A stretch of 64,000 nucleotides of DNA. It comes from Candidatus Limihabitans stercoravium (GTDB taxonomy: Bacteria; Bacillota; Clostridia; Christensenellales; CAG-314). A program made the translations under genes and the position numbers. This document shows, piece by piece, positions 1 to 64,000 of the stretch (positions within the stretch are counted from its first letter, which is position 1; each line of letters opens with the position of its first letter). The stretch lies in assembly GCA_018715495.1 (NCBI GenBank), contig DVLO01000008.1:1-64000 (forward strand), written 5' to 3'. The notes beneath the pieces are model-generated. The model was not told the origin of the DNA, ran no database searches, and saw only the letters and a list, made by a program, of their open reading frames with translations.

Positions 1-47
1 GTACATAGCCTACTATAACAATGAAAGAATATCCATAAAACTAAAAG

Positions 48-78
48 GACTGAGTCCGGTACAGTACCGAACTCAGTC
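48..78. terminator. Perfect-armed hairpin, possible terminator
   Basis: The arms GACTGAGT and ACTCAGTC enclose an inner stem CGGTA/TACCG. No clean T-run follows on either side, so it could be a terminator of a gene outside the window or another RNA structure. The rest of the first 199 bases shows no gene. Confidence 0.4.
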
Positions 79-199
79 GCAAGTAACAATTTAATTATTT
101 AATTTTTGTCCAACTTTTGGGGTACACCCCATTACTTGTTTCGGTGCGTTTTTCTTTTGCTTATACTTTCGGGTTTAAATCTATTGACTGTAAACCTGG

Positions 200-640
200 T
201 CAGTCAATATCACGGACGTATTGAAGGTAATTCAAGTTGGTAAATCCCAATCTTTCGTACAGTGAAATGGCACGTGTGTTGTTGGGCTCAACTTCCAGAC
301 GGAATCTCTTGGCGGCAGGGTAGTTGTCAAAGACAAATTGGAAATACTGTTTTCCCAGTCCGCAACTGCGGTACTGTTCACGGACGTACAGTTCTTCCAA
401 CCACACAACCTGTCCGCCCACTTCGTTGCTGTATGTCAGGGCTACCAAACCGTATCCCACAACAGACTGCTCATATTCAAGAATGAACAATTCGGTATAA
501 GGACTGCCAGCGTCCAGTTGGTCAAGAGTATTTGAAAAGTACTGTGTATCTACATTGTGCAGCACGGCAGGGCTGTTGTAAAATTCTACAAACATTTCAT
601 ATACAGTCTGTCTGTCCTGCGGTGTGTAACGTCGTATCAT
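200..640 (-). CDS. GNAT family N-acetyltransferase
   Basis: A 146-residue GCN5-related acetyltransferase, a cytosolic enzyme that moves the acetyl group of acetyl-CoA to an amine; the substrate cannot be told. The fold signature is seen as the strand EELYVREQYRSCGLGKQYF (residues ~80-98) with the acetyl-CoA loop (QYRSCGLGK, a form of R/QxxGxG/A), and the C-terminal ARAISLYERLGF-like stretch (NTRAISLYERLGF). The start at 640 is chosen because GAGGAG lies 8 bases upstream; a longer reading frame from 697 exists, but the promoter TTGAAT-17-TACAAT (669-697) would start transcription inside that extension. It stands alone, transcribed away from the next gene. Confidence 0.85.
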   Translation of the reverse strand: MIRRYTPQDRQTVYEMFVEFYNSPAVLHNVDTQYFSNTLDQLDAGSPYTELFILEYEQSVVGYGLVALTYSNEVGGQVVWLEELYVREQYRSCGLGKQYFQFVFDNYPAAKRFRLEVEPNNTRAISLYERLGFTNLNYLQYVRDID

Positions 641-668
641 GATTGTCTCCTCACATTCAATTTTACTC

Positions 669-697
669 ATTGTAGCAGATGTCATTGGAAAATTCAA
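669..697 (-). promoter_or_regulatory. Promoter of the GNAT gene
   Basis: On the minus strand TTGAAT, 17-base spacer, TACAAT. It places the transcript start just upstream of the GAGGAG site and supports the start codon at 640. Confidence 0.55.
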
Positions 698-813
698 CCG
701 AAAGCGGTTTTGTGTAACAAAAAGGAAAATATTTCATTTTTATAAAAACATCTTTTATTTTTTCTTTTGCTGTGGTAATATTAAAAAAAAAGGGAGTTCA
801 GTCCCAAGTATCA

Positions 814-832
814 AAGAAGGAGATATACCATG
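814..832 (+). promoter_or_regulatory. Ribosome binding site resembling phage T7 gene 10
   Basis: AAGGAGATATACCATGG sits at the start codon of the following gene. It is the same string as the T7 gene 10 leader and NcoI start found in common expression vectors, but the surrounding bases are ordinary chromosome and carry no T7 promoter or tag. Confidence 0.7.
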
Positions 833-1306
833 GCTAAAAGAAAGTCTAAAAGCAAGAATCATCTGATTTTTACAGCAGTAGCATGTTTGTTCGGTTTGGC
901 AGCAGTGTTGATGATGTTTGCTCCTGCCGTTGTAATCCCTGACACAGATTCAAGTTTTACCGGTGTTCAGACGGCGTTTGGTTACAGTAAAACATTGTTA
1001 GGACAGGAAATCCCCATTCTTGAAGTGAACATTCTTGCCCTTGTTGCGTATATGTTGCCCATTGCCGGAATCATTGTGCTTGCAATTTCGGGAAGATCAT
1101 CTATGCTGAGTTTTATAGGGGCGGCAGTGTTCATTGCTTCCGGAGTGTGCGCATTTCTTATGGTGGAAACATTCCCCAAGACATTGATCGGCAGTGACTA
1201 TGTTGACACTACAGGTGTTTGGGGATTGGGAATCGGTGCAATTTTGTCAGGTGCATTCTCCTGTTTGGCAGGACTTGTCAGCATCGGTAAAGTAGTAGTT
1301 AAGTAA
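830..1306 (+). CDS. Small four-helix membrane protein, function unknown
   Basis: A 158-residue protein with a basic cytosolic N-terminus (MAKRKSKSKNH) followed by four hydrophobic segments at about residues 12-34, 65-85, 90-112 and 128-152. The first loop (~35-62) is outside by the positive-inside rule. No catalytic motif or known family is recognised. The start has an excellent AAGGAG site with ideal spacing. A terminator follows within 60 bases, so the gene is monocistronic. Confidence 0.75.
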   Translation: MAKRKSKSKNHLIFTAVACLFGLAAVLMMFAPAVVIPDTDSSFTGVQTAFGYSKTLLGQEIPILEVNILALVAYMLPIAGIIVLAISGRSSMLSFIGAAVFIASGVCAFLMVETFPKTLIGSDYVDTTGVWGLGIGAILSGAFSCLAGLVSIGKVVVK

Positions 1307-1360
1307 GGCGTTCAACGGTGAAGGTGGATGCCTCACCGTCAGTATTCTTCTCTTGGAGAG

Positions 1361-1394
1361 CGCAGGTCACATGAGTGGCCTGCGTTTTCTTTTG
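1361..1394 (+). terminator. Rho-independent terminator
   Basis: CGCAGGTCAC-ATGA-GTGGCCTGCG pairs over ten positions (one T-G wobble) and is followed by TTTTCTTTT. It closes the small membrane protein gene. Confidence 0.85.
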
Positions 1395-1544
1395 TATTTA
1401 TGACACCATTGTGTATCAAATTTAAGACATTTAAGTAAAGCAAGACACTGTTTTGATTGTCATACAAATGTTGTTTATTTACAAATTTTGACATCAAATT
1501 GTGTCTTTGTTTCCAAGGCAAGGCTGTTTACAGCAAATTTTCAA

Positions 1545-1573
1545 TTGCAATTAATGTGTTAATGTGGTATAAT
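1545..1573 (+). promoter_or_regulatory. Promoter of glf
   Basis: TTGCAA, 17-base spacer, extended -10 TGTGGTATAAT. The same extended -10 recurs at several other genes of this window. Confidence 0.75.
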
Positions 1574-1605
1574 TTCCCCACTACACAGCAACATAAGGAG
1601 AGTAT

Positions 1606-2709
1606 ATGAAGTACGATTATCTTATTGTGGGTGCTGGATTGTACGGTTGTGTGTTTGCCCGTGAGGCAACAGACGCCGGCAAGAAATGTCTGGTGATAGA
1701 CCGCCGTCCTCACATTGGCGGAAATGTCTACACCGAAAGTGTTGAAGGAATCAACGTACATGTGTACGGAGCTCACATTTTCCACACAAGCAACGTGGAA
1801 GTGTGGAAGTACATCAACAGGTTTGGCGAATTTAACAATTATATAAACAGTCCTGTTGCTCTGTACAAGGGTCAGCTGTACAACATGCCATTCAACATGA
1901 ACACGTTTACCCGACTGTGGAAAGACGTGTTGACACCGGCACAGGCTAAGGCACGAATTGAAGAACAACGCAAAAGGGAAAACATCGGCACGCCCTCTAA
2001 CCTTGAGGAACAGGCTTTAAGTCTTGTGGGACGGGACGTGTACGAAACTCTTGTCAAGGGTTACACTGAAAAGCAATGGGGAAGACAATGTAAGGATTTG
2101 CCAGCTTTCATCATCAAGAGATTGCCTTTGAGATTTACTTTCGACAACAATTATTTCAATGATCGTTACCAAGGTATACCGATTGGCGGATATACCAAGC
2201 TCATTGAGAATATGCTAGAAGGTGTAGATGTAATGCTCAACACCGACTACAAGGATGTGTGCGACAAGGGGCTTGCCGCCAAGGTAGTGTACACTGGTGC
2301 AATTGACCAGTACTTCGATTACTGTCTCGGCGAACTGCAGTATCGTAGCGTAAGGTTTGAGCGAGAGGTGCTGGATACTGACAATTACCAGGGCAATGCG
2401 GTTGTCAACTACACCGAAGCGGAAGTGCCTTACACCCGCATCATCGAACACAAGCATTTTGAATTCGGAACACAGCCCAAGACGGTAATTTCAAGGGAAT
2501 ACCCGTCGGAATGGCACAAGGGTGAAGAACCCTACTATCCTGTCAATGACGAAAGAAACAGCAGACTGTTCAATCAGTACAGACAGATGGCAGACAGTCT
2601 TGACAATGTAATTTTCGGAGGAAGATTGGGTAACTATACATATTACGACATGGACAAGGTAATTGCTGCAGCGTTAAAGGACGTAGCACAGGAATTGTCT
2701 GCAAAATAA
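1606..2709 (+). CDS. glf: UDP-galactopyranose mutase
   Basis: A 367-residue flavoenzyme that interconverts UDP-galactopyranose and UDP-galactofuranose, supplying galactofuranose for surface glycans. The N-terminal FAD-binding motif is GAGLYG (residues ~8-13), followed by the dinucleotide-binding end VIDRRPHIGGN, and family-typical stretches such as YGAHIFHTSN, EKQWGR, RLPLRFTFDNNYF, GIPIGGYT and the C-terminal FGGRLGNYTYYDMD. Length matches the family (about 370). AAGGAG precedes the ATG. The next two genes are a flippase-like membrane protein and a glycosyltransferase, so the three probably act together in building an envelope glycan or glycolipid. Confidence 0.95.
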   Translation: MKYDYLIVGAGLYGCVFAREATDAGKKCLVIDRRPHIGGNVYTESVEGINVHVYGAHIFHTSNVEVWKYINRFGEFNNYINSPVALYKGQLYNMPFNMNTFTRLWKDVLTPAQAKARIEEQRKRENIGTPSNLEEQALSLVGRDVYETLVKGYTEKQWGRQCKDLPAFIIKRLPLRFTFDNNYFNDRYQGIPIGGYTKLIENMLEGVDVMLNTDYKDVCDKGLAAKVVYTGAIDQYFDYCLGELQYRSVRFEREVLDTDNYQGNAVVNYTEAEVPYTRIIEHKHFEFGTQPKTVISREYPSEWHKGEEPYYPVNDERNSRLFNQYRQMADSLDNVIFGGRLGNYTYYDMDKVIAAALKDVAQELSAK

Positions 2710-2755
2710 TCTAAAAGGGGAAGTCTGTTGCGCCTACTTGCACGGCGAAGAACTT

Positions 2756-3952
2756 ATGAAGGAAAACAAAGATTTACAGCAACCTACATCTGACAAAGAA
2801 GAATCTTCACGCAAAAAAAAGTCAATTGATCCATCAACAGTAGAAATACTGGAAAATGTCACAGTGGTCGAACCCAAGAAGAAAAAGTACGGCTGGGTGG
2901 GATCTGTTTTGCTGTTGGCATTGATTGCTTTTGGTATCTACATCATGGTACAGCTTGCCATGACTATAGGCGAAGGTGAAATTCAGTCTCTTGACAGCAT
3001 TATACAAAACGCCAACTGGACATTCGTTGCTATAGCGGTGGGAATGTTGTTGTTGGCGATTGTTGCCGATTCGCTCAAGTACGCAGTCATTACTGATACT
3101 GTTATAGGCAAGGCAAATCTTCTTACAAGTACCAAGGTGGCAATGTTGGGAAGATACTACGACAACATCACACCCTTTGCATCAGGCGGTCAGCCAATGC
3201 AGATTTATTATCTGCACAAGAAAGGCTATTCTGCAGGACAATCTACGGCTATTGTATTCATCAAGTACTTTGTAAATATGCTCTGCTGGATGTTTATTTG
3301 TATTTTGCTCATGGCAACTCAGTCAGGGGCACTCAATCAATACGTGACCAATGAGGCAACACGTAAGTTGTTTTTAGTCGCAGGTTGGATTGGTGTTGCA
3401 GTAAACTCTGCCGTCCCCGTGATGATAATTTTGTTTGTTATATTCCCAAGACTGACAACCAAGGTTGTATCGGCATGTATCTGGCTGTTAAATAAGATGC
3501 GTATTGTAAAAGACAAAGAGAAAACCATGAATAAGGCACGCCGTGCTGTGGACGAATTTTGTTTGGCATTCAAGATCATGTCGCAAAACCCATGGAAGTT
3601 TTTCTTGCTGATTTGCCTGTGCATATTGGAACCGTTGATTTCCATGTCGCTGCCGTACGTCGTAATGGTGGCGTTGGGCGGTACAACAGATATCAGCTGG
3701 GTAACTTTGTTGGCTGTAATGACGCTGAACGTTTACGCAACAATGAGTGTTGCCATCATTCCCACACCCGGCAACAGCGGCTTTGCGGAAAATGCAGTGT
3801 TGCTTGCTTTTGCCAACATTGCGTCAACTGTGGCATTCTGGGTAGTATTTGTATGGAGATTCTTTACCTACTACATCTACATTCTGATAGGAATGGCGCT
3901 GACATTGTTTGATGTCATACGCAAGGCTGTAAGACGAAGGAGGAAACTGTAG
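2756..3952 (+). CDS. Flippase-like integral membrane protein (LPG synthase TM-domain family, YbhN/AglD type)
   Basis: About 398 residues. A lysine- and glutamate-rich cytosolic N-terminus (~60 residues) precedes roughly eight membrane helices. The family signatures are visible as NITPFASGGQPMQIYYLHKK near the middle and IIPTPGNSGFAENA near the end. Members of this family (UPF0104, also the membrane part of MprF) are thought to flip or handle lipid-linked sugars or aminoacyl lipids. The soluble aminoacyl-transferase domain of MprF is absent. The start is uncertain: a TTG 18 bases upstream is in frame, and neither has a convincing ribosome site. It lies between glf and a glycosyltransferase, which suits a role in glycolipid export. 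Confidence 0.82.
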   Translation: MKENKDLQQPTSDKEESSRKKKSIDPSTVEILENVTVVEPKKKKYGWVGSVLLLALIAFGIYIMVQLAMTIGEGEIQSLDSIIQNANWTFVAIAVGMLLLAIVADSLKYAVITDTVIGKANLLTSTKVAMLGRYYDNITPFASGGQPMQIYYLHKKGYSAGQSTAIVFIKYFVNMLCWMFICILLMATQSGALNQYVTNEATRKLFLVAGWIGVAVNSAVPVMIILFVIFPRLTTKVVSACIWLLNKMRIVKDKEKTMNKARRAVDEFCLAFKIMSQNPWKFFLLICLCILEPLISMSLPYVVMVALGGTTDISWVTLLAVMTLNVYATMSVAIIPTPGNSGFAENAVLLAFANIASTVAFWVVFVWRFFTYYIYILIGMALTLFDVIRKAVRRRRKL

Positions 3953-3972
3953 TTTACAGAAAGTGAGAATTT

Positions 3973-5142
3973 ATGAGAAAAAATATACTGTTGTCATTGG
4001 ATGCCTGGTATCCTCAGATATCAGGTCCCAATGTCGTTGTTACTAATTACAAGAAGTATCTTGAACAAAACAATGAATGCAAATTGCTTGTACCAAAGTA
4101 CAGCAAGAAACTGTCTGCCGAAGCACTGGAAAAAACAGGTGTGGAAGTAGAACACATCAAGTCGGTAAGCGTAGTGTTTGGCGGATACCGCAACACCTTG
4201 CCGCTGTTGGACAAGAGGGCGCTGGAACTTGCCAACGAAAGTGTTGACATTTATCACAGTCACTCGCCCTTTGGTCTGGGACACTTCTTCGCAACTCAAG
4301 CGGAAAAGTACAACAAGCCCTCCATACTTACAATGCACACCAAGTATCAGGATGACTTCATGCGTTGCACCAAGAGTAAGGTCTTGACGGAGTTCATGAT
4401 GCAACGAATGATGAAGGTCATTGATGAAACGGACTACGTCTGGACGGTCAGCGACGGTGCTGAAAAGATGCTCAGAGACTACGGTTACACAGGAGATGTA
4501 ACAGTAATCCGCAACGGAACTGACATGACGTTACCCCAAAATCCCGAACAGCTCATTGACCGTGTGAACAGAGAATACAATCTCACCGATGAAGAAAATG
4601 TTTTGCTTTTTGTCGGACGTATCGTTTGTACTAAAAACCTTCCCTTTGTATTCGACGCATTGAGATACATCAAGCAACGCCGTGTGCCCTTCAAGATGTT
4701 GATTGTAGGGGACGGCGAAGAACGCAAGAATTACCAGAAACTCATTGAAGAATGGGGATTGGAAAACAACGTCATTTTCACCGGTGCTATCTACGACAGA
4801 GAGTATTTGAAGGCGTTTTATCTTCGTGCCGATCTGTTTGTATTCCCATCGGAATACGACACGGCATCTCTTTGTCCGCTTGAAGCGGCAACCTTTTCAT
4901 TGCCCACGCTGTTGTTGAAGGATTGCCCTACAGCTGAAACAATCAAGAACGATTTTTCCGGTTACGAAGAAAAAGACAGTTCGAAATTGTGGGCTGAACG
5001 TATTGTCGACATTCTTTCCGACAAAACCAAGCTCAAGGAAGTGGGAAGCAATGCCCGTAAATTCGTCTACCGCAGCTGGGAAGATGTTGTAAAAGAAGTT
5101 GAAAGCAACTACGACAGCATATTGGAACGTTGGCGTTGGTAA
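3973..5142 (+). CDS. Glycosyltransferase family 4 (GT-B)
   Basis: A 389-residue retaining glycosyltransferase of the diacylglycerol-glucosyltransferase/mannosyltransferase type. The N-terminal acceptor domain opens LLSLDAWYPQISGPNVVV; HSHSPFGLG (~residues 95-103) is the usual acceptor-site loop. The C-terminal domain has FVGRIVCTKNL, LIVGDGEE and the donor site FPSEYDTASLCPLEAA. At the EX7E motif of the family the first glutamate is an aspartate here (DTASLCPLE), a substitution also known to me from related Firmicutes enzymes. It follows the flippase-like gene by 20 bases, with an AAGTGAG site, and probably glycosylates a membrane lipid. Confidence 0.88.
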   Translation: MRKNILLSLDAWYPQISGPNVVVTNYKKYLEQNNECKLLVPKYSKKLSAEALEKTGVEVEHIKSVSVVFGGYRNTLPLLDKRALELANESVDIYHSHSPFGLGHFFATQAEKYNKPSILTMHTKYQDDFMRCTKSKVLTEFMMQRMMKVIDETDYVWTVSDGAEKMLRDYGYTGDVTVIRNGTDMTLPQNPEQLIDRVNREYNLTDEENVLLFVGRIVCTKNLPFVFDALRYIKQRRVPFKMLIVGDGEERKNYQKLIEEWGLENNVIFTGAIYDREYLKAFYLRADLFVFPSEYDTASLCPLEAATFSLPTLLLKDCPTAETIKNDFSGYEEKDSSKLWAERIVDILSDKTKLKEVGSNARKFVYRSWEDVVKEVESNYDSILERWRW

Positions 5143-5302
5143 TCCGATGCGGGGGTATCAGTGCTGTTGACAATGTTGTGTGCCGGCGATTTCCGTTACT
5201 TCCGATAAACCGATTGTGAACATTCGCAATCAACATTCAGGCGGGACGGAGATGATTACAGATTGATCCCACACTCACATTTTGATTAAAGAAATTGAGT
5301 TT
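5143..5302. other. Non-coding tail between glycosyltransferase and terminator
   Basis: No convincing gene. After the terminator at 5303-5340 the rest up to 5500 is AT-rich and leads into the promoter of the symporter gene. Confidence 0.5.
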
Positions 5303-5340
5303 AAAGGACACGTTTGTTGTTTAAAACGTGTCCTTTTTCG
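5303..5340 (+). terminator. Rho-independent terminator of the glf group
   Basis: AAAGGACACGTTT pairs with AAACGTGTCCTTT across a short loop, ending in a T-run. Confidence 0.88.
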
Positions 5341-5498
5341 TGTTTTAATGTGGTTGCAATGTGGTTTTTGAATGTTTCATTTAAATACCCTGCGGGATTT
5401 ATATACTGTGTATGCTTTTTTGCCTTTAAGTTTTCTGTTACACTCAAAATATGAGTGAACAACCGCCAAAGTTTTTCATTTCAGATGTTTTAACTTCG

Positions 5499-5513
5499 TA
5501 GTTGTGGTATAAT
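5499..5513 (+). promoter_or_regulatory. Extended -10 promoter of the symporter gene
   Basis: GTTGTGGTATAAT with the TG extension; the -35 region (ATGTTT) is poor, so the TG motif probably carries recognition. Confidence 0.55.
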
Positions 5514-5566
5514 TTTTATAGTGACGTGCGGAGTGATTCTGCATGTGAAATTTTAAGGGGGATACT

Positions 5567-7345
5567 ATGTCCAAAGCAGTAGCAAGCAGCCTGTCGGCAG
5601 AAGACAGGCAATTTAACAGAAACAAGTGGCTGTTCAGCGTCAGCGGAATAGGACGTGACATGTCTTATCAACTGATTGCTTCATTCTTGTTGGTGTACAT
5701 ACAGTTTGGTGCAACGTTGAACGTTGCTCAATTTACAACAATCAGCCTTATCATCGGTATTGCAGGAAGAATCTGGGATGCTGTCAATGACCCCATGATG
5801 GGTGCAATCATCGAAGGTACTCACATGAAGTGGGGCAAGTTCAAACCATGGATATTGATTGGTGCGGTAACCTGCGGTGCAGTAATCATCTCAATGTTCA
5901 ACATTCCCGTCAGTGTCAGCGGTTGGAACTTTGTTGTGTTGATGTCGGTTCTTTACCTGTTGTGGGAAACGACATTTACCATGAATGATATCGGTTACTG
6001 GTCAATGCTTGCAAGTTTGTCAAGCAAGAAGGAACAGCGCAACAGCATCACAATGCTGACAGTAATGTTTGCAGCTCTTGGTGCATTCATTGGTCAGGGC
6101 GGTATTTCCTTCCTTTACCCGGGTAACGTAAGACAGGCGTTCAGCTGGATTTCCATTGCTGTGGTTGTGATATTTGTTGCAATGCAGGCAATGACGGCAA
6201 TTTTTGTCAAGGAACGTCCACGTGCCGAAGCGGAACAACAAACCAAGGTTTCTTTGAAACACATGTGGAATACCATCAGGAAGAACGATCAGGTGCTGTG
6301 GATGACTCTTGTAATGTTGTTCTACAACATCGGAAGTTCGTTGCTTGTTGCATTGGCGTACAACCTGTACTACATTGAAATCGGTTACGACGGTCAGACA
6401 ATCATCTTCATTGCTATATTCGGTATAGTCAACATTTTCGCCAACTTGATGTATCCTGCATTGGAAAAGAGGTTTACACGTAAAAAGTTGCAGAACGCAA
6501 GTATCATTGTTACAAGTATCGGTTACATTGGTATTGCTTTGCTTGGATGGACAAATATCCTTCCTTTCGAACTGTGGACGTTGTCATTGTTCGGAGTACT
6601 GGTATTCGGCGGACAGGCAATCTACTACGTTGCATGTATCATCAACATGACTAACTGCGTTGAATACAATGAATACAAGCGTGGAGAGCGCAATGAAGCG
6701 GTCATTTCCACATTGCGTCCCTTCATGGCTAAATTTGCCGACGCAATGAAATACGGTATCGTAACGCTTGTTCTTGCAGTGTCAGGTGTTTTCCTGTTGT
6801 CGCAAAACATCTCTACAATGGAAACACAGAAAAACTACTTTGCACGCATGGAAGATTACACCGAAAAACAAAACTACATTACGGCAGTACAGGGATATCT
6901 CAACGGTTACGACCTTGATCCCGAAGCGGCAGATTACGCCGAACAGATTGCGGAAATCAACAAACTGCTTCAACAAGACGATGTGTTGTCCAAGTACCAG
7001 ATTCAGGCGGAATACCTTGACGCTCTGGGCGACGTGCGTGTAGCCGTAGACGGAACAATCAGCACAACGTTGAGAGAATTTGACGCAACTCTTGTCACAC
7101 AGGACAACTTCAACAAGGTAACACTGGAAATCACGGGACAGGACTTCAATGCCGCAAACGAAAACTTTGCGGAAAAGGGAACGCTTGGTATGAGACTGTG
7201 GTTGCGTGCATGTGTTTCGGTAGTGCCAATGTTGTTGCTGGTTGCTTCACTGATCATACAGAACAAGAAGTTCATCATCGACGAAAAGTACTACGATATG
7301 ATGTTGGAAGAAATTTCCAAGCGCAACGAAGGTCAGCAAGCCTGA
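5567..7345 (+). CDS. GPH-type sugar:cation symporter (MFS_2) with extra outer domain
   Basis: A 592-residue member of the glycoside-pentoside-hexuronide symporter family (MelB/XynB type), which imports glycosides with H+ or Na+. The diagnostic segment between helices 2 and 3 is clear: GRIWDAVNDPMMG followed by KWGKFKPWILIGA. Normal members have about 450-480 residues. The excess sits between the last two helices: about 130 hydrophilic residues (~415-545, from SQNISTMETQKNY to NENFAEKG) that should face outside. It contains aspartate/glutamate-rich helices and no motif I know. The start has AAGGGGGA. Its neighbours do not reveal the sugar. Confidence 0.88.
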   Translation: MSKAVASSLSAEDRQFNRNKWLFSVSGIGRDMSYQLIASFLLVYIQFGATLNVAQFTTISLIIGIAGRIWDAVNDPMMGAIIEGTHMKWGKFKPWILIGAVTCGAVIISMFNIPVSVSGWNFVVLMSVLYLLWETTFTMNDIGYWSMLASLSSKKEQRNSITMLTVMFAALGAFIGQGGISFLYPGNVRQAFSWISIAVVVIFVAMQAMTAIFVKERPRAEAEQQTKVSLKHMWNTIRKNDQVLWMTLVMLFYNIGSSLLVALAYNLYYIEIGYDGQTIIFIAIFGIVNIFANLMYPALEKRFTRKKLQNASIIVTSIGYIGIALLGWTNILPFELWTLSLFGVLVFGGQAIYYVACIINMTNCVEYNEYKRGERNEAVISTLRPFMAKFADAMKYGIVTLVLAVSGVFLLSQNISTMETQKNYFARMEDYTEKQNYITAVQGYLNGYDLDPEAADYAEQIAEINKLLQQDDVLSKYQIQAEYLDALGDVRVAVDGTISTTLREFDATLVTQDNFNKVTLEITGQDFNAANENFAEKGTLGMRLWLRACVSVVPMLLLVASLIIQNKKFIIDEKYYDMMLEEISKRNEGQQA

Positions 7346-7410
7346 TACCGTGTAAACGGAGAAAAGAATATGATTTGACACCCCTGAAAGTGTCATTGAA
7401 CTAATGAAAA

Positions 7411-7446
7411 AACACCCTTGACAACACAGTCAAGGGTGTTTTGATT
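7411..7446. terminator. Bidirectional terminator
   Basis: AACACCCTTGAC and GTCAAGGGTGTT form a 12-bp stem with A- and T-runs on the two sides, between convergent genes. Confidence 0.88.
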
Positions 7447-7472
7447 TTCAACAAATTTTGACTTACTTTTAT

Positions 7473-8567
7473 TTATAACGTCACTGCGTTGATTGGCTGG
7501 TAATCGTTGTCTTGTGGAACCATCGACAGTGTGATTGTTCCGTCGGCATCTATTTCTATCAGACGTCCGCCACGTTGGGCTGTCTTTTTTGCAATGCCGG
7601 GGTAGGCAATGCAGTCAATGGACATCCCGTAACAGAGTGCAACGCCCTTATACTTTATTGCCCAGTTGTTGGTGTGGTCATGTCCGCAGAATACCGCCTT
7701 GGTACTGCCGTGTTTTACTATTTCGTCAAACAGTCCGTTGGAAGTGCTTGCGGAAGCAACTCTTTTATCTGTTGTTCCGTTCAATAATTCTGCTTCGCCG
7801 TTTTTGTAAAGTTTCAGTGCGTTGTCGTATTCTTTGAGCGGAACATGTGTAAACAACAGTGACTGTGTGTTGAGTTGTGTTACCGTTTTACTGTACCAAC
7901 TAACCTGACTGTCACTGAATGTGGCGTACTTGAAGGGGAATAAGTCGTATCCCAGACAGTCAAGCATGATGAGCGCTGTGTTGTGACTGCCGTTGCTGTC
8001 AAACATTACAACATGATTGCCGTATCCGTCAACTTCGGCTGCGCTGTACATCAGGCAATTGTTCAGGGATGAGTAGTATTCTGCCTGTGTTTTCTTGTCG
8101 TGCATTAAGAACGGATCGCCGTCATGGTTGCCGAAAGTAAACGTCCATGGAATGTTGAATTTTTCCATCAATGTACCTATCGTCTTGTACGCCCATTCGT
8201 TGTTGATGTTCCCAAGGGGCGGTGTGCTGTAGGTCAGATCCCCCGTGATTACCACAAGGTCGGGTCGTGTTGCCTCGATAATGTCTACAATGGCGTCAAC
8301 ACTCTGTCTGTCGGTAGAATGAGTAAGTCTGCTGCCCACAATGTGCAGATCTGAAAGTTGAAGCACACGCAGTGTGTCATCGTCGGTGAACACAGTTGCG
8401 GTGTTGTCGGATTTTACAAAGTGCACGCCGTCATTTACGTTGTCAACTGTAAGCTCTTGTGCGTAGTTTAAAATGTAGTCATCGCCCACAAAGTGCATTG
8501 CGGAAAACAGTGTCATTGTTGACACAACGCACAACAGTACAATTATTACAATTTTTCTTTTTGTCAC
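7473..8567 (-). CDS. Membrane-anchored calcineurin-like metallophosphoesterase
   Basis: About 364 residues. The five metal-binding blocks of the calcineurin-like fold are present in order: LSDLHI (DxH), VVITGDLTY (GD), FGNHD (GNHD), LLFTHVP (H) and VFCGHDH (GHxH). The N-terminus (TKRKIVIIVLLCVVSTMTLF) is a signal anchor, so the catalytic domain is outside. The closest known group is the Icc/YkuE-like exported phosphodiesterases. The GTG at 8567 is chosen because AAGGCGG lies upstream and the promoter TTGATT-17-TACAAT begins transcription downstream of the longer in-frame ATG (8648). The gene runs convergent to the symporter. Confidence 0.88.
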   Translation of the reverse strand: MTKRKIVIIVLLCVVSTMTLFSAMHFVGDDYILNYAQELTVDNVNDGVHFVKSDNTATVFTDDDTLRVLQLSDLHIVGSRLTHSTDRQSVDAIVDIIEATRPDLVVITGDLTYSTPPLGNINNEWAYKTIGTLMEKFNIPWTFTFGNHDGDPFLMHDKKTQAEYYSSLNNCLMYSAAEVDGYGNHVVMFDSNGSHNTALIMLDCLGYDLFPFKYATFSDSQVSWYSKTVTQLNTQSLLFTHVPLKEYDNALKLYKNGEAELLNGTTDKRVASASTSNGLFDEIVKHGSTKAVFCGHDHTNNWAIKYKGVALCYGMSIDCIAYPGIAKKTAQRGGRLIEIDADGTITLSMVPQDNDYQPINAVTL

Positions 8568-8600
8568 AACATCACCGCCTTTGTGTTTTAACTTTAACAA

Positions 8601-8629
8601 ATTGTAGCACAATTTTACCATAAAATCAA
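8601..8629 (-). promoter_or_regulatory. Promoter of the metallophosphoesterase gene
   Basis: Minus strand TTGATT-17-TACAAT, about 30 bases ahead of the GTG start. Confidence 0.55.
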
Positions 8630-8655
8630 TAAATAAACAATGTTTCACTAAATTG

Positions 8656-8684
8656 TTGACAAATTACCTGCACAATGGTATAAT
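8656..8684 (+). promoter_or_regulatory. Promoter of the metK riboswitch transcript
   Basis: TTGACA, 17-base spacer, TGGTATAAT: full consensus. The start of transcription would fall at about 8691, exactly where the riboswitch begins. Confidence 0.85.
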
Positions 8685-8691
8685 CATCTAA

Positions 8692-8837
8692 CCTATCAAG
8701 AGTGTTGGAGAGACGGACTCAGTGAAGACACAGCAACCTGGTTTTTTAAGGTGCTAAATTCCGCAAGGTAAGCCTTGGAAGATGGGACAACCTATACTAG
8801 TATGTTGTCTTGTCTTGCTGCGGCAAGACATTTTTTT
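8692..8837 (+). ncRNA. SAM-I riboswitch (S-box) with terminator
   Basis: The aptamer (8692-8786) shows the conserved S-box pieces: CTATCAAGAG, GGAGAGACGGACTCAGTGAA, GCAACC, GGTGCTAAATTCCGCA and GGAAGATGGG; the 5' CCTATC pairs with the 3' GATGGG to close helix P1. The expression platform ends in a terminator (8811-8837) with arms TGTCTTGC and GCAAGACA and seven Ts. Binding of SAM should stop transcription before metK, a feedback loop on SAM synthesis. Confidence 0.96.
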
Positions 8838-8854
8838 ATTTAGGAGGAAAACTA

Positions 8855-10039
8855 ATGATCAAAGGTGGAAAGTTTTTCACATCGGAAAGTGTAACGGAAG
8901 GACACCCCGACAAAATGTGCGACCAGATCAGCGACGCTATTCTGGACGCTGTACTTGAACAAGACCCCACAGCACGTGTTGCATGCGAAACTGTAGTTTG
9001 CACAGGAACAGTGTTTGTAATGGGACAAATCACCACAACAGCCAAGATTGACTTCGCTAACATTGTAAGAGATACAGTAAGAGAAATCGGTTACACACGT
9101 GCTAAATACGGTTTCGATGCCGACAGTTGCGGCGTAATCATTTCACTTGACAAGCAATCACCCGACATTGCATTGGGCGTTGACCACTCCGGTGAATACA
9201 ACGAACGTGGTGAAATTCTGGACATGTACGGTGCAGGCGACCAGGGAATGATGTTTGGTTACGCTTGTAACGAAACTCCCGAATACATGCCAATGGCAAT
9301 CACTCTTGCTCAACGCATTGCTAAGCGTCTTGCCGACGTCAGAAAGGAAGGTCTTGTAGACTACCTTCGTCCCGACGGCAAGAGTCAGGTGACCGTTGAA
9401 TACGACGACAAGGGCAACCCCATCCGTGTTGACACAATTGTTTTGAGTACACAACACAGCCCTGAAGTTACAAATGAAAAGATTGCCAACGACATGATGA
9501 ACCTTGTAATCCGCAAGGTAGTTCCTTTGAACTTGCTGGACGAAAAGACCAAGTACTACATCAATCCTACAGGTCGTTTCGAAATTGGCGGACCTGCTGC
9601 GGACAGCGGTCTGACAGGACGTAAGATCATCGTTGACACCTACGGCGGTTACTGTGCACACGGCGGCGGTGCATTCAGCGGCAAGGACGCAACAAAGGTG
9701 GACAGAAGTGCCGCTTACATGGCAAGATACATCTGCAAGAACATTGTTGCCGCAGGACTTGCCGACCGTGTTCAGTTGCAGGTATCCTACGCAATCGGAC
9801 GTGCTAAGCCCGTATCGTTGGACGTCAACACCTACGGTACAGGTAAACTGGACGACGTAGTAATTGCAAATATCATCAGCGAAGAATTCGACCTTCGTCC
9901 CAAGGCAATCATCGAACTGTTTGACTTGCAGAAGCCCATTTACAAACAAACGGCAAGTTACGGTCACTTCGGCCGTGAAGGATTCCCATGGGAAAAGTTG
10001 GACAGAGTAGAAGACCTTAAAAAGTATCTTCCTCAATAA
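8855..10039 (+). CDS. metK: S-adenosylmethionine synthetase
   Basis: A 394-residue cytosolic enzyme making S-adenosylmethionine from methionine and ATP. Signatures are [20 protein letters not shown]-like N-terminus (GHPDK is the ATP/methionine site), [12 protein letters not shown] and the P-loop-like [16 protein letters not shown]. Length is typical (about 395). The ATG at 8855 follows TAGGAGG; an upstream TTG in frame lies inside the riboswitch terminator and is not the start. Regulated by the SAM-I riboswitch directly upstream and closed by a terminator. Confidence 0.98.
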
Positions 10040-10048
10040 TTTTACAAA

Positions 10049-10080
10049 GCAACACGTCTTAGGGCGTGTTGTTTGTGTTT
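10049..10080 (+). terminator. Rho-independent terminator of metK
   Basis: GCAACACG pairs with CGTGTTGT, followed by a T-rich tail. Confidence 0.75.
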
Positions 10081-10234
10081 TAGCAAAACCTGAGTTAAAG
10101 TGTCACCAAATTTTGCAATTGTGTTTTTCGACCAAACACAACGTTTACGGCGTTGAAAAGTCATGTATTTGCTGTAAAAACTTTGCCGACAAATGACTGT
10201 GTTTGTCAACACTTACAGACAGGGCAGTGTGCAC

Positions 10235-10263
10235 TTGATATTTATATGCCTGTGTGGTATAAT
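10235..10263 (+). promoter_or_regulatory. Promoter of the recD2-comF-secA-prfB operon
   Basis: TTGATA, 17-base spacer, TGTGGTATAAT. It is the only strong promoter seen ahead of four closely packed genes. Confidence 0.75.
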
Positions 10264-10296
10264 GTGTGATCAGAAGAAATTTTTAAGAGGTGGAAC

Positions 10297-12543
10297 TTGA
10301 CGGTAAAGGGAACTGTCGCATCGGTAATTTTTTATAATTCCGAAAACGGCTATTCGGTAATAAGTCTTGATACTGTGGACGGCGACGACATTGTTGTTGT
10401 CGGCACTTTTCCTGCCCTTTCGGTGGGTGAAGTACTGACGGTTACCGGCAGGGAGACTTACCACCAGAGATACGGCGAACAGCTTGTTGCGGAAAGCTAC
10501 ACAATAGACAATCCGACCACACGACAGGGTATTGTAAGGTACCTTGCCAGCGGACTTGTAAAGGGTGTCGGGGAAGTTACTGCCAACAACATTTACGATG
10601 TTTTCGGCGGAGATACGTTGAACATCATTGAAACAAACCCCATGCTGCTCTCTAAAGTCAAGGGTATTTCCGACAAGAAGGCAATGGACATTGCAAAAAG
10701 CGTGGGTCAGTTGAAGAAGATGCAGTCGCAGATAATGTTTCTGCAACAGTACAACATTTCCACCAACCTTGCAATGAAGATTTACAACACCTACAAGGAT
10801 CACACCAAGTCCATTGTCTCTGCCAATCCATACAAACTGATTGACGACGTAGACGGAGTGGGATTTGCAACTGCAGACAAGATTGCCGTAAGTATGGGAC
10901 ATGATCTGCACGGTAGTTTCCGTATTCGTGCGTCGGTGGTGTACGCATTGAAGGATAGTGCCGACAAGCAGGGCAACACCTATCTTACACGAAAGGATCT
11001 TGTTGACCGTTGTAATGCCTTGCTCAACATGAATCTGAACGAACACCAATCACTGTTCGAAGACGTATTGACGGGGCTTGTGCTTGAACCGACAATCAAG
11101 ATGTACAGTTACAAGGGTGAGGATTGCGTTGCTCTTGCAAGGCTGTATTCGCTGGAATCGGCAATTGCAACCAGACTTATAAGACTCAACCACGAAGTCA
11201 GACGGATTTCAATGGACAGCAACAGTATCATTGAACAGTTTCAACAGACCAATCACATCACCTTTCACCACAGCCAGCGCCAGGCAATAATGTCTGCGAC
11301 GCTAAACGGCGTCAGCGTAATTACAGGCGGGCCTGGTACAGGCAAGACCACAATTATCAAGTGTATTGCTGAAATATTTTCCACCAACAATCTGCGTGTT
11401 GAAATGTGCGCTCCTACAGGACGTGCAGCCAAACGTCTGCAGCAAAGTACCGGCTACGACGCCAAGACGATACACCGTCTGTTGGGATTGGAATTCCGTG
11501 ACGGTAAAACAAACTTCAAGTTTAATCAGTCCAACCCGTTGCCATGCGATGTGGTCATTGTGGACGAAGTTTCCATGACGGACGTGTACATCATGTCCAG
11601 CCTGTTGCGTGCCTTGGACAGCGGCACACGTCTTGTAATGGTGGGCGACAAGGATCAGCTTCCCAGCGTAGGCGCAGGAAACGTGCTTGCCGACATCATC
11701 AACAGCAGGACTATTGACGTAAACTACCTGACCTACATCTATCGACAGTCGGAAGACAGCCTGATTGTTTCCAATGCGCATCTCATCAATCAGTGCAAGA
11801 TGCCGGAAATAAACAACAGCGGTAAGGATTTCTTTGTAATGAGTATCAATGATCTCACAGAGGTACATGATACAGTAATACAACTTGTTACCACACGTCT
11901 GCCAAAATTCACTAATGTATCCCCCCGTGACATTCAGGTGCTGGGTGCGTTGAAAAGCGGTGTTGCCGGTGTTGAAAACCTCAATGTGGGATTACAACAG
12001 GCAATCAATCCGCCCCGTCCCGACAAGGGAGAAGTTGCACACGGCAAGACGGTGTTCCGTCAGGGCGACAGGGTAATGCAGACGGTAAACAACTACGAAA
12101 TGCCCTACACCCGAATGAAACCCGACGGCACAGTAGAAGAGGGAACGGGCGTATTCAACGGCGACATAGGATTTGTTACCCGTGTTGACAAGGTAAACGG
12201 CTACGTTGAAGTGGAATTTGACGACAACAGAATTTCGCAGTACACTGCAAATGATCTTGGAGACCTGCAGTTGTCTTACGCAATCACGGTACACAAGAGC
12301 CAGGGCAGCGAATTTGATGTGGCAGTAATCCCGCTTGTCAACGGACCTCCGACAATCATCAACAAAAATCTTCTGTACACAGCCATCACCCGTGCCAAAA
12401 AGGTGGTAGTGCTTGTGGGAAGCAAGAAGGTTCTTGCCATGATGATTCACAACAACTACATTGCAGCACGTACAACAATGCTGGAATGGTTTTTAAAACT
12501 GGAAGAAAAGAAGTTCAATACCTTCTTTACACAAGATGATTGA
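10297..12543 (+). CDS. recD2: RecD2-type ATP-dependent DNA helicase
   Basis: A 748-residue superfamily 1B 5'-3' helicase of the RecD2/TraA family, active in DNA repair without RecBC. Helicase motifs: Walker A ITGGPGTGKTT (~residues 341-351), Ia CAPTGRAAKRL, Walker B VVIVDEVSM, motif III VGDKDQLPSVGAGNVL, motif IV YRQSEDS, motif V AITVHKSQGSEFD and motif VI YTAITRAKK. The N-terminal ~300 residues hold the OB-like and helix-hairpin-helix region (GVGEVTANNIYDVFG, GISDKKAMDIAK, VDGVGFATADKIA) that marks RecD2. It starts at TTG with AAGAGGTGG upstream, and overlaps the next gene by 8 bases. Confidence 0.94.
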   Translation: MTVKGTVASVIFYNSENGYSVISLDTVDGDDIVVVGTFPALSVGEVLTVTGRETYHQRYGEQLVAESYTIDNPTTRQGIVRYLASGLVKGVGEVTANNIYDVFGGDTLNIIETNPMLLSKVKGISDKKAMDIAKSVGQLKKMQSQIMFLQQYNISTNLAMKIYNTYKDHTKSIVSANPYKLIDDVDGVGFATADKIAVSMGHDLHGSFRIRASVVYALKDSADKQGNTYLTRKDLVDRCNALLNMNLNEHQSLFEDVLTGLVLEPTIKMYSYKGEDCVALARLYSLESAIATRLIRLNHEVRRISMDSNSIIEQFQQTNHITFHHSQRQAIMSATLNGVSVITGGPGTGKTTIIKCIAEIFSTNNLRVEMCAPTGRAAKRLQQSTGYDAKTIHRLLGLEFRDGKTNFKFNQSNPLPCDVVIVDEVSMTDVYIMSSLLRALDSGTRLVMVGDKDQLPSVGAGNVLADIINSRTIDVNYLTYIYRQSEDSLIVSNAHLINQCKMPEINNSGKDFFVMSINDLTEVHDTVIQLVTTRLPKFTNVSPRDIQVLGALKSGVAGVENLNVGLQQAINPPRPDKGEVAHGKTVFRQGDRVMQTVNNYEMPYTRMKPDGTVEEGTGVFNGDIGFVTRVDKVNGYVEVEFDDNRISQYTANDLGDLQLSYAITVHKSQGSEFDVAVIPLVNGPPTIINKNLLYTAITRAKKVVVLVGSKKVLAMMIHNNYIAARTTMLEWFLKLEEKKFNTFFTQDD

Positions 12544-13288
12544 CAAGGACATTTTACGCAATTTATTGAGTGACGTCACACAAAAATGTATGGTGTGCGG
12601 CGTCGATATATTTGACAACAGCACGGGATTTTGCAGTCATTGCGTCAAGGACGTTGTGTTCAACAACGGCAAGACCTGTCTGCGGTGCGGTGTGCATCTT
12701 GTCGGTGAGGAAAACTACTGTTCCAATTGCGTTTCTGACAACAACTATTTCGACAGGGCGTATTCGGCATTTACCTACGACGGAAACATTGTCAGGGTGA
12801 TACACTCATTGAAATTCGGCAACATGGCAGGCTACGCAAGAGTGCTTGCAGCCTATCTTGCCTATCTTGTTGTCACAAACAATATAACGTTTGATGAAGT
12901 GTGTTTCGTTCCGATGACGGCGAAATCGCAAAAATTGCGACGTTATAATCAATCGCAGTTGCTATCACAGTATTTTTGTGATATACTTAGCAAAGATTGT
13001 CCGAAACCGCTTCTTGTCAAGGTGCGTGAAACGGCACGGCAGGAAACGCTGGGCAAATACAGTCGCAAGTGCAATCTTAATAGAGCATTTGCAGTAGACA
13101 AGCAATACGATGTTACGGGCAAGACGGTACTTGTAATTGACGACGTCAAGACTACGGGTGCTACGCTTGAAGAGTGTGCCCGTGCGTTAAAGGAGGCGGG
13201 AGCAGACAAGGTTTATTGCCTGACTGTCGCATCCCGTGAAGAAAAAGTGCTTGTCGAAAAAGGAGACAGACATGAAAGAAAAGGTTAA
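12536..13288 (+). CDS. ComF-family phosphoribosyltransferase-like protein
   Basis: A 250-residue member of the ComF/GntX family. Residues 18-75 carry a double zinc-finger region (CMVCG, CSHC, CLRCG, CSNC). The C-terminal type I phosphoribosyltransferase domain contains the PRPP loop VLVIDDVKTTGATLEECA. In Bacillus, ComFC is needed for DNA uptake, but the biochemical reaction of ComF proteins is not settled; here the neighbour recD2 also points to DNA handling. Translation is coupled: it starts 8 bases before the end of recD2 and ends 17 bases inside secA. Confidence 0.9.
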   Translation: MIDKDILRNLLSDVTQKCMVCGVDIFDNSTGFCSHCVKDVVFNNGKTCLRCGVHLVGEENYCSNCVSDNNYFDRAYSAFTYDGNIVRVIHSLKFGNMAGYARVLAAYLAYLVVTNNITFDEVCFVPMTAKSQKLRRYNQSQLLSQYFCDILSKDCPKPLLVKVRETARQETLGKYSRKCNLNRAFAVDKQYDVTGKTVLVIDDVKTTGATLEECARALKEAGADKVYCLTVASREEKVLVEKGDRHERKG

Positions 13289-16187
13289 AAAGTACGATTG
13301 GTCTAAAGCGCCTGATATAAAAAAGTACGGACGTGCAAACAGACGACAGGTCAAGAAACTGTGCAAGATTGCCGATGTTATCGAAGAACTTGAACCCAAG
13401 TATCAGGCAATGAGCAATCAGCAACTGAGGGAAATGACCGATTACTTTAAAGCACAGCTTAGTGAAGGCAAGACTACCGACGACATTTTGTGTGATGCCT
13501 ATGCCGTTTGCCGTGAAGCTGCTAAACGTGTACTCAATCAGCGTCATTACTACGTTCAGTTGTTGGGCGGTATTGCACTGCATCAGGGACGTATCTGTCA
13601 GATGGCAACAGGTGAAGGTAAGACATTGACGGAAACATTGCCTGCTTACCTCAATGCACTTACAGGAAAGGGAGTCCACATCGTAACAGTCAACGAATAT
13701 CTTGCTGCCCGTGACGCACAGTGGATGGGCAAGCTGTACAACTTTTTGGGCATTACTGTAGGCGTCAACCTTGCAAAACTCAGTCCAGTTGAAAAACAGG
13801 ATGTCTATTCCCGTGACATCGTTTACGGTGTCAATGCGGAATTCGGTTTCGACTATCTGCGTGACAACCGTGTTTCCGACAAGAAAGACAAGGTTCAGCG
13901 TGAATTGTCCTTTGCAATCATCGACGAAGTAGACAGTATTTTGATAGACGAAGCACGTACACCTTTGATCATTTCTGCTCATGCAAAGCAGTCGGGAGCC
14001 ATGTACAATCGTGCCAACGGATTTGTCAGAGGGCTCAAACCTTCCACAAACGTTGACAACGAAGGTAAGTTGCCCTGGGAAAGCGGTAGCGGCGTTCAGG
14101 CAATGGCGAACAGACTCAGCGGCAACGATGAGAAAGAAGACTACAACGGCGACTACGTAGTAAACTGGAAAGATCGCAATGTGCGTCTTACCGACAGAGG
14201 TATCAAAAAGGCGGAAAAATATTTCGGTCTGGAAAATCTTTCCGGTTCGGAATACATGACGGACGAACAGCAACGACTTAGTCTGGAATGGAACAACTAC
14301 ATTAACAATGCATTGCGTGCCAACACACTGATGAAGCGTGATGAAGATTACATCGTGGAAAACGGTGCAATTGTAATTGTCGACCCATTTACAGGACGTA
14401 AGATGCCTGACCGCAGATACAGTGGCGGATTACACCAGGCGCTTGAAGCCAAGGAAGGCGTCAAACTCCGTGACGAAGACGTAACCATTGCAACAATTAC
14501 CATTCAGAACTACTTCCGTCTGTATCGCAAGATCAGCGGTATGACAGGTACAGCCAAGACGGAAGAAGATGAATTTAATTCCATTTACAATCTTGACGTA
14601 GTGGCAATTCCCACCAACAAGCCGGTAATCCGTCATGACTACGAAGTCATCGTTTACGGAAAACGCAACGACAAACTTGATGCCATTGTTGAAAAGGTCA
14701 AGGAATGTCACGAAAAGGGACAACCTGTGCTCATCGGTACGGTAACAGTTGAGAAGAACGAAGAATTGTCTGCTCTTTTAAAGCGTGCAGGAATCAAGCA
14801 CAACGTCTTGAACGCTAAGGAACACCAACGTGAAGCGGAAATCATTGCTCAGGCGGGTAGCGTGGGTGCGGTAACCCTTGCCACCAACATGGCAGGTCGT
14901 GGTACGGACATCCTTTTGGGCGGTAACCCTGCTGCATTGGCAACCAAGCGTATGCGCAAGGAAGGTTACTCCGAAGAACAGATAGAACTTGCTACGGGAT
15001 TTACCGAAGAAACCAATCCCGATATATTGAAACTGCGTGAAATTTACAACAAGTATGTTTCGGAATACAAGACGGAAACCGACAAACAGCGTGAAGAGGT
15101 AATCAAACTGGGCGGTTTGTTTGTAATCGGTACCGAAATGCACGAAAGCAGACGTATCGACGACCAGTTGCGTGGACGTTCGGGACGTCAGGGTGACCCC
15201 GGTGAAAGCGTCATTTACGTTTCTTTGGAAGATGATCTCATCAAGAACAGCTCTATCCTTGCGGGTCTTGCCAACGCCAAGATGTTTGAAAGCGTGTTCG
15301 GTCTCAGCCTTAAGGCGTACACAAGAGTTGTAACGGGTGCGCAGAAACAGCGTGAATCCATGAACTTTGCCAGTCGTAAACACGTCGTTCAGTACGACGA
15401 CGTTGTAAACGTACAGCGCAAGTCCGTCTACCAGTTGAGAAACCGTATTCTTGACGGCGACAACATACACAACGACATTCTGGAAATGGTGTCAGGCTGC
15501 GCCCGTGTGGTACTGGGTAAGGCATGCGGCGAAAATCAGCGTGTAGACGAATGGAACATTCCCCAGGTCAATGCACGTGTCAATGTAATTCTCAGAAACA
15601 CCGAATTGCAACCAATATTGACAGAAGGACAGTTTACAAACGTTCGTGAAGCTCACAAGCTCATCTGCGATTACATCACAGAAAAACTCAACGAACGTGT
15701 TGATGAAGGTGACGAAACAACAATTACCTTTGCTGAGATGGAACGCAAGACATTGCTTGGTTTCCTTGATTATTTCTGGCAGAACCACGTGGACGAAATG
15801 GACGAAATGCGCAAGGGTATCGGTCTGCAGGCAATTGCACAGAAAGACCCGCTTGCCATTTACAAACAACAGGCATTCGACCAATTTGACAAGATGATGG
15901 ATGCAGTTCAGGAAGCTACAATCCGGAGTCTCTTGCACCGTGAGTTGCCCAGCGCTGAGGTAGAACAGGAAGTGGATCTCAATCCCAACAAGTCGTTAAA
16001 TCGTCCTTGCCCCTGCGGAAGCGGTAAAAAGTACAAGAATTGCTGCTACAAGAAAGACCTTGCTAAGCAAAACATCAGTGCTGCCCCCGAACTTGCAAGA
16101 GCTGAAGAAAACAGACCTCTTACCAAACAGGAAGAATATCGTTTGAAGCGTGAACAGCGCAAATTGGAAAAACAGAACAAGAAGTAA
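13272..16187 (+). CDS. secA: Preprotein translocase ATPase SecA
   Basis: A 971-residue motor that pushes unfolded proteins through SecYEG. Visible are the nucleotide site MATGEGKTL, DEVDSILIDEARTPLIIS, the second RecA fold with TNMAGRGTDI, and IGTEMHESRRIDDQLRGRSGRQGDPG. The C-terminus carries the zinc-binding SEC-C motif CPCGSGKKYKNCC for SecB or ribosome contact. It is about 120 residues longer than Bacillus SecA; one extra stretch lies after ARTPLIIS (residues ~240-300) and another after TKRMRKEGYS (~570-610), as in some Clostridia and Bacteroidetes. The start at 13272 has AAAAGGAG upstream; a longer in-frame start at 13236 lacks it. Confidence 0.97.
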   Translation: MKEKVKKYDWSKAPDIKKYGRANRRQVKKLCKIADVIEELEPKYQAMSNQQLREMTDYFKAQLSEGKTTDDILCDAYAVCREAAKRVLNQRHYYVQLLGGIALHQGRICQMATGEGKTLTETLPAYLNALTGKGVHIVTVNEYLAARDAQWMGKLYNFLGITVGVNLAKLSPVEKQDVYSRDIVYGVNAEFGFDYLRDNRVSDKKDKVQRELSFAIIDEVDSILIDEARTPLIISAHAKQSGAMYNRANGFVRGLKPSTNVDNEGKLPWESGSGVQAMANRLSGNDEKEDYNGDYVVNWKDRNVRLTDRGIKKAEKYFGLENLSGSEYMTDEQQRLSLEWNNYINNALRANTLMKRDEDYIVENGAIVIVDPFTGRKMPDRRYSGGLHQALEAKEGVKLRDEDVTIATITIQNYFRLYRKISGMTGTAKTEEDEFNSIYNLDVVAIPTNKPVIRHDYEVIVYGKRNDKLDAIVEKVKECHEKGQPVLIGTVTVEKNEELSALLKRAGIKHNVLNAKEHQREAEIIAQAGSVGAVTLATNMAGRGTDILLGGNPAALATKRMRKEGYSEEQIELATGFTEETNPDILKLREIYNKYVSEYKTETDKQREEVIKLGGLFVIGTEMHESRRIDDQLRGRSGRQGDPGESVIYVSLEDDLIKNSSILAGLANAKMFESVFGLSLKAYTRVVTGAQKQRESMNFASRKHVVQYDDVVNVQRKSVYQLRNRILDGDNIHNDILEMVSGCARVVLGKACGENQRVDEWNIPQVNARVNVILRNTELQPILTEGQFTNVREAHKLICDYITEKLNERVDEGDETTITFAEMERKTLLGFLDYFWQNHVDEMDEMRKGIGLQAIAQKDPLAIYKQQAFDQFDKMMDAVQEATIRSLLHRELPSAEVEQEVDLNPNKSLNRPCPCGSGKKYKNCCYKKDLAKQNISAAPELARAEENRPLTKQEEYRLKREQRKLEKQNKK

Positions 16188-16250
16188 TTGCTTGTTAAAA
16201 AGATTTACAGATTATACAACAAAAATATACAGACAAGGTGGTGATTTGAG

Positions 16251-17343
16251 TTGATTCAGATTGAAGATTTGAAAACGGATATCAGACAATTGCAACAAAA
16301 ACTCAAGGGGATAGGTGATTCACTTTAACTTGCCCAAGTTGACAGCTCAACTTGAAGAGTTGAAGGAACAACAGAATGCACCGGACTTCTGGAATGACAT
16401 TTCCAACGCACAGATGGTGAGCAAGCAAGCTAAAAACATCGAAGACAAGATTGACGGATACAATCGTCTGTGCAAGCACTTGAACGACATTGAAGAGCTT
16501 ATCCAGCTGAGTGACGAAGAGGAAATGCTTGAGGAAGCAAGCAACGAACTGGAAACAGTCAAGGAAGAAATTGTACAATTGCACGTAGCAACATTGTTGT
16601 CGGGCAAGTACGATTCATTCAATGCACTTGTGACATTGCACCCGGGCGCAGGCGGAACGGAAGCACAGGACTGGACGGAAATGTTGTACCGCATGTATTC
16701 ACGCTACTGCGACAGACAGGGATTCAAGCGTGAGGAACTGGACAAACTGGACGGCGATGAAGCAGGTATCAAGAGCGTGACATTCAAGGTGAGCGGTAAC
16801 AACGCCTACGGTTACCTGAAGGCGGAAAAGGGCGTACACCGTCTTGTCAGAATTTCACCCTTCGACGCCAACAAGCGCAGACAGACAAGTTTCGCATCCG
16901 TTGAAGTAATGCCCGAAATTGAAACAGACCCCGACATCAAGATCGAAGAAAAAGACTTGAAGGTGGATACTTACCGTTCGTCAGGTGCAGGCGGACAGCA
17001 CGTCAACAAGACGGAAAGTGCAATTCGTATAACACACATACCAACAGGTATCGTCGTATCCTGTCAGACGCAGCGCAGTCAGATACAGAACCGTGAACAG
17101 GCAATGTTGATGTTGAAATCCAAGTTGGCGGAACTGAAAGAACGTCAGCAAATGGAAGAAGCATTGTCCATCAAGGGGGAAATCAAGAAAATTGAGTGGG
17201 GCAGTCAGATACGTTCTTACGTATTTTGTCCTTACACGCTGGTCAAGGATCACCGCACAGGGTACGAAAATGCCAACATCACCGATGTAATGGACGGAAA
17301 TATTCAACCTTTTATCGAAGACTTTTTGCAAAAGGTTTATTGA
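16251..17343 (+). CDS. prfB: Peptide chain release factor 2, +1 programmed frameshift
   Basis: Read as two pieces: frame 1 from TTG 16251 (AAGGTGG upstream) through CTT 16323-16325, then a +1 slip and reading on from AAC at 16327 to 17343, giving about 363 residues, the normal RF2 length. The slip site is CTT-TAA-C, preceded by GGT GAT TCA and by Shine-Dalgarno-like AAGGGG and AGGTGA. The usual site is CTT-TGA-C, so the stop here is UAA. Protein motifs are RF2-specific SPF (RISPFDANKRR, stop codon reading) and the catalytic GGQ (SSGAGGQHVNKTESA). An alternative GTG start at 16315, with AAGGGG five bases upstream, could give a shorter protein without frameshift. Last gene of the recD2-comF-secA-prfB group. 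Confidence 0.93.
16305..16329 (+). promoter_or_regulatory. RF2 recoding site with UAA stop
   Basis: AAGGGG and AGGTGA (anti-Shine-Dalgarno complements) are followed by TCA CTT TAA C. The in-frame stop TAA at 16326 interrupts prfB; the downstream frame is open only after a +1 shift on CTT. Confidence 0.82.
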
Positions 17344-17357
17344 TTTCAGTCTTACAA

Positions 17358-17388
17358 CAAGCCGACTTTATGGTCGGCTTGTTTTTTT
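17358..17388 (+). terminator. Rho-independent terminator after prfB
   Basis: CAAGCCGAC-TTTATG-GTCGGCTTG with seven Ts. Confidence 0.92.
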
Positions 17389-17454
17389 GTCACGTGGTAC
17401 GAAAGAAGTGTACAATTTATTACAATTTTTCATATATTTACCTGAATAAGTTTG

Positions 17455-17483
17455 TTGAAATTTTTTCAATCAGGTGGTATAAT
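17455..17483 (+). promoter_or_regulatory. Promoter of cysK
   Basis: TTGAAA, 17-base spacer, TGGTATAAT. Confidence 0.78.
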
Positions 17484-17521
17484 GATTTCGTTTGTTTAAC
17501 ACATCCAAAAAGGGGAACAAA

Positions 17522-18448
17522 ATGGTTTACAAAAATATATTGGAAGCTATCGGAAATACTCCGTTAATTCAGCTCAACAGACTGACAGGTCCCGACGATG
17601 CAAGAATTCTTGTCAAGTATGAGGGCGTAAATATAGGCGGTTCAATCAAGACACGTACTGCTTTTAACATGTTGAAAGGTGCTGAGGAAAAGGGTCTTAT
17701 CGGTAAAGATACGATCATTGTAGAACCTACCAGCGGTAACCAGGGTATCGGTATTGCTCTTGTTGGTGCAGTCAAGGGCTACAAGGTAAGGATCATCATG
17801 CCCGACTCAGTTTCGGAAGAAAGACGTAAGCTCATCACTCATTACGGTGCGGAAGTGGTGCTTGTCCATGACGCAGGCAACATCGGTGAATGTATTGAGA
17901 AGTGCGCACAGACTGCCAAGGACATGGCGGCAAGCGATCCCAATGTGTACATTCCCAGTCAGTTTGAAAATCCTGACAACACTCTTGCACACGTTCACAA
18001 CACAGCAAGGGAAATCGTCGAACAGGCACAATGCCCGATTGACGGATTTTGCAGCGGTGTAGGTACAGGCGGAACATTGAGCGGTATCGGCGAAGTGTTG
18101 AAGGAACACAATCCCGACATTGAAATCTGGGCAGTTGAACCCAAGAACGCAGCAGTGTTGAGCGGCGGACCAATAGGAACTCACATGCAGATGGGTATCG
18201 GCGACGGATTTATTCCTAAAAATCTCAATACGGAAATTTACAGCGAAGTGTGTGTCGTAACAGACGAAGAAGCAATTGCAATGGCTAAAAGACTTGCCTC
18301 CGAAGAAGGTATCATGTGCGGCATTTCCAGTGGTTCAAATGTAGTTGCGGCATTGAAACTTGCTAAGAAACTGGGAAAGGGCAAGACTGTCGTTACCGTA
18401 CTTGCCGACACAGGCGAAAGATATTTCAGCACACCGTTGTTCGATTGA
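17522..18448 (+). CDS. cysK: Cysteine synthase (O-acetylserine sulfhydrylase)
   Basis: A 308-residue PLP enzyme making cysteine from O-acetylserine and sulfide. The PLP lysine lies in GGSIKTRTAF (~residues 38-47), the substrate loop is EPTSGNQGIGIAL, and the phosphate-binding loop GVGTGGTLSGIG. Typical length. The ATG at 17522 has AAAGGGG upstream and starts just after the promoter, so the longer in-frame ATG at 17492 is unlikely. Two small genes follow closely and probably share the transcript. Confidence 0.95.
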   Translation: MVYKNILEAIGNTPLIQLNRLTGPDDARILVKYEGVNIGGSIKTRTAFNMLKGAEEKGLIGKDTIIVEPTSGNQGIGIALVGAVKGYKVRIIMPDSVSEERRKLITHYGAEVVLVHDAGNIGECIEKCAQTAKDMAASDPNVYIPSQFENPDNTLAHVHNTAREIVEQAQCPIDGFCSGVGTGGTLSGIGEVLKEHNPDIEIWAVEPKNAAVLSGGPIGTHMQMGIGDGFIPKNLNTEIYSEVCVVTDEEAIAMAKRLASEEGIMCGISSGSNVVAALKLAKKLGKGKTVVTVLADTGERYFSTPLFD

Positions 18449-18481
18449 CATTTTTGTTACGATTTAAAAAAGGGGGAAGAT

Positions 18482-18838
18482 ATGTACTGTAAGAACTGTT
18501 ACTACATGTTTGAAGAAAAGACCAAACGTTGTCCTAACTGCTACAGCAAGAACATCAAGGAAATTGAACCCAATGATCCTGTGTTTTTAATTGAGTGTAA
18601 CTTTTTCAATGGCGAAACACTGAGAACCAACCTTGAGGAACTGAAGATCCCCTACATATTGCGACAGAAGATGGGTACAGCCTACAACATGGGATTGGGA
18701 CTTGGAGGCGGCCCATGGGGAGAAAGATACCGTTTCTTCGTGCCTTACTGCGAACTTGAAAGGTGCAGGGAACTTGCCGACCTTGTAGTGGTGCCTGAGG
18801 ACGAATGCGATGACCCACAGGATGAAACGGAGTTTTAG
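18482..18838 (+). CDS. Small protein with N-terminal zinc-ribbon-like cysteines
   Basis: A 118-residue soluble protein. Two CxxC pairs at the N-terminus (MYCKNC and RCPNC, residues 3-21) should bind zinc. The rest is a small alpha/beta domain with a glycine-rich loop MGLGLGGGPWGERYRFFVP; its general look (ECNFFNGETLRTNLEEL...LERCRELAD) recalls the DUF2007-type putative signal-transducing proteins, an inference only. Preceded by AAAGGGGGAAG and 33 bases after cysK, so probably co-transcribed with it. Confidence 0.8.
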   Translation: MYCKNCYYMFEEKTKRCPNCYSKNIKEIEPNDPVFLIECNFFNGETLRTNLEELKIPYILRQKMGTAYNMGLGLGGGPWGERYRFFVPYCELERCRELADLVVVPEDECDDPQDETEF

Positions 18839-18847
18839 AAGGTTGAC

Positions 18848-19306
18848 ATGTATCTCAGAAGGTATCAGACTACGGATTGTCCGCAACTTACACAGTTGTT
18901 TTTCAACACCGTCCACACGGTAAACAGCAAGGATTACACCCCTGAGCAACTTGACGCTTGGGCAACGGGACATGTGGACGAACAGCAGTGGAACAGGTCT
19001 TTCATTGAACACTTTACCGTTGTAGCGGTGGAAGGCGACGCAATTGTGGGATTTGGCGACATCGATGAAACAGGCTATCTTGACAGACTGTATGTCCATT
19101 CCATGTATCAGCGTCGTGGAATTGCTACGGCAATTTGCGACATGTTAGAAGGGCAGGCAGGAACACGCATTGTTACTCATTCCTCAATTACCGCATTACC
19201 CTTTTTTAAGAGCAGGGGTTACCGTGTAGTACGTCAGCAACAGGTGGAAAGAAACGGCGTGGTTCTTGACAACTTCGTCATGGAAAAGTTGAAACAGACA
19301 GTGTGA
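18848..19306 (+). CDS. GNAT family N-acetyltransferase
   Basis: A 152-residue acetyltransferase. The acetyl-CoA loop is YQRRGIATAI (~residues 97-106) after the strand DRLYVHSM, and the end FFKSRGYRVVRQQQVERNGV is typical of YafP-like GNATs, including the start YQTTDCPQLTQLFFNTV. Substrate unknown. Ten bases after the zinc-ribbon gene, last of the cysK group. Confidence 0.88.
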   Translation: MYLRRYQTTDCPQLTQLFFNTVHTVNSKDYTPEQLDAWATGHVDEQQWNRSFIEHFTVVAVEGDAIVGFGDIDETGYLDRLYVHSMYQRRGIATAICDMLEGQAGTRIVTHSSITALPFFKSRGYRVVRQQQVERNGVVLDNFVMEKLKQTV

Positions 19307-19500
19307 TGGCAATGAAATCAGTGGAACTCAATGGTAGGTGAGGTTTAAGACCTGTTTGTCAATCGGATATAGTCTGATTGTCTACGCAATTGAACTACTG
19401 TTTAGTGTATTTACGTTAAATTCAGTATAAACGCAATTAAATGTGGATGAATTGTCAAACCAAGTGCAACACTTGAAAGTATAGTTCACCAATAACAATA

Positions 19501-19530
19501 AAGGAAGGACTTGTCAGCCCTTCCTTTTTG
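19501..19530. terminator. Bidirectional terminator
   Basis: AAGGAAGG and CCTTCCTT with flanking A and T runs, between convergent genes. The 190 bases before it hold no gene that I recognise. Confidence 0.75.
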
Positions 19531-19562
19531 TTTGGTTGTATTTAGTTTGATTTGGCTAAAAA

Positions 19563-20093
19563 TTACAGTTCAACGCTGTACAGCGGAATGTACTTTGCTC
19601 CCTTTTCACCGAATACCGTCTGATACAATGTTATTGTCTGTACTTCAAACGGTTTGTTGTACACGGTGATGTTCTTGCTCACTTCGCTGAAAGGCAGGGT
19701 AAATCTTGGACGGCGCACCAGTGTGGTGTGAGGACGGTAAGCCCTGTGTTCCACGCAAAATCCCGATTCTTCAAGGCAGCTGCCCAGCGTCTTGTGAATT
19801 TCAAGCAGCGCATTGTTGTGCTTGAATCTTGCGCACACAAGATCTGCGGATCGGAACACGGTAACACCGCTTATTCCCAACTGCGGTTTTTCCATTCCTT
19901 TCAACTTGTCCATTGCAGACTGTATGTAGATGAGCTGGCTTTCCGGAGTTTCTCCAAGAAAGTGCAGTGTGATGTGCAGGTTGTCTTCCGAAACAAAGTT
20001 TCCCGAAGTTGCAAATGCCTTCAGCTGTTCTATATTTCTTACCAGGTTGAGCTTTGTTTGTTGTGGCAAGGTGATGGCTATGAACAAACGCAT
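19563..20093 (-). CDS. thpR: RNA 2',3'-cyclic phosphodiesterase (LigT/ThpR family)
   Basis: A 176-residue member of the 2H phosphoesterase family that opens 2',3'-cyclic phosphate ends of RNA. Both catalytic HxTx motifs are seen: LHITLHFLGE (~residues 40-49) and RPHTTLVRR (~118-126). The N-terminus MRLFIAITLPQQ is family-typical. AGGAGG lies 7 bases before the ATG. The gene stands alone. Confidence 0.93.
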   Translation of the reverse strand: MRLFIAITLPQQTKLNLVRNIEQLKAFATSGNFVSEDNLHITLHFLGETPESQLIYIQSAMDKLKGMEKPQLGISGVTVFRSADLVCARFKHNNALLEIHKTLGSCLEESGFCVEHRAYRPHTTLVRRPRFTLPFSEVSKNITVYNKPFEVQTITLYQTVFGEKGAKYIPLYSVEL

Positions 20094-20243
20094 GTTACCT
20101 TCCTCCTTTTAAACTATTTTACCACATTTTGGCGTTTTTTACAACATATCAGCGGTATTTTGACGTTTTTTGTGTGTGGTTGTTATATCTCATTTGAGTT
20201 GTAAATATAGTATGTTGAACTAACTTCGCAGAGGGGTGAATGA

Positions 20244-21701
20244 ATGAAGAAGATTATTACCATGTTGTTGCTTGTTTCGTTGCTTTTCGTGATGGTTGCC
20301 TGCGACAACAATTTTGTGGAAAAGACATCGCACAATCTGGAGACCTACACAATTGTTATGTCCTACGACCATGAAAATCGCAAGGTCAGCGCCACACAGT
20401 CTGTCAAGATAACCAACAGATGGGACGAACCGGTAGATTGCCTGAAATTTCACATTTACGCAAATCAGTACCGTGAAGGGGCAGCGTGGTCGGTTGTTAC
20501 GTCAGGTTACCGCAGCAAGGCCTATCCCAACGGAGAAAGTTGGGGCAACATCACTTTCGACAGTGTAAGTTGCAATGGCAATTCCGTTGCCTACGTCATC
20601 GAAGGACAGGACATGGACATCTTGTCGGTGCCCATTTCAAGTCTTGGTCCCAATGAAACGGTCACAATTGACATGACCTACGAAATACAACTTGCCAATG
20701 TGCTACACAGATTGGGTTACGGCGACAACACTGTAAATCTTGGTAATTTCTACCCCATACTGTGCGTGTGGGAAGACGGTTTCCAGACCACGCCTTACTA
20801 CAACATCGGCGACCCGTTTGTAAGCAGAGTTGCCAACTACGACGTGACCATCAATGCTCCAAGCGAATTTGTAGTTGCGTCCAGCGGTAATATGGAGGAA
20901 AGCACAGTCACCGACGGAATCACATCTTCACGCTACACAGCATTGTCTGTCAGAGATTTCGCAATGGTGCTGTCGGACAAATTCGAAGTATCAACTGCTG
21001 AGGTGGGTGATGTTACGGTCAATTACTACCACTTTGCCGATAGTGACAGCAACACAACATTGCAAACGGCAGTGGGCATGCTGACCTATCTGTCGGAAAA
21101 AATCGGCAAGTATCCCTACAAGGTGTACAACGTTGCCGAAACGGATTTCTGTTACGGCGGCATGGAATATCCCAATCTTGTAATGGTCACAAGCAATTCT
21201 TCGCAGTACCTTGTTGCCACAGCGCATGAAACAGCACATCAGTGGTTTTACGGATTGGTCGGCAACGATCAGATAAACTTTGCCTGGATGGACGAAGGTC
21301 TTGTGGAATTTCTCACCATGCTGTACATGGACAGCGTGGAGGAAGGCAGTCTTCACACAATGATAAAGAGTGCATTCCGCAATTACACAACCTTTGTTGA
21401 TGTGCTCAGTCAGTTTGGTAAGCTGGATGTTTCATTGCGCCCCATTTCGCAGTACAAGTCGGACAGTGAATACGTCTACATGACTTACGCTAAGGGAAGT
21501 CTGTTGTTCTACTCATTGTATCAGACAATGGGCGAAACAAAGTTCTTCAACGCATTGAAGGATTACTACAACAACTGCAAGCTGACAATTGCCCATCCCG
21601 AACAGATGATGGACAGTTTTTCCAGAGCATTCGGAAGTGATATGTCGGGCGTGTTTGACAGCTTTGTTGAAGGTAAGGACATCATTGGGCAGATAGACTG
21701 A
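20244..21701 (+). CDS. Secreted M1-like zinc metallopeptidase lipoprotein
   Basis: A 485-residue lipoprotein: signal peptide MKKIITMLLLVSLLFVMVAC with the lipidated cysteine at residue 20. The catalytic site of M1 (gluzincin) peptidases is present: HETAH at ~328-332 and the third zinc ligand in MDEGLVEF (E351). The upstream GGMEY (~305-309) stands for the GAMEN exopeptidase motif, with the last residue changed to Y, so the peptide N-terminus may be held differently. The N-terminal ~250 residues form the beta-rich domain. It is half the size of classic aminopeptidase N, as in bacterial short M1 members. Ribosome site GAGGGGTGA; terminator follows. Confidence 0.9.
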   Translation: MKKIITMLLLVSLLFVMVACDNNFVEKTSHNLETYTIVMSYDHENRKVSATQSVKITNRWDEPVDCLKFHIYANQYREGAAWSVVTSGYRSKAYPNGESWGNITFDSVSCNGNSVAYVIEGQDMDILSVPISSLGPNETVTIDMTYEIQLANVLHRLGYGDNTVNLGNFYPILCVWEDGFQTTPYYNIGDPFVSRVANYDVTINAPSEFVVASSGNMEESTVTDGITSSRYTALSVRDFAMVLSDKFEVSTAEVGDVTVNYYHFADSDSNTTLQTAVGMLTYLSEKIGKYPYKVYNVAETDFCYGGMEYPNLVMVTSNSSQYLVATAHETAHQWFYGLVGNDQINFAWMDEGLVEFLTMLYMDSVEEGSLHTMIKSAFRNYTTFVDVLSQFGKLDVSLRPISQYKSDSEYVYMTYAKGSLLFYSLYQTMGETKFFNALKDYYNNCKLTIAHPEQMMDSFSRAFGSDMSGVFDSFVEGKDIIGQID

Positions 21702-21713
21702 TTACAAAACAAA

Positions 21714-21745
21714 TAATGCCGTAGGCTTACGCTTACGGCATTTTC
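21714..21745. terminator. Terminator between convergent genes
   Basis: AATGCCGTA pairs with TACGGCATT, then TTTT; A-run on the other side. Confidence 0.82.
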
Positions 21746-21748
21746 AAT

Positions 21749-22366
21749 TTACTGCTGTTCCGGGCTGGGCAGCGGATTGTAGAAGAATATCTTGCTGCTC
21801 ATGATTTCGGTAAAGCACTGTTCGCAAGATGCAACGAAGTGTTCCTTCGAAGAACTGTTTGGGTGACACAACCAGTAGTAGATTGCGTGGCTTGCTCCCC
21901 CTGTAATGAAGTTGCTCACCAGTTCGATGGGGTACTTGCTTTTCAGCATTACGTCCATGATTTTAAGGAAGTCCTTCAATGTGGATTCTACCGATTCGAA
22001 GATTATCTGCGATACAAGAGGATTGTCCTGTTGAACAAGTTTCTGTAACAGTTCCTTGCGTGCAATACATTCGTCAAGGCACAACGAAATAACTGTAGAA
22101 CAGAACTTTGCGGGATTTGTGTATATGTTTTGCGGCTTTACTTCACTTATTACGGCATTCTTGATTGTTTCAATGGTGAAACGTACAGTGTCGTTGAACA
22201 AATCGTACTTGTCCTCATAGTGCTTGTAAAAGGTCATTCGGTTGATGAGGGCAAGGTCGCAGATTTCCTTTACGGTGATGCTGTCAAATGTGCGTGTCTG
22301 CAACAATGTGATCATTGCATTGCGCAGGTCTCTTTTGGATTTTACAATTCTAAGATCTTCTTTCAT
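21749..22366 (-). CDS. TetR/AcrR family transcriptional regulator
   Basis: A 205-residue repressor-type protein. The DNA-binding helix-turn-helix is at residues ~12-58 (ITVKEICDLALINRMTFYKHYEDKYDLF, partly quoted here as motif: KEICD..., TFYKHYEDK). The C-terminal helical ligand domain is variable and does not tell the inducer. It is divergent from a YitT-family membrane protein gene, with palindromes TACAATTGTA (22403) and an 18-bp near-perfect one (22419) in between, so it probably controls itself and perhaps that neighbour. Confidence 0.88.
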   Translation of the reverse strand: MKEDLRIVKSKRDLRNAMITLLQTRTFDSITVKEICDLALINRMTFYKHYEDKYDLFNDTVRFTIETIKNAVISEVKPQNIYTNPAKFCSTVISLCLDECIARKELLQKLVQQDNPLVSQIIFESVESTLKDFLKIMDVMLKSKYPIELVSNFITGGASHAIYYWLCHPNSSSKEHFVASCEQCFTEIMSSKIFFYNPLPSPEQQ

Positions 22367-22385
22367 ATAGCTACCTCTGTTTTAT

Positions 22386-22414
22386 ATTTTAACACGTAAC
22401 TATACAATTGTAAA
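22386..22414 (-). promoter_or_regulatory. Promoter of the TetR gene, overlapped by a palindrome
   Basis: Minus strand TTTACA-17-TAAAAT. The perfect palindrome TACAATTGTA (22403-22412) overlaps its -35 side, a likely autoregulatory operator. Confidence 0.5.
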
Positions 22415-22418
22415 GAAA

Positions 22419-22436
22419 ATGTATAATATTGTACAT
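22419..22436. promoter_or_regulatory. Candidate TetR operator
   Basis: ATGTATAATATTGTACAT is symmetrical at 16 of 18 positions and lies between the divergent genes. Confidence 0.4.
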
Positions 22437-22509
22437 CTATTTAATTAGTTTACAAATATTAGTGTTGTGTAGTAGGTTGTAATTGTATGATTTGCATGTT
22501 ACAGTGCAC

Positions 22510-22538
22510 TTGAACAAATCAATTCTTTGGTGTATAAT
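22510..22538 (+). promoter_or_regulatory. Promoter of the YitT-GNAT pair
   Basis: TTGAAC, 17-base spacer, TATAAT, 30 bases ahead of the ATG. Confidence 0.72.
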
Positions 22539-22567
22539 GAAATTAATTCAATTTTACGGAGTTTTTT

Positions 22568-23482
22568 ATGAAAAAAGGTGTATTGAGACAATTCAGTGTA
22601 GTAAATTTTGTGTTTCTAACTTTGGCAGGTGTGATCAATGCTGTGGGCGTTACCTTGTTTCTTGGTGCAGTAGGGCTGTTTGACGGCGGATTTTCCGGTA
22701 CGTCAATGTTGCTTGCCGACGTGACCGCCGTTGATATGAGTATTTTCCTTATTGTAATCAACTTTCCTTTCTTTATATTCGGTTACAAGAAACTCGGAAT
22801 CAGGTTTATAGTTTATTCTATCTACACAATTGCAGTCTATTCGCTGTTCGCCTTCCTGTTTCAGGATGTATTTGCAATAGATTTCACCAACGGTTCACCC
22901 ATTGCCGGAAACGATCTCTTGTTGTGTGCAATATTCGGTGGCGTTGTGTCGGGTATCGGAAGCGGCACAACAATCAGGTTCGGCGGTGCAATCGACGGTG
23001 TGGAAGTACTGGCAATCATGTTTGCAAAAAAACTGGGTATGACTGTTGGTACATTCGTTATGTCCTACAACGTGTTGCTGTACGTAATTGCAGGTATCTT
23101 TACATCTTCATGGAGCATTGCGCTGTATTCCATTGTTGCCTACGCCGTGGGATTAAAGGCTGTTGACTTCATTGTTGACGGTCTTGATAAGGCGAAGTCG
23201 GCATTTATCATTACCGACAGGGGAGATGTTCTTGCTGAGAAACTGTCCGAACAGTTCGGAAGGGGTGTGACGGTAATGGACGCCGAAGGGTACTATTCCA
23301 AGAGTGACAAGACCCTGCTGTACTGCGTTGTCAACAGATTTGAAGTAAACAGACTTAAAGAGGTTGTACTTTCTACCGATTCCGATGCGTTTGTTGTTAT
23401 AACCGATGTCACCGATTCACTGGGAAGTACGTTGAGATACAGACGTAGCAACAAAAAGGAGAACACTACAAATGAAAATTGA
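22568..23482 (+). CDS. YitT family membrane protein (DUF2179)
   Basis: A 304-residue protein with five to six membrane helices (residues ~10-200), including the family stretches GLFDGGFSGTSMLL, FGGVVSGIGSGTTIRFGGAIDG and SIVAYAVGLKAVDFIVDG, and a cytosolic C-terminal DUF2179 ferredoxin-like domain (~207-290, SAFIITDRGDVLAEKL). The function of YitT proteins is not established; transport has been suggested. Overlaps the next gene by 11 bases, so the two are translated together. Confidence 0.9.
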   Translation: MKKGVLRQFSVVNFVFLTLAGVINAVGVTLFLGAVGLFDGGFSGTSMLLADVTAVDMSIFLIVINFPFFIFGYKKLGIRFIVYSIYTIAVYSLFAFLFQDVFAIDFTNGSPIAGNDLLLCAIFGGVVSGIGSGTTIRFGGAIDGVEVLAIMFAKKLGMTVGTFVMSYNVLLYVIAGIFTSSWSIALYSIVAYAVGLKAVDFIVDGLDKAKSAFIITDRGDVLAEKLSEQFGRGVTVMDAEGYYSKSDKTLLYCVVNRFEVNRLKEVVLSTDSDAFVVITDVTDSLGSTLRYRRSNKKENTTNEN

Positions 23483-23909
23483 ATTTACCGATGTGGAAAA
23501 AATCTACAATCTGCGACGTGATGTAATGCGTCCGGGAATGGACTTGTCCTACGTAATGTACGATGAGGACAACAATGAGGGGTCTTTCCACCTTGCCGCT
23601 GTAGAGGATGACAAGATTGTTGCGTGCATCACGTTTTTCCCAAGTACCAATCCCGATTTGCCTTACGAAAATCAGTACCGAATGCGTGCGCTTTGCACTG
23701 ACGAAAATTACCGTGGAAGGGGATACGCAACTCAACTTATAAACAAGGGCATGGAAATTGCAGTAAGCAGAGGCGCACATGTGGTGTGGTTCCATGCCAG
23801 AGTTCATCTTGTTAACTTCTACCGTTCTTTCGGTTGCGTTGAGTACGGACAACCTTTCCCCGTCAAGTACTCATGCATGCACATCAACATGTACAAGGTG
23901 TTCAATTAA
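23472..23909 (+). CDS. GNAT family N-acetyltransferase
   Basis: A 145-residue acetyltransferase. The acetyl-CoA site is NYRGRGYATQLINKGM (~residues 77-92) after RMRALCTDE, and the C-terminal VNFYRSFGCVEYG completes the fold. It resembles the ElaA/YjcF-like group of GNATs. AAAAGGAG lies inside the end of the YitT gene, which it overlaps. Confidence 0.88.
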   Translation: MKIEFTDVEKIYNLRRDVMRPGMDLSYVMYDEDNNEGSFHLAAVEDDKIVACITFFPSTNPDLPYENQYRMRALCTDENYRGRGYATQLINKGMEIAVSRGAHVVWFHARVHLVNFYRSFGCVEYGQPFPVKYSCMHINMYKVFN

Positions 23910-23992
23910 TTAAAATATTTGCTTTTTTCAACAAAATATCAAGAAAATTGTAGTAGTATAACACATTGTGCTGTCTATTTGTAAAAATACCT

Positions 23993-24021
23993 TTGACAAC
24001 AGGTAAAAACAAGCGTACAAT
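23993..24021 (+). promoter_or_regulatory. Promoter of the MATE gene
   Basis: TTGACA-17-TACAAT. Its position inside the longer reading frame (open from 23966) shows that the true start must lie downstream, at GTG 24050. Confidence 0.75.
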
Positions 24022-24049
24022 GTTTAGACAATTATTTGAAGGTGATAAA

Positions 24050-25432
24050 GTGGAAAAAGTCAGAAAATCACGTGTGGAAATAAACATGACGGAAGGCGGT
24101 CTGTTCGGCAAGATTGTTGCCTTCACGTTACCCGTAATGTTGAGTGGTATATTGCAGTTGCTGTTCAATGCTGCCGACATGGCGGTGGTGGGACAATTCG
24201 TCAGCGATCAGGCATTGGCTGCTGTTGGTTCCACCAACAGTCTTGTAAACCTTGTGCTCAACCTGTTTATGGGTATGTCAGTAGGTACAGGCGTTGTAAT
24301 GTCACGCTGCTACGGTGCTAAAAACAAGGAATACGGCGAAAAGGTACTACACACTTCGTTGCCCGTTGCATTTATTTCGGGTATAGTGGTTACCATAATC
24401 GGCGTAAGTTGTTGCAGACAGTTGCTTGAACTCATGGGTTCACCCGACAACGTAATAGATTTGTCAACCGAATACCTTACAATTTATTTCCTTGGCGCAC
24501 CGATGAACCTGGTTTACAACTTCGGCGCAGCGGTAATGCGTTCTACAGGTGACTCCAAAAGACCATTGCTGTACCTGACAATTGCGGGTGTAATCAACAT
24601 CATCGTCAACATCATTTCCGTTGTTGTATTCAAGATGGGCGTTGCCGGTGTTGCTTACGCTACCATCGCTTCTCAGACAATTTCAGCTGTAATGGTGCTT
24701 TTTGCATTGAGACGCAAGGACGGATTTGTTCAGTTCAGCTGGAAGAAGCTGCGTATCAACAAACGTGCTTTGGGTGAAATTGTAAGAATCGGTGTTCCGT
24801 CCGGTATTCAGGGCGCACTGTTTTCCATCTCCAACATGCTGATTCAGTCCACAATCAACAGCTTCGGCGACATTGCAATGGCAGGAAACTCCGTGTACAG
24901 CAGTCTGTCAGGATTTATCTACACGGCAATGAACTCCGTCAGCAACGCCGTAATCACCGCAATAGGTCAAAACCTTGGCGCTCGCAAGTTGGATCGTGTC
25001 AAGCGTGCTTTCTGGATGTGCCTGGGACTTACCACTGCCGTGGGTATCATTATCGGCGGTCTGGAACTGTTGTTCGCAAGACCTCTCATATCCATCTACA
25101 ACAGCAATCCCGAAGTAATGGAAATAGCACTGATTGGCTTGATTATCATCAACAGTACCTACTTCATCTGTGGTGCAATGGAAGTCGTCAACTTTTCCTT
25201 GCGTGGTATAGGTTACTCGATGACGCCCATGATCATTGTATTGGTGGGTACGTGTGCGTTCCGTATTTTCTGGATTTATTGTATTTTCCCCATCGACCCG
25301 ACGTTGCAAAACATTTATTTGTCCTATCCGGTATCTTGGATTGTGACGCTTGCAGTAGCGTTTGTAACCTTCCTTGTGTTGTTCAGACGTCTTGAAAAGA
25401 AGATGTTTCAGCAAACTGAATTACAGAATTGA
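24050..25432 (+). CDS. MATE family efflux transporter
   Basis: A 460-residue, twelve-helix multidrug and toxin extrusion transporter, exporting organic cations or metabolites against Na+ or H+. Family marks: LPVMLSGILQLLFNAADMAV, the loop VGQFVSDQALAAVGSTNSLV and the mid-protein repeat start VPSGIQGALFSISNMLIQS, as in the NorM/DinF subfamily of Clostridia. The GTG at 24050 has AAGGTGA ahead of it and agrees with the promoter. Monocistronic, ended by a terminator. Confidence 0.92.
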   Translation: MEKVRKSRVEINMTEGGLFGKIVAFTLPVMLSGILQLLFNAADMAVVGQFVSDQALAAVGSTNSLVNLVLNLFMGMSVGTGVVMSRCYGAKNKEYGEKVLHTSLPVAFISGIVVTIIGVSCCRQLLELMGSPDNVIDLSTEYLTIYFLGAPMNLVYNFGAAVMRSTGDSKRPLLYLTIAGVINIIVNIISVVVFKMGVAGVAYATIASQTISAVMVLFALRRKDGFVQFSWKKLRINKRALGEIVRIGVPSGIQGALFSISNMLIQSTINSFGDIAMAGNSVYSSLSGFIYTAMNSVSNAVITAIGQNLGARKLDRVKRAFWMCLGLTTAVGIIIGGLELLFARPLISIYNSNPEVMEIALIGLIIINSTYFICGAMEVVNFSLRGIGYSMTPMIIVLVGTCAFRIFWIYCIFPIDPTLQNIYLSYPVSWIVTLAVAFVTFLVLFRRLEKKMFQQTELQN

Positions 25433-25459
25433 TTGATTTTTAAAATTATCTCTGCATTA

Positions 25460-25496
25460 AAAAACGGACAAAGCATTCAGCTTTGTCCGTTTTTGA
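25460..25496. terminator. Bidirectional terminator
   Basis: AAAACGGACAAAG-CATTCAG-CTTTGTCCGTTTT, between the MATE gene and the convergent zinc-ribbon genes. Confidence 0.9.
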
Positions 25497-25508
25497 GTTA
25501 ACAATTTT

Positions 25509-25838
25509 TTAAAGCAGCAGCATTCCGTATGTTCCACCCATTTGAGCAATCATCGGTGTGAGAACGAAGATGTTGATGATGTTGAGCACAACGCCAACAA
25601 TAAATCCGATCAATGCGCCTTTACCGCAGGACTTGGCACGAAGCGGTGTCTTGTCCTTCCATACAAGGTACAGGATCAGACCGACGATCGGGAAGAAGAA
25701 GCACAGCACAGCGTATCCGAAACTTGGTGCGTCATTCACTACCGGTGTAGGTGCCTGTGTCTGTTCGGCGTTGTTGTAGCCGCAGTTCGGACAAAATGTT
25801 CCTTCATTGAACTCTCTGCCGCATTTTTTGCATGTCAT
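25509..25838 (-). CDS. Zinc-ribbon membrane protein, paralog A
   Basis: A 109-residue protein: zinc ribbon (CKKCGREFNEGTFCPNCG, residues 3-20), a linker rich in threonine and proline, then two membrane helices. Between them lies the block GLILYLVWKDKTPLRAKSC with GKGALI, shared almost unchanged by the two neighbours B and C. The C-terminus ends in leucines (MLLL). The function is unknown. It follows paralog B by 35 bases and shares its promoter. A ribosome site GGGGG lies before the ATG. Confidence 0.88.
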   Translation of the reverse strand: MTCKKCGREFNEGTFCPNCGYNNAEQTQAPTPVVNDAPSFGYAVLCFFFPIVGLILYLVWKDKTPLRAKSCGKGALIGFIVGVVLNIINIFVLTPMIAQMGGTYGMLLL

Positions 25839-25873
25839 AGTAGTTACCCCCTATATTTTTTAAAAGTTTAATA

Positions 25874-26215
25874 TTACAGTAGCAGTAGCGTTGACAGCCC
25901 CATTGTAGCCGAACCACTTGCGGCAGCAGCTATTGCTATTATAACGAACAATAAAATTACGTAAATTACCGCCAGTACTGCGTATACGATTACGGCAATT
26001 AAAGCACCTTTACCGCAGGACTTTGCACGCAGTGGATATTCGTCCTTCCACACAAGGTACAGTATCAATCCCACAATGGGGATGAAGAAACACAGTACAG
26101 CGTAACCGCCGCTGGGTGCGTCGTTGTTTTGTCTTACTGCAGTAAACTGTGCGCTTCCGCAGTAAGGGCAGAAAGCCCCTTCCTGAAATTCTTTCCCGCA
26201 ATTTTTACAAGTCAT
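25874..26215 (-). CDS. Zinc-ribbon membrane protein, paralog B
   Basis: A 113-residue paralog: CKNCGKEFQEGAFCPYCG zinc ribbon, short linker, helix 1 (GYAVLCFFIPIVGLILYLV), the conserved WKDEYPLRAKSCGKGALI block, helix 2 rich in alanine, and leucines at the end. First gene of a two-gene unit with paralog A. The upstream promoter is embedded in an inverted repeat (26383-26416), so expression is probably under a dedicated repressor. Confidence 0.88.
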   Translation of the reverse strand: MTCKNCGKEFQEGAFCPYCGSAQFTAVRQNNDAPSGGYAVLCFFIPIVGLILYLVWKDEYPLRAKSCGKGALIAVIVYAVLAVIYVILLFVIIAIAAAASGSATMGLSTLLLL

Positions 26216-26379
26216 TTTTAATCCCCCTATTTTAATACCGTCGCAGTTGCGTAGGTAATATTACTTGTTGTAACTTTCACAACGGGCACTTTACAGTGTT
26301 GCCTGCATTGTGTCTCAGCGGTGTATCAGTTGACATCTTGAAACATCAAGCACGTCATTTGATTTATCAAGTTGACTTA

Positions 26380-26416
26380 AGTATACACAATTGTCAGTTA
26401 CTCGTCAATTGTGTAT
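26380..26416 (-). promoter_or_regulatory. Promoter within an inverted repeat
   Basis: Minus strand TTGACG-17-TATACT (26380-26408). The perfect 11-bp arms ATACACAATTG (26383-26393) and CAATTGTGTAT (26406-26416) cover parts of both promoter boxes, the usual layout of an operator. The remaining bases from 26216 to 26571 hold no gene. Confidence 0.6.
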
Positions 26417-26571
26417 TCAATATTTTGTTGTATTTTGTCTAAAAGAGTGGTACGTTGTGTGATTTTTCGCAATGAAACCACCTTGGTAAGCACATGTCGG
26501 CGAATGTCGGCTTGCATTACATCAAGTTGGGCGATTGCAACACACTGCATTTGATTAACCCAACAGTCAAT

Positions 26572-26895
26572 TTACAGCAGTGTAAATGCCGGTACGGTGA
26601 CGAGCAATCCCAACATTGTTATCAGTAGTGTGAGCACAATGCTCAACACCCACAGTGCCACAGCGACGATTGCACCAATCAATGCCCCTTTACCGCAGGA
26701 TTTGGCACGCAACGGGTAATCATCCTTCCACACAAGGTAAAGAATGAGTCCTATCACAGGAAGAAAGAACCCGAGTACTGTGTATCCTGCATCGGGTTTG
26801 TCAACCTTTTGCGGAGTTTCAACATACAGTGGTGTACCGCAGTAAGGGCAAAATGCTCCTTCGTTTACCTCTTTTCCACATCGTTTACAAGTCAT
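26572..26895 (-). CDS. Zinc-ribbon membrane protein, paralog C
   Basis: A 107-residue third copy: CKRCGKEVNEGAFCPYCG, linker, GYTVLGFFLPVIGLILYLV, WKDDYPLRAKSCGKGALI, a long second hydrophobic segment and a leucine end (FTLL). It has its own promoter TTGACT-17-TACAAT and lies 356 bases from paralog B. GGAGG is placed well before the ATG. Confidence 0.87.
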   Translation of the reverse strand: MTCKRCGKEVNEGAFCPYCGTPLYVETPQKVDKPDAGYTVLGFFLPVIGLILYLVWKDDYPLRAKSCGKGALIGAIVAVALWVLSIVLTLLITMLGLLVTVPAFTLL

Positions 26896-26920
26896 TTTTC
26901 TCCCTCCTCCAAGTTACATT

Positions 26921-26950
26921 CATTGTACAATGTCTATATGGCAAAGTCAA
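26921..26950 (-). promoter_or_regulatory. Promoter of paralog C
   Basis: Minus strand TTGACT-17-TACAAT; the -10 box lies inside the perfect 12-bp palindrome CATTGTACAATG (26921-26932). Confidence 0.58.
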
Positions 26951-27065
26951 TACTTGTCTTTAAAAAGAAAGGCAATAAACCCAACTATTTTTTAATTTCA
27001 GTGCGAAAAACCGTGTTTTTTAGTGAGCAACATTGACTGACATGTCCGTGCGTAGTATCAGACGT

Positions 27066-27506
27066 TTAAAGATTGAATATATCGATTATGGTTTTGTTTT
27101 TTCTCATTGCATACTTGCACGCCGTTGATGCTCCTCCCGTCGTGTATTTTACTCCCGAAAGAATGAAATCGGAAATGTCTACTATCTTTTTGTTTGTGTA
27201 ATGTATCGCAAATTTTGGCGGAACAAATCTATCTATCGTATACAGCGAGTCATTGAAACATGATGGCAGTTCAAAGTTTTTACTTGGGTAGTAGCACAGT
27301 GCCATTGTATTCACAATGTCAGGAAAACTTTTTCGAATTTCGAAAATGTAATTTGCACACAATCTGTCGAATTGACTGCTGTACGTCGAATAGAATTGAG
27401 TTACGTTCTTGTTTTCTACTAAATCCCAAATGCATTGGAAAATTTTGTTTTCCCATTTTGAGTAGTCAAATCTTCTGTGTCCGAAAAAAGCACAAGTCAC
27501 TGACAT
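27066..27506 (-). CDS. SLOG-like (YpsA/DUF1273-type) protein
   Basis: A 146-residue protein opening with CAFFGHRRF (residues ~5-13), the hallmark of the FTGHR-type SLOG/YpsA proteins, a Rossmann-like fold thought to bind nucleotides or related ligands. The matching C-terminal GGASTACKYAMRKNKTIIDI (about residues 124-143) corresponds to the second binding loop (YS..GTA.A...A). Some SLOG proteins belong to anti-phage or nucleotide-signalling systems; here only the XRE regulator and the two unknown proteins nearby could be linked, which is unproven. GGAGG upstream of the ATG. Confidence 0.75.
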   Translation of the reverse strand: MSVTCAFFGHRRFDYSKWENKIFQCIWDLVENKNVTQFYSTYSSQFDRLCANYIFEIRKSFPDIVNTMALCYYPSKNFELPSCFNDSLYTIDRFVPPKFAIHYTNKKIVDISDFILSGVKYTTGGASTACKYAMRKNKTIIDIFNL

Positions 27507-27663
27507 TACCTCCTTGATTTGTCTTTCAGTTGCATTTTACCATAGTCAATAGGAAATTGAAAGCAAATACACAAACAAATCGTGGTAAATCTTTATGTAG
27601 TAGCCGTGGTATATTGCGGTTGGTCGTGGTGTAAAATATAAAGTAACATAAGTAAGGAGTGTT

Positions 27664-27987
27664 GTGACTGTGAGTATTCAGGAACGTATTTTACAACTGT
27701 GTAGACAACGCAATTGGTCATTGTACAAGCTTGCCCACGAGTCGGGAATTTCCGAAACGACAGTATACGGTTGGTTTAACAAGAATCAATTTACTCCTTC
27801 ACGCAGTTCTATTGAAGACATTTGCCGTGCCTTTGACATTTCGGTGTCGGCATTTTTCAACGATGTGGATCTGGACAATCTCACTTCGCAGCAGGTGGAA
27901 TTGTTGACTCTTTTCGACAAAGTTCCCGACAACAAGAAATCCGTTGTGCTGGACATCGTGCGTTCCTTCGCCAAGGAAGTGGAGTAG
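27664..27987 (+). CDS. XRE-family helix-turn-helix regulator
   Basis: A 107-residue regulator. The HTH is at residues ~8-60: ILQLCRQRNWSLYKLAHES, GISETTVYGWFNKN, FTPSRSSIEDICRAFDIS; the tail has LLTLFDKVPDNKKSVVLDIV, common in this family in Clostridia. It starts at GTG 27664, five bases after AAGGAG; another in-frame GTG lies six bases on. No target is known; palindromic promoters in front of the zinc-ribbon genes are possible sites. Confidence 0.88.
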   Translation: MTVSIQERILQLCRQRNWSLYKLAHESGISETTVYGWFNKNQFTPSRSSIEDICRAFDISVSAFFNDVDLDNLTSQQVELLTLFDKVPDNKKSVVLDIVRSFAKEVE

Positions 27988-28274
27988 GTAGTTTCAAATG
28001 CCTTTAAATCATCGCTGAGTAAAGAGTATTGTTTTGTCACTAAACAACTTTATAGATTTTGACAAAATTATCTTAACTTTCAAATTTTATTTAATTAAAA
28101 GATTCAGTATATTTTTTTTCATGTTATATAATCAATTGCACCTTATGTAAAAATGTTTCAAAATTGAAAATACAACTAATTTTTCATTTTAATTGATATC
28201 TTTATCTTGACATGATATGTTTTATATTACATAAAACTACTATATTACACACATGATTAAAAGGATGATTGCAA

Positions 28275-28796
28275 ATGAGAAAATTTAGTTTAATTCAGTC
28301 TTTCCCGGGAGTACGTGCCAAAGATGTCAATAGTGAAAATTTAAAGCTGTTTGAATGTATTGGTAATAACAATCAATATCATATTAGTAAGATTTCACCG
28401 ACTCGAAAAGTGAGTAAAAATTTGTCATTTAGTGGAATGGTTAAATTGGGACTACTTAATTTGCAAAAAAGTTTAGGTAAATCTAAATACTCATTAACTT
28501 TGATAAAAAAAGCATTCGGGTTAAAAGAAGTAATTGAGTTTGGCAATGTAAAACATAAGTGTCAGTTTTTTTTAGGAAAGTCTCATGAAGTATTTCTTAA
28601 AGCATATGATCTAGTGGGAATATTCAATCGACAATTTCCCACTAATTCTGGAAAAATTTTAAAGGAACAAATTTCAAAAGATATTGCACCTTGTCACATG
28701 CTAATGTGTTATACATTCTACAATTTAAATTCTGTAACAAGTGATGAGGTTAAAGATTATTTAAAAATGATGTTGAAGGAGATAGAAAAATTTTGA
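28275..28796 (+). CDS. Unknown protein in an AT-rich islet
   Basis: About 173 residues, not recognised. The composition is lysine, serine and asparagine rich (RKFSLIQSFPGVRAKD at the start), without membrane segment or signal peptide. AAGGATG precedes the ATG. Base composition is markedly more AT-rich than in flanking genes and codons end in A/T, which suggests recent transfer. Its final codons (IEKF) fall in the 36-nt repeat that opens the next gene, with which it overlaps by four bases. Confidence 0.7.
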   Translation: MRKFSLIQSFPGVRAKDVNSENLKLFECIGNNNQYHISKISPTRKVSKNLSFSGMVKLGLLNLQKSLGKSKYSLTLIKKAFGLKEVIEFGNVKHKCQFFLGKSHEVFLKAYDLVGIFNRQFPTNSGKILKEQISKDIAPCHMLMCYTFYNLNSVTSDEVKDYLKMMLKEIEKF

Positions 28797-28950
28797 AACG
28801 TAATGGCATAGGAGTGTCCAGAAAAACTTTGAAATGCAAGAGCATTGGAGTGTCTGGAAAAATTTCGAAACGCAAGGGCGTTGGAGTGTCCAGAAAAATT
28901 TTGAAACGCAATAGCGTTGGAGTATCTGTAAAAATTTTGAAACGTAATGA
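28785..28950 (+). repeat. 36-nt direct tandem repeat, about 4.5 units
   Basis: Units begin (GAAAAATTTTGAAACG) at 28785, 28821, 28857, 28893 and 28929, each exactly 36 bases apart, with differences of a few bases. They span the stop codon of one gene and the first ~50 codons of the next. Being a multiple of three, they encode a 12-residue repeat. There are no spacers, so this is not CRISPR. Confidence 0.92.
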
Positions 28951-29575
28951 TGTTGAAATATACAATATTTCTAAACAGATAAAAAGATTGCAAAGAAAAG
29001 TCGAAAGCTCCAATGTTGCAATTCTGACTTTGGTTATTGGATTTCTTAGTAACATTGTTTCTATAGTGTTGGGGTTGTTGAAAGACGAAATTAGTGACAC
29101 TTCATTTTTAGTTATCAATATAATAGTTATTTGTATTGTACTTGTGGCAGTGATAACTCTTGTTGTGACTATGGTCAAAAAAAAGTTTGTCACGGTGGTT
29201 GGGTACAGTAAATATGATTGGTGTACCAGATTTGATGAATATGTTGTACCAAATGTAAAATGTGCGATTGAGTTAAGTGAAAATTTAAGTGTAGTGAAGA
29301 AAACCTACGGGGTGGATTCAGCTCAATATAAATTATATATAACGGAGTTAGCCTATTATTTATCAAGTGCAGCTAGAGTGCTTAAAGAAATACTTACCAG
29401 AAGTCCTTCGATTATTGGGTCTTTGATTGCAAAAGAAAGGGTTGAGACTATTATTTCTTTGATTAAAACTATGAGTTCTCAAATTGATAAAAATAAACAT
29501 GAAAGCATGATTCAAGATCTTAATGTCTGTGAAGGGCAATTTAAAGATATATGCGATGAATTTGACAAAAATTAA
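28793..29575 (+). CDS. Two-helix membrane protein with N-terminal 12-residue repeats
   Basis: Up to 260 residues. The first ~50 are basic 12-residue repeats (KRNGIGVSRKTL, KCKSIGVSGKIS, KRKGVGVSRKIL, KRNSVGVSVKIL). Then come a short coiled helix (SKQIKRLQRKVESS), two membrane helices (~residues 77-97 and 104-125) and a ~130-residue mostly helical cytosolic domain with VGYSKYDWCTRFDEYV. I do not recognise the family; the order helix, two TM, helical domain resembles SLATT-type effectors in outline, without sequence proof. The TTG at 28793 is distant from GAAGGAGA (10 bases); GTG codons inside the repeats are alternative starts. Overlaps the previous gene by four bases. Confidence 0.65.
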   Translation: MKRNGIGVSRKTLKCKSIGVSGKISKRKGVGVSRKILKRNSVGVSVKILKRNDVEIYNISKQIKRLQRKVESSNVAILTLVIGFLSNIVSIVLGLLKDEISDTSFLVINIIVICIVLVAVITLVVTMVKKKFVTVVGYSKYDWCTRFDEYVVPNVKCAIELSENLSVVKKTYGVDSAQYKLYITELAYYLSSAARVLKEILTRSPSIIGSLIAKERVETIISLIKTMSSQIDKNKHESMIQDLNVCEGQFKDICDEFDKN

Positions 29576-29667
29576 GTTCGTGCATAAATTTCAATTAAAT
29601 AAATAATGTTGGTTTCAGTTTGTTTTACGACTTGAGCCGTTTTAATAATATTTATCGAAACAAAAAA

Positions 29668-29697
29668 AACACCGAAACGTAATGTTTCGGTGTTTTT
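29668..29697. terminator. Bidirectional terminator
   Basis: AACACCGAAAC-GTAAT-GTTTCGGTGTT with A and T runs, between the islet and the tRNA gene; it serves the tRNA on the minus strand. Confidence 0.9.
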
Positions 29698-29702
29698 CTT
29701 GG

Positions 29703-29776
29703 CGCGCCTTAAGGAGCTCGAATCCCTAACCTTTGGTTCCGTAGACCAACGCTCTATCCAATTGAGCTAAAGGCGC
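29703..29776 (-). tRNA. tRNA-Arg (anticodon ACG)
   Basis: On the minus strand the acceptor arms GCGCCTT and AAGGCGC pair; D-arm AGCTCAATTGGATAGAGC, anticodon stem TTGGT/ACCAA around the loop CTACGGA, and T-arm GGGATTCGAGCTCC-like loop (TTCGAGC) are all present. Anticodon ACG reads CGN arginine codons after conversion of A34 to inosine. The CCA end is not encoded (GCC follows). tRNA genes are frequent sites of island insertion, and the AT-rich islet adjoins this one. Confidence 0.95.
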
Positions 29777-29990
29777 ATGGGCATCTGATTTCAAATGCTA
29801 ATCAATTATACAGCAACTGAAAGTAAAAGTCAACAATTACAAGCCAATTTTTTGTGTTAAATTTGCATTTAGCATTTCAACCAACAATTTTTTCCTGGCC
29901 GTTTAAGACTACTTAAAGCCAAAAAACATACAACGAATACAATCTGTATCGTTAAATTACACTATAAAAAAATTTGTAAAATTGCCAATA

Positions 29991-30019
29991 TTGACATCAA
30001 ATATCAAATATCATATAAT
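29991..30019 (+). promoter_or_regulatory. Promoter of the RND permease gene
   Basis: TTGACA-17-TATAAT, a perfect consensus. The bases between the tRNA and this promoter hold no gene. Confidence 0.82.
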
Positions 30020-30075
30020 TTATTACATAAAATGATAGTTGTTTTTTATTAACCTAAGAAACAGGGAGGTCAGGC

Positions 30076-33000
30076 ATGAAAACCTTTATCAAGACAGCAG
30101 TTTTAAGACCGGTTACCATATGTGTATTGGTAATCATTTTGCTGGCTACGGGCGTGCTTGCAACCATGGACATGTCTACTGCATTGCTTCCCGGTATACA
30201 GATGCCCATTTTCGGCGTATCGGTAGTTTATCCGGGTGCAAGTGCGCAATCTGTGGAGAAGGATGTCACCAAGGTACTGGCAAGCGGATTGAAGTCCGTC
30301 ACCGGGGTAGTCGAAACGGAAACCTATTCCTATGAAAACGTAGGTATGGTCATTCTGACATGCGATTACGGCATTGACGTGGACAAGAAACGTGACGAAA
30401 TAGCTCAGGTTGTGGAAAACACATCCTTGCCTTCATCCTGCTACAAACCCGTTGTCATTGCCGTTGATATGAACAGCGGAGCGGTGGCTACAGTTGCGTT
30501 GTACAACGACAGCGACGACATAGACAAACTCAATGCCGACGCAGAGAAATTGAAGGAAATGATGGGCGGTATAGAAGGTGTTGAAAGTGTTTCGCTGGTT
30601 GGCTCACCCACTCAACAGATTGAGATACATTCCCTTCAGGGATTTGACATGGCAAGTCTGCTCATCATGCAGGCGTTGCAGTCGGAAAACCTTGATATAC
30701 CTATCGGTTCTATCATGGCGGACGGCAGTGTGGTGTCTATACGAAATTCATCGGACGCTAACAGCATTTACGACATCATGACATTGCCTGTATCCGTTTC
30801 TTTGGGCGGAGTTGCAAGTCAACTGAACAACGTCAAGAACATTGTCAACATGTACCAGACGGCAACCTTGCAGGAAGTGGAACAGTACGTTTCGCAGGCG
30901 GACGGAATGCACGATCTGATGACGCAGATTGACGGCATGACATCTGCTGAACTTCAACAGATGAGTTCATTGCTGCCCATTGTCACAAATATGTTGAACG
31001 GTGCCCGTGAAGGCGGTATAATGTACAACGATTTCCGTAAAGTGTATCCCGACAGCGATACCAACGGCGACGGCACATTGGACGGCAAAGATATTACATA
31101 CGAACAATATGCATTGCTGTTTACCGACGGTGGCAGCAGGGTAATTGACGGTGAAGAGGTATCATTCGACGGATACAAGTTTTTCCACACAGATGTTGCT
31201 CATCAAAGTTGTGACGATACATGTACACAGGACGTATACACCTATCAGCAGGTAGCGGAAATATTGCGTTTTGCCGAAAATGTAGACAGTGCAATTCTTC
31301 AGGAAATTGTGGACGCTAAGAAAGCTGCCGAAGAAGCAGGGACAACTGCAACAATTGACAATGAAGTTTACGTCAGACTGTTCAGTTCCGTTACGGACGT
31401 TCCTGTAACCGAACAACTTGTTGAAATTGTAAGACGTAGTGACTTCAAGACCAACGTGTCATCGGTGTTGCTTGAGTACAAGCGCAAGCACGTTGTATTG
31501 GATGAAGGTGAAGATTACGGAAAGCCTGTGTATTCCAACGGACAGTTGTGCGTAGTGGACAACGGCAGACTGACTGCAAACGGACAGCTTGTCAACAACT
31601 ACGGCTGGCTGGTAGACGGTAGTGGCAGATACGTTGACCAACAGGGCAACGTGCTGACGTTGACAGAAGCTCAGAAGATTGAAAGGTACAACAACCTTGG
31701 CGAATACATTATTTTCAGTGATGAAGAATTACTGGAACTGTACAATACAATGGGCATTGACGTAGGTATTGAATTTGGCATTACAACCGACACAATCAGG
31801 TTTGTAAGAGTAACAGATTTCAATACTTCAGATGGAACAATTGTTGTTCCGCTGTGTGCTTTGGGAAAGGTTGAACAAGTTGACACCTACTCAGGATACG
31901 CACAGATGAACGGTCATCTTGCCGTAATGGTAGAGGTTTACGCAAGTACAGACGCCGATACAACCTATATTGTTGACAAGGTAAAGGAAGCAATGGCTGA
32001 AATTTCCGCTGACAGTGCCAATACTATTGTATTGCTGGACGACAAGTCGGAATTTATTTCACAGTCTATATCCAACGTATTGAGTTCTATCATCATCGGT
32101 GGTGTACTGGCAATTTTGGTAATCTACCTGTTTGTACGTCGTATCCGTTCTTCGCTGGTAGTCGCAATCACAATGCCCTTGTCGGTACTGGTAGCGTTGC
32201 TGTGTATGTGGGCAATGGGATTGACATTGAACATGGTATCTCTTGGCGGTCTTGCTGTAGGTATAGGTATGTTGGTAGACAACAGTATTGTCGTACTTGA
32301 AAGCATTACCAAGTATCGTGACAGTGGTTACAGTATATTTGACAGCTGTGTCAAGGGAACAAGAGAAGTTGCAGGATCATTGCTTGCGTCAACTCTTACA
32401 AACATCTGCGTGTTCTTCCCCATTCTGTTTACGCAGGGATTGACACGTGAAATATTCTACGACCTTGTATGGGCAATACTGTACTCAATTGTAATGAGTC
32501 TTATTGTTGCGGTTACGGTCATTCCGTCCTTGTATCACCTTGTTTACAAACGCAACCCGCAAAAGAAGGTTGTCAACGCAGACGGCAGTGTGACAATGGT
32601 AAGTCGTGAAGAAGGCGAACCACGTAAAAAGGCAATTGTCGAAAAGGCACAGCGCAAGGTGGAAAAAATGCAGAAAGCCGTTGTCAACAGCGAAAGAAAG
32701 TACGGCAAGTTGTTGAGTAAGGCTTTGAAACACAAGGTAGTAATTTGTGTTGTGGCATTGGTTCTGTTTGCAAGCAGTGTATTGCTTGTGTTCAGTACCG
32801 GAATGGAATTCATGCCTTCCGTTGACAAAGGCGAGATAGAAGTAAACATTGGATTTACTGCGCAGGACAGCCTGGAAGATGTGTACGAAACTACCCTCAA
32901 TGTAGCCGATTCGATAAAGGCCGATCTTGGTGATGTAGTGACGGACATTGCAATCACAGCCGGCAAGCAGGGAATGGTGGCATTGGAAAACACAGGTAAA

Positions 33001-34365
33001 ATACGTATAACAATTGACACCAAACTTGCCCAAACGGGTACAACAACTCAACACATACGTGAATTTGTCAAGCAGTTCGACCTTTCATCTGTTTCCGTAA
33101 TGGAAATGGACGGCGTAGTTGCTGAAATAACCAGTGGTATGTCGGGTACTTCGGTAGTGTTGTTGGGTGATGATCCTGCAGTGCTCAGCGAAATTGCAGG
33201 CAAGGTGGAAGAAAAACTGTTAGAGGATGAAAACATTGTGTCTGTAATCAATCAGGACGCACAGAAATCCACACAGTACTCAATTGTAATTGACAAGACC
33301 AAGTGCACCGAACTGGGAGTAAACTACAGCAATGCAGTGATGATGTTGCGTGTGGGAATTTCCGGTCAGACAGGCGCAACGCTGGATATTGACGGACAAC
33401 AACAAAATGTCATTGTAAGTTTCAATGAAAATTCCGTAAACAGTCTTGAAGACATGCTCAACCTGGTTGTGGGATTCGCAACCGACGGCAGTTCCGTTCG
33501 TCTTGTGGACGTATTGCAACGTGACGATGAGGGCAACTACGAAGGTACAGGGCTTGTTAAAGAAGAAGTAGTCAGCGTAATAAAGACGTTGAACGACAGT
33601 TACCAGGTCGCACTGGATGTGGAAAGCTACGGTGCCGACAGCGGAACTGTCAGCAAGAAGATCAACAACATTGTCAACGAAGTGTTGGCAGATTACCCCG
33701 GTTACACCTACCAGGAAGGCGGTGTAAGCAAGTATCTCAACCAGGCATTTGACGGATTGGTTGTGTCACTGATTGCCGCATTCCTTCTGTTGTACGGCGT
33801 GATGGCTTGCCAGTTCGAATCACTCTTGAAACCCCTTGTTGTAATAGTAAGTATTCCGTTTGCAATGACGGGCGGATTCCTTGCACTTGTTATTACAGGT
33901 ACACCTTTAAGTATTGTATCCTTTGTCGGAATCATCATGCTGATGGGCGTAATCGTCAACGGCGCAATTATAATGGTGGACAAGATAGATCTGCTCATCA
34001 AGTCGGGTGTTCCCGTTCAACAGGCTGTCGTTGAAGGCACAGCGTCCAGATTGAGACCAATTCTCATGACGACATTGACAACAATTCTTGCCCTTGTACC
34101 GTTGGCACTTGGGTTGGGCGAAGGCGGAGAACTGATGCAGCCCATGGGCATTGTCGTTTTTGGCGGATTGTTACTTGGTACACTGGTAACGTTGGTACTT
34201 GTTCCGTGTTTCTACTGCATTGTAAAGAGAGTGTCGTTTAAGAACTACACCTTTGACGCCGATAATTACGGAACAGCCATTGTAGACTTGGAAAAAATGG
34301 AACAGCCTGAAGTTGCGGCAACCGATTGCAGCGGTACAGACTCTGAAACGGAAACAAAACAATGA
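30076..34365 (+). CDS. Giant RND-type efflux permease with inserted outer domain
   Basis: A 1429-residue member of the RND superfamily (AcrB/SwrC type), which uses the proton gradient to expel drugs or lipids. The N-terminus (TM1, DMSTALLPGIQMPIFGVSVV, PGASAQSVEKDVTKVL), the middle motif GIGMLVDNSIVVLESI and the C-terminal FVGIIMLMGVIVNGAIIMVD and RLRPILMTTLTTILALVPLA are typical. Ordinary members have 1000-1070 residues. The excess is in the first outer loop, residues ~255-600, which includes a calcium-loop sequence DSDTNGDGTLDGKD (~326-339) like an EF-hand or dockerin. A second, cytosolic, basic stretch (~835-885) follows the first half. No membrane-fusion or outer-membrane partner is nearby, as expected in a monoderm. 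Start: GGGAGGT. Confidence 0.9.
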   Translation: MKTFIKTAVLRPVTICVLVIILLATGVLATMDMSTALLPGIQMPIFGVSVVYPGASAQSVEKDVTKVLASGLKSVTGVVETETYSYENVGMVILTCDYGIDVDKKRDEIAQVVENTSLPSSCYKPVVIAVDMNSGAVATVALYNDSDDIDKLNADAEKLKEMMGGIEGVESVSLVGSPTQQIEIHSLQGFDMASLLIMQALQSENLDIPIGSIMADGSVVSIRNSSDANSIYDIMTLPVSVSLGGVASQLNNVKNIVNMYQTATLQEVEQYVSQADGMHDLMTQIDGMTSAELQQMSSLLPIVTNMLNGAREGGIMYNDFRKVYPDSDTNGDGTLDGKDITYEQYALLFTDGGSRVIDGEEVSFDGYKFFHTDVAHQSCDDTCTQDVYTYQQVAEILRFAENVDSAILQEIVDAKKAAEEAGTTATIDNEVYVRLFSSVTDVPVTEQLVEIVRRSDFKTNVSSVLLEYKRKHVVLDEGEDYGKPVYSNGQLCVVDNGRLTANGQLVNNYGWLVDGSGRYVDQQGNVLTLTEAQKIERYNNLGEYIIFSDEELLELYNTMGIDVGIEFGITTDTIRFVRVTDFNTSDGTIVVPLCALGKVEQVDTYSGYAQMNGHLAVMVEVYASTDADTTYIVDKVKEAMAEISADSANTIVLLDDKSEFISQSISNVLSSIIIGGVLAILVIYLFVRRIRSSLVVAITMPLSVLVALLCMWAMGLTLNMVSLGGLAVGIGMLVDNSIVVLESITKYRDSGYSIFDSCVKGTREVAGSLLASTLTNICVFFPILFTQGLTREIFYDLVWAILYSIVMSLIVAVTVIPSLYHLVYKRNPQKKVVNADGSVTMVSREEGEPRKKAIVEKAQRKVEKMQKAVVNSERKYGKLLSKALKHKVVICVVALVLFASSVLLVFSTGMEFMPSVDKGEIEVNIGFTAQDSLEDVYETTLNVADSIKADLGDVVTDIAITAGKQGMVALENTGKIRITIDTKLAQTGTTTQHIREFVKQFDLSSVSVMEMDGVVAEITSGMSGTSVVLLGDDPAVLSEIAGKVEEKLLEDENIVSVINQDAQKSTQYSIVIDKTKCTELGVNYSNAVMMLRVGISGQTGATLDIDGQQQNVIVSFNENSVNSLEDMLNLVVGFATDGSSVRLVDVLQRDDEGNYEGTGLVKEEVVSVIKTLNDSYQVALDVESYGADSGTVSKKINNIVNEVLADYPGYTYQEGGVSKYLNQAFDGLVVSLIAAFLLLYGVMACQFESLLKPLVVIVSIPFAMTGGFLALVITGTPLSIVSFVGIIMLMGVIVNGAIIMVDKIDLLIKSGVPVQQAVVEGTASRLRPILMTTLTTILALVPLALGLGEGGELMQPMGIVVFGGLLLGTLVTLVLVPCFYCIVKRVSFKNYTFDADNYGTAIVDLEKMEQPEVAATDCSGTDSETETKQ

Positions 34366-34428
34366 TGAAGTACTTTTAAGTTCCGTATCGGAAGTTTTAG
34401 ATTATAATAAACGCAATGTACGATAACA

Positions 34429-34464
34429 CAGCGAACTGACCTGTTGTCAGTCCGCTGTTTCTTT
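34429..34464 (+). terminator. Terminator of the RND gene
   Basis: ACAGCG..CTGAC-CTGTT-GTCAG..CGCTGT, a stem with a two-base internal loop, followed by TTTCTTTC. Confidence 0.6.
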
Positions 34465-34508
34465 CGCCCTCAGTCAAATGAATAGTGTTGAAGTTTTTTC
34501 GTTTGTTC

Positions 34509-34706
34509 TCAACTTCTACGCATACTGAAAGCCTTCAATAATGAGGTTGTAAACATTGCACAATGTGACAGTGTGCCTCTTATATTACGAAATCCATTGT
34601 AAAAGCGCTCAAGCGTACCCATTGGGCTGCGATAATTGTCTTTCGGGATGTGTTTTGCAAGGAACAGAGGTAGTTTATTTTCCGTGCAGTGTAAAATAAC
34701 ACAGGT
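34509..34706 (-). pseudogene. Possible gene remnant
   Basis: On the minus strand, 65 codons are open without a start codon: the translation contains KLPLFLAKHIPKDNYRSP, MGTLERFYNGFRNIRGT and TTSLLKAFSMRRS before a TGA. It reads like protein rather than noise but I cannot name a family, and the flanks are AT-rich non-coding bases. It may be the end of a decayed gene, or chance. The rest of 34366-34962 has nothing else I can support. Confidence 0.28.
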
Positions 34707-34962
34707 TTATAAACTCAAGTCCAAATTAAACTTAAATGTCATCATACCGGCTGCAATTTAATAAATATAGCACCTTCTACACTAAAAAATGACAGAATTG
34801 TCATATAACATCGCTTTGAAAAATGAGATGTAAAATACTTTAAAAGATGTAAAATTTTACACCAAAATAAATATAGTTGTTGTTGACATAAATAACACTT
34901 ATCGTAATTAATTATTTTTATGTTTTTTTTTATAAATTTACTTCTTTGAAGTGGTTTTTTGC

Positions 34963-34991
34963 TTGACAAGGCAGCCTCTTTTGTAGATAAT
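34963..34991 (+). promoter_or_regulatory. Promoter of the BspA-like lipoprotein gene
   Basis: TTGACA-17-GATAAT. Confidence 0.68.
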
Positions 34992-35027
34992 TGAGCCGCC
35001 TAAATATTAGGTAAGGAGAATAGAAAA

Positions 35028-37634
35028 ATGAAAAAGTCACTTAGAATTTTGACTCTTGTGGTAGCACTGTGTGTGCTGGCAACACTAGTTGTTGCTTGTA
35101 AACCTGCTACCAAGTACACGGTAACATTTGATGCCGACGGTGGCACACCTGTGCCCGCTGCACAGGAAGTCAAAGAGGGAGAAAAGGCTACCAGACCTGA
35201 TGATCCCAAAAAGGACAACTTCAAGTTTCTTGGTTGGTACAACGGAGATACCAAGTATACTTTTGAAGAAGCTGTAACATCTGACATCACATTGAAGGCT
35301 AAGTGGGAAGCAATTTCTGTTGAATCCACAGAAACAACTGATGAAATCACCTATGAAACATCAATCATGGGAACAGGCATTTCTATCAAACTTGCTCTTA
35401 CATACGGAGTTGAATCTCACAAGATTACCGAAGTGGTATTCGGTGAATGTAAATTCACAACTGGCTCAAATTTCGAAACAACTTGGCAAGCAGGTAAGGA
35501 CGAAGCTGTCAAGGCCTACATCGGTATGACTCTTGAAGAAGTAATTGCTCTTGGCGCTCCTAGCGGTAACCAAGTAGTTACAGGTACAACACAATCATCT
35601 AAGGCATTGCTTGCTGCAATTCAGATGGCAGCAGGTACAGTTGGCAACAGCGATTCCGAATTTGTAGTAAACACGGCAACCGGTGAACTGACAGGTTACA
35701 CAGGTACTGCAAGTGAAGTTACAATTCCTTCCGCTGTAGGCGACATCGCAATCACCGGCATTTCTGACGGTGCATTTGCAAACAACACAAAAATCACCAA
35801 GGTTACAATTCCTAGCACAGTTGAATCCCTTTCTGAAGGTGCATTCACAGGCGCAACAAATCTTACGGAAGTTGTTTTCGAACAGGGCGGCACAAGTCCT
35901 GTAATGATTAAAGGTTCTTTCAAAGACCTGACAAAGCTCACAACGGTTACGCTTCCTTCCAAGTCCAGCTTGATGGCAAGCGCATTTGAAGGTTGTACAG
36001 CTCTTGCAACAATCAACGGTCTTGAAAACGCTACAGTAATTCAGAACAGAGCTTTCTTCGGTTGCACATCTTTGACAAGCGTTACAACATCGGCAACGAT
36101 GATTGGCGAAAGCGCATTCGAAGGCTGCACATCTCTTGAAAGCGTTACAATCAATGCAGGCACATTCATGAACATGGGTGCCAAGTACATCTTCAAGGAT
36201 TGTACATCTTTGGAAACATTCGAAATTCCCTCTGTTGTAACAAGTATTTCTACAACAAGTTTCGAAAATTGTTCTAAACTTACATTGACAGTTGCTGAAG
36301 GAAACACCAAGTACTTTGCGGAAGACGGCGTGTTGTACAGTGACAACAACCTTGTTTACGTACCTGCAGGCGTTACAACATTTGAAATTCCTGCAACAAT
36401 CACAAACATCGGAAGCATGCAGACAACTTTTGCCGACGCTTCCAAGATTACTGCTATCACAGTAAGTGCCAACAATACCAAGTTTGTAGCCGACAACGGA
36501 GTTTTGTATACAGCAGGTTACAAGCAATTGCTTTTCATTCCGTCATCTGTAGGTCCTACATTTGAAATCCGTCCGGAAACTGCAACCGTTGGCGTAATGG
36601 CATTTGCTTACAGCACAGGTATTGAAACAATTACTGTAAATGAAGCTAATACAAAGTTCCAGGTAATCGACAGCGTTTTGTATTTTGAATCAGGCACTGA
36701 TTCGTTCTACCTTGTAACTGTTGCTGACCGTACAGTTGCTAAGGAAGTTACAATTCTTGGCGGAAATGGCGACTACAGATTGTCCAATGTAATGAGAGGT
36801 GCATTTGATTTCGGTAAACTGACAGGAATCAAGTTCATGGAAGCTGACCACATCGGTACAGGTTGGACCAATGTTACTCTTGATGAATCCATGACAATCA
36901 AGGCTGCTGAACCTTGCCAGCGCAAGATCAACAGCAACATGTCAAAGTATAAGGACAGAGTTGAATACTTCTCTGTTGCTACATTTACTGTAAATAACGA
37001 AGCTGAACTTTGCAATGCGTTGAAACTCTCAGGTGTAAAAGAAATCGTTCTTGGTTCCGACATCGGAATTACTCCCGTTGACCTTGGAACATCTACGCTT
37101 TCTCCGTCCATTGTAATTGACGCTGACATCACAATTAACCTCAACAATCACAAGCTGTATGTTGTTTATGACGGCAAAGCAGTGTTTACATCAACTATCT
37201 GCATGTTCTCCATCAATGGTGCTGACGTTGTAATCAATGGTGAAGGAACACTTGACACCGAAGCAGGAAACAACAACAGTTACGGTATCAACATTATCAA
37301 CGGCGGATCTCTTACAATCAACGGTGGTAACTACTACGGTGCAATTTCTGCAGTTCAGGTACAAAAGGGTTCACTTGTAATCAATGGAGGACACTTTGAC
37401 CTTGCAACAACAGTTAAAGAACTTTATCCTTCCTATGCGAAGTACATCATCAACTGCATTGACGCTAACTTCAAGGACGGTTCGGCTACCATTACAATCA
37501 ATGGCGGAACTTTCGTCGGTATCGACTACTCCGCTAATCCCGAAGGTGAAGGAACATCATATATTGCAGAAGGCTACACGGTTGTATCCGAAAAACACGG
37601 CGAAGAAACATGGTACACGGTACAGGCTGCCTGA
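35028..37634 (+). CDS. BspA-like leucine-rich-repeat surface lipoprotein
   Basis: An 868-residue surface lipoprotein. Signal peptide with lipobox LVVAC (cysteine ~24). Residues ~30-92 form an InlB-type beta-grasp (Listeria-Bacteroides) repeat: YTVTFDADGGTPVP to FLGWYNGDTKYTF and LKAKW. Residues ~95-200 are a small domain I cannot name. Residues ~215-600 are LRR_5 (BspA/TpLRR) repeats with the IxxxAFxxCTSL pattern (SAFEGCTALATI, RAFFGCTSLTSV, SAFEGCTSLESV). Residues ~650-850 look like a right-handed beta-helix with repeated INGG turns (INGGSLTINGG, INGGHFD, INGGTFVG). Such proteins bind host or polymer surfaces. GGAGAA precedes the ATG; monocistronic, terminated. Confidence 0.9.
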   Translation: MKKSLRILTLVVALCVLATLVVACKPATKYTVTFDADGGTPVPAAQEVKEGEKATRPDDPKKDNFKFLGWYNGDTKYTFEEAVTSDITLKAKWEAISVESTETTDEITYETSIMGTGISIKLALTYGVESHKITEVVFGECKFTTGSNFETTWQAGKDEAVKAYIGMTLEEVIALGAPSGNQVVTGTTQSSKALLAAIQMAAGTVGNSDSEFVVNTATGELTGYTGTASEVTIPSAVGDIAITGISDGAFANNTKITKVTIPSTVESLSEGAFTGATNLTEVVFEQGGTSPVMIKGSFKDLTKLTTVTLPSKSSLMASAFEGCTALATINGLENATVIQNRAFFGCTSLTSVTTSATMIGESAFEGCTSLESVTINAGTFMNMGAKYIFKDCTSLETFEIPSVVTSISTTSFENCSKLTLTVAEGNTKYFAEDGVLYSDNNLVYVPAGVTTFEIPATITNIGSMQTTFADASKITAITVSANNTKFVADNGVLYTAGYKQLLFIPSSVGPTFEIRPETATVGVMAFAYSTGIETITVNEANTKFQVIDSVLYFESGTDSFYLVTVADRTVAKEVTILGGNGDYRLSNVMRGAFDFGKLTGIKFMEADHIGTGWTNVTLDESMTIKAAEPCQRKINSNMSKYKDRVEYFSVATFTVNNEAELCNALKLSGVKEIVLGSDIGITPVDLGTSTLSPSIVIDADITINLNNHKLYVVYDGKAVFTSTICMFSINGADVVINGEGTLDTEAGNNNSYGINIINGGSLTINGGNYYGAISAVQVQKGSLVINGGHFDLATTVKELYPSYAKYIINCIDANFKDGSATITINGGTFVGIDYSANPEGEGTSYIAEGYTVVSEKHGEETWYTVQAA

Positions 37635-37724
37635 GAATTTCGGTTTTACACTGATTTCATCATTCCGTTTAACTGAAATGATGAATGGTTAATGTACTTA
37701 AAATTTAATTACCAAAACAAAAAA

Positions 37725-37751
37725 AACCAAGCATTCGTGCTTGGTTTTTTT
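37725..37751. terminator. Bidirectional terminator
   Basis: AAACCAAGCA-TTCG-TGCTTGGTTT with A and T runs; the loop is a stable TTCG tetraloop. Confidence 0.92.
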
Positions 37752-37789
37752 GTTACGTTGGTATTTTTTCACATTCAAATTAATGTATA

Positions 37790-38479
37790 TCAGTTGAGTT
37801 GGAAAAGCATTTTGTCAAGAATGTTGTAAAGCTGTCCGTTGGCTGTGTAATCAGGGTCGGTTGTATAGTCTACGTATTGCTCAATGTGACTGTTGTCGAT
37901 ATCTGCCTGACGTATGCCTATGGCAATTCCGTTGTTTTCTCTGACAAATTTGAAACTTGGTATATCGGTAGAGCCGTCCCCAAGATATATTATTCTATCC
38001 GCATTACTTGCAATTGTTTTTAAAATACTCACTTTATCGTCATGTGTAAGCGCAATGGGGCGATTGTGAGTGTAGTCAATGTCGCTTGCGTAAATGTAGT
38101 TGAATTTGTGGGCAATGGGTGTTGCCTCTATCATTGATTTCAGCCCGCAGGAAATGACGTAGTGTTCTACAGTGAGATTGTGTTCTTTAAAGAGTTTGTT
38201 TACGCAGTCGAACCAACCTTCAACGCCTTTTTGCAGCACTGTATTTTTACCGTGTTTGGTAAGACCTACCTTGCTTATATCAACGTTGTGAGCGTTGCAC
38301 TCATCAATCAGCGTAATCAGGGCTGCATTTATTCCGTCGGTGTTGTCAGTAACCGACCGCTGTTCACACAGGCGCCAGTATTCGTCGGCTGTCAATCCCA
38401 GCGCAGGAATAAGACTGTATTCTTCCATGTCAGTCGTGGACAGCGTTCTGTCGAAGTCGTAAACGATTGCTATTGTCAT
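37790..38479 (-). CDS. HAD-superfamily phosphatase (PSP-like)
   Basis: A 229-residue hydrolase. HAD motif I is YDFDRTLS (residues ~7-14; nucleophile D8, acid D10), motif II VISCG, motif III lysine around HDDKVS, and motif IV YLGDGSTDIPSF. The helical cap between motifs I and II places it in subclass IB, the phosphoserine-phosphatase group. Substrate unknown. Its promoter lies at 38506-38534; no operon partner. Confidence 0.9.
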   Translation of the reverse strand: MTIAIVYDFDRTLSTTDMEEYSLIPALGLTADEYWRLCEQRSVTDNTDGINAALITLIDECNAHNVDISKVGLTKHGKNTVLQKGVEGWFDCVNKLFKEHNLTVEHYVISCGLKSMIEATPIAHKFNYIYASDIDYTHNRPIALTHDDKVSILKTIASNADRIIYLGDGSTDIPSFKFVRENNGIAIGIRQADIDNSHIEQYVDYTTDPDYTANGQLYNILDKMLFQLN

Positions 38480-38505
38480 TTTCTACCCCTTTATCATTTT
38501 GCAAC

Positions 38506-38534
38506 ATTGTATCACAAAGAGGTATTTGTTGCAA
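38506..38534 (-). promoter_or_regulatory. Promoter of the HAD phosphatase gene
   Basis: Minus strand TTGCAA-17-TACAAT, just upstream of the AAAGGGG ribosome site. Confidence 0.62.
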
Positions 38535-38664
38535 ATGTATTTGAAAAAAGTGTATTTGCTACATCAATTTACAAATTCTGACAAATTGCGTAGTTTTATT
38601 TAATGTACAATTTCGGTGGTAAACTGGTAATGCGGACAGTAATCTAGTACCAAGGAAGGGTAAT

Positions 38665-39507
38665 ATGTATTGCAAGAAGATACTGATTTTTAACAATGTT
38701 GACAACAGTGCGGCGATAAAGGGCAGGCAGTTGTGCGGTATGTTAAAGACTGAGGGCATTGGAAACAATGTCACGGATTGTCGGTTATTTGTGACCAACG
38801 CAAGACCTGACATTGACACCTGGTATTGTGTAGTGCGTGTAAACGGCAAGGTGTTCAGTAAACAGTGTCAATTAAATAATTTCTGTTTTCAGCTGCCTGT
38901 AAATGTAACCGGAGATATTGCCTGTGTGTTGGTTGCAAACATCGGAAATCCTACTGTAGTTGCAACAGCGTGTATAGGTGAGTCGTCGAATCTGCAATAC
39001 CTTTTGGCGAATGCATCCAAACTGGTGTCAAGCGATCAGTGGACGGAATACGAAAAGTTCGTTGCTGCGACTGATGACTTCTATGGCAATGCACAGGCGG
39101 TAGATGTGGGTAAATTGCTTGAAAACGCACAAAGCAAGTACAAGACGGTAGAAGAATACAGTACGGCATTCGACAAGTACTACGCAGGCGGACGCCAGGA
39201 CAACTACTATCAGAGTGTAAAAAAGGAAATCACCAATCTGTTTTTACAATTTCCGCCTTACTATCCTTTAATAAGGCAATTCCCCGATTGCTTTTTCGTC
39301 AGAGTAGATTTTCCCACGGGCAACAGATTTTTTGTAATGGGATTGTTACAACAGGACAACGCCGTCCGATACATATGTTACGGATTGCCTGCCGATAAGG
39401 AAGGTTTCGACGACAAGGATTTTTCTTACCTGTCATGCAGTGACGGGGGATTCTGGATGCTTTACCAGGACGCAAATACCGGTCAGATAACATCCTATAA
39501 GGAGTAA
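38665..39507 (+). CDS. Conserved protein of unknown function, seen in Clostridia
   Basis: A 280-residue soluble protein. The N-terminal ~110 residues form a small beta-rich domain. A helical linker (~115-175) contains SSDQWTEYEKFVAATDDFYG. The C-terminal ~100 residues resemble a module I remember from many clostridial hypothetical proteins: FFVRVDFPTGNRFFVMGLL, YICYGLPADKEGF and GGFWMLYQDANTGQI. Its function is unknown to me. AAGGAAGG precedes the ATG. It stands alone between the divergent HAD gene and a lipoprotein gene. Confidence 0.8.
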   Translation: MYCKKILIFNNVDNSAAIKGRQLCGMLKTEGIGNNVTDCRLFVTNARPDIDTWYCVVRVNGKVFSKQCQLNNFCFQLPVNVTGDIACVLVANIGNPTVVATACIGESSNLQYLLANASKLVSSDQWTEYEKFVAATDDFYGNAQAVDVGKLLENAQSKYKTVEEYSTAFDKYYAGGRQDNYYQSVKKEITNLFLQFPPYYPLIRQFPDCFFVRVDFPTGNRFFVMGLLQQDNAVRYICYGLPADKEGFDDKDFSYLSCSDGGFWMLYQDANTGQITSYKE

Positions 39508-39586
39508 ATTTCCCTTTATTGCTCTGTGAATGCTCATTTGCTGATGGTATGTTGTTGCAACAGCCGTATTTATTGCGTAAAAAATG

Positions 39587-39615
39587 TTGCAATTTTTCAA
39601 ATTATGCTTTATAAT
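39587..39615 (+). promoter_or_regulatory. Promoter of the DUF5050-like lipoprotein gene
   Basis: TTGCAA-17-TATAAT. Confidence 0.7.
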
Positions 39616-39653
39616 GAAAGCCTATGAGCATATACAAAAGGAGTTTTATATAA

Positions 39654-41078
39654 ATGTTCAAGAGCAATTTTTCTAAAAAAGCGTTGATCATGGTAGTTTC
39701 GTTGATTTTGCTTGTGTCAACATTGCTTGTTGCATGTAATCCTACGGGCAGCGAATTTAACGAATTCCCCTCACTTCCTGCTGCGGGCGAAGTGTCCAGC
39801 AACGGCGGTATTGCTGTGGCTTACGGCGACTACATCTACTACGTCAACGGTTACAACAGTTCTTATACAGGAAGCAACAAGTACGAAGGAGATGTAGCAT
39901 TGGGCAACATCGTTCGTATCGCAAAAAGCGACCTTGCCGAAATTGTTGAAATCAACAATGAAGATACAACAACAAGCAAGAAGACTGAAAAGATCGCTGA
40001 ACAAGTTTACGAAAAGTCTGAATTGGTTGTACCCAAGGTTGTTTACTCAGGTAACACAACAGATACATCCGTTACAGGTATCTACATTTTCGGAAACAAG
40101 TTGTACTACACAACACCCAACGATGATCTTACAGCAAACGGTAGTGTGAAGTACAGTGAACTGTGCATCTACAGTGCTGACCTTGACGGCAAGAACAACA
40201 CCAAGTTGTTTACAATGACATCCAACAGCCTTGTGATGAGCCTGATGGAAAAGGATTCCAAGGTTTACGCAATGTACGTTGAAACAACAGCAACAGACAC
40301 AACAAAGGCTGGTCTGTACTGCGTTGAACTTACTGCAAGCGACAGAACAGCTACATTGATCAGTGAAAGCGCTACAACAGTTTCCTTTGACAAGAACACA
40401 CTTTCTGCTTACTATCACAACAAGGACGGCAGTATCTGCAGTTACACAGTAGGTGATGAAAGCGAAACAGTGCTTGTGGAAAAGACAAAGGATTCCACAA
40501 TGACCTACACAATTGTTTCCAACAACAAGGGAACAGTTTACTTCAAGCAGGTAGACAGCACAAATACATCATTGAAGTACGGTCTTCTTGCAATCAAGAA
40601 GGGCGATGAAAAGGCTGTAAGCGTATTTGCTGATGAAAGCAAGACAGGTATCTTCGGTTACGAAGAAGGCGTTGTACTTGCAGACAAACTTGCTGAATCT
40701 TCATTGAATGTTTACCAGCTGATTTACACAAGCGGTTCGGCTGAAGAAATCATTTATGTTCTTCCCGAAAGCAGTCAGGGTAGCACAATCACCATCAACA
40801 AGATTGACGGCGACACATTGTACTACACAATCGACAGCAAGCTGTATTCGTTGAACTTGAAGACTGTTCTTGAAAGCGGTGAACCTGCAACAGGCGACGA
40901 CATCACATTTGTTGCTTACTCTGTTGCTTCTACAACAGGTTGGGCAGCTTACGATGTATTGGGCGAATACGTTTTCAGTTTCAGCGGCGACAAGGTTCAG
41001 GTTGTCAAGTACGATGTTGAAAAGGAAGCTAACATCACAACAGACATCACATCTGTAAAGCCAAGCGAAGAAGAGTAA
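39654..41078 (+). CDS. Large lipoprotein, probable beta-propeller
   Basis: A 474-residue lipoprotein: signal peptide with lipobox LLVAC (cysteine ~28). The mature part repeats short strands of the type YGDYIYYVNG, GNKLYYTTPN, GDTLYYTIDSKLYSLNL, with aromatic pairs before glycine or aspartate, as in DUF5050-type (LRP1-like) beta-propellers. Threonine, serine and lysine are plentiful in the linking parts. Probably an extracellular binding protein; the ligand is unknown. Ribosome site AAAGGAG; followed by a strong terminator. Confidence 0.78.
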   Translation: MFKSNFSKKALIMVVSLILLVSTLLVACNPTGSEFNEFPSLPAAGEVSSNGGIAVAYGDYIYYVNGYNSSYTGSNKYEGDVALGNIVRIAKSDLAEIVEINNEDTTTSKKTEKIAEQVYEKSELVVPKVVYSGNTTDTSVTGIYIFGNKLYYTTPNDDLTANGSVKYSELCIYSADLDGKNNTKLFTMTSNSLVMSLMEKDSKVYAMYVETTATDTTKAGLYCVELTASDRTATLISESATTVSFDKNTLSAYYHNKDGSICSYTVGDESETVLVEKTKDSTMTYTIVSNNKGTVYFKQVDSTNTSLKYGLLAIKKGDEKAVSVFADESKTGIFGYEEGVVLADKLAESSLNVYQLIYTSGSAEEIIYVLPESSQGSTITINKIDGDTLYYTIDSKLYSLNLKTVLESGEPATGDDITFVAYSVASTTGWAAYDVLGEYVFSFSGDKVQVVKYDVEKEANITTDITSVKPSEEE

Positions 41079-41092
41079 TCTTTAAAACATTC

Positions 41093-41122
41093 AAGACAGG
41101 ATGGCGACATCCTGTCTTTTTT
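41093..41122 (+). terminator. Terminator
   Basis: AAGACAGGATG-GCGA-CATCCTGTCTT with seven Ts; GNRA tetraloop. Confidence 0.93.
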
Positions 41123-41155
41123 TGCACGTCGCACATTTTTTACCGCATGTACGCA

Positions 41156-41316
41156 GTCTACTTTTATTAGAGTGTAGAATATACCCATTTGTATTGACAA
41201 ATAGGTTGTACTGATGTATTATATACTAGCCTTTCGGGGTAAGGATTTTTATGAGATTACGAATTAAATTGTCTACAATGCAGATCATTGCATTGGGATT
41301 TATCATCATCATATTT
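41156..41316 (+). repeat. Direct repeat copy 1 (partial duplicate of the ktrB start)
   Basis: Bases 41191-41316 match 41411-41536 with three mismatches in about 126, at a distance of exactly 220. The match begins ahead of the promoter and ends after codon 22 of ktrB. A second, shorter matching patch (GTCTACTTTTATTAGAGT) lies at 41156 against 41376, again 220 apart. Confidence 0.92.
41194..41222 (+). promoter_or_regulatory. Duplicate ktrB promoter (copy 1)
   Basis: TTGACA-17-TATTAT, identical to that of copy 2. Confidence 0.72.
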
Positions 41317-41424
41317 TGCCTGTTCGACAATAAACAGGTTAGTGTAAGTTGTGCAGTGTGTTGCAATTGCTTGTTGTCTACTTTTGTTAGAGTTACTAAC
41401 AGCGTCGATTGTATTGACAAATAG
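41251..41424 (+). pseudogene. Truncated duplicate of the ktrB N-terminus
   Basis: From its own AAGGAT ribosome site and ATG it encodes MRLRIKLSTMQIIALGFIII plus two more residues as in ktrB, then runs into unrelated codons (CLFDNKQVSVS...) and stops at TAG, 57 residues in all. It may be a remnant of a tandem duplication followed by deletion, or a small leader ORF; a hydrophobic first helix remains. Transcription from its promoter would continue into the real ktrB. Confidence 0.7.
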
Positions 41425-41536
41425 GTTGTACTGATGTATTATATACTAGCCTTTCGGGGTAAGGATTATTATGAGATTACGAATTAAACTTTCTACAATG
41501 CAGATCATTGCATTGGGATTTATCATCATCATATTT
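41376..41536 (+). repeat. Direct repeat copy 2 (native ktrB promoter and start)
   Basis: The counterpart of 41156-41316; here the reading frame continues into the full KtrB protein. Confidence 0.92.
41414..41442 (+). promoter_or_regulatory. ktrB promoter (copy 2)
   Basis: TTGACA-17-TATTAT, 29 bases ahead of the ATG of ktrB. Confidence 0.75.
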
Positions 41537-42808
41537 ATTGGTGCATGTCTGCTCTGTCTGCCCTTTGCGTCGACAAACGGAAGTGTTGATTTCGTTGACG
41601 CTCTGTTTACTGCAACTTCCGCAACATGCGTTACGGGATTGGTAGTAATGGACACGGGTACGGAATGGACTCTGTTCGGACAGATTGTAATCCTTGTCAT
41701 GATTCAGATCGGTGGTCTGGGCTTCATGACATTTGCAATACTGTTTCTAAGGATATTCCGTCGGCGTTTCGGGTTGAAGAACAAGGAAGTAATGGTGGAA
41801 AGCATCAATACAAGCAACCTTGCAAGAATTGTATCCATAACAAACAAGATGTTGTGGGGTACATTGATATTCGAATTGAGCGGTGCCGTGCTTCTTGCGA
41901 TAAGGTTTGTTCCCGAATACGGCTGGGGACAGGGATTGTGGTACGGATTATTCCACTCCGTTTCGGCATTCTGTAACGCAGGTTTTGACCTGCTTGGCGT
42001 GGAGACTCCCTTTATTTCGCTTGTCAATTACGCCGATGATCTGCTTGTAAACGGCGTTATCATGGCATTGATTGTAATCGGTGGTATAGGTTTCCTTGTG
42101 TGGGACGACATCACCAAGTTTGGTGTGCGTGTCAAGAGATATTCTCTGACAAGCAAGATTGTACTCAGTTTTTCCGCAATACTGATTGTTGGCGGTGCAT
42201 TGCTGATGTACCTCACCGAATACGCAGGCAAGGACACAGGTCTTACCTTCGGTCAGGAAGTGCTGCGCAGTCTTTTCGCTTCTGTTACCGCACGTACAGC
42301 AGGATTTAACACAATCAATCTTTCTGAAATGTCGGAAGGCGGACGACTTGTTACAATGTTGCTGATGTTTATCGGCGGCAGCCCCGGATCTACTGCCGGC
42401 GGTATCAAGACAACGACTTTCGCTGTAATTTTCATATATACATTTGCAGGAGTTTCGCACAAGCAAAGTGCTGACGTGTTCGGAAGAAGAATTCCCGACG
42501 GAGCATTCAAACGCGCCGTGTACGTGTTTTTTACCAACTTGCTGTTGGTGGTTGCAGGTACATTTGTTATCAGCTGTTTGAATCCCGACATCAGGTTCAG
42601 CAGTGTAATGTTTGAATGTTTTTCTGCTATCGGTACGGTAGGTCTGACTGTCGGTATCACAACGGAACTGGACACCGTTTCACACATCGTTCTTATATTG
42701 TTGATGTATCTTGGCAGAGTGGGTAGCATTTCGTTTGCAACGGTATTGTTTGAAAAACGGGCAAGACCTGCTGTTGTCAATCCCAAAGAACGTATTACAA
42801 TTGGTTAG
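41471..42808 (+). CDS. ktrB: Potassium uptake membrane subunit KtrB/TrkH
   Basis: A 445-residue channel-like K+ transporter. Four M1-P-M2 repeats are present; selectivity-filter glycines occur in SATCVTGLV, HSVSAFCNAGF, TARTAGFNTI and FSAIGTVGLTVG. The gating-loop region GGSPGSTAGGIKTTTF after the third repeat is characteristic of KtrB. It works with the cytosolic nucleotide-sensing KtrA encoded 12 bases downstream. AAGGAT lies before the ATG. The promoter and first 22 codons are duplicated just upstream. Confidence 0.94.
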   Translation: MRLRIKLSTMQIIALGFIIIIFIGACLLCLPFASTNGSVDFVDALFTATSATCVTGLVVMDTGTEWTLFGQIVILVMIQIGGLGFMTFAILFLRIFRRRFGLKNKEVMVESINTSNLARIVSITNKMLWGTLIFELSGAVLLAIRFVPEYGWGQGLWYGLFHSVSAFCNAGFDLLGVETPFISLVNYADDLLVNGVIMALIVIGGIGFLVWDDITKFGVRVKRYSLTSKIVLSFSAILIVGGALLMYLTEYAGKDTGLTFGQEVLRSLFASVTARTAGFNTINLSEMSEGGRLVTMLLMFIGGSPGSTAGGIKTTTFAVIFIYTFAGVSHKQSADVFGRRIPDGAFKRAVYVFFTNLLLVVAGTFVISCLNPDIRFSSVMFECFSAIGTVGLTVGITTELDTVSHIVLILLMYLGRVGSISFATVLFEKRARPAVVNPKERITIG

Positions 42809-42819
42809 GAGTATTTAGT

Positions 42820-43467
42820 ATGGCATTGAAATCTTTTTTAATCATAGGCATGGGTTCATTCGGAACACATCTTTGCAAGGCATTGGCTAAAAGAAAGTGC
42901 GACATCATGATTGCCGATTCCGACGAAAACTGCGTGGAAAAAATGTTGCCTTACGTCACAAGTGCCAAGATCGGCAACTGCTGTGATGAACAGGTTCTTC
43001 GTTCCTTCGACATTCCGTCCTTCGATGTGTGTTTTGTGTGCATGGGTAACAATTTCCAGAACAGCCTGCAAATCACCAATCTTTTAAAGGAACTTGGCGC
43101 TAAAAAGGTGTACAGCAAGGCGGAAGAAGATGTTCAGGCGAAGTTCCTGTTGAACAACGGCGCTGACAAAATCATCTACAGCGAAAAGGATATTGCCGAA
43201 AAACTTGCCGTAATCGAATGTTCAACAAACGTTTTCGACCGCATCGAACTTGCTGCGGGGTACGACCTCATCGAAATGCGTTGTCCCAAGAAGTGGGTGG
43301 GTAAATCCATCATGCAGTTGAACATCCGTCACAACTACCACTTGAATGCCATTGCGGTGAGGACAGGTGACAAGTTTGTGCCGCTGGTTTCCCCCGAATA
43401 CGTGTTCGGCAAGGATGACCACATCATTGTACTTGGAAGTAGCGAAGACGCCGAAAAACTTGGTTAA
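42820..43467 (+). CDS. ktrA: Potassium uptake regulatory subunit KtrA/TrkA
   Basis: A 215-residue RCK protein that gates KtrB. Residues 1-125 form the Rossmann RCK_N domain with GMGSFGTHL (ATP/NAD-binding GxGxxG) and the acid end of strand 2 (IADSDE). Residues ~135-215 are the RCK_C domain with GKSIMQLNIRHNYHLNAIAV, which in Bacillus KtrA binds c-di-AMP. Same operon as ktrB. Confidence 0.94.
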   Translation: MALKSFLIIGMGSFGTHLCKALAKRKCDIMIADSDENCVEKMLPYVTSAKIGNCCDEQVLRSFDIPSFDVCFVCMGNNFQNSLQITNLLKELGAKKVYSKAEEDVQAKFLLNNGADKIIYSEKDIAEKLAVIECSTNVFDRIELAAGYDLIEMRCPKKWVGKSIMQLNIRHNYHLNAIAVRTGDKFVPLVSPEYVFGKDDHIIVLGSSEDAEKLG

Positions 43468-43550
43468 TTTTTACCCAATCTTTACAAAAGACCTGTTGAT
43501 TTTTGACGTCGATTGGAGTACAATGCTTATAACAGAATATTTGACTTTAT

Positions 43551-43750
43551 CGGTTGTCACACGGTGACATTAAAAGGGAACAATGTGCAAATCATTGACA
43601 GTCCCGCTACGGTAAGTTGCGCCACGTTGTGGCGAAATGTTCTTTCCACTGGTTTCGCCGGGAAGGGAAGTACAGCTGTTTCTACAGTAATTCAACAAGT
43701 CCGGATACCTGCCGCACAAGTCGGTCGCAAAATCCCCTCGGTGTAAGGGC
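43551..43750 (+). ncRNA. Cobalamin (B12) riboswitch
   Basis: Conserved core elements occur in order: AAAAGGGAACAATGTGCAAATC (43571), ACAGTCCCGCTACGGTAAG (43598), CCACTG and GGGAAGG (43647-43676), and the B12 box AAGTCCGGATACCTGCCG (43698). The following gene pair looks like a vitamin B12 uptake unit. A terminator lies 40 bases after it, so control is probably by premature termination. Edges are approximate. Confidence 0.93.
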
Positions 43751-43789
43751 ATGACTGAAACAGTGTACCTGTGTATCTTTGTATCTTTT

Positions 43790-43821
43790 GTGCTGTCCTG
43801 AGGGACAGCACTTTTTATTTT
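43790..43821 (+). terminator. Terminator of the B12 riboswitch
   Basis: GTGCTGTCC-TGAG-GGACAGCAC followed by TTTTTATTTTT, between the aptamer and the first gene. Confidence 0.9.
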
Positions 43822-43858
43822 TGATCTTGATTTTTATTAAATACAAAAGGAGAACAAC

Positions 43859-44359
43859 ATGAAAAACACAATCAAGATTTTATCACTTGTAGTGGCATTG
43901 ATTGCCATGGTAACACTGTTTGTTGCTTGCGCACCCGAAACTTCGGTAGAAAGCGACGTAAACGTTACATTGCCTGAACTTCAGGAAGGTTACGCTTACC
44001 TTGTAATTTACGAAAAGGATGACGCTCCCTGCACCGTAATGAGTGTGAAAATCGAAGACCTTGAAGACGCTACAGTAATTACAATGTTCAATTACCTTAA
44101 AGAAAACGAAGACCTTCACCTTGTTTCTGGCGACGGTGAATGGGGCGCTTACGTTGACGAAATCGGTAACATCAAGAATGACAGCGCAACCGGTAGCTAT
44201 CTTTACTTCTACACAACAGTTGAAAGCGACTTCGATACATCTGCTTACGTTCAGACAATCAAGGTTGGCGGTCACGACCTTACGAGCAGCGGTGTAGGCG
44301 TTGGCGAAATGAAACTTGAAAGCAAGTGCATCATTTACGTAGGATTGATTACTTACTAA
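43859..44359 (+). CDS. Transcobalamin-like (DUF4430-type) lipoprotein
   Basis: A 166-residue lipoprotein with lipobox LFVAC (cysteine ~25). The mature 140 residues match the pattern of the transcobalamin C-terminal-like fold (DUF4430): a strand, ATVITMFNYLKENEDLHLV, DEIGNIKNDSATGSYLYFYT and a final strand before the end. Placed behind a cobalamin riboswitch and 12 bases before an ECF S component, it probably captures corrinoids at the surface and passes them to the transporter. The role follows from context; the fold assignment is by eye. AAAGGAG precedes the ATG. Confidence 0.82.
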   Translation: MKNTIKILSLVVALIAMVTLFVACAPETSVESDVNVTLPELQEGYAYLVIYEKDDAPCTVMSVKIEDLEDATVITMFNYLKENEDLHLVSGDGEWGAYVDEIGNIKNDSATGSYLYFYTTVESDFDTSAYVQTIKVGGHDLTSSGVGVGEMKLESKCIIYVGLITY

Positions 44360-44371
44360 TAAGGATTTAAT

Positions 44372-44944
44372 ATGACTAACGGCAAGAACACAGCACTGTA
44401 CATCGCAGTAGTTGCGGTGTTCACTGCAATGCTGTCCGGTGGCAAGTTCGCACTGATGGCAATACCCAATGTGGAAGTTGTTACAATTCTGGTTGCATTG
44501 TTTTCCGCAGTTTGGGGGTGGAAGTATTCTATTCCCGCAACGATTATATTTGTAATACTGGAAGTGTTCCTTTGGGGATTCAACACCTGGGTTTTAGAAT
44601 ATTTAATTCATTGGCCCTTTGTTGCGCTGGTGTTCGGTTTGTTGGGAAAGGTTCATTTTAAAAGTAATGCAATGAAACTTATCTGCTTTACTGCCTGCGC
44701 TATGGTCGTTACATTTCTTTTTGGTGTGCAGACCAGCGTTGTGGACACGTTGCTTGCCTACAGCAGCAGTAAGGGGTTCTGGGTGGTAACTAAGGAATTC
44801 TGGTACAGGTTTTCCGTATTGTACCTCAGGGGACTGGTGTTTTTTGTGGTGCACATAATCTCAAATTGCATTCTTTTTACCTGTGCCTATCTTCCGTTGG
44901 AAAAGGTACTTCATTCCATCAAATTAAAGATGCTAAATCAATAA
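44372..44944 (+). CDS. ECF transporter S component, probable cobalamin specificity (CbrT-like)
   Basis: A 190-residue membrane protein with five to six helices, of ECF-type substrate-binding subunits: TALYIAVVAVFTAMLSGGKFALMAIPNVEVVT (in parts) and FSAVWGWKYSIPATIIFVILE are typical of the CbrT/QueT-like group. It would join the shared EcfA/A'/T energising module, which is not in this window. Riboswitch and lipoprotein partner indicate B12 or a precursor as substrate. AAGGAT precedes the ATG. Confidence 0.85.
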   Translation: MTNGKNTALYIAVVAVFTAMLSGGKFALMAIPNVEVVTILVALFSAVWGWKYSIPATIIFVILEVFLWGFNTWVLEYLIHWPFVALVFGLLGKVHFKSNAMKLICFTACAMVVTFLFGVQTSVVDTLLAYSSSKGFWVVTKEFWYRFSVLYLRGLVFFVVHIISNCILFTCAYLPLEKVLHSIKLKMLNQ

Positions 44945-45003
44945 AACTTATTTTCACAAAGTATTTTAAGTGTTTCATCATGGCGTTGCAGCAAAATACT
45001 TTG

Positions 45004-45031
45004 AAAGGCGGTGCGTTGCGCCGCCTTTTTT
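45004..45031 (+). terminator. Terminator of the B12 operon
   Basis: AAAGGCGG-TGCGTTGCG-CCGCCTTT with a T-run. Confidence 0.88.
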
Positions 45032-45076
45032 CGTGCGAAAGTCGTTGTGACAGGCAATCTTTTTGCACGCAGTCTT

Positions 45077-45105
45077 TTGACAAATAACAAAAGGTAATGT
45101 ATAAT
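45077..45105 (+). promoter_or_regulatory. Promoter of proS
   Basis: TTGACA-17-TATAAT, full consensus. The leader is only ~50 bases long, so there is no room for a T-box. Confidence 0.85.
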
Positions 45106-45159
45106 ATTGCGTGATAAGCAAGGAAACAAAATACGTTCCCTTTGTCAAGGAGAAAGACA

Positions 45160-46602
45160 ATGGCAGACAAGAAACAATTTGTTAAAGAAATAGCCGATTT
45201 TAACGAAGATTTTCCTCAATGGTACACCGACGTGGTGTTGAAGACTGAACTTGTAGACTACGGTCCTATCAAGGGTACAATGGTAATTCGTCCTTACGGT
45301 TACGCAATCTGGGAAAACATACAGCGTAATCTTGATGACAGATTTAAAAAGACAGGCCATCAGAACGCCTATTTCCCGTTGCTCATTCCGCAAAGTCTGT
45401 TGCAGAAAGAAGCGGAACACGTTGAAGGTTTTGCTCCCGAAGTTGCAATGGTAACGGTTGCAGGCGGTGAAAAACTTGCCGAACCTTACGTTGTACGTCC
45501 TACCAGTGAAACAATCTTCTGTACAATGTATTCCAAGTGGATAAACAGCTACCGTGATCTTCCCTTGAAGCTCAATCAGTGGGCAAACGCTGTGCGTTGG
45601 GAAAAGACCACAAGACCTTTCCTTCGTACAAGTGAATTCTTGTGGCAGGAAGGTCACACAATCCACGCCACACGTGAAGAATCCATGAAGGAAACAATGG
45701 ACATGCTGTATCTTTACAGAGATTTCGCACGTGAAGTTCTTGCAATGCCCACATTTGTTGGTCAGAAGAGTGAAAAGGAAAAATTTGCAGGTGCAGAAGC
45801 TACATTCGGTATGGAAGCAATGATGCTGGACGGCAAGAGCTTGCAGGCAGGTACAACTCACCACTTCGGTCAGAAGTTCAGCCGTGCTTACGACATCCAG
45901 TTTTTGGACAAGGACGGTACTCACAAGTACGTATGGCAGACAAGCTGGGGCGTTTCCACACGTCTTATCGGTGCACTCATCATGGCTCACGGCGATCAAC
46001 GTGGTTTGGTGTTGCCTCCTATGGTTGCGCCCATTCAGGTAATCGTTGTTCCCGTTGCAATGCACAAGGAAGGCGTCAAGGAAAAGGCTCAGGAAATCGT
46101 GGACGCACTGCTGGCTCAAGGCATCCGTGCTCAGGCTGACTTTACCGACAACTCTCCCGGTTGGAAGTTCAATCAATGGGAAATGAAGGGCGTTCCCGTT
46201 CGTCTTGAAGTTGGTCCCAGAGACATCGAACAGGGCGTAGCAACAGTAGTTACACGTCACAATCTTGAAAAGGGAACTATTTCTCTTGAAGGCTGTGCCG
46301 AAATCGTTGAACAATTGCTCAAAGACGTTCAGAACGCAATGTACGAAAAGGCTCTTGCTTTCCGCAACTCTCACGTAAGAGAAGTCCACAATATGCAAGA
46401 ACTGGAGCAAGCCTTGAACGACAAGTGCTTTGCCAAGGTTATGTGGGATCAGGATCCCGAATGCGAAGCACTGGTTAAAGAAAAGTTGCAGGCTACCGTT
46501 CGTGTAATGCTTGACGACGAAAAACCGTTCGACGACGTTTGTGGCATTTGTGGCAAAAAGAGTGACAACTTGCGTGTAGCTATCATCGCTCGTGCTTATT
46601 GA
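45160..46602 (+). CDS. proS: Prolyl-tRNA synthetase, archaeal/eukaryal type
   Basis: A 480-residue class II synthetase that loads proline on tRNA-Pro. Class II motifs: motif 1 around GTMVIRPYGYAIWENI, motif 2 RWEKTTRPFLRTSEFLWQEGHT (two parts) and motif 3 HGDQRGLVLPP. It lacks the editing INS domain of the ~570-residue bacterial form and has the extra C-terminal zinc-like domain ending CGICGKKSDN and a final tyrosine (RAY), both features of ProS3 enzymes, which are also widespread in Clostridia. AAGGAGA precedes the ATG at 45160; the TTG upstream at 45142 is out of place. Confidence 0.96.
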   Translation: MADKKQFVKEIADFNEDFPQWYTDVVLKTELVDYGPIKGTMVIRPYGYAIWENIQRNLDDRFKKTGHQNAYFPLLIPQSLLQKEAEHVEGFAPEVAMVTVAGGEKLAEPYVVRPTSETIFCTMYSKWINSYRDLPLKLNQWANAVRWEKTTRPFLRTSEFLWQEGHTIHATREESMKETMDMLYLYRDFAREVLAMPTFVGQKSEKEKFAGAEATFGMEAMMLDGKSLQAGTTHHFGQKFSRAYDIQFLDKDGTHKYVWQTSWGVSTRLIGALIMAHGDQRGLVLPPMVAPIQVIVVPVAMHKEGVKEKAQEIVDALLAQGIRAQADFTDNSPGWKFNQWEMKGVPVRLEVGPRDIEQGVATVVTRHNLEKGTISLEGCAEIVEQLLKDVQNAMYEKALAFRNSHVREVHNMQELEQALNDKCFAKVMWDQDPECEALVKEKLQATVRVMLDDEKPFDDVCGICGKKSDNLRVAIIARAY

Positions 46603-46635
46603 TACTCTAAGTTGGATTTGACGAATAATCAGCTT

Positions 46636-46664
46636 AAAAAGGCAGTGGAATTTCCCCTGCCTTT
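46636..46664 (+). terminator. Terminator of proS
   Basis: AAAAGGCAG-TGGAATTTCCC-CTGCCTTTT. Confidence 0.85.
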
Positions 46665-47270
46665 TACTTTGTGTTGTATATGTTTGTGTCGGGATGCGAT
46701 TTGTATTGTGGTGTTAAATCTTTTCTTCGTGCAACTTAGCAAATAAAACCATTCGTAAGAAAAAAAATCGTAAAAAATAGTAACACATTTCTGCTAAATA
46801 CATACAATACTTAATATCAACGTCCTGTTGATTCAACAAAATTCAACTTGAAGTTGGAACAAGTCAGCACAAATGTAACAAAAATTGCTTGAAAATAGCC
46901 AAAATTCCTGCATTTGGCAGTAAAAATGCAAAAAAAATGCTGAAAACATGTTGAAAATGCTTGCAAAGTAAAAAAAATTGTGGTAACATTTCAACATTAA
47001 CAACCAAGAGAGTCAAATGGGGTTTGTTAAATTGAAAAAAAATTAACAGGTATTCTCGGCGTTGAAGCGATTAGTCTGAAACTTAATACACAAGTTTTTT
47101 GGTAACTCAGAATCATCTCTGTTTACGCTTCGCCATCCTTTTTTTCGGTTTGACAAGTCTGTAAGGTTGTTTTCTGGGTTTTTTTGTTACACTGAAAACC
47201 CATCCGCCTGTTAGTCAACGTTACAAACGTTTACTATATTTATTTTGAAATTTTTATGGAGGTAACGAAT
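46665..47270 (+). other. Long leader region of the opp operon
   Basis: No gene. A candidate promoter is TTGCAA-17-TAACAT with TG extension (46961-46989), giving a leader of about 275 bases. The leader holds a hairpin GGGTTTT/AAAACCC around 47176-47203. The bases 46740-46960 are strongly A-rich. No known riboswitch was recognised. Confidence 0.45.
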
Positions 47271-49508
47271 ATGAAGAAAGTAAAGTTGCTCGTTGCGATG
47301 TTGCTTGTTCTCATCATGGCTGTGCCATTTGTTCTTACTGCTTGTAAGCCTTCGGGACAAGTTGACCTCAACGACGTTGTGGAGAGAACAGACTATACGT
47401 CGGTATACGATAAGATCGGTTCTAAGGTTACCATTGATATGGTCGAAGAAGATTCTAAAGGTTTAGCCTACGCTACAGTTGACGGAGTTAAGTACGAACT
47501 TGGTATGGACTTCCTGTCCATGGCAATGGTTTACAACACTTCCGTACCTGAAGGTAGTGAAGAGTACGAAACCAAGGAAGACGTCTACAACGAATGGTGG
47601 AAGCTGTACATCCAGAGATGGAATATGCTTGTTCCCGAAGTTCCCTTGTATTCAAATATTTACTACGATGTTTACAACAAGGAAATTGAAGGGCTTGTAA
47701 CAACTCCTTACTGGACACCATCTACGGCTATTGTAGGTGCTACAACTAAAGACTCCGCAGGCGTTGTAAACATGGGTGACGTCACAGACTTGTCCGGTTC
47801 TTTCCGTAACTCAAGTTTCGGTAAGGCTGCTCCTGGTGCAGCTGACCTTGCTGTACAAGAGTTGACAAGTGGTTACAGCACACTTTACACTGATATGAAC
47901 GGTGCTTTCCACTTTGCAGACGGATCTACAATCACCAATGAAGTCGCAGGTAAGCAGTATCAACTCAAATCAGCAGCAGTACTTGCTAAGGCTCCAGAAA
48001 CTTCAACTGACGCTGAAGGTAACATCACATACAAACTTACCATCAATTCCGGATTGAAGTTCAGTGATGGTTCTGCAATCACTGCTAAAAACTACGTTGC
48101 TTCCGTATTGGCATACAGCACAAAGGTTATGGAGGCTGCCGGCGGTAGTGCATCCTCAGGTATGTACTATGTGGGTTACGAAAAATTCAATGCAAACGTT
48201 ACAGGCGGAGCAAGTGCGGTATTCTCTGGTATCAGATTGCTTAGCGACACTGAATTCTCTGTTACTATTTCTAAAGATTACGCAAACTATTACTACGTAG
48301 ACACATATGCAAGTTTCTCACCCGTTCATATGGATATGTACTTTAAGGGTGCGGACATTAAGGACGATGGTAATGGATGCTATATCACAGAACCGTTTTA
48401 TGCAAGCAGCGAAAAGGACGGAATCAAGACTTACGCAATGGCTGAAGTAATCAAGAGCAACATAAACAACACTGACGCTTCGGCAATTCCGTATTCAGGT
48501 CCATATGTAGTTTCTAAGTATGATGCAAGCACTAAGACAGCAACTCTTACTAAGAACGAATACTATACAGGTGACCACCGTGGTAGTGCAGCTATCCAGA
48601 CAATCACATACAACAAGATTGTTTCTGAAACACAGTTGGATCAGCTGAAACAAGGTGAAATTGATATTCTTGCAGGTGTAACAGGTGCTACAGATACAGA
48701 AGCTGCACTTGCTTTGACAAAGGGCGCAGATGCTAAATTTGCAGAAACTCACTATGACCGTGCAGGTTACGGTAAGTTGGCATTCGTTTCCGACTTCGGA
48801 CCTACAATGTTCAAGGAAGTAAGACAAGCTGTTATTTACACAATTAACCGTGAAAAGTTTGCTACAGACTTTACAGGCGGACACGGTGCTGTCGTTCACG
48901 GACCTTACTATACAGGATCTGCACAGTATCAGGCTGTAAAGGATGAAATCAAGTTGAGTACTTACAACCTCAGTGCAGAAAGTGCAATCAAGGTTCTTGA
49001 AGAGGGCGGCTGGATTTACAACGGCGAAGGCAAAGAATTCGATGCATCCAAGGACGCTGTACGTTACAAGAAGTTGAGCGGTTACGAATTGTCTTACGAC
49101 AACCTGAACTTTGCATCTACAGACAACAAGTACAAGACAGTCAAGATTGATGGCGAATACTACATGCCATTGGTAATCAACTGGACAGGTACACAACCCA
49201 ACGAAGTTACAGACCTGCTGATTACAGCATGGCAAACTTCTAAGACTGCAACATCCGACATCGGTATGTACATCACTTACAAATCAGGTGAACTCGACAC
49301 AGCATTGTACGGTGACTATTACCAGATGGCAGAAAGTGGTTTCAATGGAACAGCTCGTTGCGGCGCTGTAAACTTTGCAACAGGATTTACAAGTTCTATT
49401 TACGACTACTCGTTCAACTGGACAATCAATCCTGACTTGTATGCACAGGGCTACAACATGAACATGTTCATGGACGAAGCAGACTTCTTCTCTAATTATT
49501 CCAAGTAA
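47271..49508 (+). CDS. oppA: Oligopeptide ABC transporter, substrate-binding lipoprotein
   Basis: A 745-residue extracellular solute-binding protein of family 5 (SBP_bac_5), tethered by the lipobox VLTAC (cysteine ~25). Features: TYKLTINSGLKFSDGSAITA (the classic KFSDGTPLTA segment), YSGPYVVSKYDASTKTATLT, ITYNKIVSETQLDQLKQGEI and MFKEVRQAVIYTINREKFAT. Normal OppA is ~540 residues; the excess is mainly an N-terminal stretch of ~200 residues before the binding domain. GGAGGT lies ahead of the ATG at 47271. First gene of an operon with two permeases, two ATPases and a small membrane protein; substrates are presumably peptides. Confidence 0.92.
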   Translation: MKKVKLLVAMLLVLIMAVPFVLTACKPSGQVDLNDVVERTDYTSVYDKIGSKVTIDMVEEDSKGLAYATVDGVKYELGMDFLSMAMVYNTSVPEGSEEYETKEDVYNEWWKLYIQRWNMLVPEVPLYSNIYYDVYNKEIEGLVTTPYWTPSTAIVGATTKDSAGVVNMGDVTDLSGSFRNSSFGKAAPGAADLAVQELTSGYSTLYTDMNGAFHFADGSTITNEVAGKQYQLKSAAVLAKAPETSTDAEGNITYKLTINSGLKFSDGSAITAKNYVASVLAYSTKVMEAAGGSASSGMYYVGYEKFNANVTGGASAVFSGIRLLSDTEFSVTISKDYANYYYVDTYASFSPVHMDMYFKGADIKDDGNGCYITEPFYASSEKDGIKTYAMAEVIKSNINNTDASAIPYSGPYVVSKYDASTKTATLTKNEYYTGDHRGSAAIQTITYNKIVSETQLDQLKQGEIDILAGVTGATDTEAALALTKGADAKFAETHYDRAGYGKLAFVSDFGPTMFKEVRQAVIYTINREKFATDFTGGHGAVVHGPYYTGSAQYQAVKDEIKLSTYNLSAESAIKVLEEGGWIYNGEGKEFDASKDAVRYKKLSGYELSYDNLNFASTDNKYKTVKIDGEYYMPLVINWTGTQPNEVTDLLITAWQTSKTATSDIGMYITYKSGELDTALYGDYYQMAESGFNGTARCGAVNFATGFTSSIYDYSFNWTINPDLYAQGYNMNMFMDEADFFSNYSK

Positions 49509-49523
49509 TTAAGTGTGTTAAAG

Positions 49524-49606
49524 GTAGGGGCGACACCTTATGGCGTTGTCCCTACTGTTTGCGCACAGCAAGTTACAAAATAAGACAATTTGTATCTCGC
49601 TGTGCG
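49524..49606 (+). other. Two intercistronic hairpins between oppA and oppB
   Basis: Hairpin 1 (49524-49555): GTAGGG...CCCTAC with a TTAT loop. Hairpin 2 (49562-49606): CGCACAGC...GCTGTGCG. Neither has a T-run. In other SBP-first operons such structures protect the upstream mRNA and lower expression of the distal genes; that function is inferred here. Confidence 0.6.
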
Positions 49607-49636
49607 TAAATAAACTGATTTAAAACGGAGGACAGT

Positions 49637-50668
49637 ATGGCTAGATATATAATAAAGCGTATATTGTATATACTACTAGTGTTTATTATATTGTCGTTTT
49701 TGGTTTTCGCAATATACAACATGATACCTAACGACAAGGCAGCAGCACAGGCTCGTGCTGAAGTAGCCGCAAATAAAAATCTCAAATATGAAGAAAGATA
49801 TTTGTATTGGCAGCGTACGTATGGGCTAGATGGTAATCTTTTTCAACGCTATTTTCGTTGGTTGGGACTTTATCCTTACACAGCAGTCGACGGTAGTGTG
49901 GGTGCCTTAAACGGAATGTTGCAGGGCAATCTGGGAAGTTCGATAGATAATGGCAGACCTGTTGCTGACTTAATCAAGGAACCAATGAAAAACACAATTT
50001 TCATGAACATATTTGCAACAGTTCTTGCTTTGGGAATTACAATTCCTTTGGGCATCTTCTGTGCTGTAAAGCGTGGTTCTAGGCGTGACGTTGTAGTGCA
50101 GATAGGAACAATTGTCGGTTACAGTATGCCTGTATTCATTGTTGCGATACTGTTCATATGGCTGTTTGCGGTAGTATTGGGGATTTTCCCCGTTTCGGGG
50201 ATGGAAACACCTGGTAATAACTTTACGGGATTTCGTGCTTTTCTGGACAGAATGTACTACATGGCATTGCCTTTGATTGTAATGACATTCTGTTCGTTGG
50301 GCGGTATGACAAGATATGTCCGTGCATCCATGATTGAAGCGTTGTCTCTTGACTGCATCCGCACAGCACGTGCTAAAGGTGTCAAGGAATCGGTGGTTAT
50401 TTACAGCCATGCTTGGCGTAATGCCTTGATTCCCATTGTAACACTGGTAATCGGTTGGTTCTTGAGCATTTTCTCAGGCTCAATCATGATTGAAAACATT
50501 TTCGCCTACAACGGTATCGGCAAGGTGTATTTTACAGCATTGCAAAATTCCGACAACGAAGTAGTTCTTGCACTGCAGATGTTCTACATCTTCATTGCTT
50601 TGGCAGGCAACCTTGTAGTTGACCTTGCTTACGGATTTATTGATCCACGTATTCGTGTGTCTAAATAA
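49637..50668 (+). CDS. oppB: Oligopeptide ABC transporter permease, OppB/DppB type
   Basis: A 343-residue permease with six membrane helices. The start MARYIIKRILYILLVFIILS and the long first outer loop (YWQRTYGLDGNLFQRYFRWL, LQGNLGSSIDNGRPVADLI) are typical for OppB. The EAA loop that docks to the ATPase is SMIEALSLDCIRTARAKGVK. GGAGG ahead of the ATG. Pairs with the OppC-type permease whose gene follows in 14 bases. Confidence 0.95.
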   Translation: MARYIIKRILYILLVFIILSFLVFAIYNMIPNDKAAAQARAEVAANKNLKYEERYLYWQRTYGLDGNLFQRYFRWLGLYPYTAVDGSVGALNGMLQGNLGSSIDNGRPVADLIKEPMKNTIFMNIFATVLALGITIPLGIFCAVKRGSRRDVVVQIGTIVGYSMPVFIVAILFIWLFAVVLGIFPVSGMETPGNNFTGFRAFLDRMYYMALPLIVMTFCSLGGMTRYVRASMIEALSLDCIRTARAKGVKESVVIYSHAWRNALIPIVTLVIGWFLSIFSGSIMIENIFAYNGIGKVYFTALQNSDNEVVLALQMFYIFIALAGNLVVDLAYGFIDPRIRVSK

Positions 50669-50682
50669 GGAGGTGACAACAC

Positions 50683-52722
50683 ATGTCAGATAAAAAGTTA
50701 AATAATATTGACGAATCTAATGTTGTTGTCGATCAGGAACAGACAGCGGACAACAACGAAGTTCAGGCTGAACAGACTGAACTTCAAAAAAAGAACTTCT
50801 TTGCTTCAGTCGGATCGGGCATTGCTAATATCGGCAAGACTGTTTGGCGCTGGATCAAGCGTGCTTTCATGGGTTCACACAAAGAGTTGACTGAAACGGA
50901 AAAATTTAATGTAGAAAACATCGAAAGTCCATTGAAACAGATGACTAAGGAATTCTTCCGACGCAAGATTGCAGTTGTTGCATTGGTAGTGCTTGTGTGT
51001 ATGTTTGCATTTGTGTTTATCGGACCATTGTTTGTTCCGATGGATGTAAATTACACGGATACATTGCAACAAAATATTGCCCCCAATTACACAATGATGA
51101 AAGTGCCTAATGCATTGAAAAATGATATTAAGTCAATTTCAAGTTTTTCAAACTTCTCAGTTGGGTTGAGCAACAGTGGTAAGATGTACATCTGGGGAGA
51201 CACTAAACTAAGATTGGCTGGTGTAGATCTTGCAGATTTTCCTGAGGAAATAAAGGATGACAATGTTGCTTTTGTTTCTGCGGGCAAAGATCACATTGTT
51301 GCAATCACCAAGGAAGGTAAAGTAGTTGCTTGGGGTGCTAACAGTAACGGACAGTACGGCCACACAACAGCAATAGGTGCGGTTGAGATGCCGGAAGAGC
51401 TCATTAGCGGCACTATAGATCCATCGCAGGTTTCTCAGTTGGTTTGTGGATATCAGGTAACTGCGATTGTAATGAAAGACGGTTCGGTTTATGTTTGGGG
51501 TAACGGAGGTACAGTAAAAAATCTTGCTGAAATCGCCCAAATGACTAACGTTGCTAAAATTGAATTCAGTACTGCAACAGCGATGGCCATTCTTAAAGAT
51601 GGTACATTCACCACTGGAAGTAAAGATTATTTTACAAGCGTAGTGTCTTCTGTGAATGGCACTTCCAGTAGTTTGTCCGGTTATTTGAATGGACGTGAAG
51701 TAATAGATGTTGTGGCGGCAGACTATTCGATTGCTTTGCTGCTTGACGGCAACGAACTTGTAATGTCTGGTGTTTTTGAAAACAATGAAGACAAGATCCC
51801 GCAATTGCCCGAAGGAGAGTATTTCACTCAAATTGATGCTGGAACAAGGCATTATGTGGGTGTTACAAATAAAGGTAATTGTTACGGTTGGGGACACAGT
51901 TTCTACGGTCAGGCTGGATTCGATCCGGATAGTGGTGCATCCAAGGTTTTTGCCGGTGCAATGCAGACTTATGTGGTAAACGAAAGTGATGATTTGATCG
52001 CAACTCATGGGCTCAAGGGCTACTTGATGGGCACTGACGGTTCCGGAAGAGATATATTCACACGTATAGTACATGGTGGTAAGATGACAATGACAGTCGG
52101 TGCTGTAGCCGTTATCGTATCCTCCATCATTGCTATAATCATTGGATGCTTGTCCGGCTACTTTGGCGGTTGGGTAGATATGTTGTTGATGCGTATAACT
52201 GAAATTTTTGCATCAATTCCATTCCTTCCTTTCGCAATGATGCTTTCACTGGTAATCAGAAACTACCCTGTTGACGAAACAACTAGAATTGTAATCATCA
52301 TGGTTATGCTGGGATTGTTGAGTTGGACGGGGCTTGCCCGTATGATAAGAGGTCAGGTTCTTGCCGAACGTGAAAAAGAATTTGTAATTGCCGCCAAGGC
52401 TATGGGTATAAAAGAAAATAGAATCGCATTTAAACATATTCTTCCCAATGTAATTTCGGTAATTTTGGTAAGTATGACACTGTCCTTTGCAGGATGTCTG
52501 TTAACAGAATCTTCGCTGTCGTACCTTGGATTCGGCGTTCAGCAACCACAACCTACCTGGGGTAATATGTTAAACGGTGCAAACAATAGTATTGTTATTC
52601 AAAATTATTGGTGGCAATGGCTTTTCCCCGCTCTATTTTTGGCGATTGCAACGATATCTATCAATATTATAGGTGATACGTTGCGTGATGTACTGGATCC
52701 CAAGAGTTCGTTGGATAAGTAA
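50683..52722 (+). CDS. oppC: OppC-type ABC permease with an inserted RCC1-like beta-propeller
   Basis: A 679-residue permease, over twice the usual ~300. The cytosolic N-terminus (~1-92) is acidic. TM1 is at ~95-118 (IAVVALVVLVCMFAFVFIGP). Residues ~150-443 are not OppC: they form seven repeats of the RCC1 type, each ending in a Gly/Trp-Gly turn (GKMYIWGD, GKVVAWGANSNGQYG, GSVYVWGN, GTFTTGS, NELVMSG, GNCYGWGHSFYGQAG, DDLIATH) after an alternating VSAGKDHIVAITK-like strand pair. Normal OppC resumes with LMGTDGSGRDIFTRIVHGG, then helices 2-6 and the EAA loop EKEFVIAAKAMGIKENRIA. The propeller therefore sits on the outer face. Seven repeats are what a closed propeller needs. AGGAGGTGA precedes the ATG. 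Confidence 0.92.
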   Translation: MSDKKLNNIDESNVVVDQEQTADNNEVQAEQTELQKKNFFASVGSGIANIGKTVWRWIKRAFMGSHKELTETEKFNVENIESPLKQMTKEFFRRKIAVVALVVLVCMFAFVFIGPLFVPMDVNYTDTLQQNIAPNYTMMKVPNALKNDIKSISSFSNFSVGLSNSGKMYIWGDTKLRLAGVDLADFPEEIKDDNVAFVSAGKDHIVAITKEGKVVAWGANSNGQYGHTTAIGAVEMPEELISGTIDPSQVSQLVCGYQVTAIVMKDGSVYVWGNGGTVKNLAEIAQMTNVAKIEFSTATAMAILKDGTFTTGSKDYFTSVVSSVNGTSSSLSGYLNGREVIDVVAADYSIALLLDGNELVMSGVFENNEDKIPQLPEGEYFTQIDAGTRHYVGVTNKGNCYGWGHSFYGQAGFDPDSGASKVFAGAMQTYVVNESDDLIATHGLKGYLMGTDGSGRDIFTRIVHGGKMTMTVGAVAVIVSSIIAIIIGCLSGYFGGWVDMLLMRITEIFASIPFLPFAMMLSLVIRNYPVDETTRIVIIMVMLGLLSWTGLARMIRGQVLAEREKEFVIAAKAMGIKENRIAFKHILPNVISVILVSMTLSFAGCLLTESSLSYLGFGVQQPQPTWGNMLNGANNSIVIQNYWWQWLFPALFLAIATISINIIGDTLRDVLDPKSSLDK

Positions 52723-52733
52723 GGAGGTATAAA

Positions 52734-53846
52734 ATGGCATTACTAGAAGTAAAAAATCTTCATACTTATTTTGAAACTCGTAAGGGTACCGTCAAGGCGG
52801 TAAACGACGTATCGTATACCGTCGAACCGGGCAGAACGCTTGGTGTTGTGGGCGAAAGCGGTAGCGGTAAGTCGGTATCGGCAATGAGCATATTGCAACT
52901 GCTGGATGGCAACGGCTACATTGCAGGCGGAGAAATACTGTTCAACATCGAAAAGGATGGTGAGCAACACATAGTTGATCTTACTAAGTTAAAGGCAGAA
53001 ACCAAGGAAAAACATCACGGTAAGAAACAACAGCCTTCCGATGAAAACACAGATACTGCAGGTCTTAGCATGTATGACATCAGAGGAAATTACATTTCGG
53101 TAATTTTCCAGGAACCCATGACAAGTTTGAATCCGGTGTTTACAATTTCCAGACAGTTGAGTGAACCTTTTATCATTCACCAGCACCTCAGCAAAAAAGA
53201 GGCTGCCAAGAAAGCTGTCGAGATGCTTGCGGCAGTACAAATTCCCAACCCCGAAGAGGTTGCAAGACAGTATCCTCACCAACTTTCGGGTGGTATGCGT
53301 CAGCGTGTCATGATTGCAATGGCGCTGGCTTGTAAGCCAAAGATCCTGATTGCGGATGAACCTACAACAGCTTTGGACGTTACTATACAGGCGCAGATAT
53401 TGCACCTGATGAATGAGTTGCAACGTGAAAACGGCACATCAATCATCTTCATTACTCACGACCTGGGCGTAATCAATCAGATGGCGGACGACGTAGTTGT
53501 AATGTACTGCGGGCAGGTTGTGGAAAAGGCCCCTGCAAGAGTTATTTTCTCCAATTGTAAGGTGAGTCACCCTTATACCGAAGGTCTGATGTATTCTATT
53601 CCACGTATAGACAACATTACAGACAGGCTTGAACCTATTCCTGGAACTGTACCTCACCCGTTGGCACTGCCTAAGGGATGTAAATTTGCTCCCCGTTGTA
53701 AGTATTGCACGAAAAAGTGTATGGAAGAGGAACCCACATTGCAAGAGGTTGCACCAAATCAATTGGTAAGATGTTTTTATCCCGACAAGGAGGTGAGGAA
53801 GAGTGAACAACACAAGAAAGAAGTTGTTATCAATAAAGAATCTTAA
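52734..53846 (+). CDS. oppD: Oligopeptide ABC transporter ATPase, OppD type
   Basis: A 370-residue ATPase that powers the permease pair from the cytosol. Walker A GESGSGKS (~40-47), Q-loop FQEPMTSLNP (~125-134), signature LSGGMRQR, Walker B KILIADEPTTALD, H-loop THDLGV, and the oligopeptide C-terminal domain with cysteines (CKFAPRCKYCTKKC). A hydrophilic insertion of ~40 residues (72-113, with KEKHHGKKQQPSDEN) precedes the Q-loop, smaller than but in the same place as that of OppF. GGAGG before the ATG; overlaps OppF by 44 bases. Confidence 0.95.
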   Translation: MALLEVKNLHTYFETRKGTVKAVNDVSYTVEPGRTLGVVGESGSGKSVSAMSILQLLDGNGYIAGGEILFNIEKDGEQHIVDLTKLKAETKEKHHGKKQQPSDENTDTAGLSMYDIRGNYISVIFQEPMTSLNPVFTISRQLSEPFIIHQHLSKKEAAKKAVEMLAAVQIPNPEEVARQYPHQLSGGMRQRVMIAMALACKPKILIADEPTTALDVTIQAQILHLMNELQRENGTSIIFITHDLGVINQMADDVVVMYCGQVVEKAPARVIFSNCKVSHPYTEGLMYSIPRIDNITDRLEPIPGTVPHPLALPKGCKFAPRCKYCTKKCMEEEPTLQEVAPNQLVRCFYPDKEVRKSEQHKKEVVINKES

Positions 53847-55434
53847 AAAATACTTCCCTATCGCCAAGTCGAGTATTTTTCAGAAAGAACAACTGTATGT
53901 AAGAGCGAATGAAGACGTTTCGTTTGACGTTTATGAAGGTGAAACAATTGGTATTGTAGGCGAATCGGGATGTGGTAAGTCTACTTTGGGACGTGTAATA
54001 CTTCAACTTTATGAACAAACTGCCGGAAGTACGATGTATTACGGTAGAAGCCGTTCGGACTTTGCTCCTAAATATGTGGAACGTACTTTGAAAAATTCCA
54101 AGAAATACATTGAGAAGTACAACAAAGCACGTTTGAAAGCTGAGGAAGCGGAAAAGAAATGCGAAGAATTGGGTGAAAATGCTACATTCTTCCAATTGCA
54201 GGACAAGAACCTTGCGGTGGCTGAAATGAACACTGCGTTGCACAATGTGGCTTCCGTACTTGGTGGTTTCATGGGACTTGATGATCCCACGCAGGGAGCG
54301 GATTTGTTGCTTCGCAGACACAGGGTTCACGTTAAGGTTGCGCAGATCAAACACAAGCTCAATTCATTAGCTACCGAATTGGATATGCTTGAAGGTAAAA
54401 TCAAGGCGGAACAAGAAAAACCCGAAAGTAAAAAACTTAAAGGCTTGCAAACGGCTTTGGCAAAAACAAAAGAAAAAGAAGCTCTTTTGAATGCAGAATT
54501 GGAAAAGTCTCAGTCTGAACGTGCTGTCTTGCGTGAAGAACTTGCAAATGCCCTTGAAAAATATAAGGACAACGACCAGTTCCAATATTACCAACAGTTT
54601 GTCGACACGGGTATTGACCTTGCCCGTCTGACATACAATGAAATGCGTTTGTTGCGTAGAGACTTGCAGATCATTTTCCAGGATCCTTATTCTTCGCTCA
54701 ATCCACGTATGACAATCGGTCAGATCATTGAAGAAGGCCTTGTTACTCACAAGTTTTACAAGCACGGATCTGAAAGTATGAAACAGTACATTTTGAAAGT
54801 AATGAATGACTGTGGATTGCAGGATTACATGATCCACCGTTATCCTCACCAATTCAGTGGCGGACAACGTCAGCGTATCTGTATTGCTCGTGCATTGGCT
54901 GTAAAACCCAAGTTTGTTGTTTGTGACGAATGTGTTTCGGCATTGGACGTTTCAATTCAGTCGCAGATCATCAACCTGTTGTTGGAACTGAAGGAACGTG
55001 AAGGGCTGACATACCTGTTTATTTCGCACGACTTGTCGGTAGTGCGCTATATCTCCGACAGAATTTGTGTAATGTATCTTGGTAACATCGTGGAATTTGC
55101 CGACGCTAAAACGTTGTTCGAAGATCCACGCCATCCTTATACATTGGCATTGTTGTCAAGTATTCCTACAACCGATCCCGACGGGCTTAACAAGGAAAGT
55201 ATCCTGTTGGAAGGAAATATCCCAAGCCCAATTCGTCCTCCTCAAGGTTGTAAGTTCCACACACGTTGCTACATGGCTACCGAACAGTGTAAACGTGTAC
55301 CGCCTCCATTGGTTGATCTTGGCGACGGTCACTTGGTCGCTTGTCACAATTGTGCAAGAAAGATAGATGAGAATGGAAATTACTTGTTTAAAGTTCCATC
55401 TACCAGAAAGAATTCTAAATCAGAGGTAAAGTGA
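53803..55434 (+). CDS. oppF: Oligopeptide ABC transporter ATPase, OppF type, with coiled-coil insertion
   Basis: A 543-residue ATPase (normally ~320). Walker A GESGCGKST (~53-61), signature FSGGQRQRICIARA, Walker B FVVCDECVSALDV (proline of the usual CDEPVSALD is a cysteine) and H-loop SHDLSV are intact, as is the C-terminal cysteine domain (CKFHTRCYMATEQC). Between Walker A and the Q-loop (FQDPYSSLNPR, ~292) lies a charged insertion of ~190 residues (82-278) made mostly of long helices (KNSKKYIEKYNKARLKAEEA, MLEGKIKAEQEKPESKKL, NAELEKSQSERAVLREELA), likely a coiled coil. It would project from the helical subdomain. GTG start with AAGGAGGTGAGG. Confidence 0.95.
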   Translation: MNNTRKKLLSIKNLKKYFPIAKSSIFQKEQLYVRANEDVSFDVYEGETIGIVGESGCGKSTLGRVILQLYEQTAGSTMYYGRSRSDFAPKYVERTLKNSKKYIEKYNKARLKAEEAEKKCEELGENATFFQLQDKNLAVAEMNTALHNVASVLGGFMGLDDPTQGADLLLRRHRVHVKVAQIKHKLNSLATELDMLEGKIKAEQEKPESKKLKGLQTALAKTKEKEALLNAELEKSQSERAVLREELANALEKYKDNDQFQYYQQFVDTGIDLARLTYNEMRLLRRDLQIIFQDPYSSLNPRMTIGQIIEEGLVTHKFYKHGSESMKQYILKVMNDCGLQDYMIHRYPHQFSGGQRQRICIARALAVKPKFVVCDECVSALDVSIQSQIINLLLELKEREGLTYLFISHDLSVVRYISDRICVMYLGNIVEFADAKTLFEDPRHPYTLALLSSIPTTDPDGLNKESILLEGNIPSPIRPPQGCKFHTRCYMATEQCKRVPPPLVDLGDGHLVACHNCARKIDENGNYLFKVPSTRKNSKSEVK

Positions 55435-55435
55435 A

Positions 55436-55639
55436 ATGCTGCGTTGGTGGAAGCATCTCAAAAAATTAGATAAAGAGGAATACGAACAATACAAGGAACA
55501 GATAGATAAAGAAAATTTGACTGCTAAAGATAAATTCAGTATGATTCTGTCTGCGTTTTTGGTGATTGTTTTGCCTGTTTCTCTTGGTTTGATTGGTTTT
55601 GGGGTGTTGATACTGGCACTGTTTGGAGCATTTGGCTAA
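55436..55639 (+). CDS. Small single- or double-helix membrane protein at the end of opp
   Basis: 67 residues: a charged amphipathic helix (MLRWWKHLKKLDKEEYEQYK, residues 1-20, to ~37) followed by a hydrophobic hairpin (MILSAFLVIVLPVSLGLIGF and on to ~65). The ATG is one base after the oppF stop, so translation is coupled. No family is recognised; a small accessory subunit of the transporter is a fair guess. A terminator follows ~55 bases downstream. Confidence 0.75.
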   Translation: MLRWWKHLKKLDKEEYEQYKEQIDKENLTAKDKFSMILSAFLVIVLPVSLGLIGFGVLILALFGAFG

Positions 55640-55692
55640 TAAATTTTGACCCCATTAAGGTGTGATTTCGCTTTGCGAAATTGCACGTGAAG

Positions 55693-55725
55693 ACCCCCTT
55701 GGAAATCCAAGGGGGTTTAATTTTT
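55693..55725 (+). terminator. Terminator of the opp operon
   Basis: ACCCCCTTGG-AAAT-CCAAGGGGGT followed by TTAATTTTT. Confidence 0.9.
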
Positions 55726-55979
55726 GCGTTTATTTAAAACGTTGCGAAGGATTTGTTCTGACGTTTTTGGAAATTTTGACTTAATTCAAGTCGGTAATTG
55801 AATGTGTTGTAACCGGCAAGTGGTTTTCCTGTGTAGAGATAACTGTTCGACAACAAACGGTGTGGGATAAGCGGTGTGTCAATGGCGCAACGCAATCCCA
55901 TTGTTGTGCAACCAGAATGTTTTCGGGTGCCATCCCGATTAGATTAACTTTATTTGTAAAGTTTAGTGTGTTTCCAATC
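55726..55979. other. Non-coding stretch
   Basis: No gene or structure seen that I can support. Confidence 0.4.
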
Positions 55980-56195
55980 TCATGATTTCAAGGTGATCAG
56001 CACGGCAACCGCAATTACAAGCAACACTACAAACAGAATGTTTCGTATTTTAGTGCGTGACTTTGCGTCCCCTTCGGTGTATCCCCTTGGAGTCAGTTCC
56101 CCTTTGCAGTGCGGACATTGTGTGAAGTGGTCAAGCACTTCTTTGCCGCAATGCGGACAGTTTACAAGATGTCTTTCAAGATTGGATTTTCTCAT
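55980..56195 (-). CDS. Small zinc-ribbon membrane protein
   Basis: 71 residues: a zinc ribbon CPHCGKEVLDHFTQCPHC (~13-30 of the mature numbering), a basic linker (GDAKSRTKIRN) and one C-terminal membrane helix (ILFVVLLVIAVAVLITL). It is not closely related to the paralogs at 25.5-26.9 kb. GAGGTGA lies best for the ATG at 56195; the ATG at 56201 is too close to it. Promoter TTGCCA-17-TAAAAT at 56215-56243. Confidence 0.8.
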   Translation of the reverse strand: MRKSNLERHLVNCPHCGKEVLDHFTQCPHCKGELTPRGYTEGDAKSRTKIRNILFVVLLVIAVAVLITLKS

Positions 56196-56214
56196 GTTCA
56201 TTCACCTCATTGCC

Positions 56215-56243
56215 ATTTTATCATTTCTCCGTAACTTTGGCAA
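56215..56243 (-). promoter_or_regulatory. Promoter of the small zinc-ribbon gene
   Basis: Minus strand TTGCCA-17-TAAAAT. Confidence 0.5.
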
Positions 56244-56536
56244 TAACTGTCGGTAAAGTTGTGGGTGAATTGTATTTTGTGTAATTATTTTTGGTTAAAA
56301 TCTTTGTTGCTGTTGCGATTTATCTAAAGGACAACAAAGTGATGTGCTGTTTCCATTGGTTGTTTACTTATTATCATTGTTCTTCAATGTGTAAGCAATT
56401 TGCTGTAATTGATGTGGTAAGTAAAGCGTATTTGTTTGTTATCGTTAACTTCAAGTAGAAATTTCTTATTTCCAATAGATACGTTTTTAGCATTGTCAGT
56501 GTTTAGGACAGTGGTGTGAAAAACTGTAAAGAGGTT

Positions 56537-56562
56537 ATTCCTTATTATATATAGATATACTC
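56537..56562 (+). repeat. AT-rich interspersed repeat, copy 1
   Basis: ATTCCTTATTATATATAGAT plus ATACT. Copies: 56875-56901 (one extra T), 56957-56982 (end differs: GTGT), and a weaker one at 56715-56737. Confidence 0.7.
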
Positions 56563-56874
56563 CTTTGTTGTATGTAACGGCGTGTCGGTTGTCTTGTGGT
56601 TGGTTGCGTTTGTTTGTTGTCGGTTAGTGGTGGTGGAAAATCTTCCCCATATGCGTAAACTACATTATGGGTTGCGCTGTCTGTGTAACAGTGTTGTGAA
56701 GATGGTGTGTAGCCGTTATTTGATATATAAAGATATCGTTTGTTTCGTTGTTTTGCGTTGGCGTTGCTGTTGCGCATCTGATTGTATCGCATCTGTTTGT
56801 GGTTGGGAGTTTGTTTCGGCTGTTTTGTATCTTGTTAAAAGTGCATTTTTTATTGTAGGTAGTGGTCGGTGGAA

Positions 56875-56901
56875 ATTCCTTATTTATATATAGATATACT
56901 T
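56875..56901 (+). repeat. AT-rich interspersed repeat, copy 3
   Basis: Same element with one base added in the TTATT part; followed by ACTTTATACGC. Confidence 0.7.
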
Positions 56902-56956
56902 TATACGCTATCGTGGAAGTTAGTTTGACGGTGGTGTGTCAATTGAAAGGTAAGCC

Positions 56957-56982
56957 ATTCCTTATTATATATAGATGTGTTC
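56957..56982 (+). repeat. AT-rich interspersed repeat, copy 4
   Basis: Matches copy 1 over 20 bases, then diverges. Confidence 0.7.
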
Positions 56983-57171
56983 CACTGTCTTCGTAGTCGT
57001 TAAGTGTGTCGTGAGTGTGTCAGTGCTGTTGTGCATGCGGTTTTTCAATGGTTTGCTTTCGGCGTCGGGATAACAAAAAAACGGGAAAATGCCCCTCTGA
57101 CACAAACTCTTGACAAAAAAGTCCACTCTAAAAAAATATTCAATTTGTGCCAAAAAAATGTCAAAAAATAT

Positions 57172-57201
57172 TTGACAGCCTATTGACTGTTGTGATATCA
57201 T
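57172..57201 (+). promoter_or_regulatory. Candidate promoter of the S10 operon
   Basis: TTGACA with an 18-base gap to TATCAT. It would give a leader of ~255 bases before rpsJ. Confidence 0.45.
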
Positions 57202-57206
57202 ATACA

Positions 57207-57462
57207 AGCTGTGGAATATGGCTTGAAGTGTGAGGTTACTGAGATAACAGAAAACTTACACCTACATAGCATCGCCGGTAAAGAGCGATGTGACCGAATC
57301 ATGGCGTTGGTTGATAAGTGACAAGGCCTGTCAAACTGTCAGTTGATGCAATTTAGGCAAATGAAAATTTGCTTTATAAAAAGCCACAGTATGATACACA
57401 CGGAAGTGTTGTCAGCGAAAAGGGATTCGGCAATAAAATCATATTTATAAGGAGAGAACAAA
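57207..57462 (+). other. Structured 5' leader of the S10 operon
   Basis: Three hairpins can be drawn: GTGTGAG/CTTACAC (57228-57261), GCATCGC/GCGATGT (57269-57291) and GCAAAT-GAAA-ATTTGC (57357-57372, GNRA loop). Ribosomal protein operons are often controlled by one of their own products binding such a leader; which protein, if any, cannot be told. Confidence 0.45.
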
Positions 57463-57771
57463 ATGGCTAACCAAAGAATCAGAATTAAGTTGAAGTCTTA
57501 CGACCACAATTTAGTCGATCTTGCTTGCACAAAGATTGTGGAAGCTGCAAAGAAGATGGGAAGTACTGTTTCCGGTCCTATCCCACTGCCCACAGAAAGG
57601 GAAATCGTAACAGTGTTGCGTGCAACTCACAAATATAAGGATGCACGTGAACAATTCGAATTGAGAACTTACAAGCGTTTGATTGACATCTACAGTCCCA
57701 ATGCCAAGACAGTAGACAGCTTGACAAAGCTGGATCTGCCTGCCGGTATCGACGTAAAGATCAAACTGTAA
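57463..57771 (+). CDS. rpsJ: Ribosomal protein S10
   Basis: 102 residues, complete. Recognised by [40 protein letters not shown] and [19 protein letters not shown]. Small-subunit protein of the head; also NusE, the partner of NusB in antitermination. First gene of the operon, AAGGAGAG site, behind a structured leader. Confidence 0.99.
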
Positions 57772-57796
57772 AATACAACGGAGGTGAACTTTATCA

Positions 57797-58429
57797 ATGA
57801 ATAAAGCAATCATAGGAAAGAAGTTGGGCATGACACAGGTGTTCATGCAAGACGGAACAATGGTTCCGGTAACAGTAGTACAGGCAGGACCTTGCACAGT
57901 AGTACAAAAGAAGACTGTTGAAAGAGACGGTTACAGTGCAATTCAGCTTGGTTTCGAAGAAGTAGCTGACAGAAAGCTCAACAAGCCCGAACAAGGACAC
58001 TTGAAGAAGGCTAATGCAGGTTCTTTGAAACACCTTAAGGAATTCAAGTTGGACAATGCAGATGCATTGGAACTTGGCGCTAAGATTGAATGTGACGTAT
58101 TTGCCGAAGGCGACTTCGTAGACGTAACAGGAACAACTAAAGGTCGTGGTTTCACAGGCGTAATCAAGCGTTGGAACCAAGGCAGATTGAAGGAAACCCA
58201 CGGTGTGGGCCCTGTACACAGAGAAGTTGGTTCAATGGGTGCAAACAGCACACCTTCACGTGTATTGCCCGGTAAGCACATGCCCGGTCAGTACGGTGTT
58301 GAACAAGTAACAGTACTTAACCTTTCCGTAATCAAGGTTGACAAGGAAAGAGGCGTGCTTCTCATCAAGGGTGCTATCCCCGGTGCGAAGAACAGCATTG
58401 TGTACGTCCGCAATGCCGTTAAGAAATAA
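57797..58429 (+). CDS. rplC: Ribosomal protein L3
   Basis: 210 residues. Starts KAIIGKKLGMTQVFMQDG; central RGFTGVIKRWNQGR and MPGQYG loops mark the extension that reaches the peptidyl-transferase centre. The ATG has GGAGGTGA 12 bases upstream. 25 bases after rpsJ. Confidence 0.99.
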   Translation: MNKAIIGKKLGMTQVFMQDGTMVPVTVVQAGPCTVVQKKTVERDGYSAIQLGFEEVADRKLNKPEQGHLKKANAGSLKHLKEFKLDNADALELGAKIECDVFAEGDFVDVTGTTKGRGFTGVIKRWNQGRLKETHGVGPVHREVGSMGANSTPSRVLPGKHMPGQYGVEQVTVLNLSVIKVDKERGVLLIKGAIPGAKNSIVYVRNAVKK

Positions 58430-58447
58430 GGATGAAGGAGAAAGAAA

Positions 58448-59071
58448 ATGCAAGTAAAAGTATACAACACATTGGCCCAAGAAGTGGGCAATATGACGTT
58501 GCACGATGACGTTTTTGGTTGCGAATACAATGAAGCTCTCATTCATCAGGCAATCGTGGCGTATCAGGCAAACCAAAGACAAGGTACAAAAAGCACATTG
58601 ACACGTTCCGAAGTACGTGGTGGCGGTATTAAGCCTTGGAGACAAAAGGGCACAGGCCGTGCAAGACAAGGTAGCATCCGTGCTCCTCAATGGATCAAGG
58701 GTGGCGTTGTTTTCGCTCCGAAGCCACGCGACTTCTCCAAGAAGATCAACAAGAAGATGAAGGCACAAGCATTCCGCAGTGCCATCAGTTACAAGGTAGC
58801 AAACAACGAAATGGTTGTTGTTGACAAGTTCGCTATCGAACAACCCAAGACAAAGTTGGTTGCACAAATCCTTAAAAACTTCAACTACACACAAAGAACG
58901 TTGCTTATCGTTGCCGGCGAACAAGCAGACGTTGTAAGAGCAGGAGCTAACATCGAAAAACTCACAATCGTAGATGCAAGCCTTGCAAACATTTACCAAA
59001 TTGTTTCTAACGTAAACGTAATCATTACAGAAGAAGCAGTTAAACAAATTGAGGAGGCATACACACTATGA
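58448..59071 (+). CDS. rplD: Ribosomal protein L4
   Basis: 207 residues. The exit-tunnel loop is seen as RGGGIKPWRQKGTGRARQGS (~residues 59-78). In E. coli L4 represses its own S10 operon; whether that holds here is unknown. Overlaps rplW by 4 bases. Confidence 0.99.
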   Translation: MQVKVYNTLAQEVGNMTLHDDVFGCEYNEALIHQAIVAYQANQRQGTKSTLTRSEVRGGGIKPWRQKGTGRARQGSIRAPQWIKGGVVFAPKPRDFSKKINKKMKAQAFRSAISYKVANNEMVVVDKFAIEQPKTKLVAQILKNFNYTQRTLLIVAGEQADVVRAGANIEKLTIVDASLANIYQIVSNVNVIITEEAVKQIEEAYTL

Positions 59072-59358
59072 ACTCTTACGACATCATCAGACGTCCGATC
59101 TTGACAGAAAAGAGTTACGACGGCATTTCTAACAAGACATATACCTTCGAAGTTGCTAAAAGCGCTAACAAGGTAGAAATCAAGAAGGCTGTTGAAGAAA
59201 TCTTCGGCGTAAAGGTAGACAAGGTTGCTACAGCAATCATCAAAGGCAAACTCAAAAGACAGGGCAGAACTCAGGGCTTCACCTCTGATTGGAAAAAGGC
59301 TACGGTTACCCTGAAGAAAGACAGCAAGGCAATCGAATTCTTCGAAAGCTTGTCCTAA
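59068..59358 (+). CDS. rplW: Ribosomal protein L23
   Basis: 96 residues: IIRRPILTEKSYDG start, NKVEIKKAVEEIFGVKVDKV, and GRTQGFTSDWKKA. It sits at the tunnel exit and is the docking site of trigger factor and SRP. Confidence 0.98.
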   Translation: MNSYDIIRRPILTEKSYDGISNKTYTFEVAKSANKVEIKKAVEEIFGVKVDKVATAIIKGKLKRQGRTQGFTSDWKKATVTLKKDSKAIEFFESLS

Positions 59359-59376
59359 TAGTGGAGGGTAATACAA

Positions 59377-60201
59377 ATGGCTATTAAGAAATACAAACCA
59401 ACCTCACCCGCACGCCGTTTCATGTCGGTGTCGGCTTTTGAGGAAATTACTTGTACAACTCCGGAAAAGAGCCTGCTTGCTACAAAGCAAAAGACAGGTG
59501 GTAGAAATGCAACCGGACGTATCACTGTAAGACACATCGGCGGCGGAAACCGTATCAAGTACAGAATCATCGACTTCAAGCGTGATAAGCAAGTTCCTGC
59601 TAAGGTTGCTACAATCGAATACGATCCCAACCGTACAGCAAACATTGCATTGCTTCACTACCTTGACGGTGAAAAGAGATACATTCTTGCTCCCGTAGGT
59701 CTGAACGTTGGCGACACAGTTGTTGCTGCTGACAACGCAGACATCAAGGTTGGTAACAATCTTCCTCTTGAATTCATCCCCGTAGGTACAATCGTACACA
59801 ACATCGAACTCAACCCCGGTAAGGGCGGTCAGATTGCACGTGCTGCAGGTATCTACGCACAGCTTATGGCTAAGGAAGGCAAGTACGCAACACTCAGAAT
59901 GCCCAGTGGCGAAGTAAGACTTGTGTTGCTCAAGTGCCGTGCTACAATCGGTCAGGTAGGTAACCTTGATCACGAAATCGTATCTGTCGGTAAGGCAGGT
60001 AAGAGCCGTCACATGGGTATCAAGCCTACTGTAAGAGGTAGCGTAATGAACCCCTGCGACCACCCTCATGGTGGTGGTGAAGGTAAGTCACCCGTTGGAC
60101 GTCCCGGTCCTGTAACTCCTTGGGGCAAACCTGCTCTTGGTTACAAGACAAGAAAGAAGAAGAAGGCATCCAGCAAATTTATCATCAAGCGTGTAAACTA
60201 A
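59377..60201 (+). CDS. rplB: Ribosomal protein L2
   Basis: 274 residues. RNA-binding fold with [11 protein letters not shown] and the conserved loop [20 protein letters not shown] (~217-236), whose histidine is near the peptidyl-transferase centre; the lysine-rich end [16 protein letters not shown] is usual. Confidence 0.99.
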
Positions 60202-60217
60202 TGGGAGGAATTGATAA

Positions 60218-60496
60218 ATGAGCAGATCAGTTAAAAAAGGACCTTATGTTCAAGCCGTACTTTTGAAAAGAGTACAGGAAATGAACAGCAAGGGCGAAAA
60301 GAAAGTGTTGAAAACATGGTCGAGAAGTTCCACAATCTTCCCTGATTTCGTAGGACACACAATTGCCGTTCACGACGGTAAGAAGCACGTTCCCGTGTAC
60401 ATCACAGAAGACATGGTAGGATTGAAGTTGGGCGAATTTGCACCGACCAGAACATTCAAGGGTCACGCTGGAAGCAAGTCCAGCTCGGCTAAATAG
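60218..60496 (+). CDS. rpsS: Ribosomal protein S19
   Basis: 92 residues: [62 protein letters not shown] site. Confidence 0.99.
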
Positions 60497-60507
60497 GAGG
60501 CATACAA

Positions 60508-60894
60508 ATGGCAACAAGAAGCAAACAAAAAGCAGAAACCCGTAAGGCTAACAAAGATACACGTCCTTACGCTATTGCTAAATACATTCGTATTGCACCT
60601 TCTAAGGTTCACGTTGTTCTGGACCTCATCCGTGGTAAGAACTACATCGAAGCAGTGGCTATCCTTAAGACAACAAGCAAGGCAGCTTGCGAACCTGTAC
60701 TCAAGGTGCTCAACTCCGCTGCTGCTAACGCAGAAGTAAACAAAGGCATGAACAAGGACGCTCTTTATGTAGCGGAATGCTTTGCAGATCAAGGTCCTAC
60801 TCTTAAGAGAGTACAACCTGTTTCCCGTGGCAGAGCATACAGAATCCTTAAGAGAACAAGTCACATCACAGTGATTCTTGACGAAAGAGCGTAA
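60508..60894 (+). CDS. rplV: Ribosomal protein L22
   Basis: 128 residues, slightly longer than usual through a basic N-terminus (ATRSKQKAETRKANKDTRPY). Core: IRIAPSKVHVVLDLIRGK and the tunnel hairpin PTLKRVQPVSRGRAYRILKR. Macrolide-site loop intact. Confidence 0.98.
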   Translation: MATRSKQKAETRKANKDTRPYAIAKYIRIAPSKVHVVLDLIRGKNYIEAVAILKTTSKAACEPVLKVLNSAAANAEVNKGMNKDALYVAECFADQGPTLKRVQPVSRGRAYRILKRTSHITVILDERA

Positions 60895-60909
60895 TTAGGA
60901 GGCATCAGA

Positions 60910-61587
60910 ATGGGACAAAAAGTTAATCCACACGGACTGAGAGTTGGCGTAATTCAAGGTTGGGATTCCAAGTGGATCGCTAATGGCAAGGATTTTGCTA
61001 AATATATCAAAGAAGACGACCAAATCAGAACATTCGTTAAGAAAAAGTACTACCAATCCGGAATTTCCAAGATCGTAATCGAAAGAAGTGAAGGTAAGGT
61101 TACAGTAGACATCCACACAGGCAGACCCGGCGTATTGATCGGTAAAGCTGGTGCAGGTGTTGAAGAAATCAAGAAAGATGTTGAAAAGATCGCTAAGGAC
61201 AAGACTGTCCACATCAACATCGTTGAAGTAAAGCGTCCTGACATGGATGCACAATTGGTAGCTGAAGGTATCGCTGCTCAATTGGAAAAGCGTGTTTCCT
61301 TCCGTCGTGCTATGCGTCAATTCATGGGCAGAGCAACACGTTCCGGCGCTCTTGGTATCAAGACAATGGTTTCCGGACGTCTTGACGGTGCTGAAATCGC
61401 AAGAACAGAACAATACCACGAAGGTAGCATCCCCCTGCACACATTGCGTGCTGACATCGACTATGGCTACGCTATCGCTAAGACAACTTTCGGCGTAATC
61501 GGCGTTAAGACATGGATCTACAAGGGTGAAATCCTTCCTAAGAAGAAGAGAGCAAACAAGGAGGTAACCGGCAATGTTAATGCCTAA
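60910..61587 (+). CDS. rpsC: Ribosomal protein S3
   Basis: 225 residues: N-terminal [22 protein letters not shown] domain with [20 protein letters not shown], and C-terminal [19 protein letters not shown]. Lines the mRNA entry. Overlaps rplP by 14 bases. Confidence 0.99.
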
Positions 61588-62008
61588 AAGAGTTAAAAGA
61601 CGCCGTCAATTCCGTGGTAGAATGAAGGGCGCTGCACATAAGGGCAACAAGGTTTGCTACGGCGAATACGGTTTGGTTGCATTGGAACCTTCTTGGATCA
61701 AGAGCAATCAGATTGAAGCTGCCCGTGTTGCTATGACACGTTTCATCAAGCGTGGCGGTAAGGTTTGGGTAAACATCTTCCCCCACAAACCAATCACAAA
61801 GAAACCTGCTGAAACCAGAATGGGTTCCGGTAAAGGTAGTCCCGAATACTGGGTAGCAGTAGTTAAGCCGGGCAGAGTAATGTTCGAAATGTCCGGTGTT
61901 GCTGAAGACGTAGCTCGTGAAGCTTTGCGTCTTGCAAGTCACAAACTTCCCGTTAAGTGCAAGTTTGTTAAAAAAGAAGAGGCGGTGAGTGCAGATGAAA
62001 GCAAGTAA
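61574..62008 (+). CDS. rplP: Ribosomal protein L16
   Basis: 144 residues: [19 protein letters not shown] start, [20 protein letters not shown] and [19 protein letters not shown]. Contacts tRNA in the A site. AAGGAGG inside the end of rpsC. Confidence 0.99.
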
Positions 62009-62198
62009 TATCCGTGAAATGAATAACGAAGAATTGGTTGCTAAGTTGGCTGACCTCAAGAAGGAATTGTTCAACCTGCGTTTGTCGCATGCAACCGGAC
62101 AACTTAACAATCCTCTTGCGCTTCACAATGTCAAGAAGGACATAGCTAAAATCAAGACCGTGCTTCGTGAAAGAGAAATCACGTCGCAAAAAGCGTAA
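61995..62198 (+). CDS. rpmC: Ribosomal protein L29
   Basis: 67 residues: [39 protein letters not shown]. The ATG at 61995 is preferred (MKASNIRE matches the family start) to the in-frame GTG six bases earlier. It overlaps rplP by 14 bases. Confidence 0.97.
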
Positions 62199-62213
62199 GG
62201 GCGGAGGTAAGTC

Positions 62214-62474
62214 ATGACTATCGAAAGAAATTACAGAAAAGAAAGAGTAGGCGTAGTTGTTTCCGATAAGATGGACAAGACAATCGTTGTTGCCATCGTA
62301 AACAAGTACAAGCACCCTCTTTACAAGAAGACAGTTTCTACAACTAAAAAGTACAAGGTTCACGATGAAGAAAACCAATGCGGTATCGGCGATACAGTAA
62401 GAATTGCCGAAACAAGAAAGTTGTCCAAGGACAAGAACTGGAGATTGGTTGAAATCGTTGAAAAGGCTAAGTAA
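62214..62474 (+). CDS. rpsQ: Ribosomal protein S17
   Basis: 86 residues: [20 protein letters not shown], then [20 protein letters not shown], both diagnostic. GGAGGTAAG before the ATG. Confidence 0.98.
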
Positions 62475-62491
62475 TAGAGGAGGACAGGACA

Positions 62492-62860
62492 GTGATTCAA
62501 CCACAAACAAGATTAAAGGCAGCTGACAACTCAGGTGCAAAAGAACTTATGTGTATCAAAGTGCTGGGCGGTTCCTTCCGTAAATTCGGTAACATCGGCG
62601 ACATCATCGTAGCAAGCGTCAAGAGTGCAAACCCCGGCGGTATTGTTAAAAAGGGTGACGTTGTAAAGGCTGTTATCGTAAGAAGTGCTACTGGTGTAAA
62701 CAGAAAAGACGGCACACACATTCGTTTCGACGACAATGCAGCTGTAATTATTGACAATCAAAAGCAACCACGTGGAACTCGTATTTTTGGACCTGTGGCT
62801 AGAGAGTTGAGAGAGAAGGACTTCATGCGTATCGTTTCTCTTGCTCCGGAAGTGCTTTAA
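62492..62860 (+). CDS. rplN: Ribosomal protein L14
   Basis: 122 residues: [20 protein letters not shown] start, [20 protein letters not shown], and the end [15 protein letters not shown] start with GAGGAGGACAGG. Confidence 0.99.
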
Positions 62861-62875
62861 TAGGAGGACACACGA

Positions 62876-63319
62876 ATGGCAAGTTTGAATATCAGATCGG
62901 GCGACCTTGTTCAATTGCAGGTCGGCGACAGCGAAAATCGCAATAAGAAGGGCAGAGTAATCAGCGTAAATCCCGAAAAGCAGACAGTAACTGTTGAAGG
63001 TTTGCGCATGGTTACAAGACACAGAAAGCCCCGCAACGCTCAGGATAAGGGCGGCAAAATTCAAATTCCAAGCGCTATCAACGTATCCAACGTAATGCTC
63101 GTTTGCCCATCTTGCGGCAAGCCCACACGTGTAAAGCACGTCCTGGGTGAAAAGGGCAAGTACGTAAGAGCGTGCAAGCAATGTGGAGCAGTAATCGACG
63201 CTAAGGCTGAAAAGAAGCAGGCTAAGGAAGCTAAGAAGACTGCAGCAAAGAAAACCACAGCTAAGAAAACTACAGCTAAGAAGACAGCAACCAAGAAGGC
63301 TGTTGAATCAGCTGAATAA
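62876..63319 (+). CDS. rplX: Ribosomal protein L24 with lysine-rich tail
   Basis: 147 residues against the usual ~103. The KOW domain is normal in place ([20 protein letters not shown], then [20 protein letters not shown]) and a zinc-like pair CPSCGKPTR...CKQCG follows. From residue ~113 a repeated lysine/alanine/threonine tail, AKKTTAKK-type (four to five copies), is added, ending VESAE. The tail is like histone-H1-type repeats and may bind rRNA. Confidence 0.97.
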
Positions 63320-63333
63320 GGAGGAAAGGAGCA

Positions 63334-63906
63334 GTGGCAAAGACTACTACAACAACAGCCGAAAAGGCAGAAAACAGATTGAAGAAACTGTACAAAGAAA
63401 CTGTTGTTCCTCAACTCGTTAAAGAATTCGGTTACAAGAACATCAACGAAGTTCCCAAGCTGGAAAAGATCGTAATCAACTCCGGTCTTGGTGACGTTAA
63501 AGACAACAGCAAGAGCTTCCAGCTTGCAGTTGAAGAAATCAAGTCCATTGCAGGACAAAAGCCCCTTGTTACCAACAGTAAGCTGTCTGTAGCTAACTTC
63601 AAGGTAAGAAAAGGTATGCCTGTTGGTGCTAAGGTAACATTGAGAAGTGACCGCATGTTTGCGTTCATGGACAAGCTTGTGTCCATCGCTCTTCCTCGTG
63701 TAAGAGACTTCCAAGGTATCCCATCCAACTTTGACGGCAGAGGCAACTATACTCTGGGTATTAAAGAACAACTCATCTTCCCCGAAATCGTTTACGATCA
63801 AGTGGAAAAGACCAGAGGTTTTGACGTAACCTTCGTAACGACAGCTAAGACTGACGCAGAAGGCAAGGCATTGCTCAAGTATCTTGGAATGCCTTTCAGA
63901 AGTTAA
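63334..63906 (+). CDS. rplE: Ribosomal protein L5
   Basis: 190 residues with a short extra N-terminus ([19 protein letters not shown]). Core: [51 protein letters not shown] and the final [11 protein letters not shown]. Contacts 5S rRNA. GTG start with AAGGAGGAAAGGAG. Confidence 0.98.
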
Positions 63907-63919
63907 TTGAGGTGGCAAA

Positions 63920-64000
63920 ATGGCAAAGAAAGCAATGATTAACAAACAGCAAAAGACCCCTAAGTACAGCACAAGAGCTTACACAAGATGTTCCATCTGC
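63920..64000 (+). CDS. rpsN: Ribosomal protein S14, zinc type (cut off by the window)
   Basis: The first 27 codons only: [26 protein letters not shown]. The CxxC at residues 24-27 is the first half of the zinc finger of the short S14 type. GAGGTGG before the ATG. In the usual order S8 and L6 follow. Confidence 0.95.

Follow-up and report, generated by a model that had tools for sequence, protein, structure and literature searches.

An Opp-type importer of gut Clostridia with a predicted RCC1-like propeller in OppC and a circularly permuted substrate-binding protein

Domain insertions in ABC permease loops and RCC1 propellers are each already known. Among oligopeptide importers, E. coli OppBCDF (8z21) has the same operon set as the locus described here, and its whole canonical OppC fold aligns with our protein at 38% identity. 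In the described OppC and DppC structures (8z21; M. tuberculosis OppABCD, 8j5q-t) the loop between TM1 and the GTD segment is short, whereas in our protein it holds a propeller of ~300 amino acids. The seven-bladed RCC1-like fold of this propeller is shared with BLIP-II (1jtd, 3qhy), UVR8, HERC2 and RPGR, but these are free-standing or found in other contexts and are only ~20-23% identical to the propeller, which here is part of a permease. BLIP-II is a secreted protein binder and a protein-binding scaffold (PMC9218822). In the maltose transporter, a binding-protein-dependent permease likewise has an extracytoplasmic domain in one of its loops, MalF P2; according to the titles of two studies cited in PMC3328499, this domain is reported to interact with the maltose-binding protein during the entire cycle (Daus 2009, Grote 2009). 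A natural circular permutation of a substrate-binding lipoprotein is known from the glucose-binding protein TpMglB-2 (PMC4990184), a type I/cluster B sugar binder in which strands of the N-lobe have moved to the C-terminus. The substrate-binding protein (SBP) described below differs from it in being, by sequence, of the family-5 peptide type and in having a C-terminal segment relocated to the N-terminus.

The window analyzed here is a stretch of 64,000 nucleotides from Candidatus Limihabitans stercoravium (contig DVLO01000008.1). It contains the following features, given with their coordinates, strand and supporting evidence.

47256..49508, + strand: family-5 substrate-binding lipoprotein (OppA-like), circularly permuted (PF00496)
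47352..47765, + strand: permuted SBP segment, N-terminal here and C-terminal in canonical OppA and 37 orthologues (profile match to 9p48_A)
49637..50668, + strand: OppB-type permease (PF00528, PF19300)
50683..52722, + strand: OppC-type permease with an inserted RCC1/BLIP-II-like propeller, 679 aa (Pfam, AlphaFold2, structure comparison)
50683..51033, + strand: cytoplasmic N-tail (predicted helix aa 22-63) and TM1 (helix aa 95-117) of OppC, aa 1-117
51106..52011, + strand: seven-repeat RCC1-like beta-propeller, predicted extracellular, aa ~142-443 (Pfam, AlphaFold2 strands, BLIP-II and UVR8 matches)
52018..52059, + strand: conserved segment GYLMGTDGSGRDIF, where canonical OppC resumes, aa 446-459 (invariant residues in 68 homologues)
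52054..52707, + strand: rest of the transmembrane domain (TMD) with the EAA-type loop AAKAMGIKENRIAFKHILPN, aa 458-675 (PF00528; E. coli OppC alignment)
52734..53846, + strand: OppD-type ATPase (Pfam, NCBIfam)
53803..55434, + strand: OppF-type ATPase in which a long insert separates Walker A from the signature region (Pfam, NCBIfam); coordinates use the first start codon, and the true start may be later

The OppC gene is a single open frame without internal stops. Its product matches OppC_N (PF12911) at aa 82-134 (41.1 bits, cut-off 23.9), RCC1_2 (PF13540; E 1e-25, 89.2 bits, cut-off 22), RCC1 (PF00415; 29.7 bits, cut-off 21.7) and BPD_transp_1 (PF00528) at aa 484-674 (119.8 bits, cut-off 26.4). 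The initial annotation of this gene had proposed PF00415, PF13540 and PF00528 as a check, and all three match above their cut-offs. The RCC1-like domain WD40_RLD was also matched at aa ~139-430 (E 4e-32), with 112.3 bits under its own cut-off of 150. A PF00415 profile search of the window's own genome gave no match, which is uninformative since hmmscan matches PF00415 in this very protein. The EAA-type loop is legible in the sequence, and residues G446, G450, D452 and G455 are invariant across 68 homologues. The nearest NCBIfam subtype is the Opp4C equivalog (NF045476), and we withhold this subtype name because its score of 304.9 bits is below the cut-off of 350. In sequence comparisons the insert matches UVR8, HERC2, RPGR, RCC1 and BLIP-II (best E 5e-27) and the permease part matches E. 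coli OppC (E 2e-53). PDB permease matches start at aa ~422-445 of our protein, which corresponds to chain residues 40-80.

An AlphaFold2 model built on an alignment of 68 family sequences, from the window and related loci, has a mean pLDDT of 83.5, with the propeller at ~93 and mostly between 84 and 96. The prediction shows seven three-strand repeats that begin at aa 149, 195, 250, 290, 340, 381 and 421. Comparison with known structures using VIA-align 2 aligned the propeller with BLIP-II (1jtd_B; Z 26.1, rmsd 2.5, 253 residues), its best bacterial structural match, and with UVR8 (Z ~25). Residues 80-673 of the model align with all 278 of the 278 residues of E. coli OppC (8z21_B; Z 30.1, rmsd 2.6). 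From the strand triplets and the Z scores of 25-26, the propeller is predicted to close into a ring of seven blades, and the model and structure alignments together indicate that a complete permease harbours a complete propeller. These results bear out the initial annotation, which had placed seven RCC1-type repeats at residues ~150-443 between TM1 and the GTDxxGRD segment of a permease with intact membrane parts: the model gives seven strand triplets in an insert at aa ~142-443, the Pfam order, model and PDB comparison agree on the insertion point, and OppC_N and BPD_transp_1 are both above cut-off. The TM1-TM2 loop of OppC is external. Based on this known topology and on the basic residues preceding TM1, we infer that the propeller is on the outer side of the membrane, beside the SBP-docking surface. 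The protein also has an extra cytoplasmic N-tail of ~80 aa, whose helix-bearing part (aa 1-64, window positions 50683-50874) contains a long predicted helix at aa 22-63, with low model confidence and low conservation.

OppC proteins with an RCC1 propeller are a widespread and conserved family. At least 80 loci in GTDB genomes encode full-length relatives, and their hosts are nearly all metagenome-assembled genomes of gut Clostridia, with labels such as Oscillospiraceae, Christensenellaceae and Lachnospiraceae. Identities range from 35 to 98% across the 80 loci and further loci from genome searches. Counting the window's own genome, the protein is present in 25 of 297 genomes of the order and in 14 of 398 genomes sampled across the phylum. 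RCC1_2, WD40_RLD and BPD_transp_1 were found by Pfam in each of the 68 members scanned and OppC_N in 66 of them, while the propeller span is steady in length (290-343 aa between P134 and T450 in 68 members). Nearly all orthologous loci have the gene order SBP-OppB-OppC-OppD-OppF, which is retained on every contig of sufficient length. With at least 80 loci encoding it, the OppC architecture can be put down neither to chance nor to an error of assembly. A frameshift joining two genes, which the initial annotation had raised, was looked for and none was found; with one open frame and the same architecture in many assemblies, we rule out a frameshift, a chimeric contig or a gene fusion error, and the probability of such an artefact is practically negligible.

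When only the permease domain was used as a query, the matches formed one group at 52% identity or above, with frames all of 620-823 aa, which is the RCC1 family, and a second group at 46% or below with very different frame lengths. In a tree of 138 permease domains, the RCC1-bearing permeases are all on one side of a single branch (support 99/94). This tree is consistent with the propeller having been acquired once by OppC. No RCC1 domain was found in the sister OppCs examined, which are part of ~55 low-identity matches; those of ~364-397 aa are too short for one and the longer ones that we read hold other inserts. These other inserts are at the same point of the loop and range from ~60 to more than 500 aa. 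Many of them contain a repeat unit of ~50 aa with the pattern F..A...A...G...F.Y.G..Y.I, in one to five copies according to an iterated profile. Since sister OppCs bear other inserts at the same point, the TM1-GTD loop of OppC in gut Clostridia looks like a modular site. Sister OppCs with repeat inserts, built from units of ~50-70 aa in variable copy number, include loci L010, L167, L169, L170, L172-L178, L181 and L182, and the insert of L010 has no Pfam match. A more distant OppC group (L025, L026, L027 and L030) has an insert of ~230 aa in the TM1-GTD loop, also with no Pfam match.

The second unusual component of this operon is the SBP. It is a lipoprotein, with Cys25 of the aligned sequence invariant in 53, and its core matches PF00496 with 111.3 bits (cut-off 32.4). 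Its profile matches OppA 9p48_A with E 6e-42, but its N-terminal segment matches residues 504-558 of the 562 residues of 9p48_A (E 3.2e-5). Using profiles of the segment and of the core, we located the segment at the N-terminus in 54 of 91 SBP orthologues and at the C-terminus in the other 37, all 91 coming from RCC1-OppC operons. Loci with the canonical order include L090, L091, L093, L097, L099, L100, L102, L103 and L122. The AlphaFold2 model of the window's SBP has a mean pLDDT of 92.4. Sequential structural alignments of this model with ~50 SBPs begin near model residue 140-165 and end ~50-70 residues short of the C-termini of the reference SBPs, a pattern expected from circular permutation. 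An alignment error is rejected as the source of the permutation, since some orthologues have the segment at one end and some at the other, with E values down to 1e-34, and since canonical OppA 9p48 has it at the C-terminus.

Permuted SBPs form one clade in the tree of SBP cores (SH-aLRT 97), while the permease tree alone places their operons in two groups with weak support (92/53). A single permutation event is more likely to account for this pattern, given that all permuted SBPs fall within one clade of the SBP tree. We found no orthologue with the segment at both ends that could represent an intermediate. The propeller occurs with both SBP orders, so OppC probably gained it before the permutation arose.

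The most likely role of the propeller would be that of a platform outside the cell on which the SBP docks. On the permease tree, an Opp-type peptide importer gained a seven-bladed propeller of the RCC1/BLIP-II type once, in the outer loop of OppC after TM1; this propeller would dock and retain the lipid-anchored SBP above the OppB-OppC pore, as MalF P2 does with the maltose-binding protein. An SBP held in this way would deliver peptides efficiently. MalF P2 and the OppC propeller differ in fold, subunit type and loop. Contact with the SBP is reported for MalF P2 in the studies mentioned above, whereas for the OppC propeller we infer it. The permutation found in one large clade of SBPs would shift the lipid anchor and may adapt the SBP to the docking geometry, and the combination of propeller-bearing OppC and permuted SBP probably changes how the SBP docks on the pump. 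We favor docking based on the location of the propeller on the SBP side, the protein-binding scaffold of BLIP-II, the precedent of MalF P2 and covariation of evolutionary rates, and give it about an even chance of being correct.

Rate covariation was measured from branch rates on a fixed tree as partial correlation after removing OppB and the TMD. Partial r between propeller and SBP was 0.39 for all operons (permutation p 0.0002), 0.50 for those with permuted SBPs only (p 0.0002) and 0.35 for canonical ones only (p 0.014), whereas values between the propeller and its own TMD were 0.18, 0.07 and 0.20, respectively. Pairwise distances gave 0.63 for propeller and SBP versus 0.05 for propeller and TMD. 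The covariation ranges from 0.23 to 0.49 depending on the transformation, with weaker values for ranks (0.24) and logarithms (0.23). This covariation and the conserved operon lend indirect support to docking. However, the SBP covaries with OppB as strongly as with the propeller, and shared surface exposure and fast evolution may suffice to explain the covariation of propeller and SBP without contact. Docking also has to contend with canonical Opp systems, which dock their SBPs without such a domain, and with the same RCC1-OppC type accompanying both permuted and canonical SBPs; the pairing with both orders also means that the propeller does not require the permutation.

The initial annotation had suggested that the propeller might hold the binding lipoprotein, screen peptides or bind the cell wall, and we found no evidence specific to peptide screening or wall binding. 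Binding of the cell wall or surface polymers could anchor the transporter or space it within the envelope. This would agree with the extracellular position of the propeller and with the repeat-built inserts of sister OppCs, which are very variable in size as spacers might be, but Pfam detects no wall-binding module, the size of the propeller is conserved and its rates covary with those of the SBP, making this role improbable. The propeller could also bind a peptide or another ligand via its central channel, as a pre-filter or a second site. In favor of such a role, the polar and invariant or near-invariant residues H204, Q258, H390, Q428 and N274 recur at equivalent places of several blades; yet these are largely positions of the generic RCC1 repeat (G-x-x-H ... 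W-G), where they may serve the fold, and we consider direct ligand binding unlikely as well. Quite unlikely is a defensive or decoy role, in which the propeller would protect the importer from phages, proteases or competitors or diversify the surface exposed to them: although divergence of the RCC1 part is ~3 times that of the TMD (mean distance 1.26 versus 0.40) and unrelated inserts are present in the same loop of sister OppCs, the core positions of the propeller are strongly conserved and the 25 close TMD relatives identified within the order all retain it. These three alternative roles share most of the probability left by docking.

Docking can be extended to a broader and decidedly tentative proposal. 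The propeller-bearing OppC and the SBP may together capture substrate outside the cell as a co-evolving, possibly permanent unit. The SBP would be gripped by the propeller, with its lipid anchor moved by the permutation to a fitting position, and the outer loop would be a modular site where either an RCC1 propeller or a module of ~50-70 aa repeats sets SBP engagement.

An OppC combined with RCC1, the conservation and single origin of this combination, and a permuted partner SBP seem to be undescribed, although an earlier notice is possible. In line with the novelty suggested in the initial annotation, we found no paper with both RCC1 and OppC among 5.39 million in an open library. Searches of the open literature, with subscription journals mostly outside their scope, returned nothing relevant on RCC1 together with permease, OppC or oligopeptide, or on a permuted OppA, and no description of a permuted peptide-type SBP. 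These peptide-type importers of uncultured gut Clostridia, with normal and permuted SBP orders among orthologues, offer a natural experiment on how SBPs dock to ABC importers in bacteria whose SBPs are lipid-tethered, and on how a permutation arises in a working system. Recognition of the family also corrects annotation of genes that might pass for RCC1 proteins or for wrongly joined permeases.

Additional observations were made in the window and in related operons. A small lipoprotein-like gene and an adjoining 190-aa membrane protein resembling an ECF transporter S component are located at 43859-44944, with no Pfam match above cut-off for either. In one subclade of operons OppD is ~52-65% identical to that of the window, compared to ~70-78% in other operons, while OppB and OppC are not likewise divergent (L055, L062-L065, L067, L068, L070, L072, L073 and similar loci). 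This hints at ATPase replacement or relaxed constraint. In OppF of the window (53803-55434), the insert from Walker A to the Q-loop/signature is long, charged and probably a coiled coil. Many OppF frames of the family are 520-604 aa, which suggests conservation of this insert; a similar length is also seen in the Mycoplasma-type OppF model.
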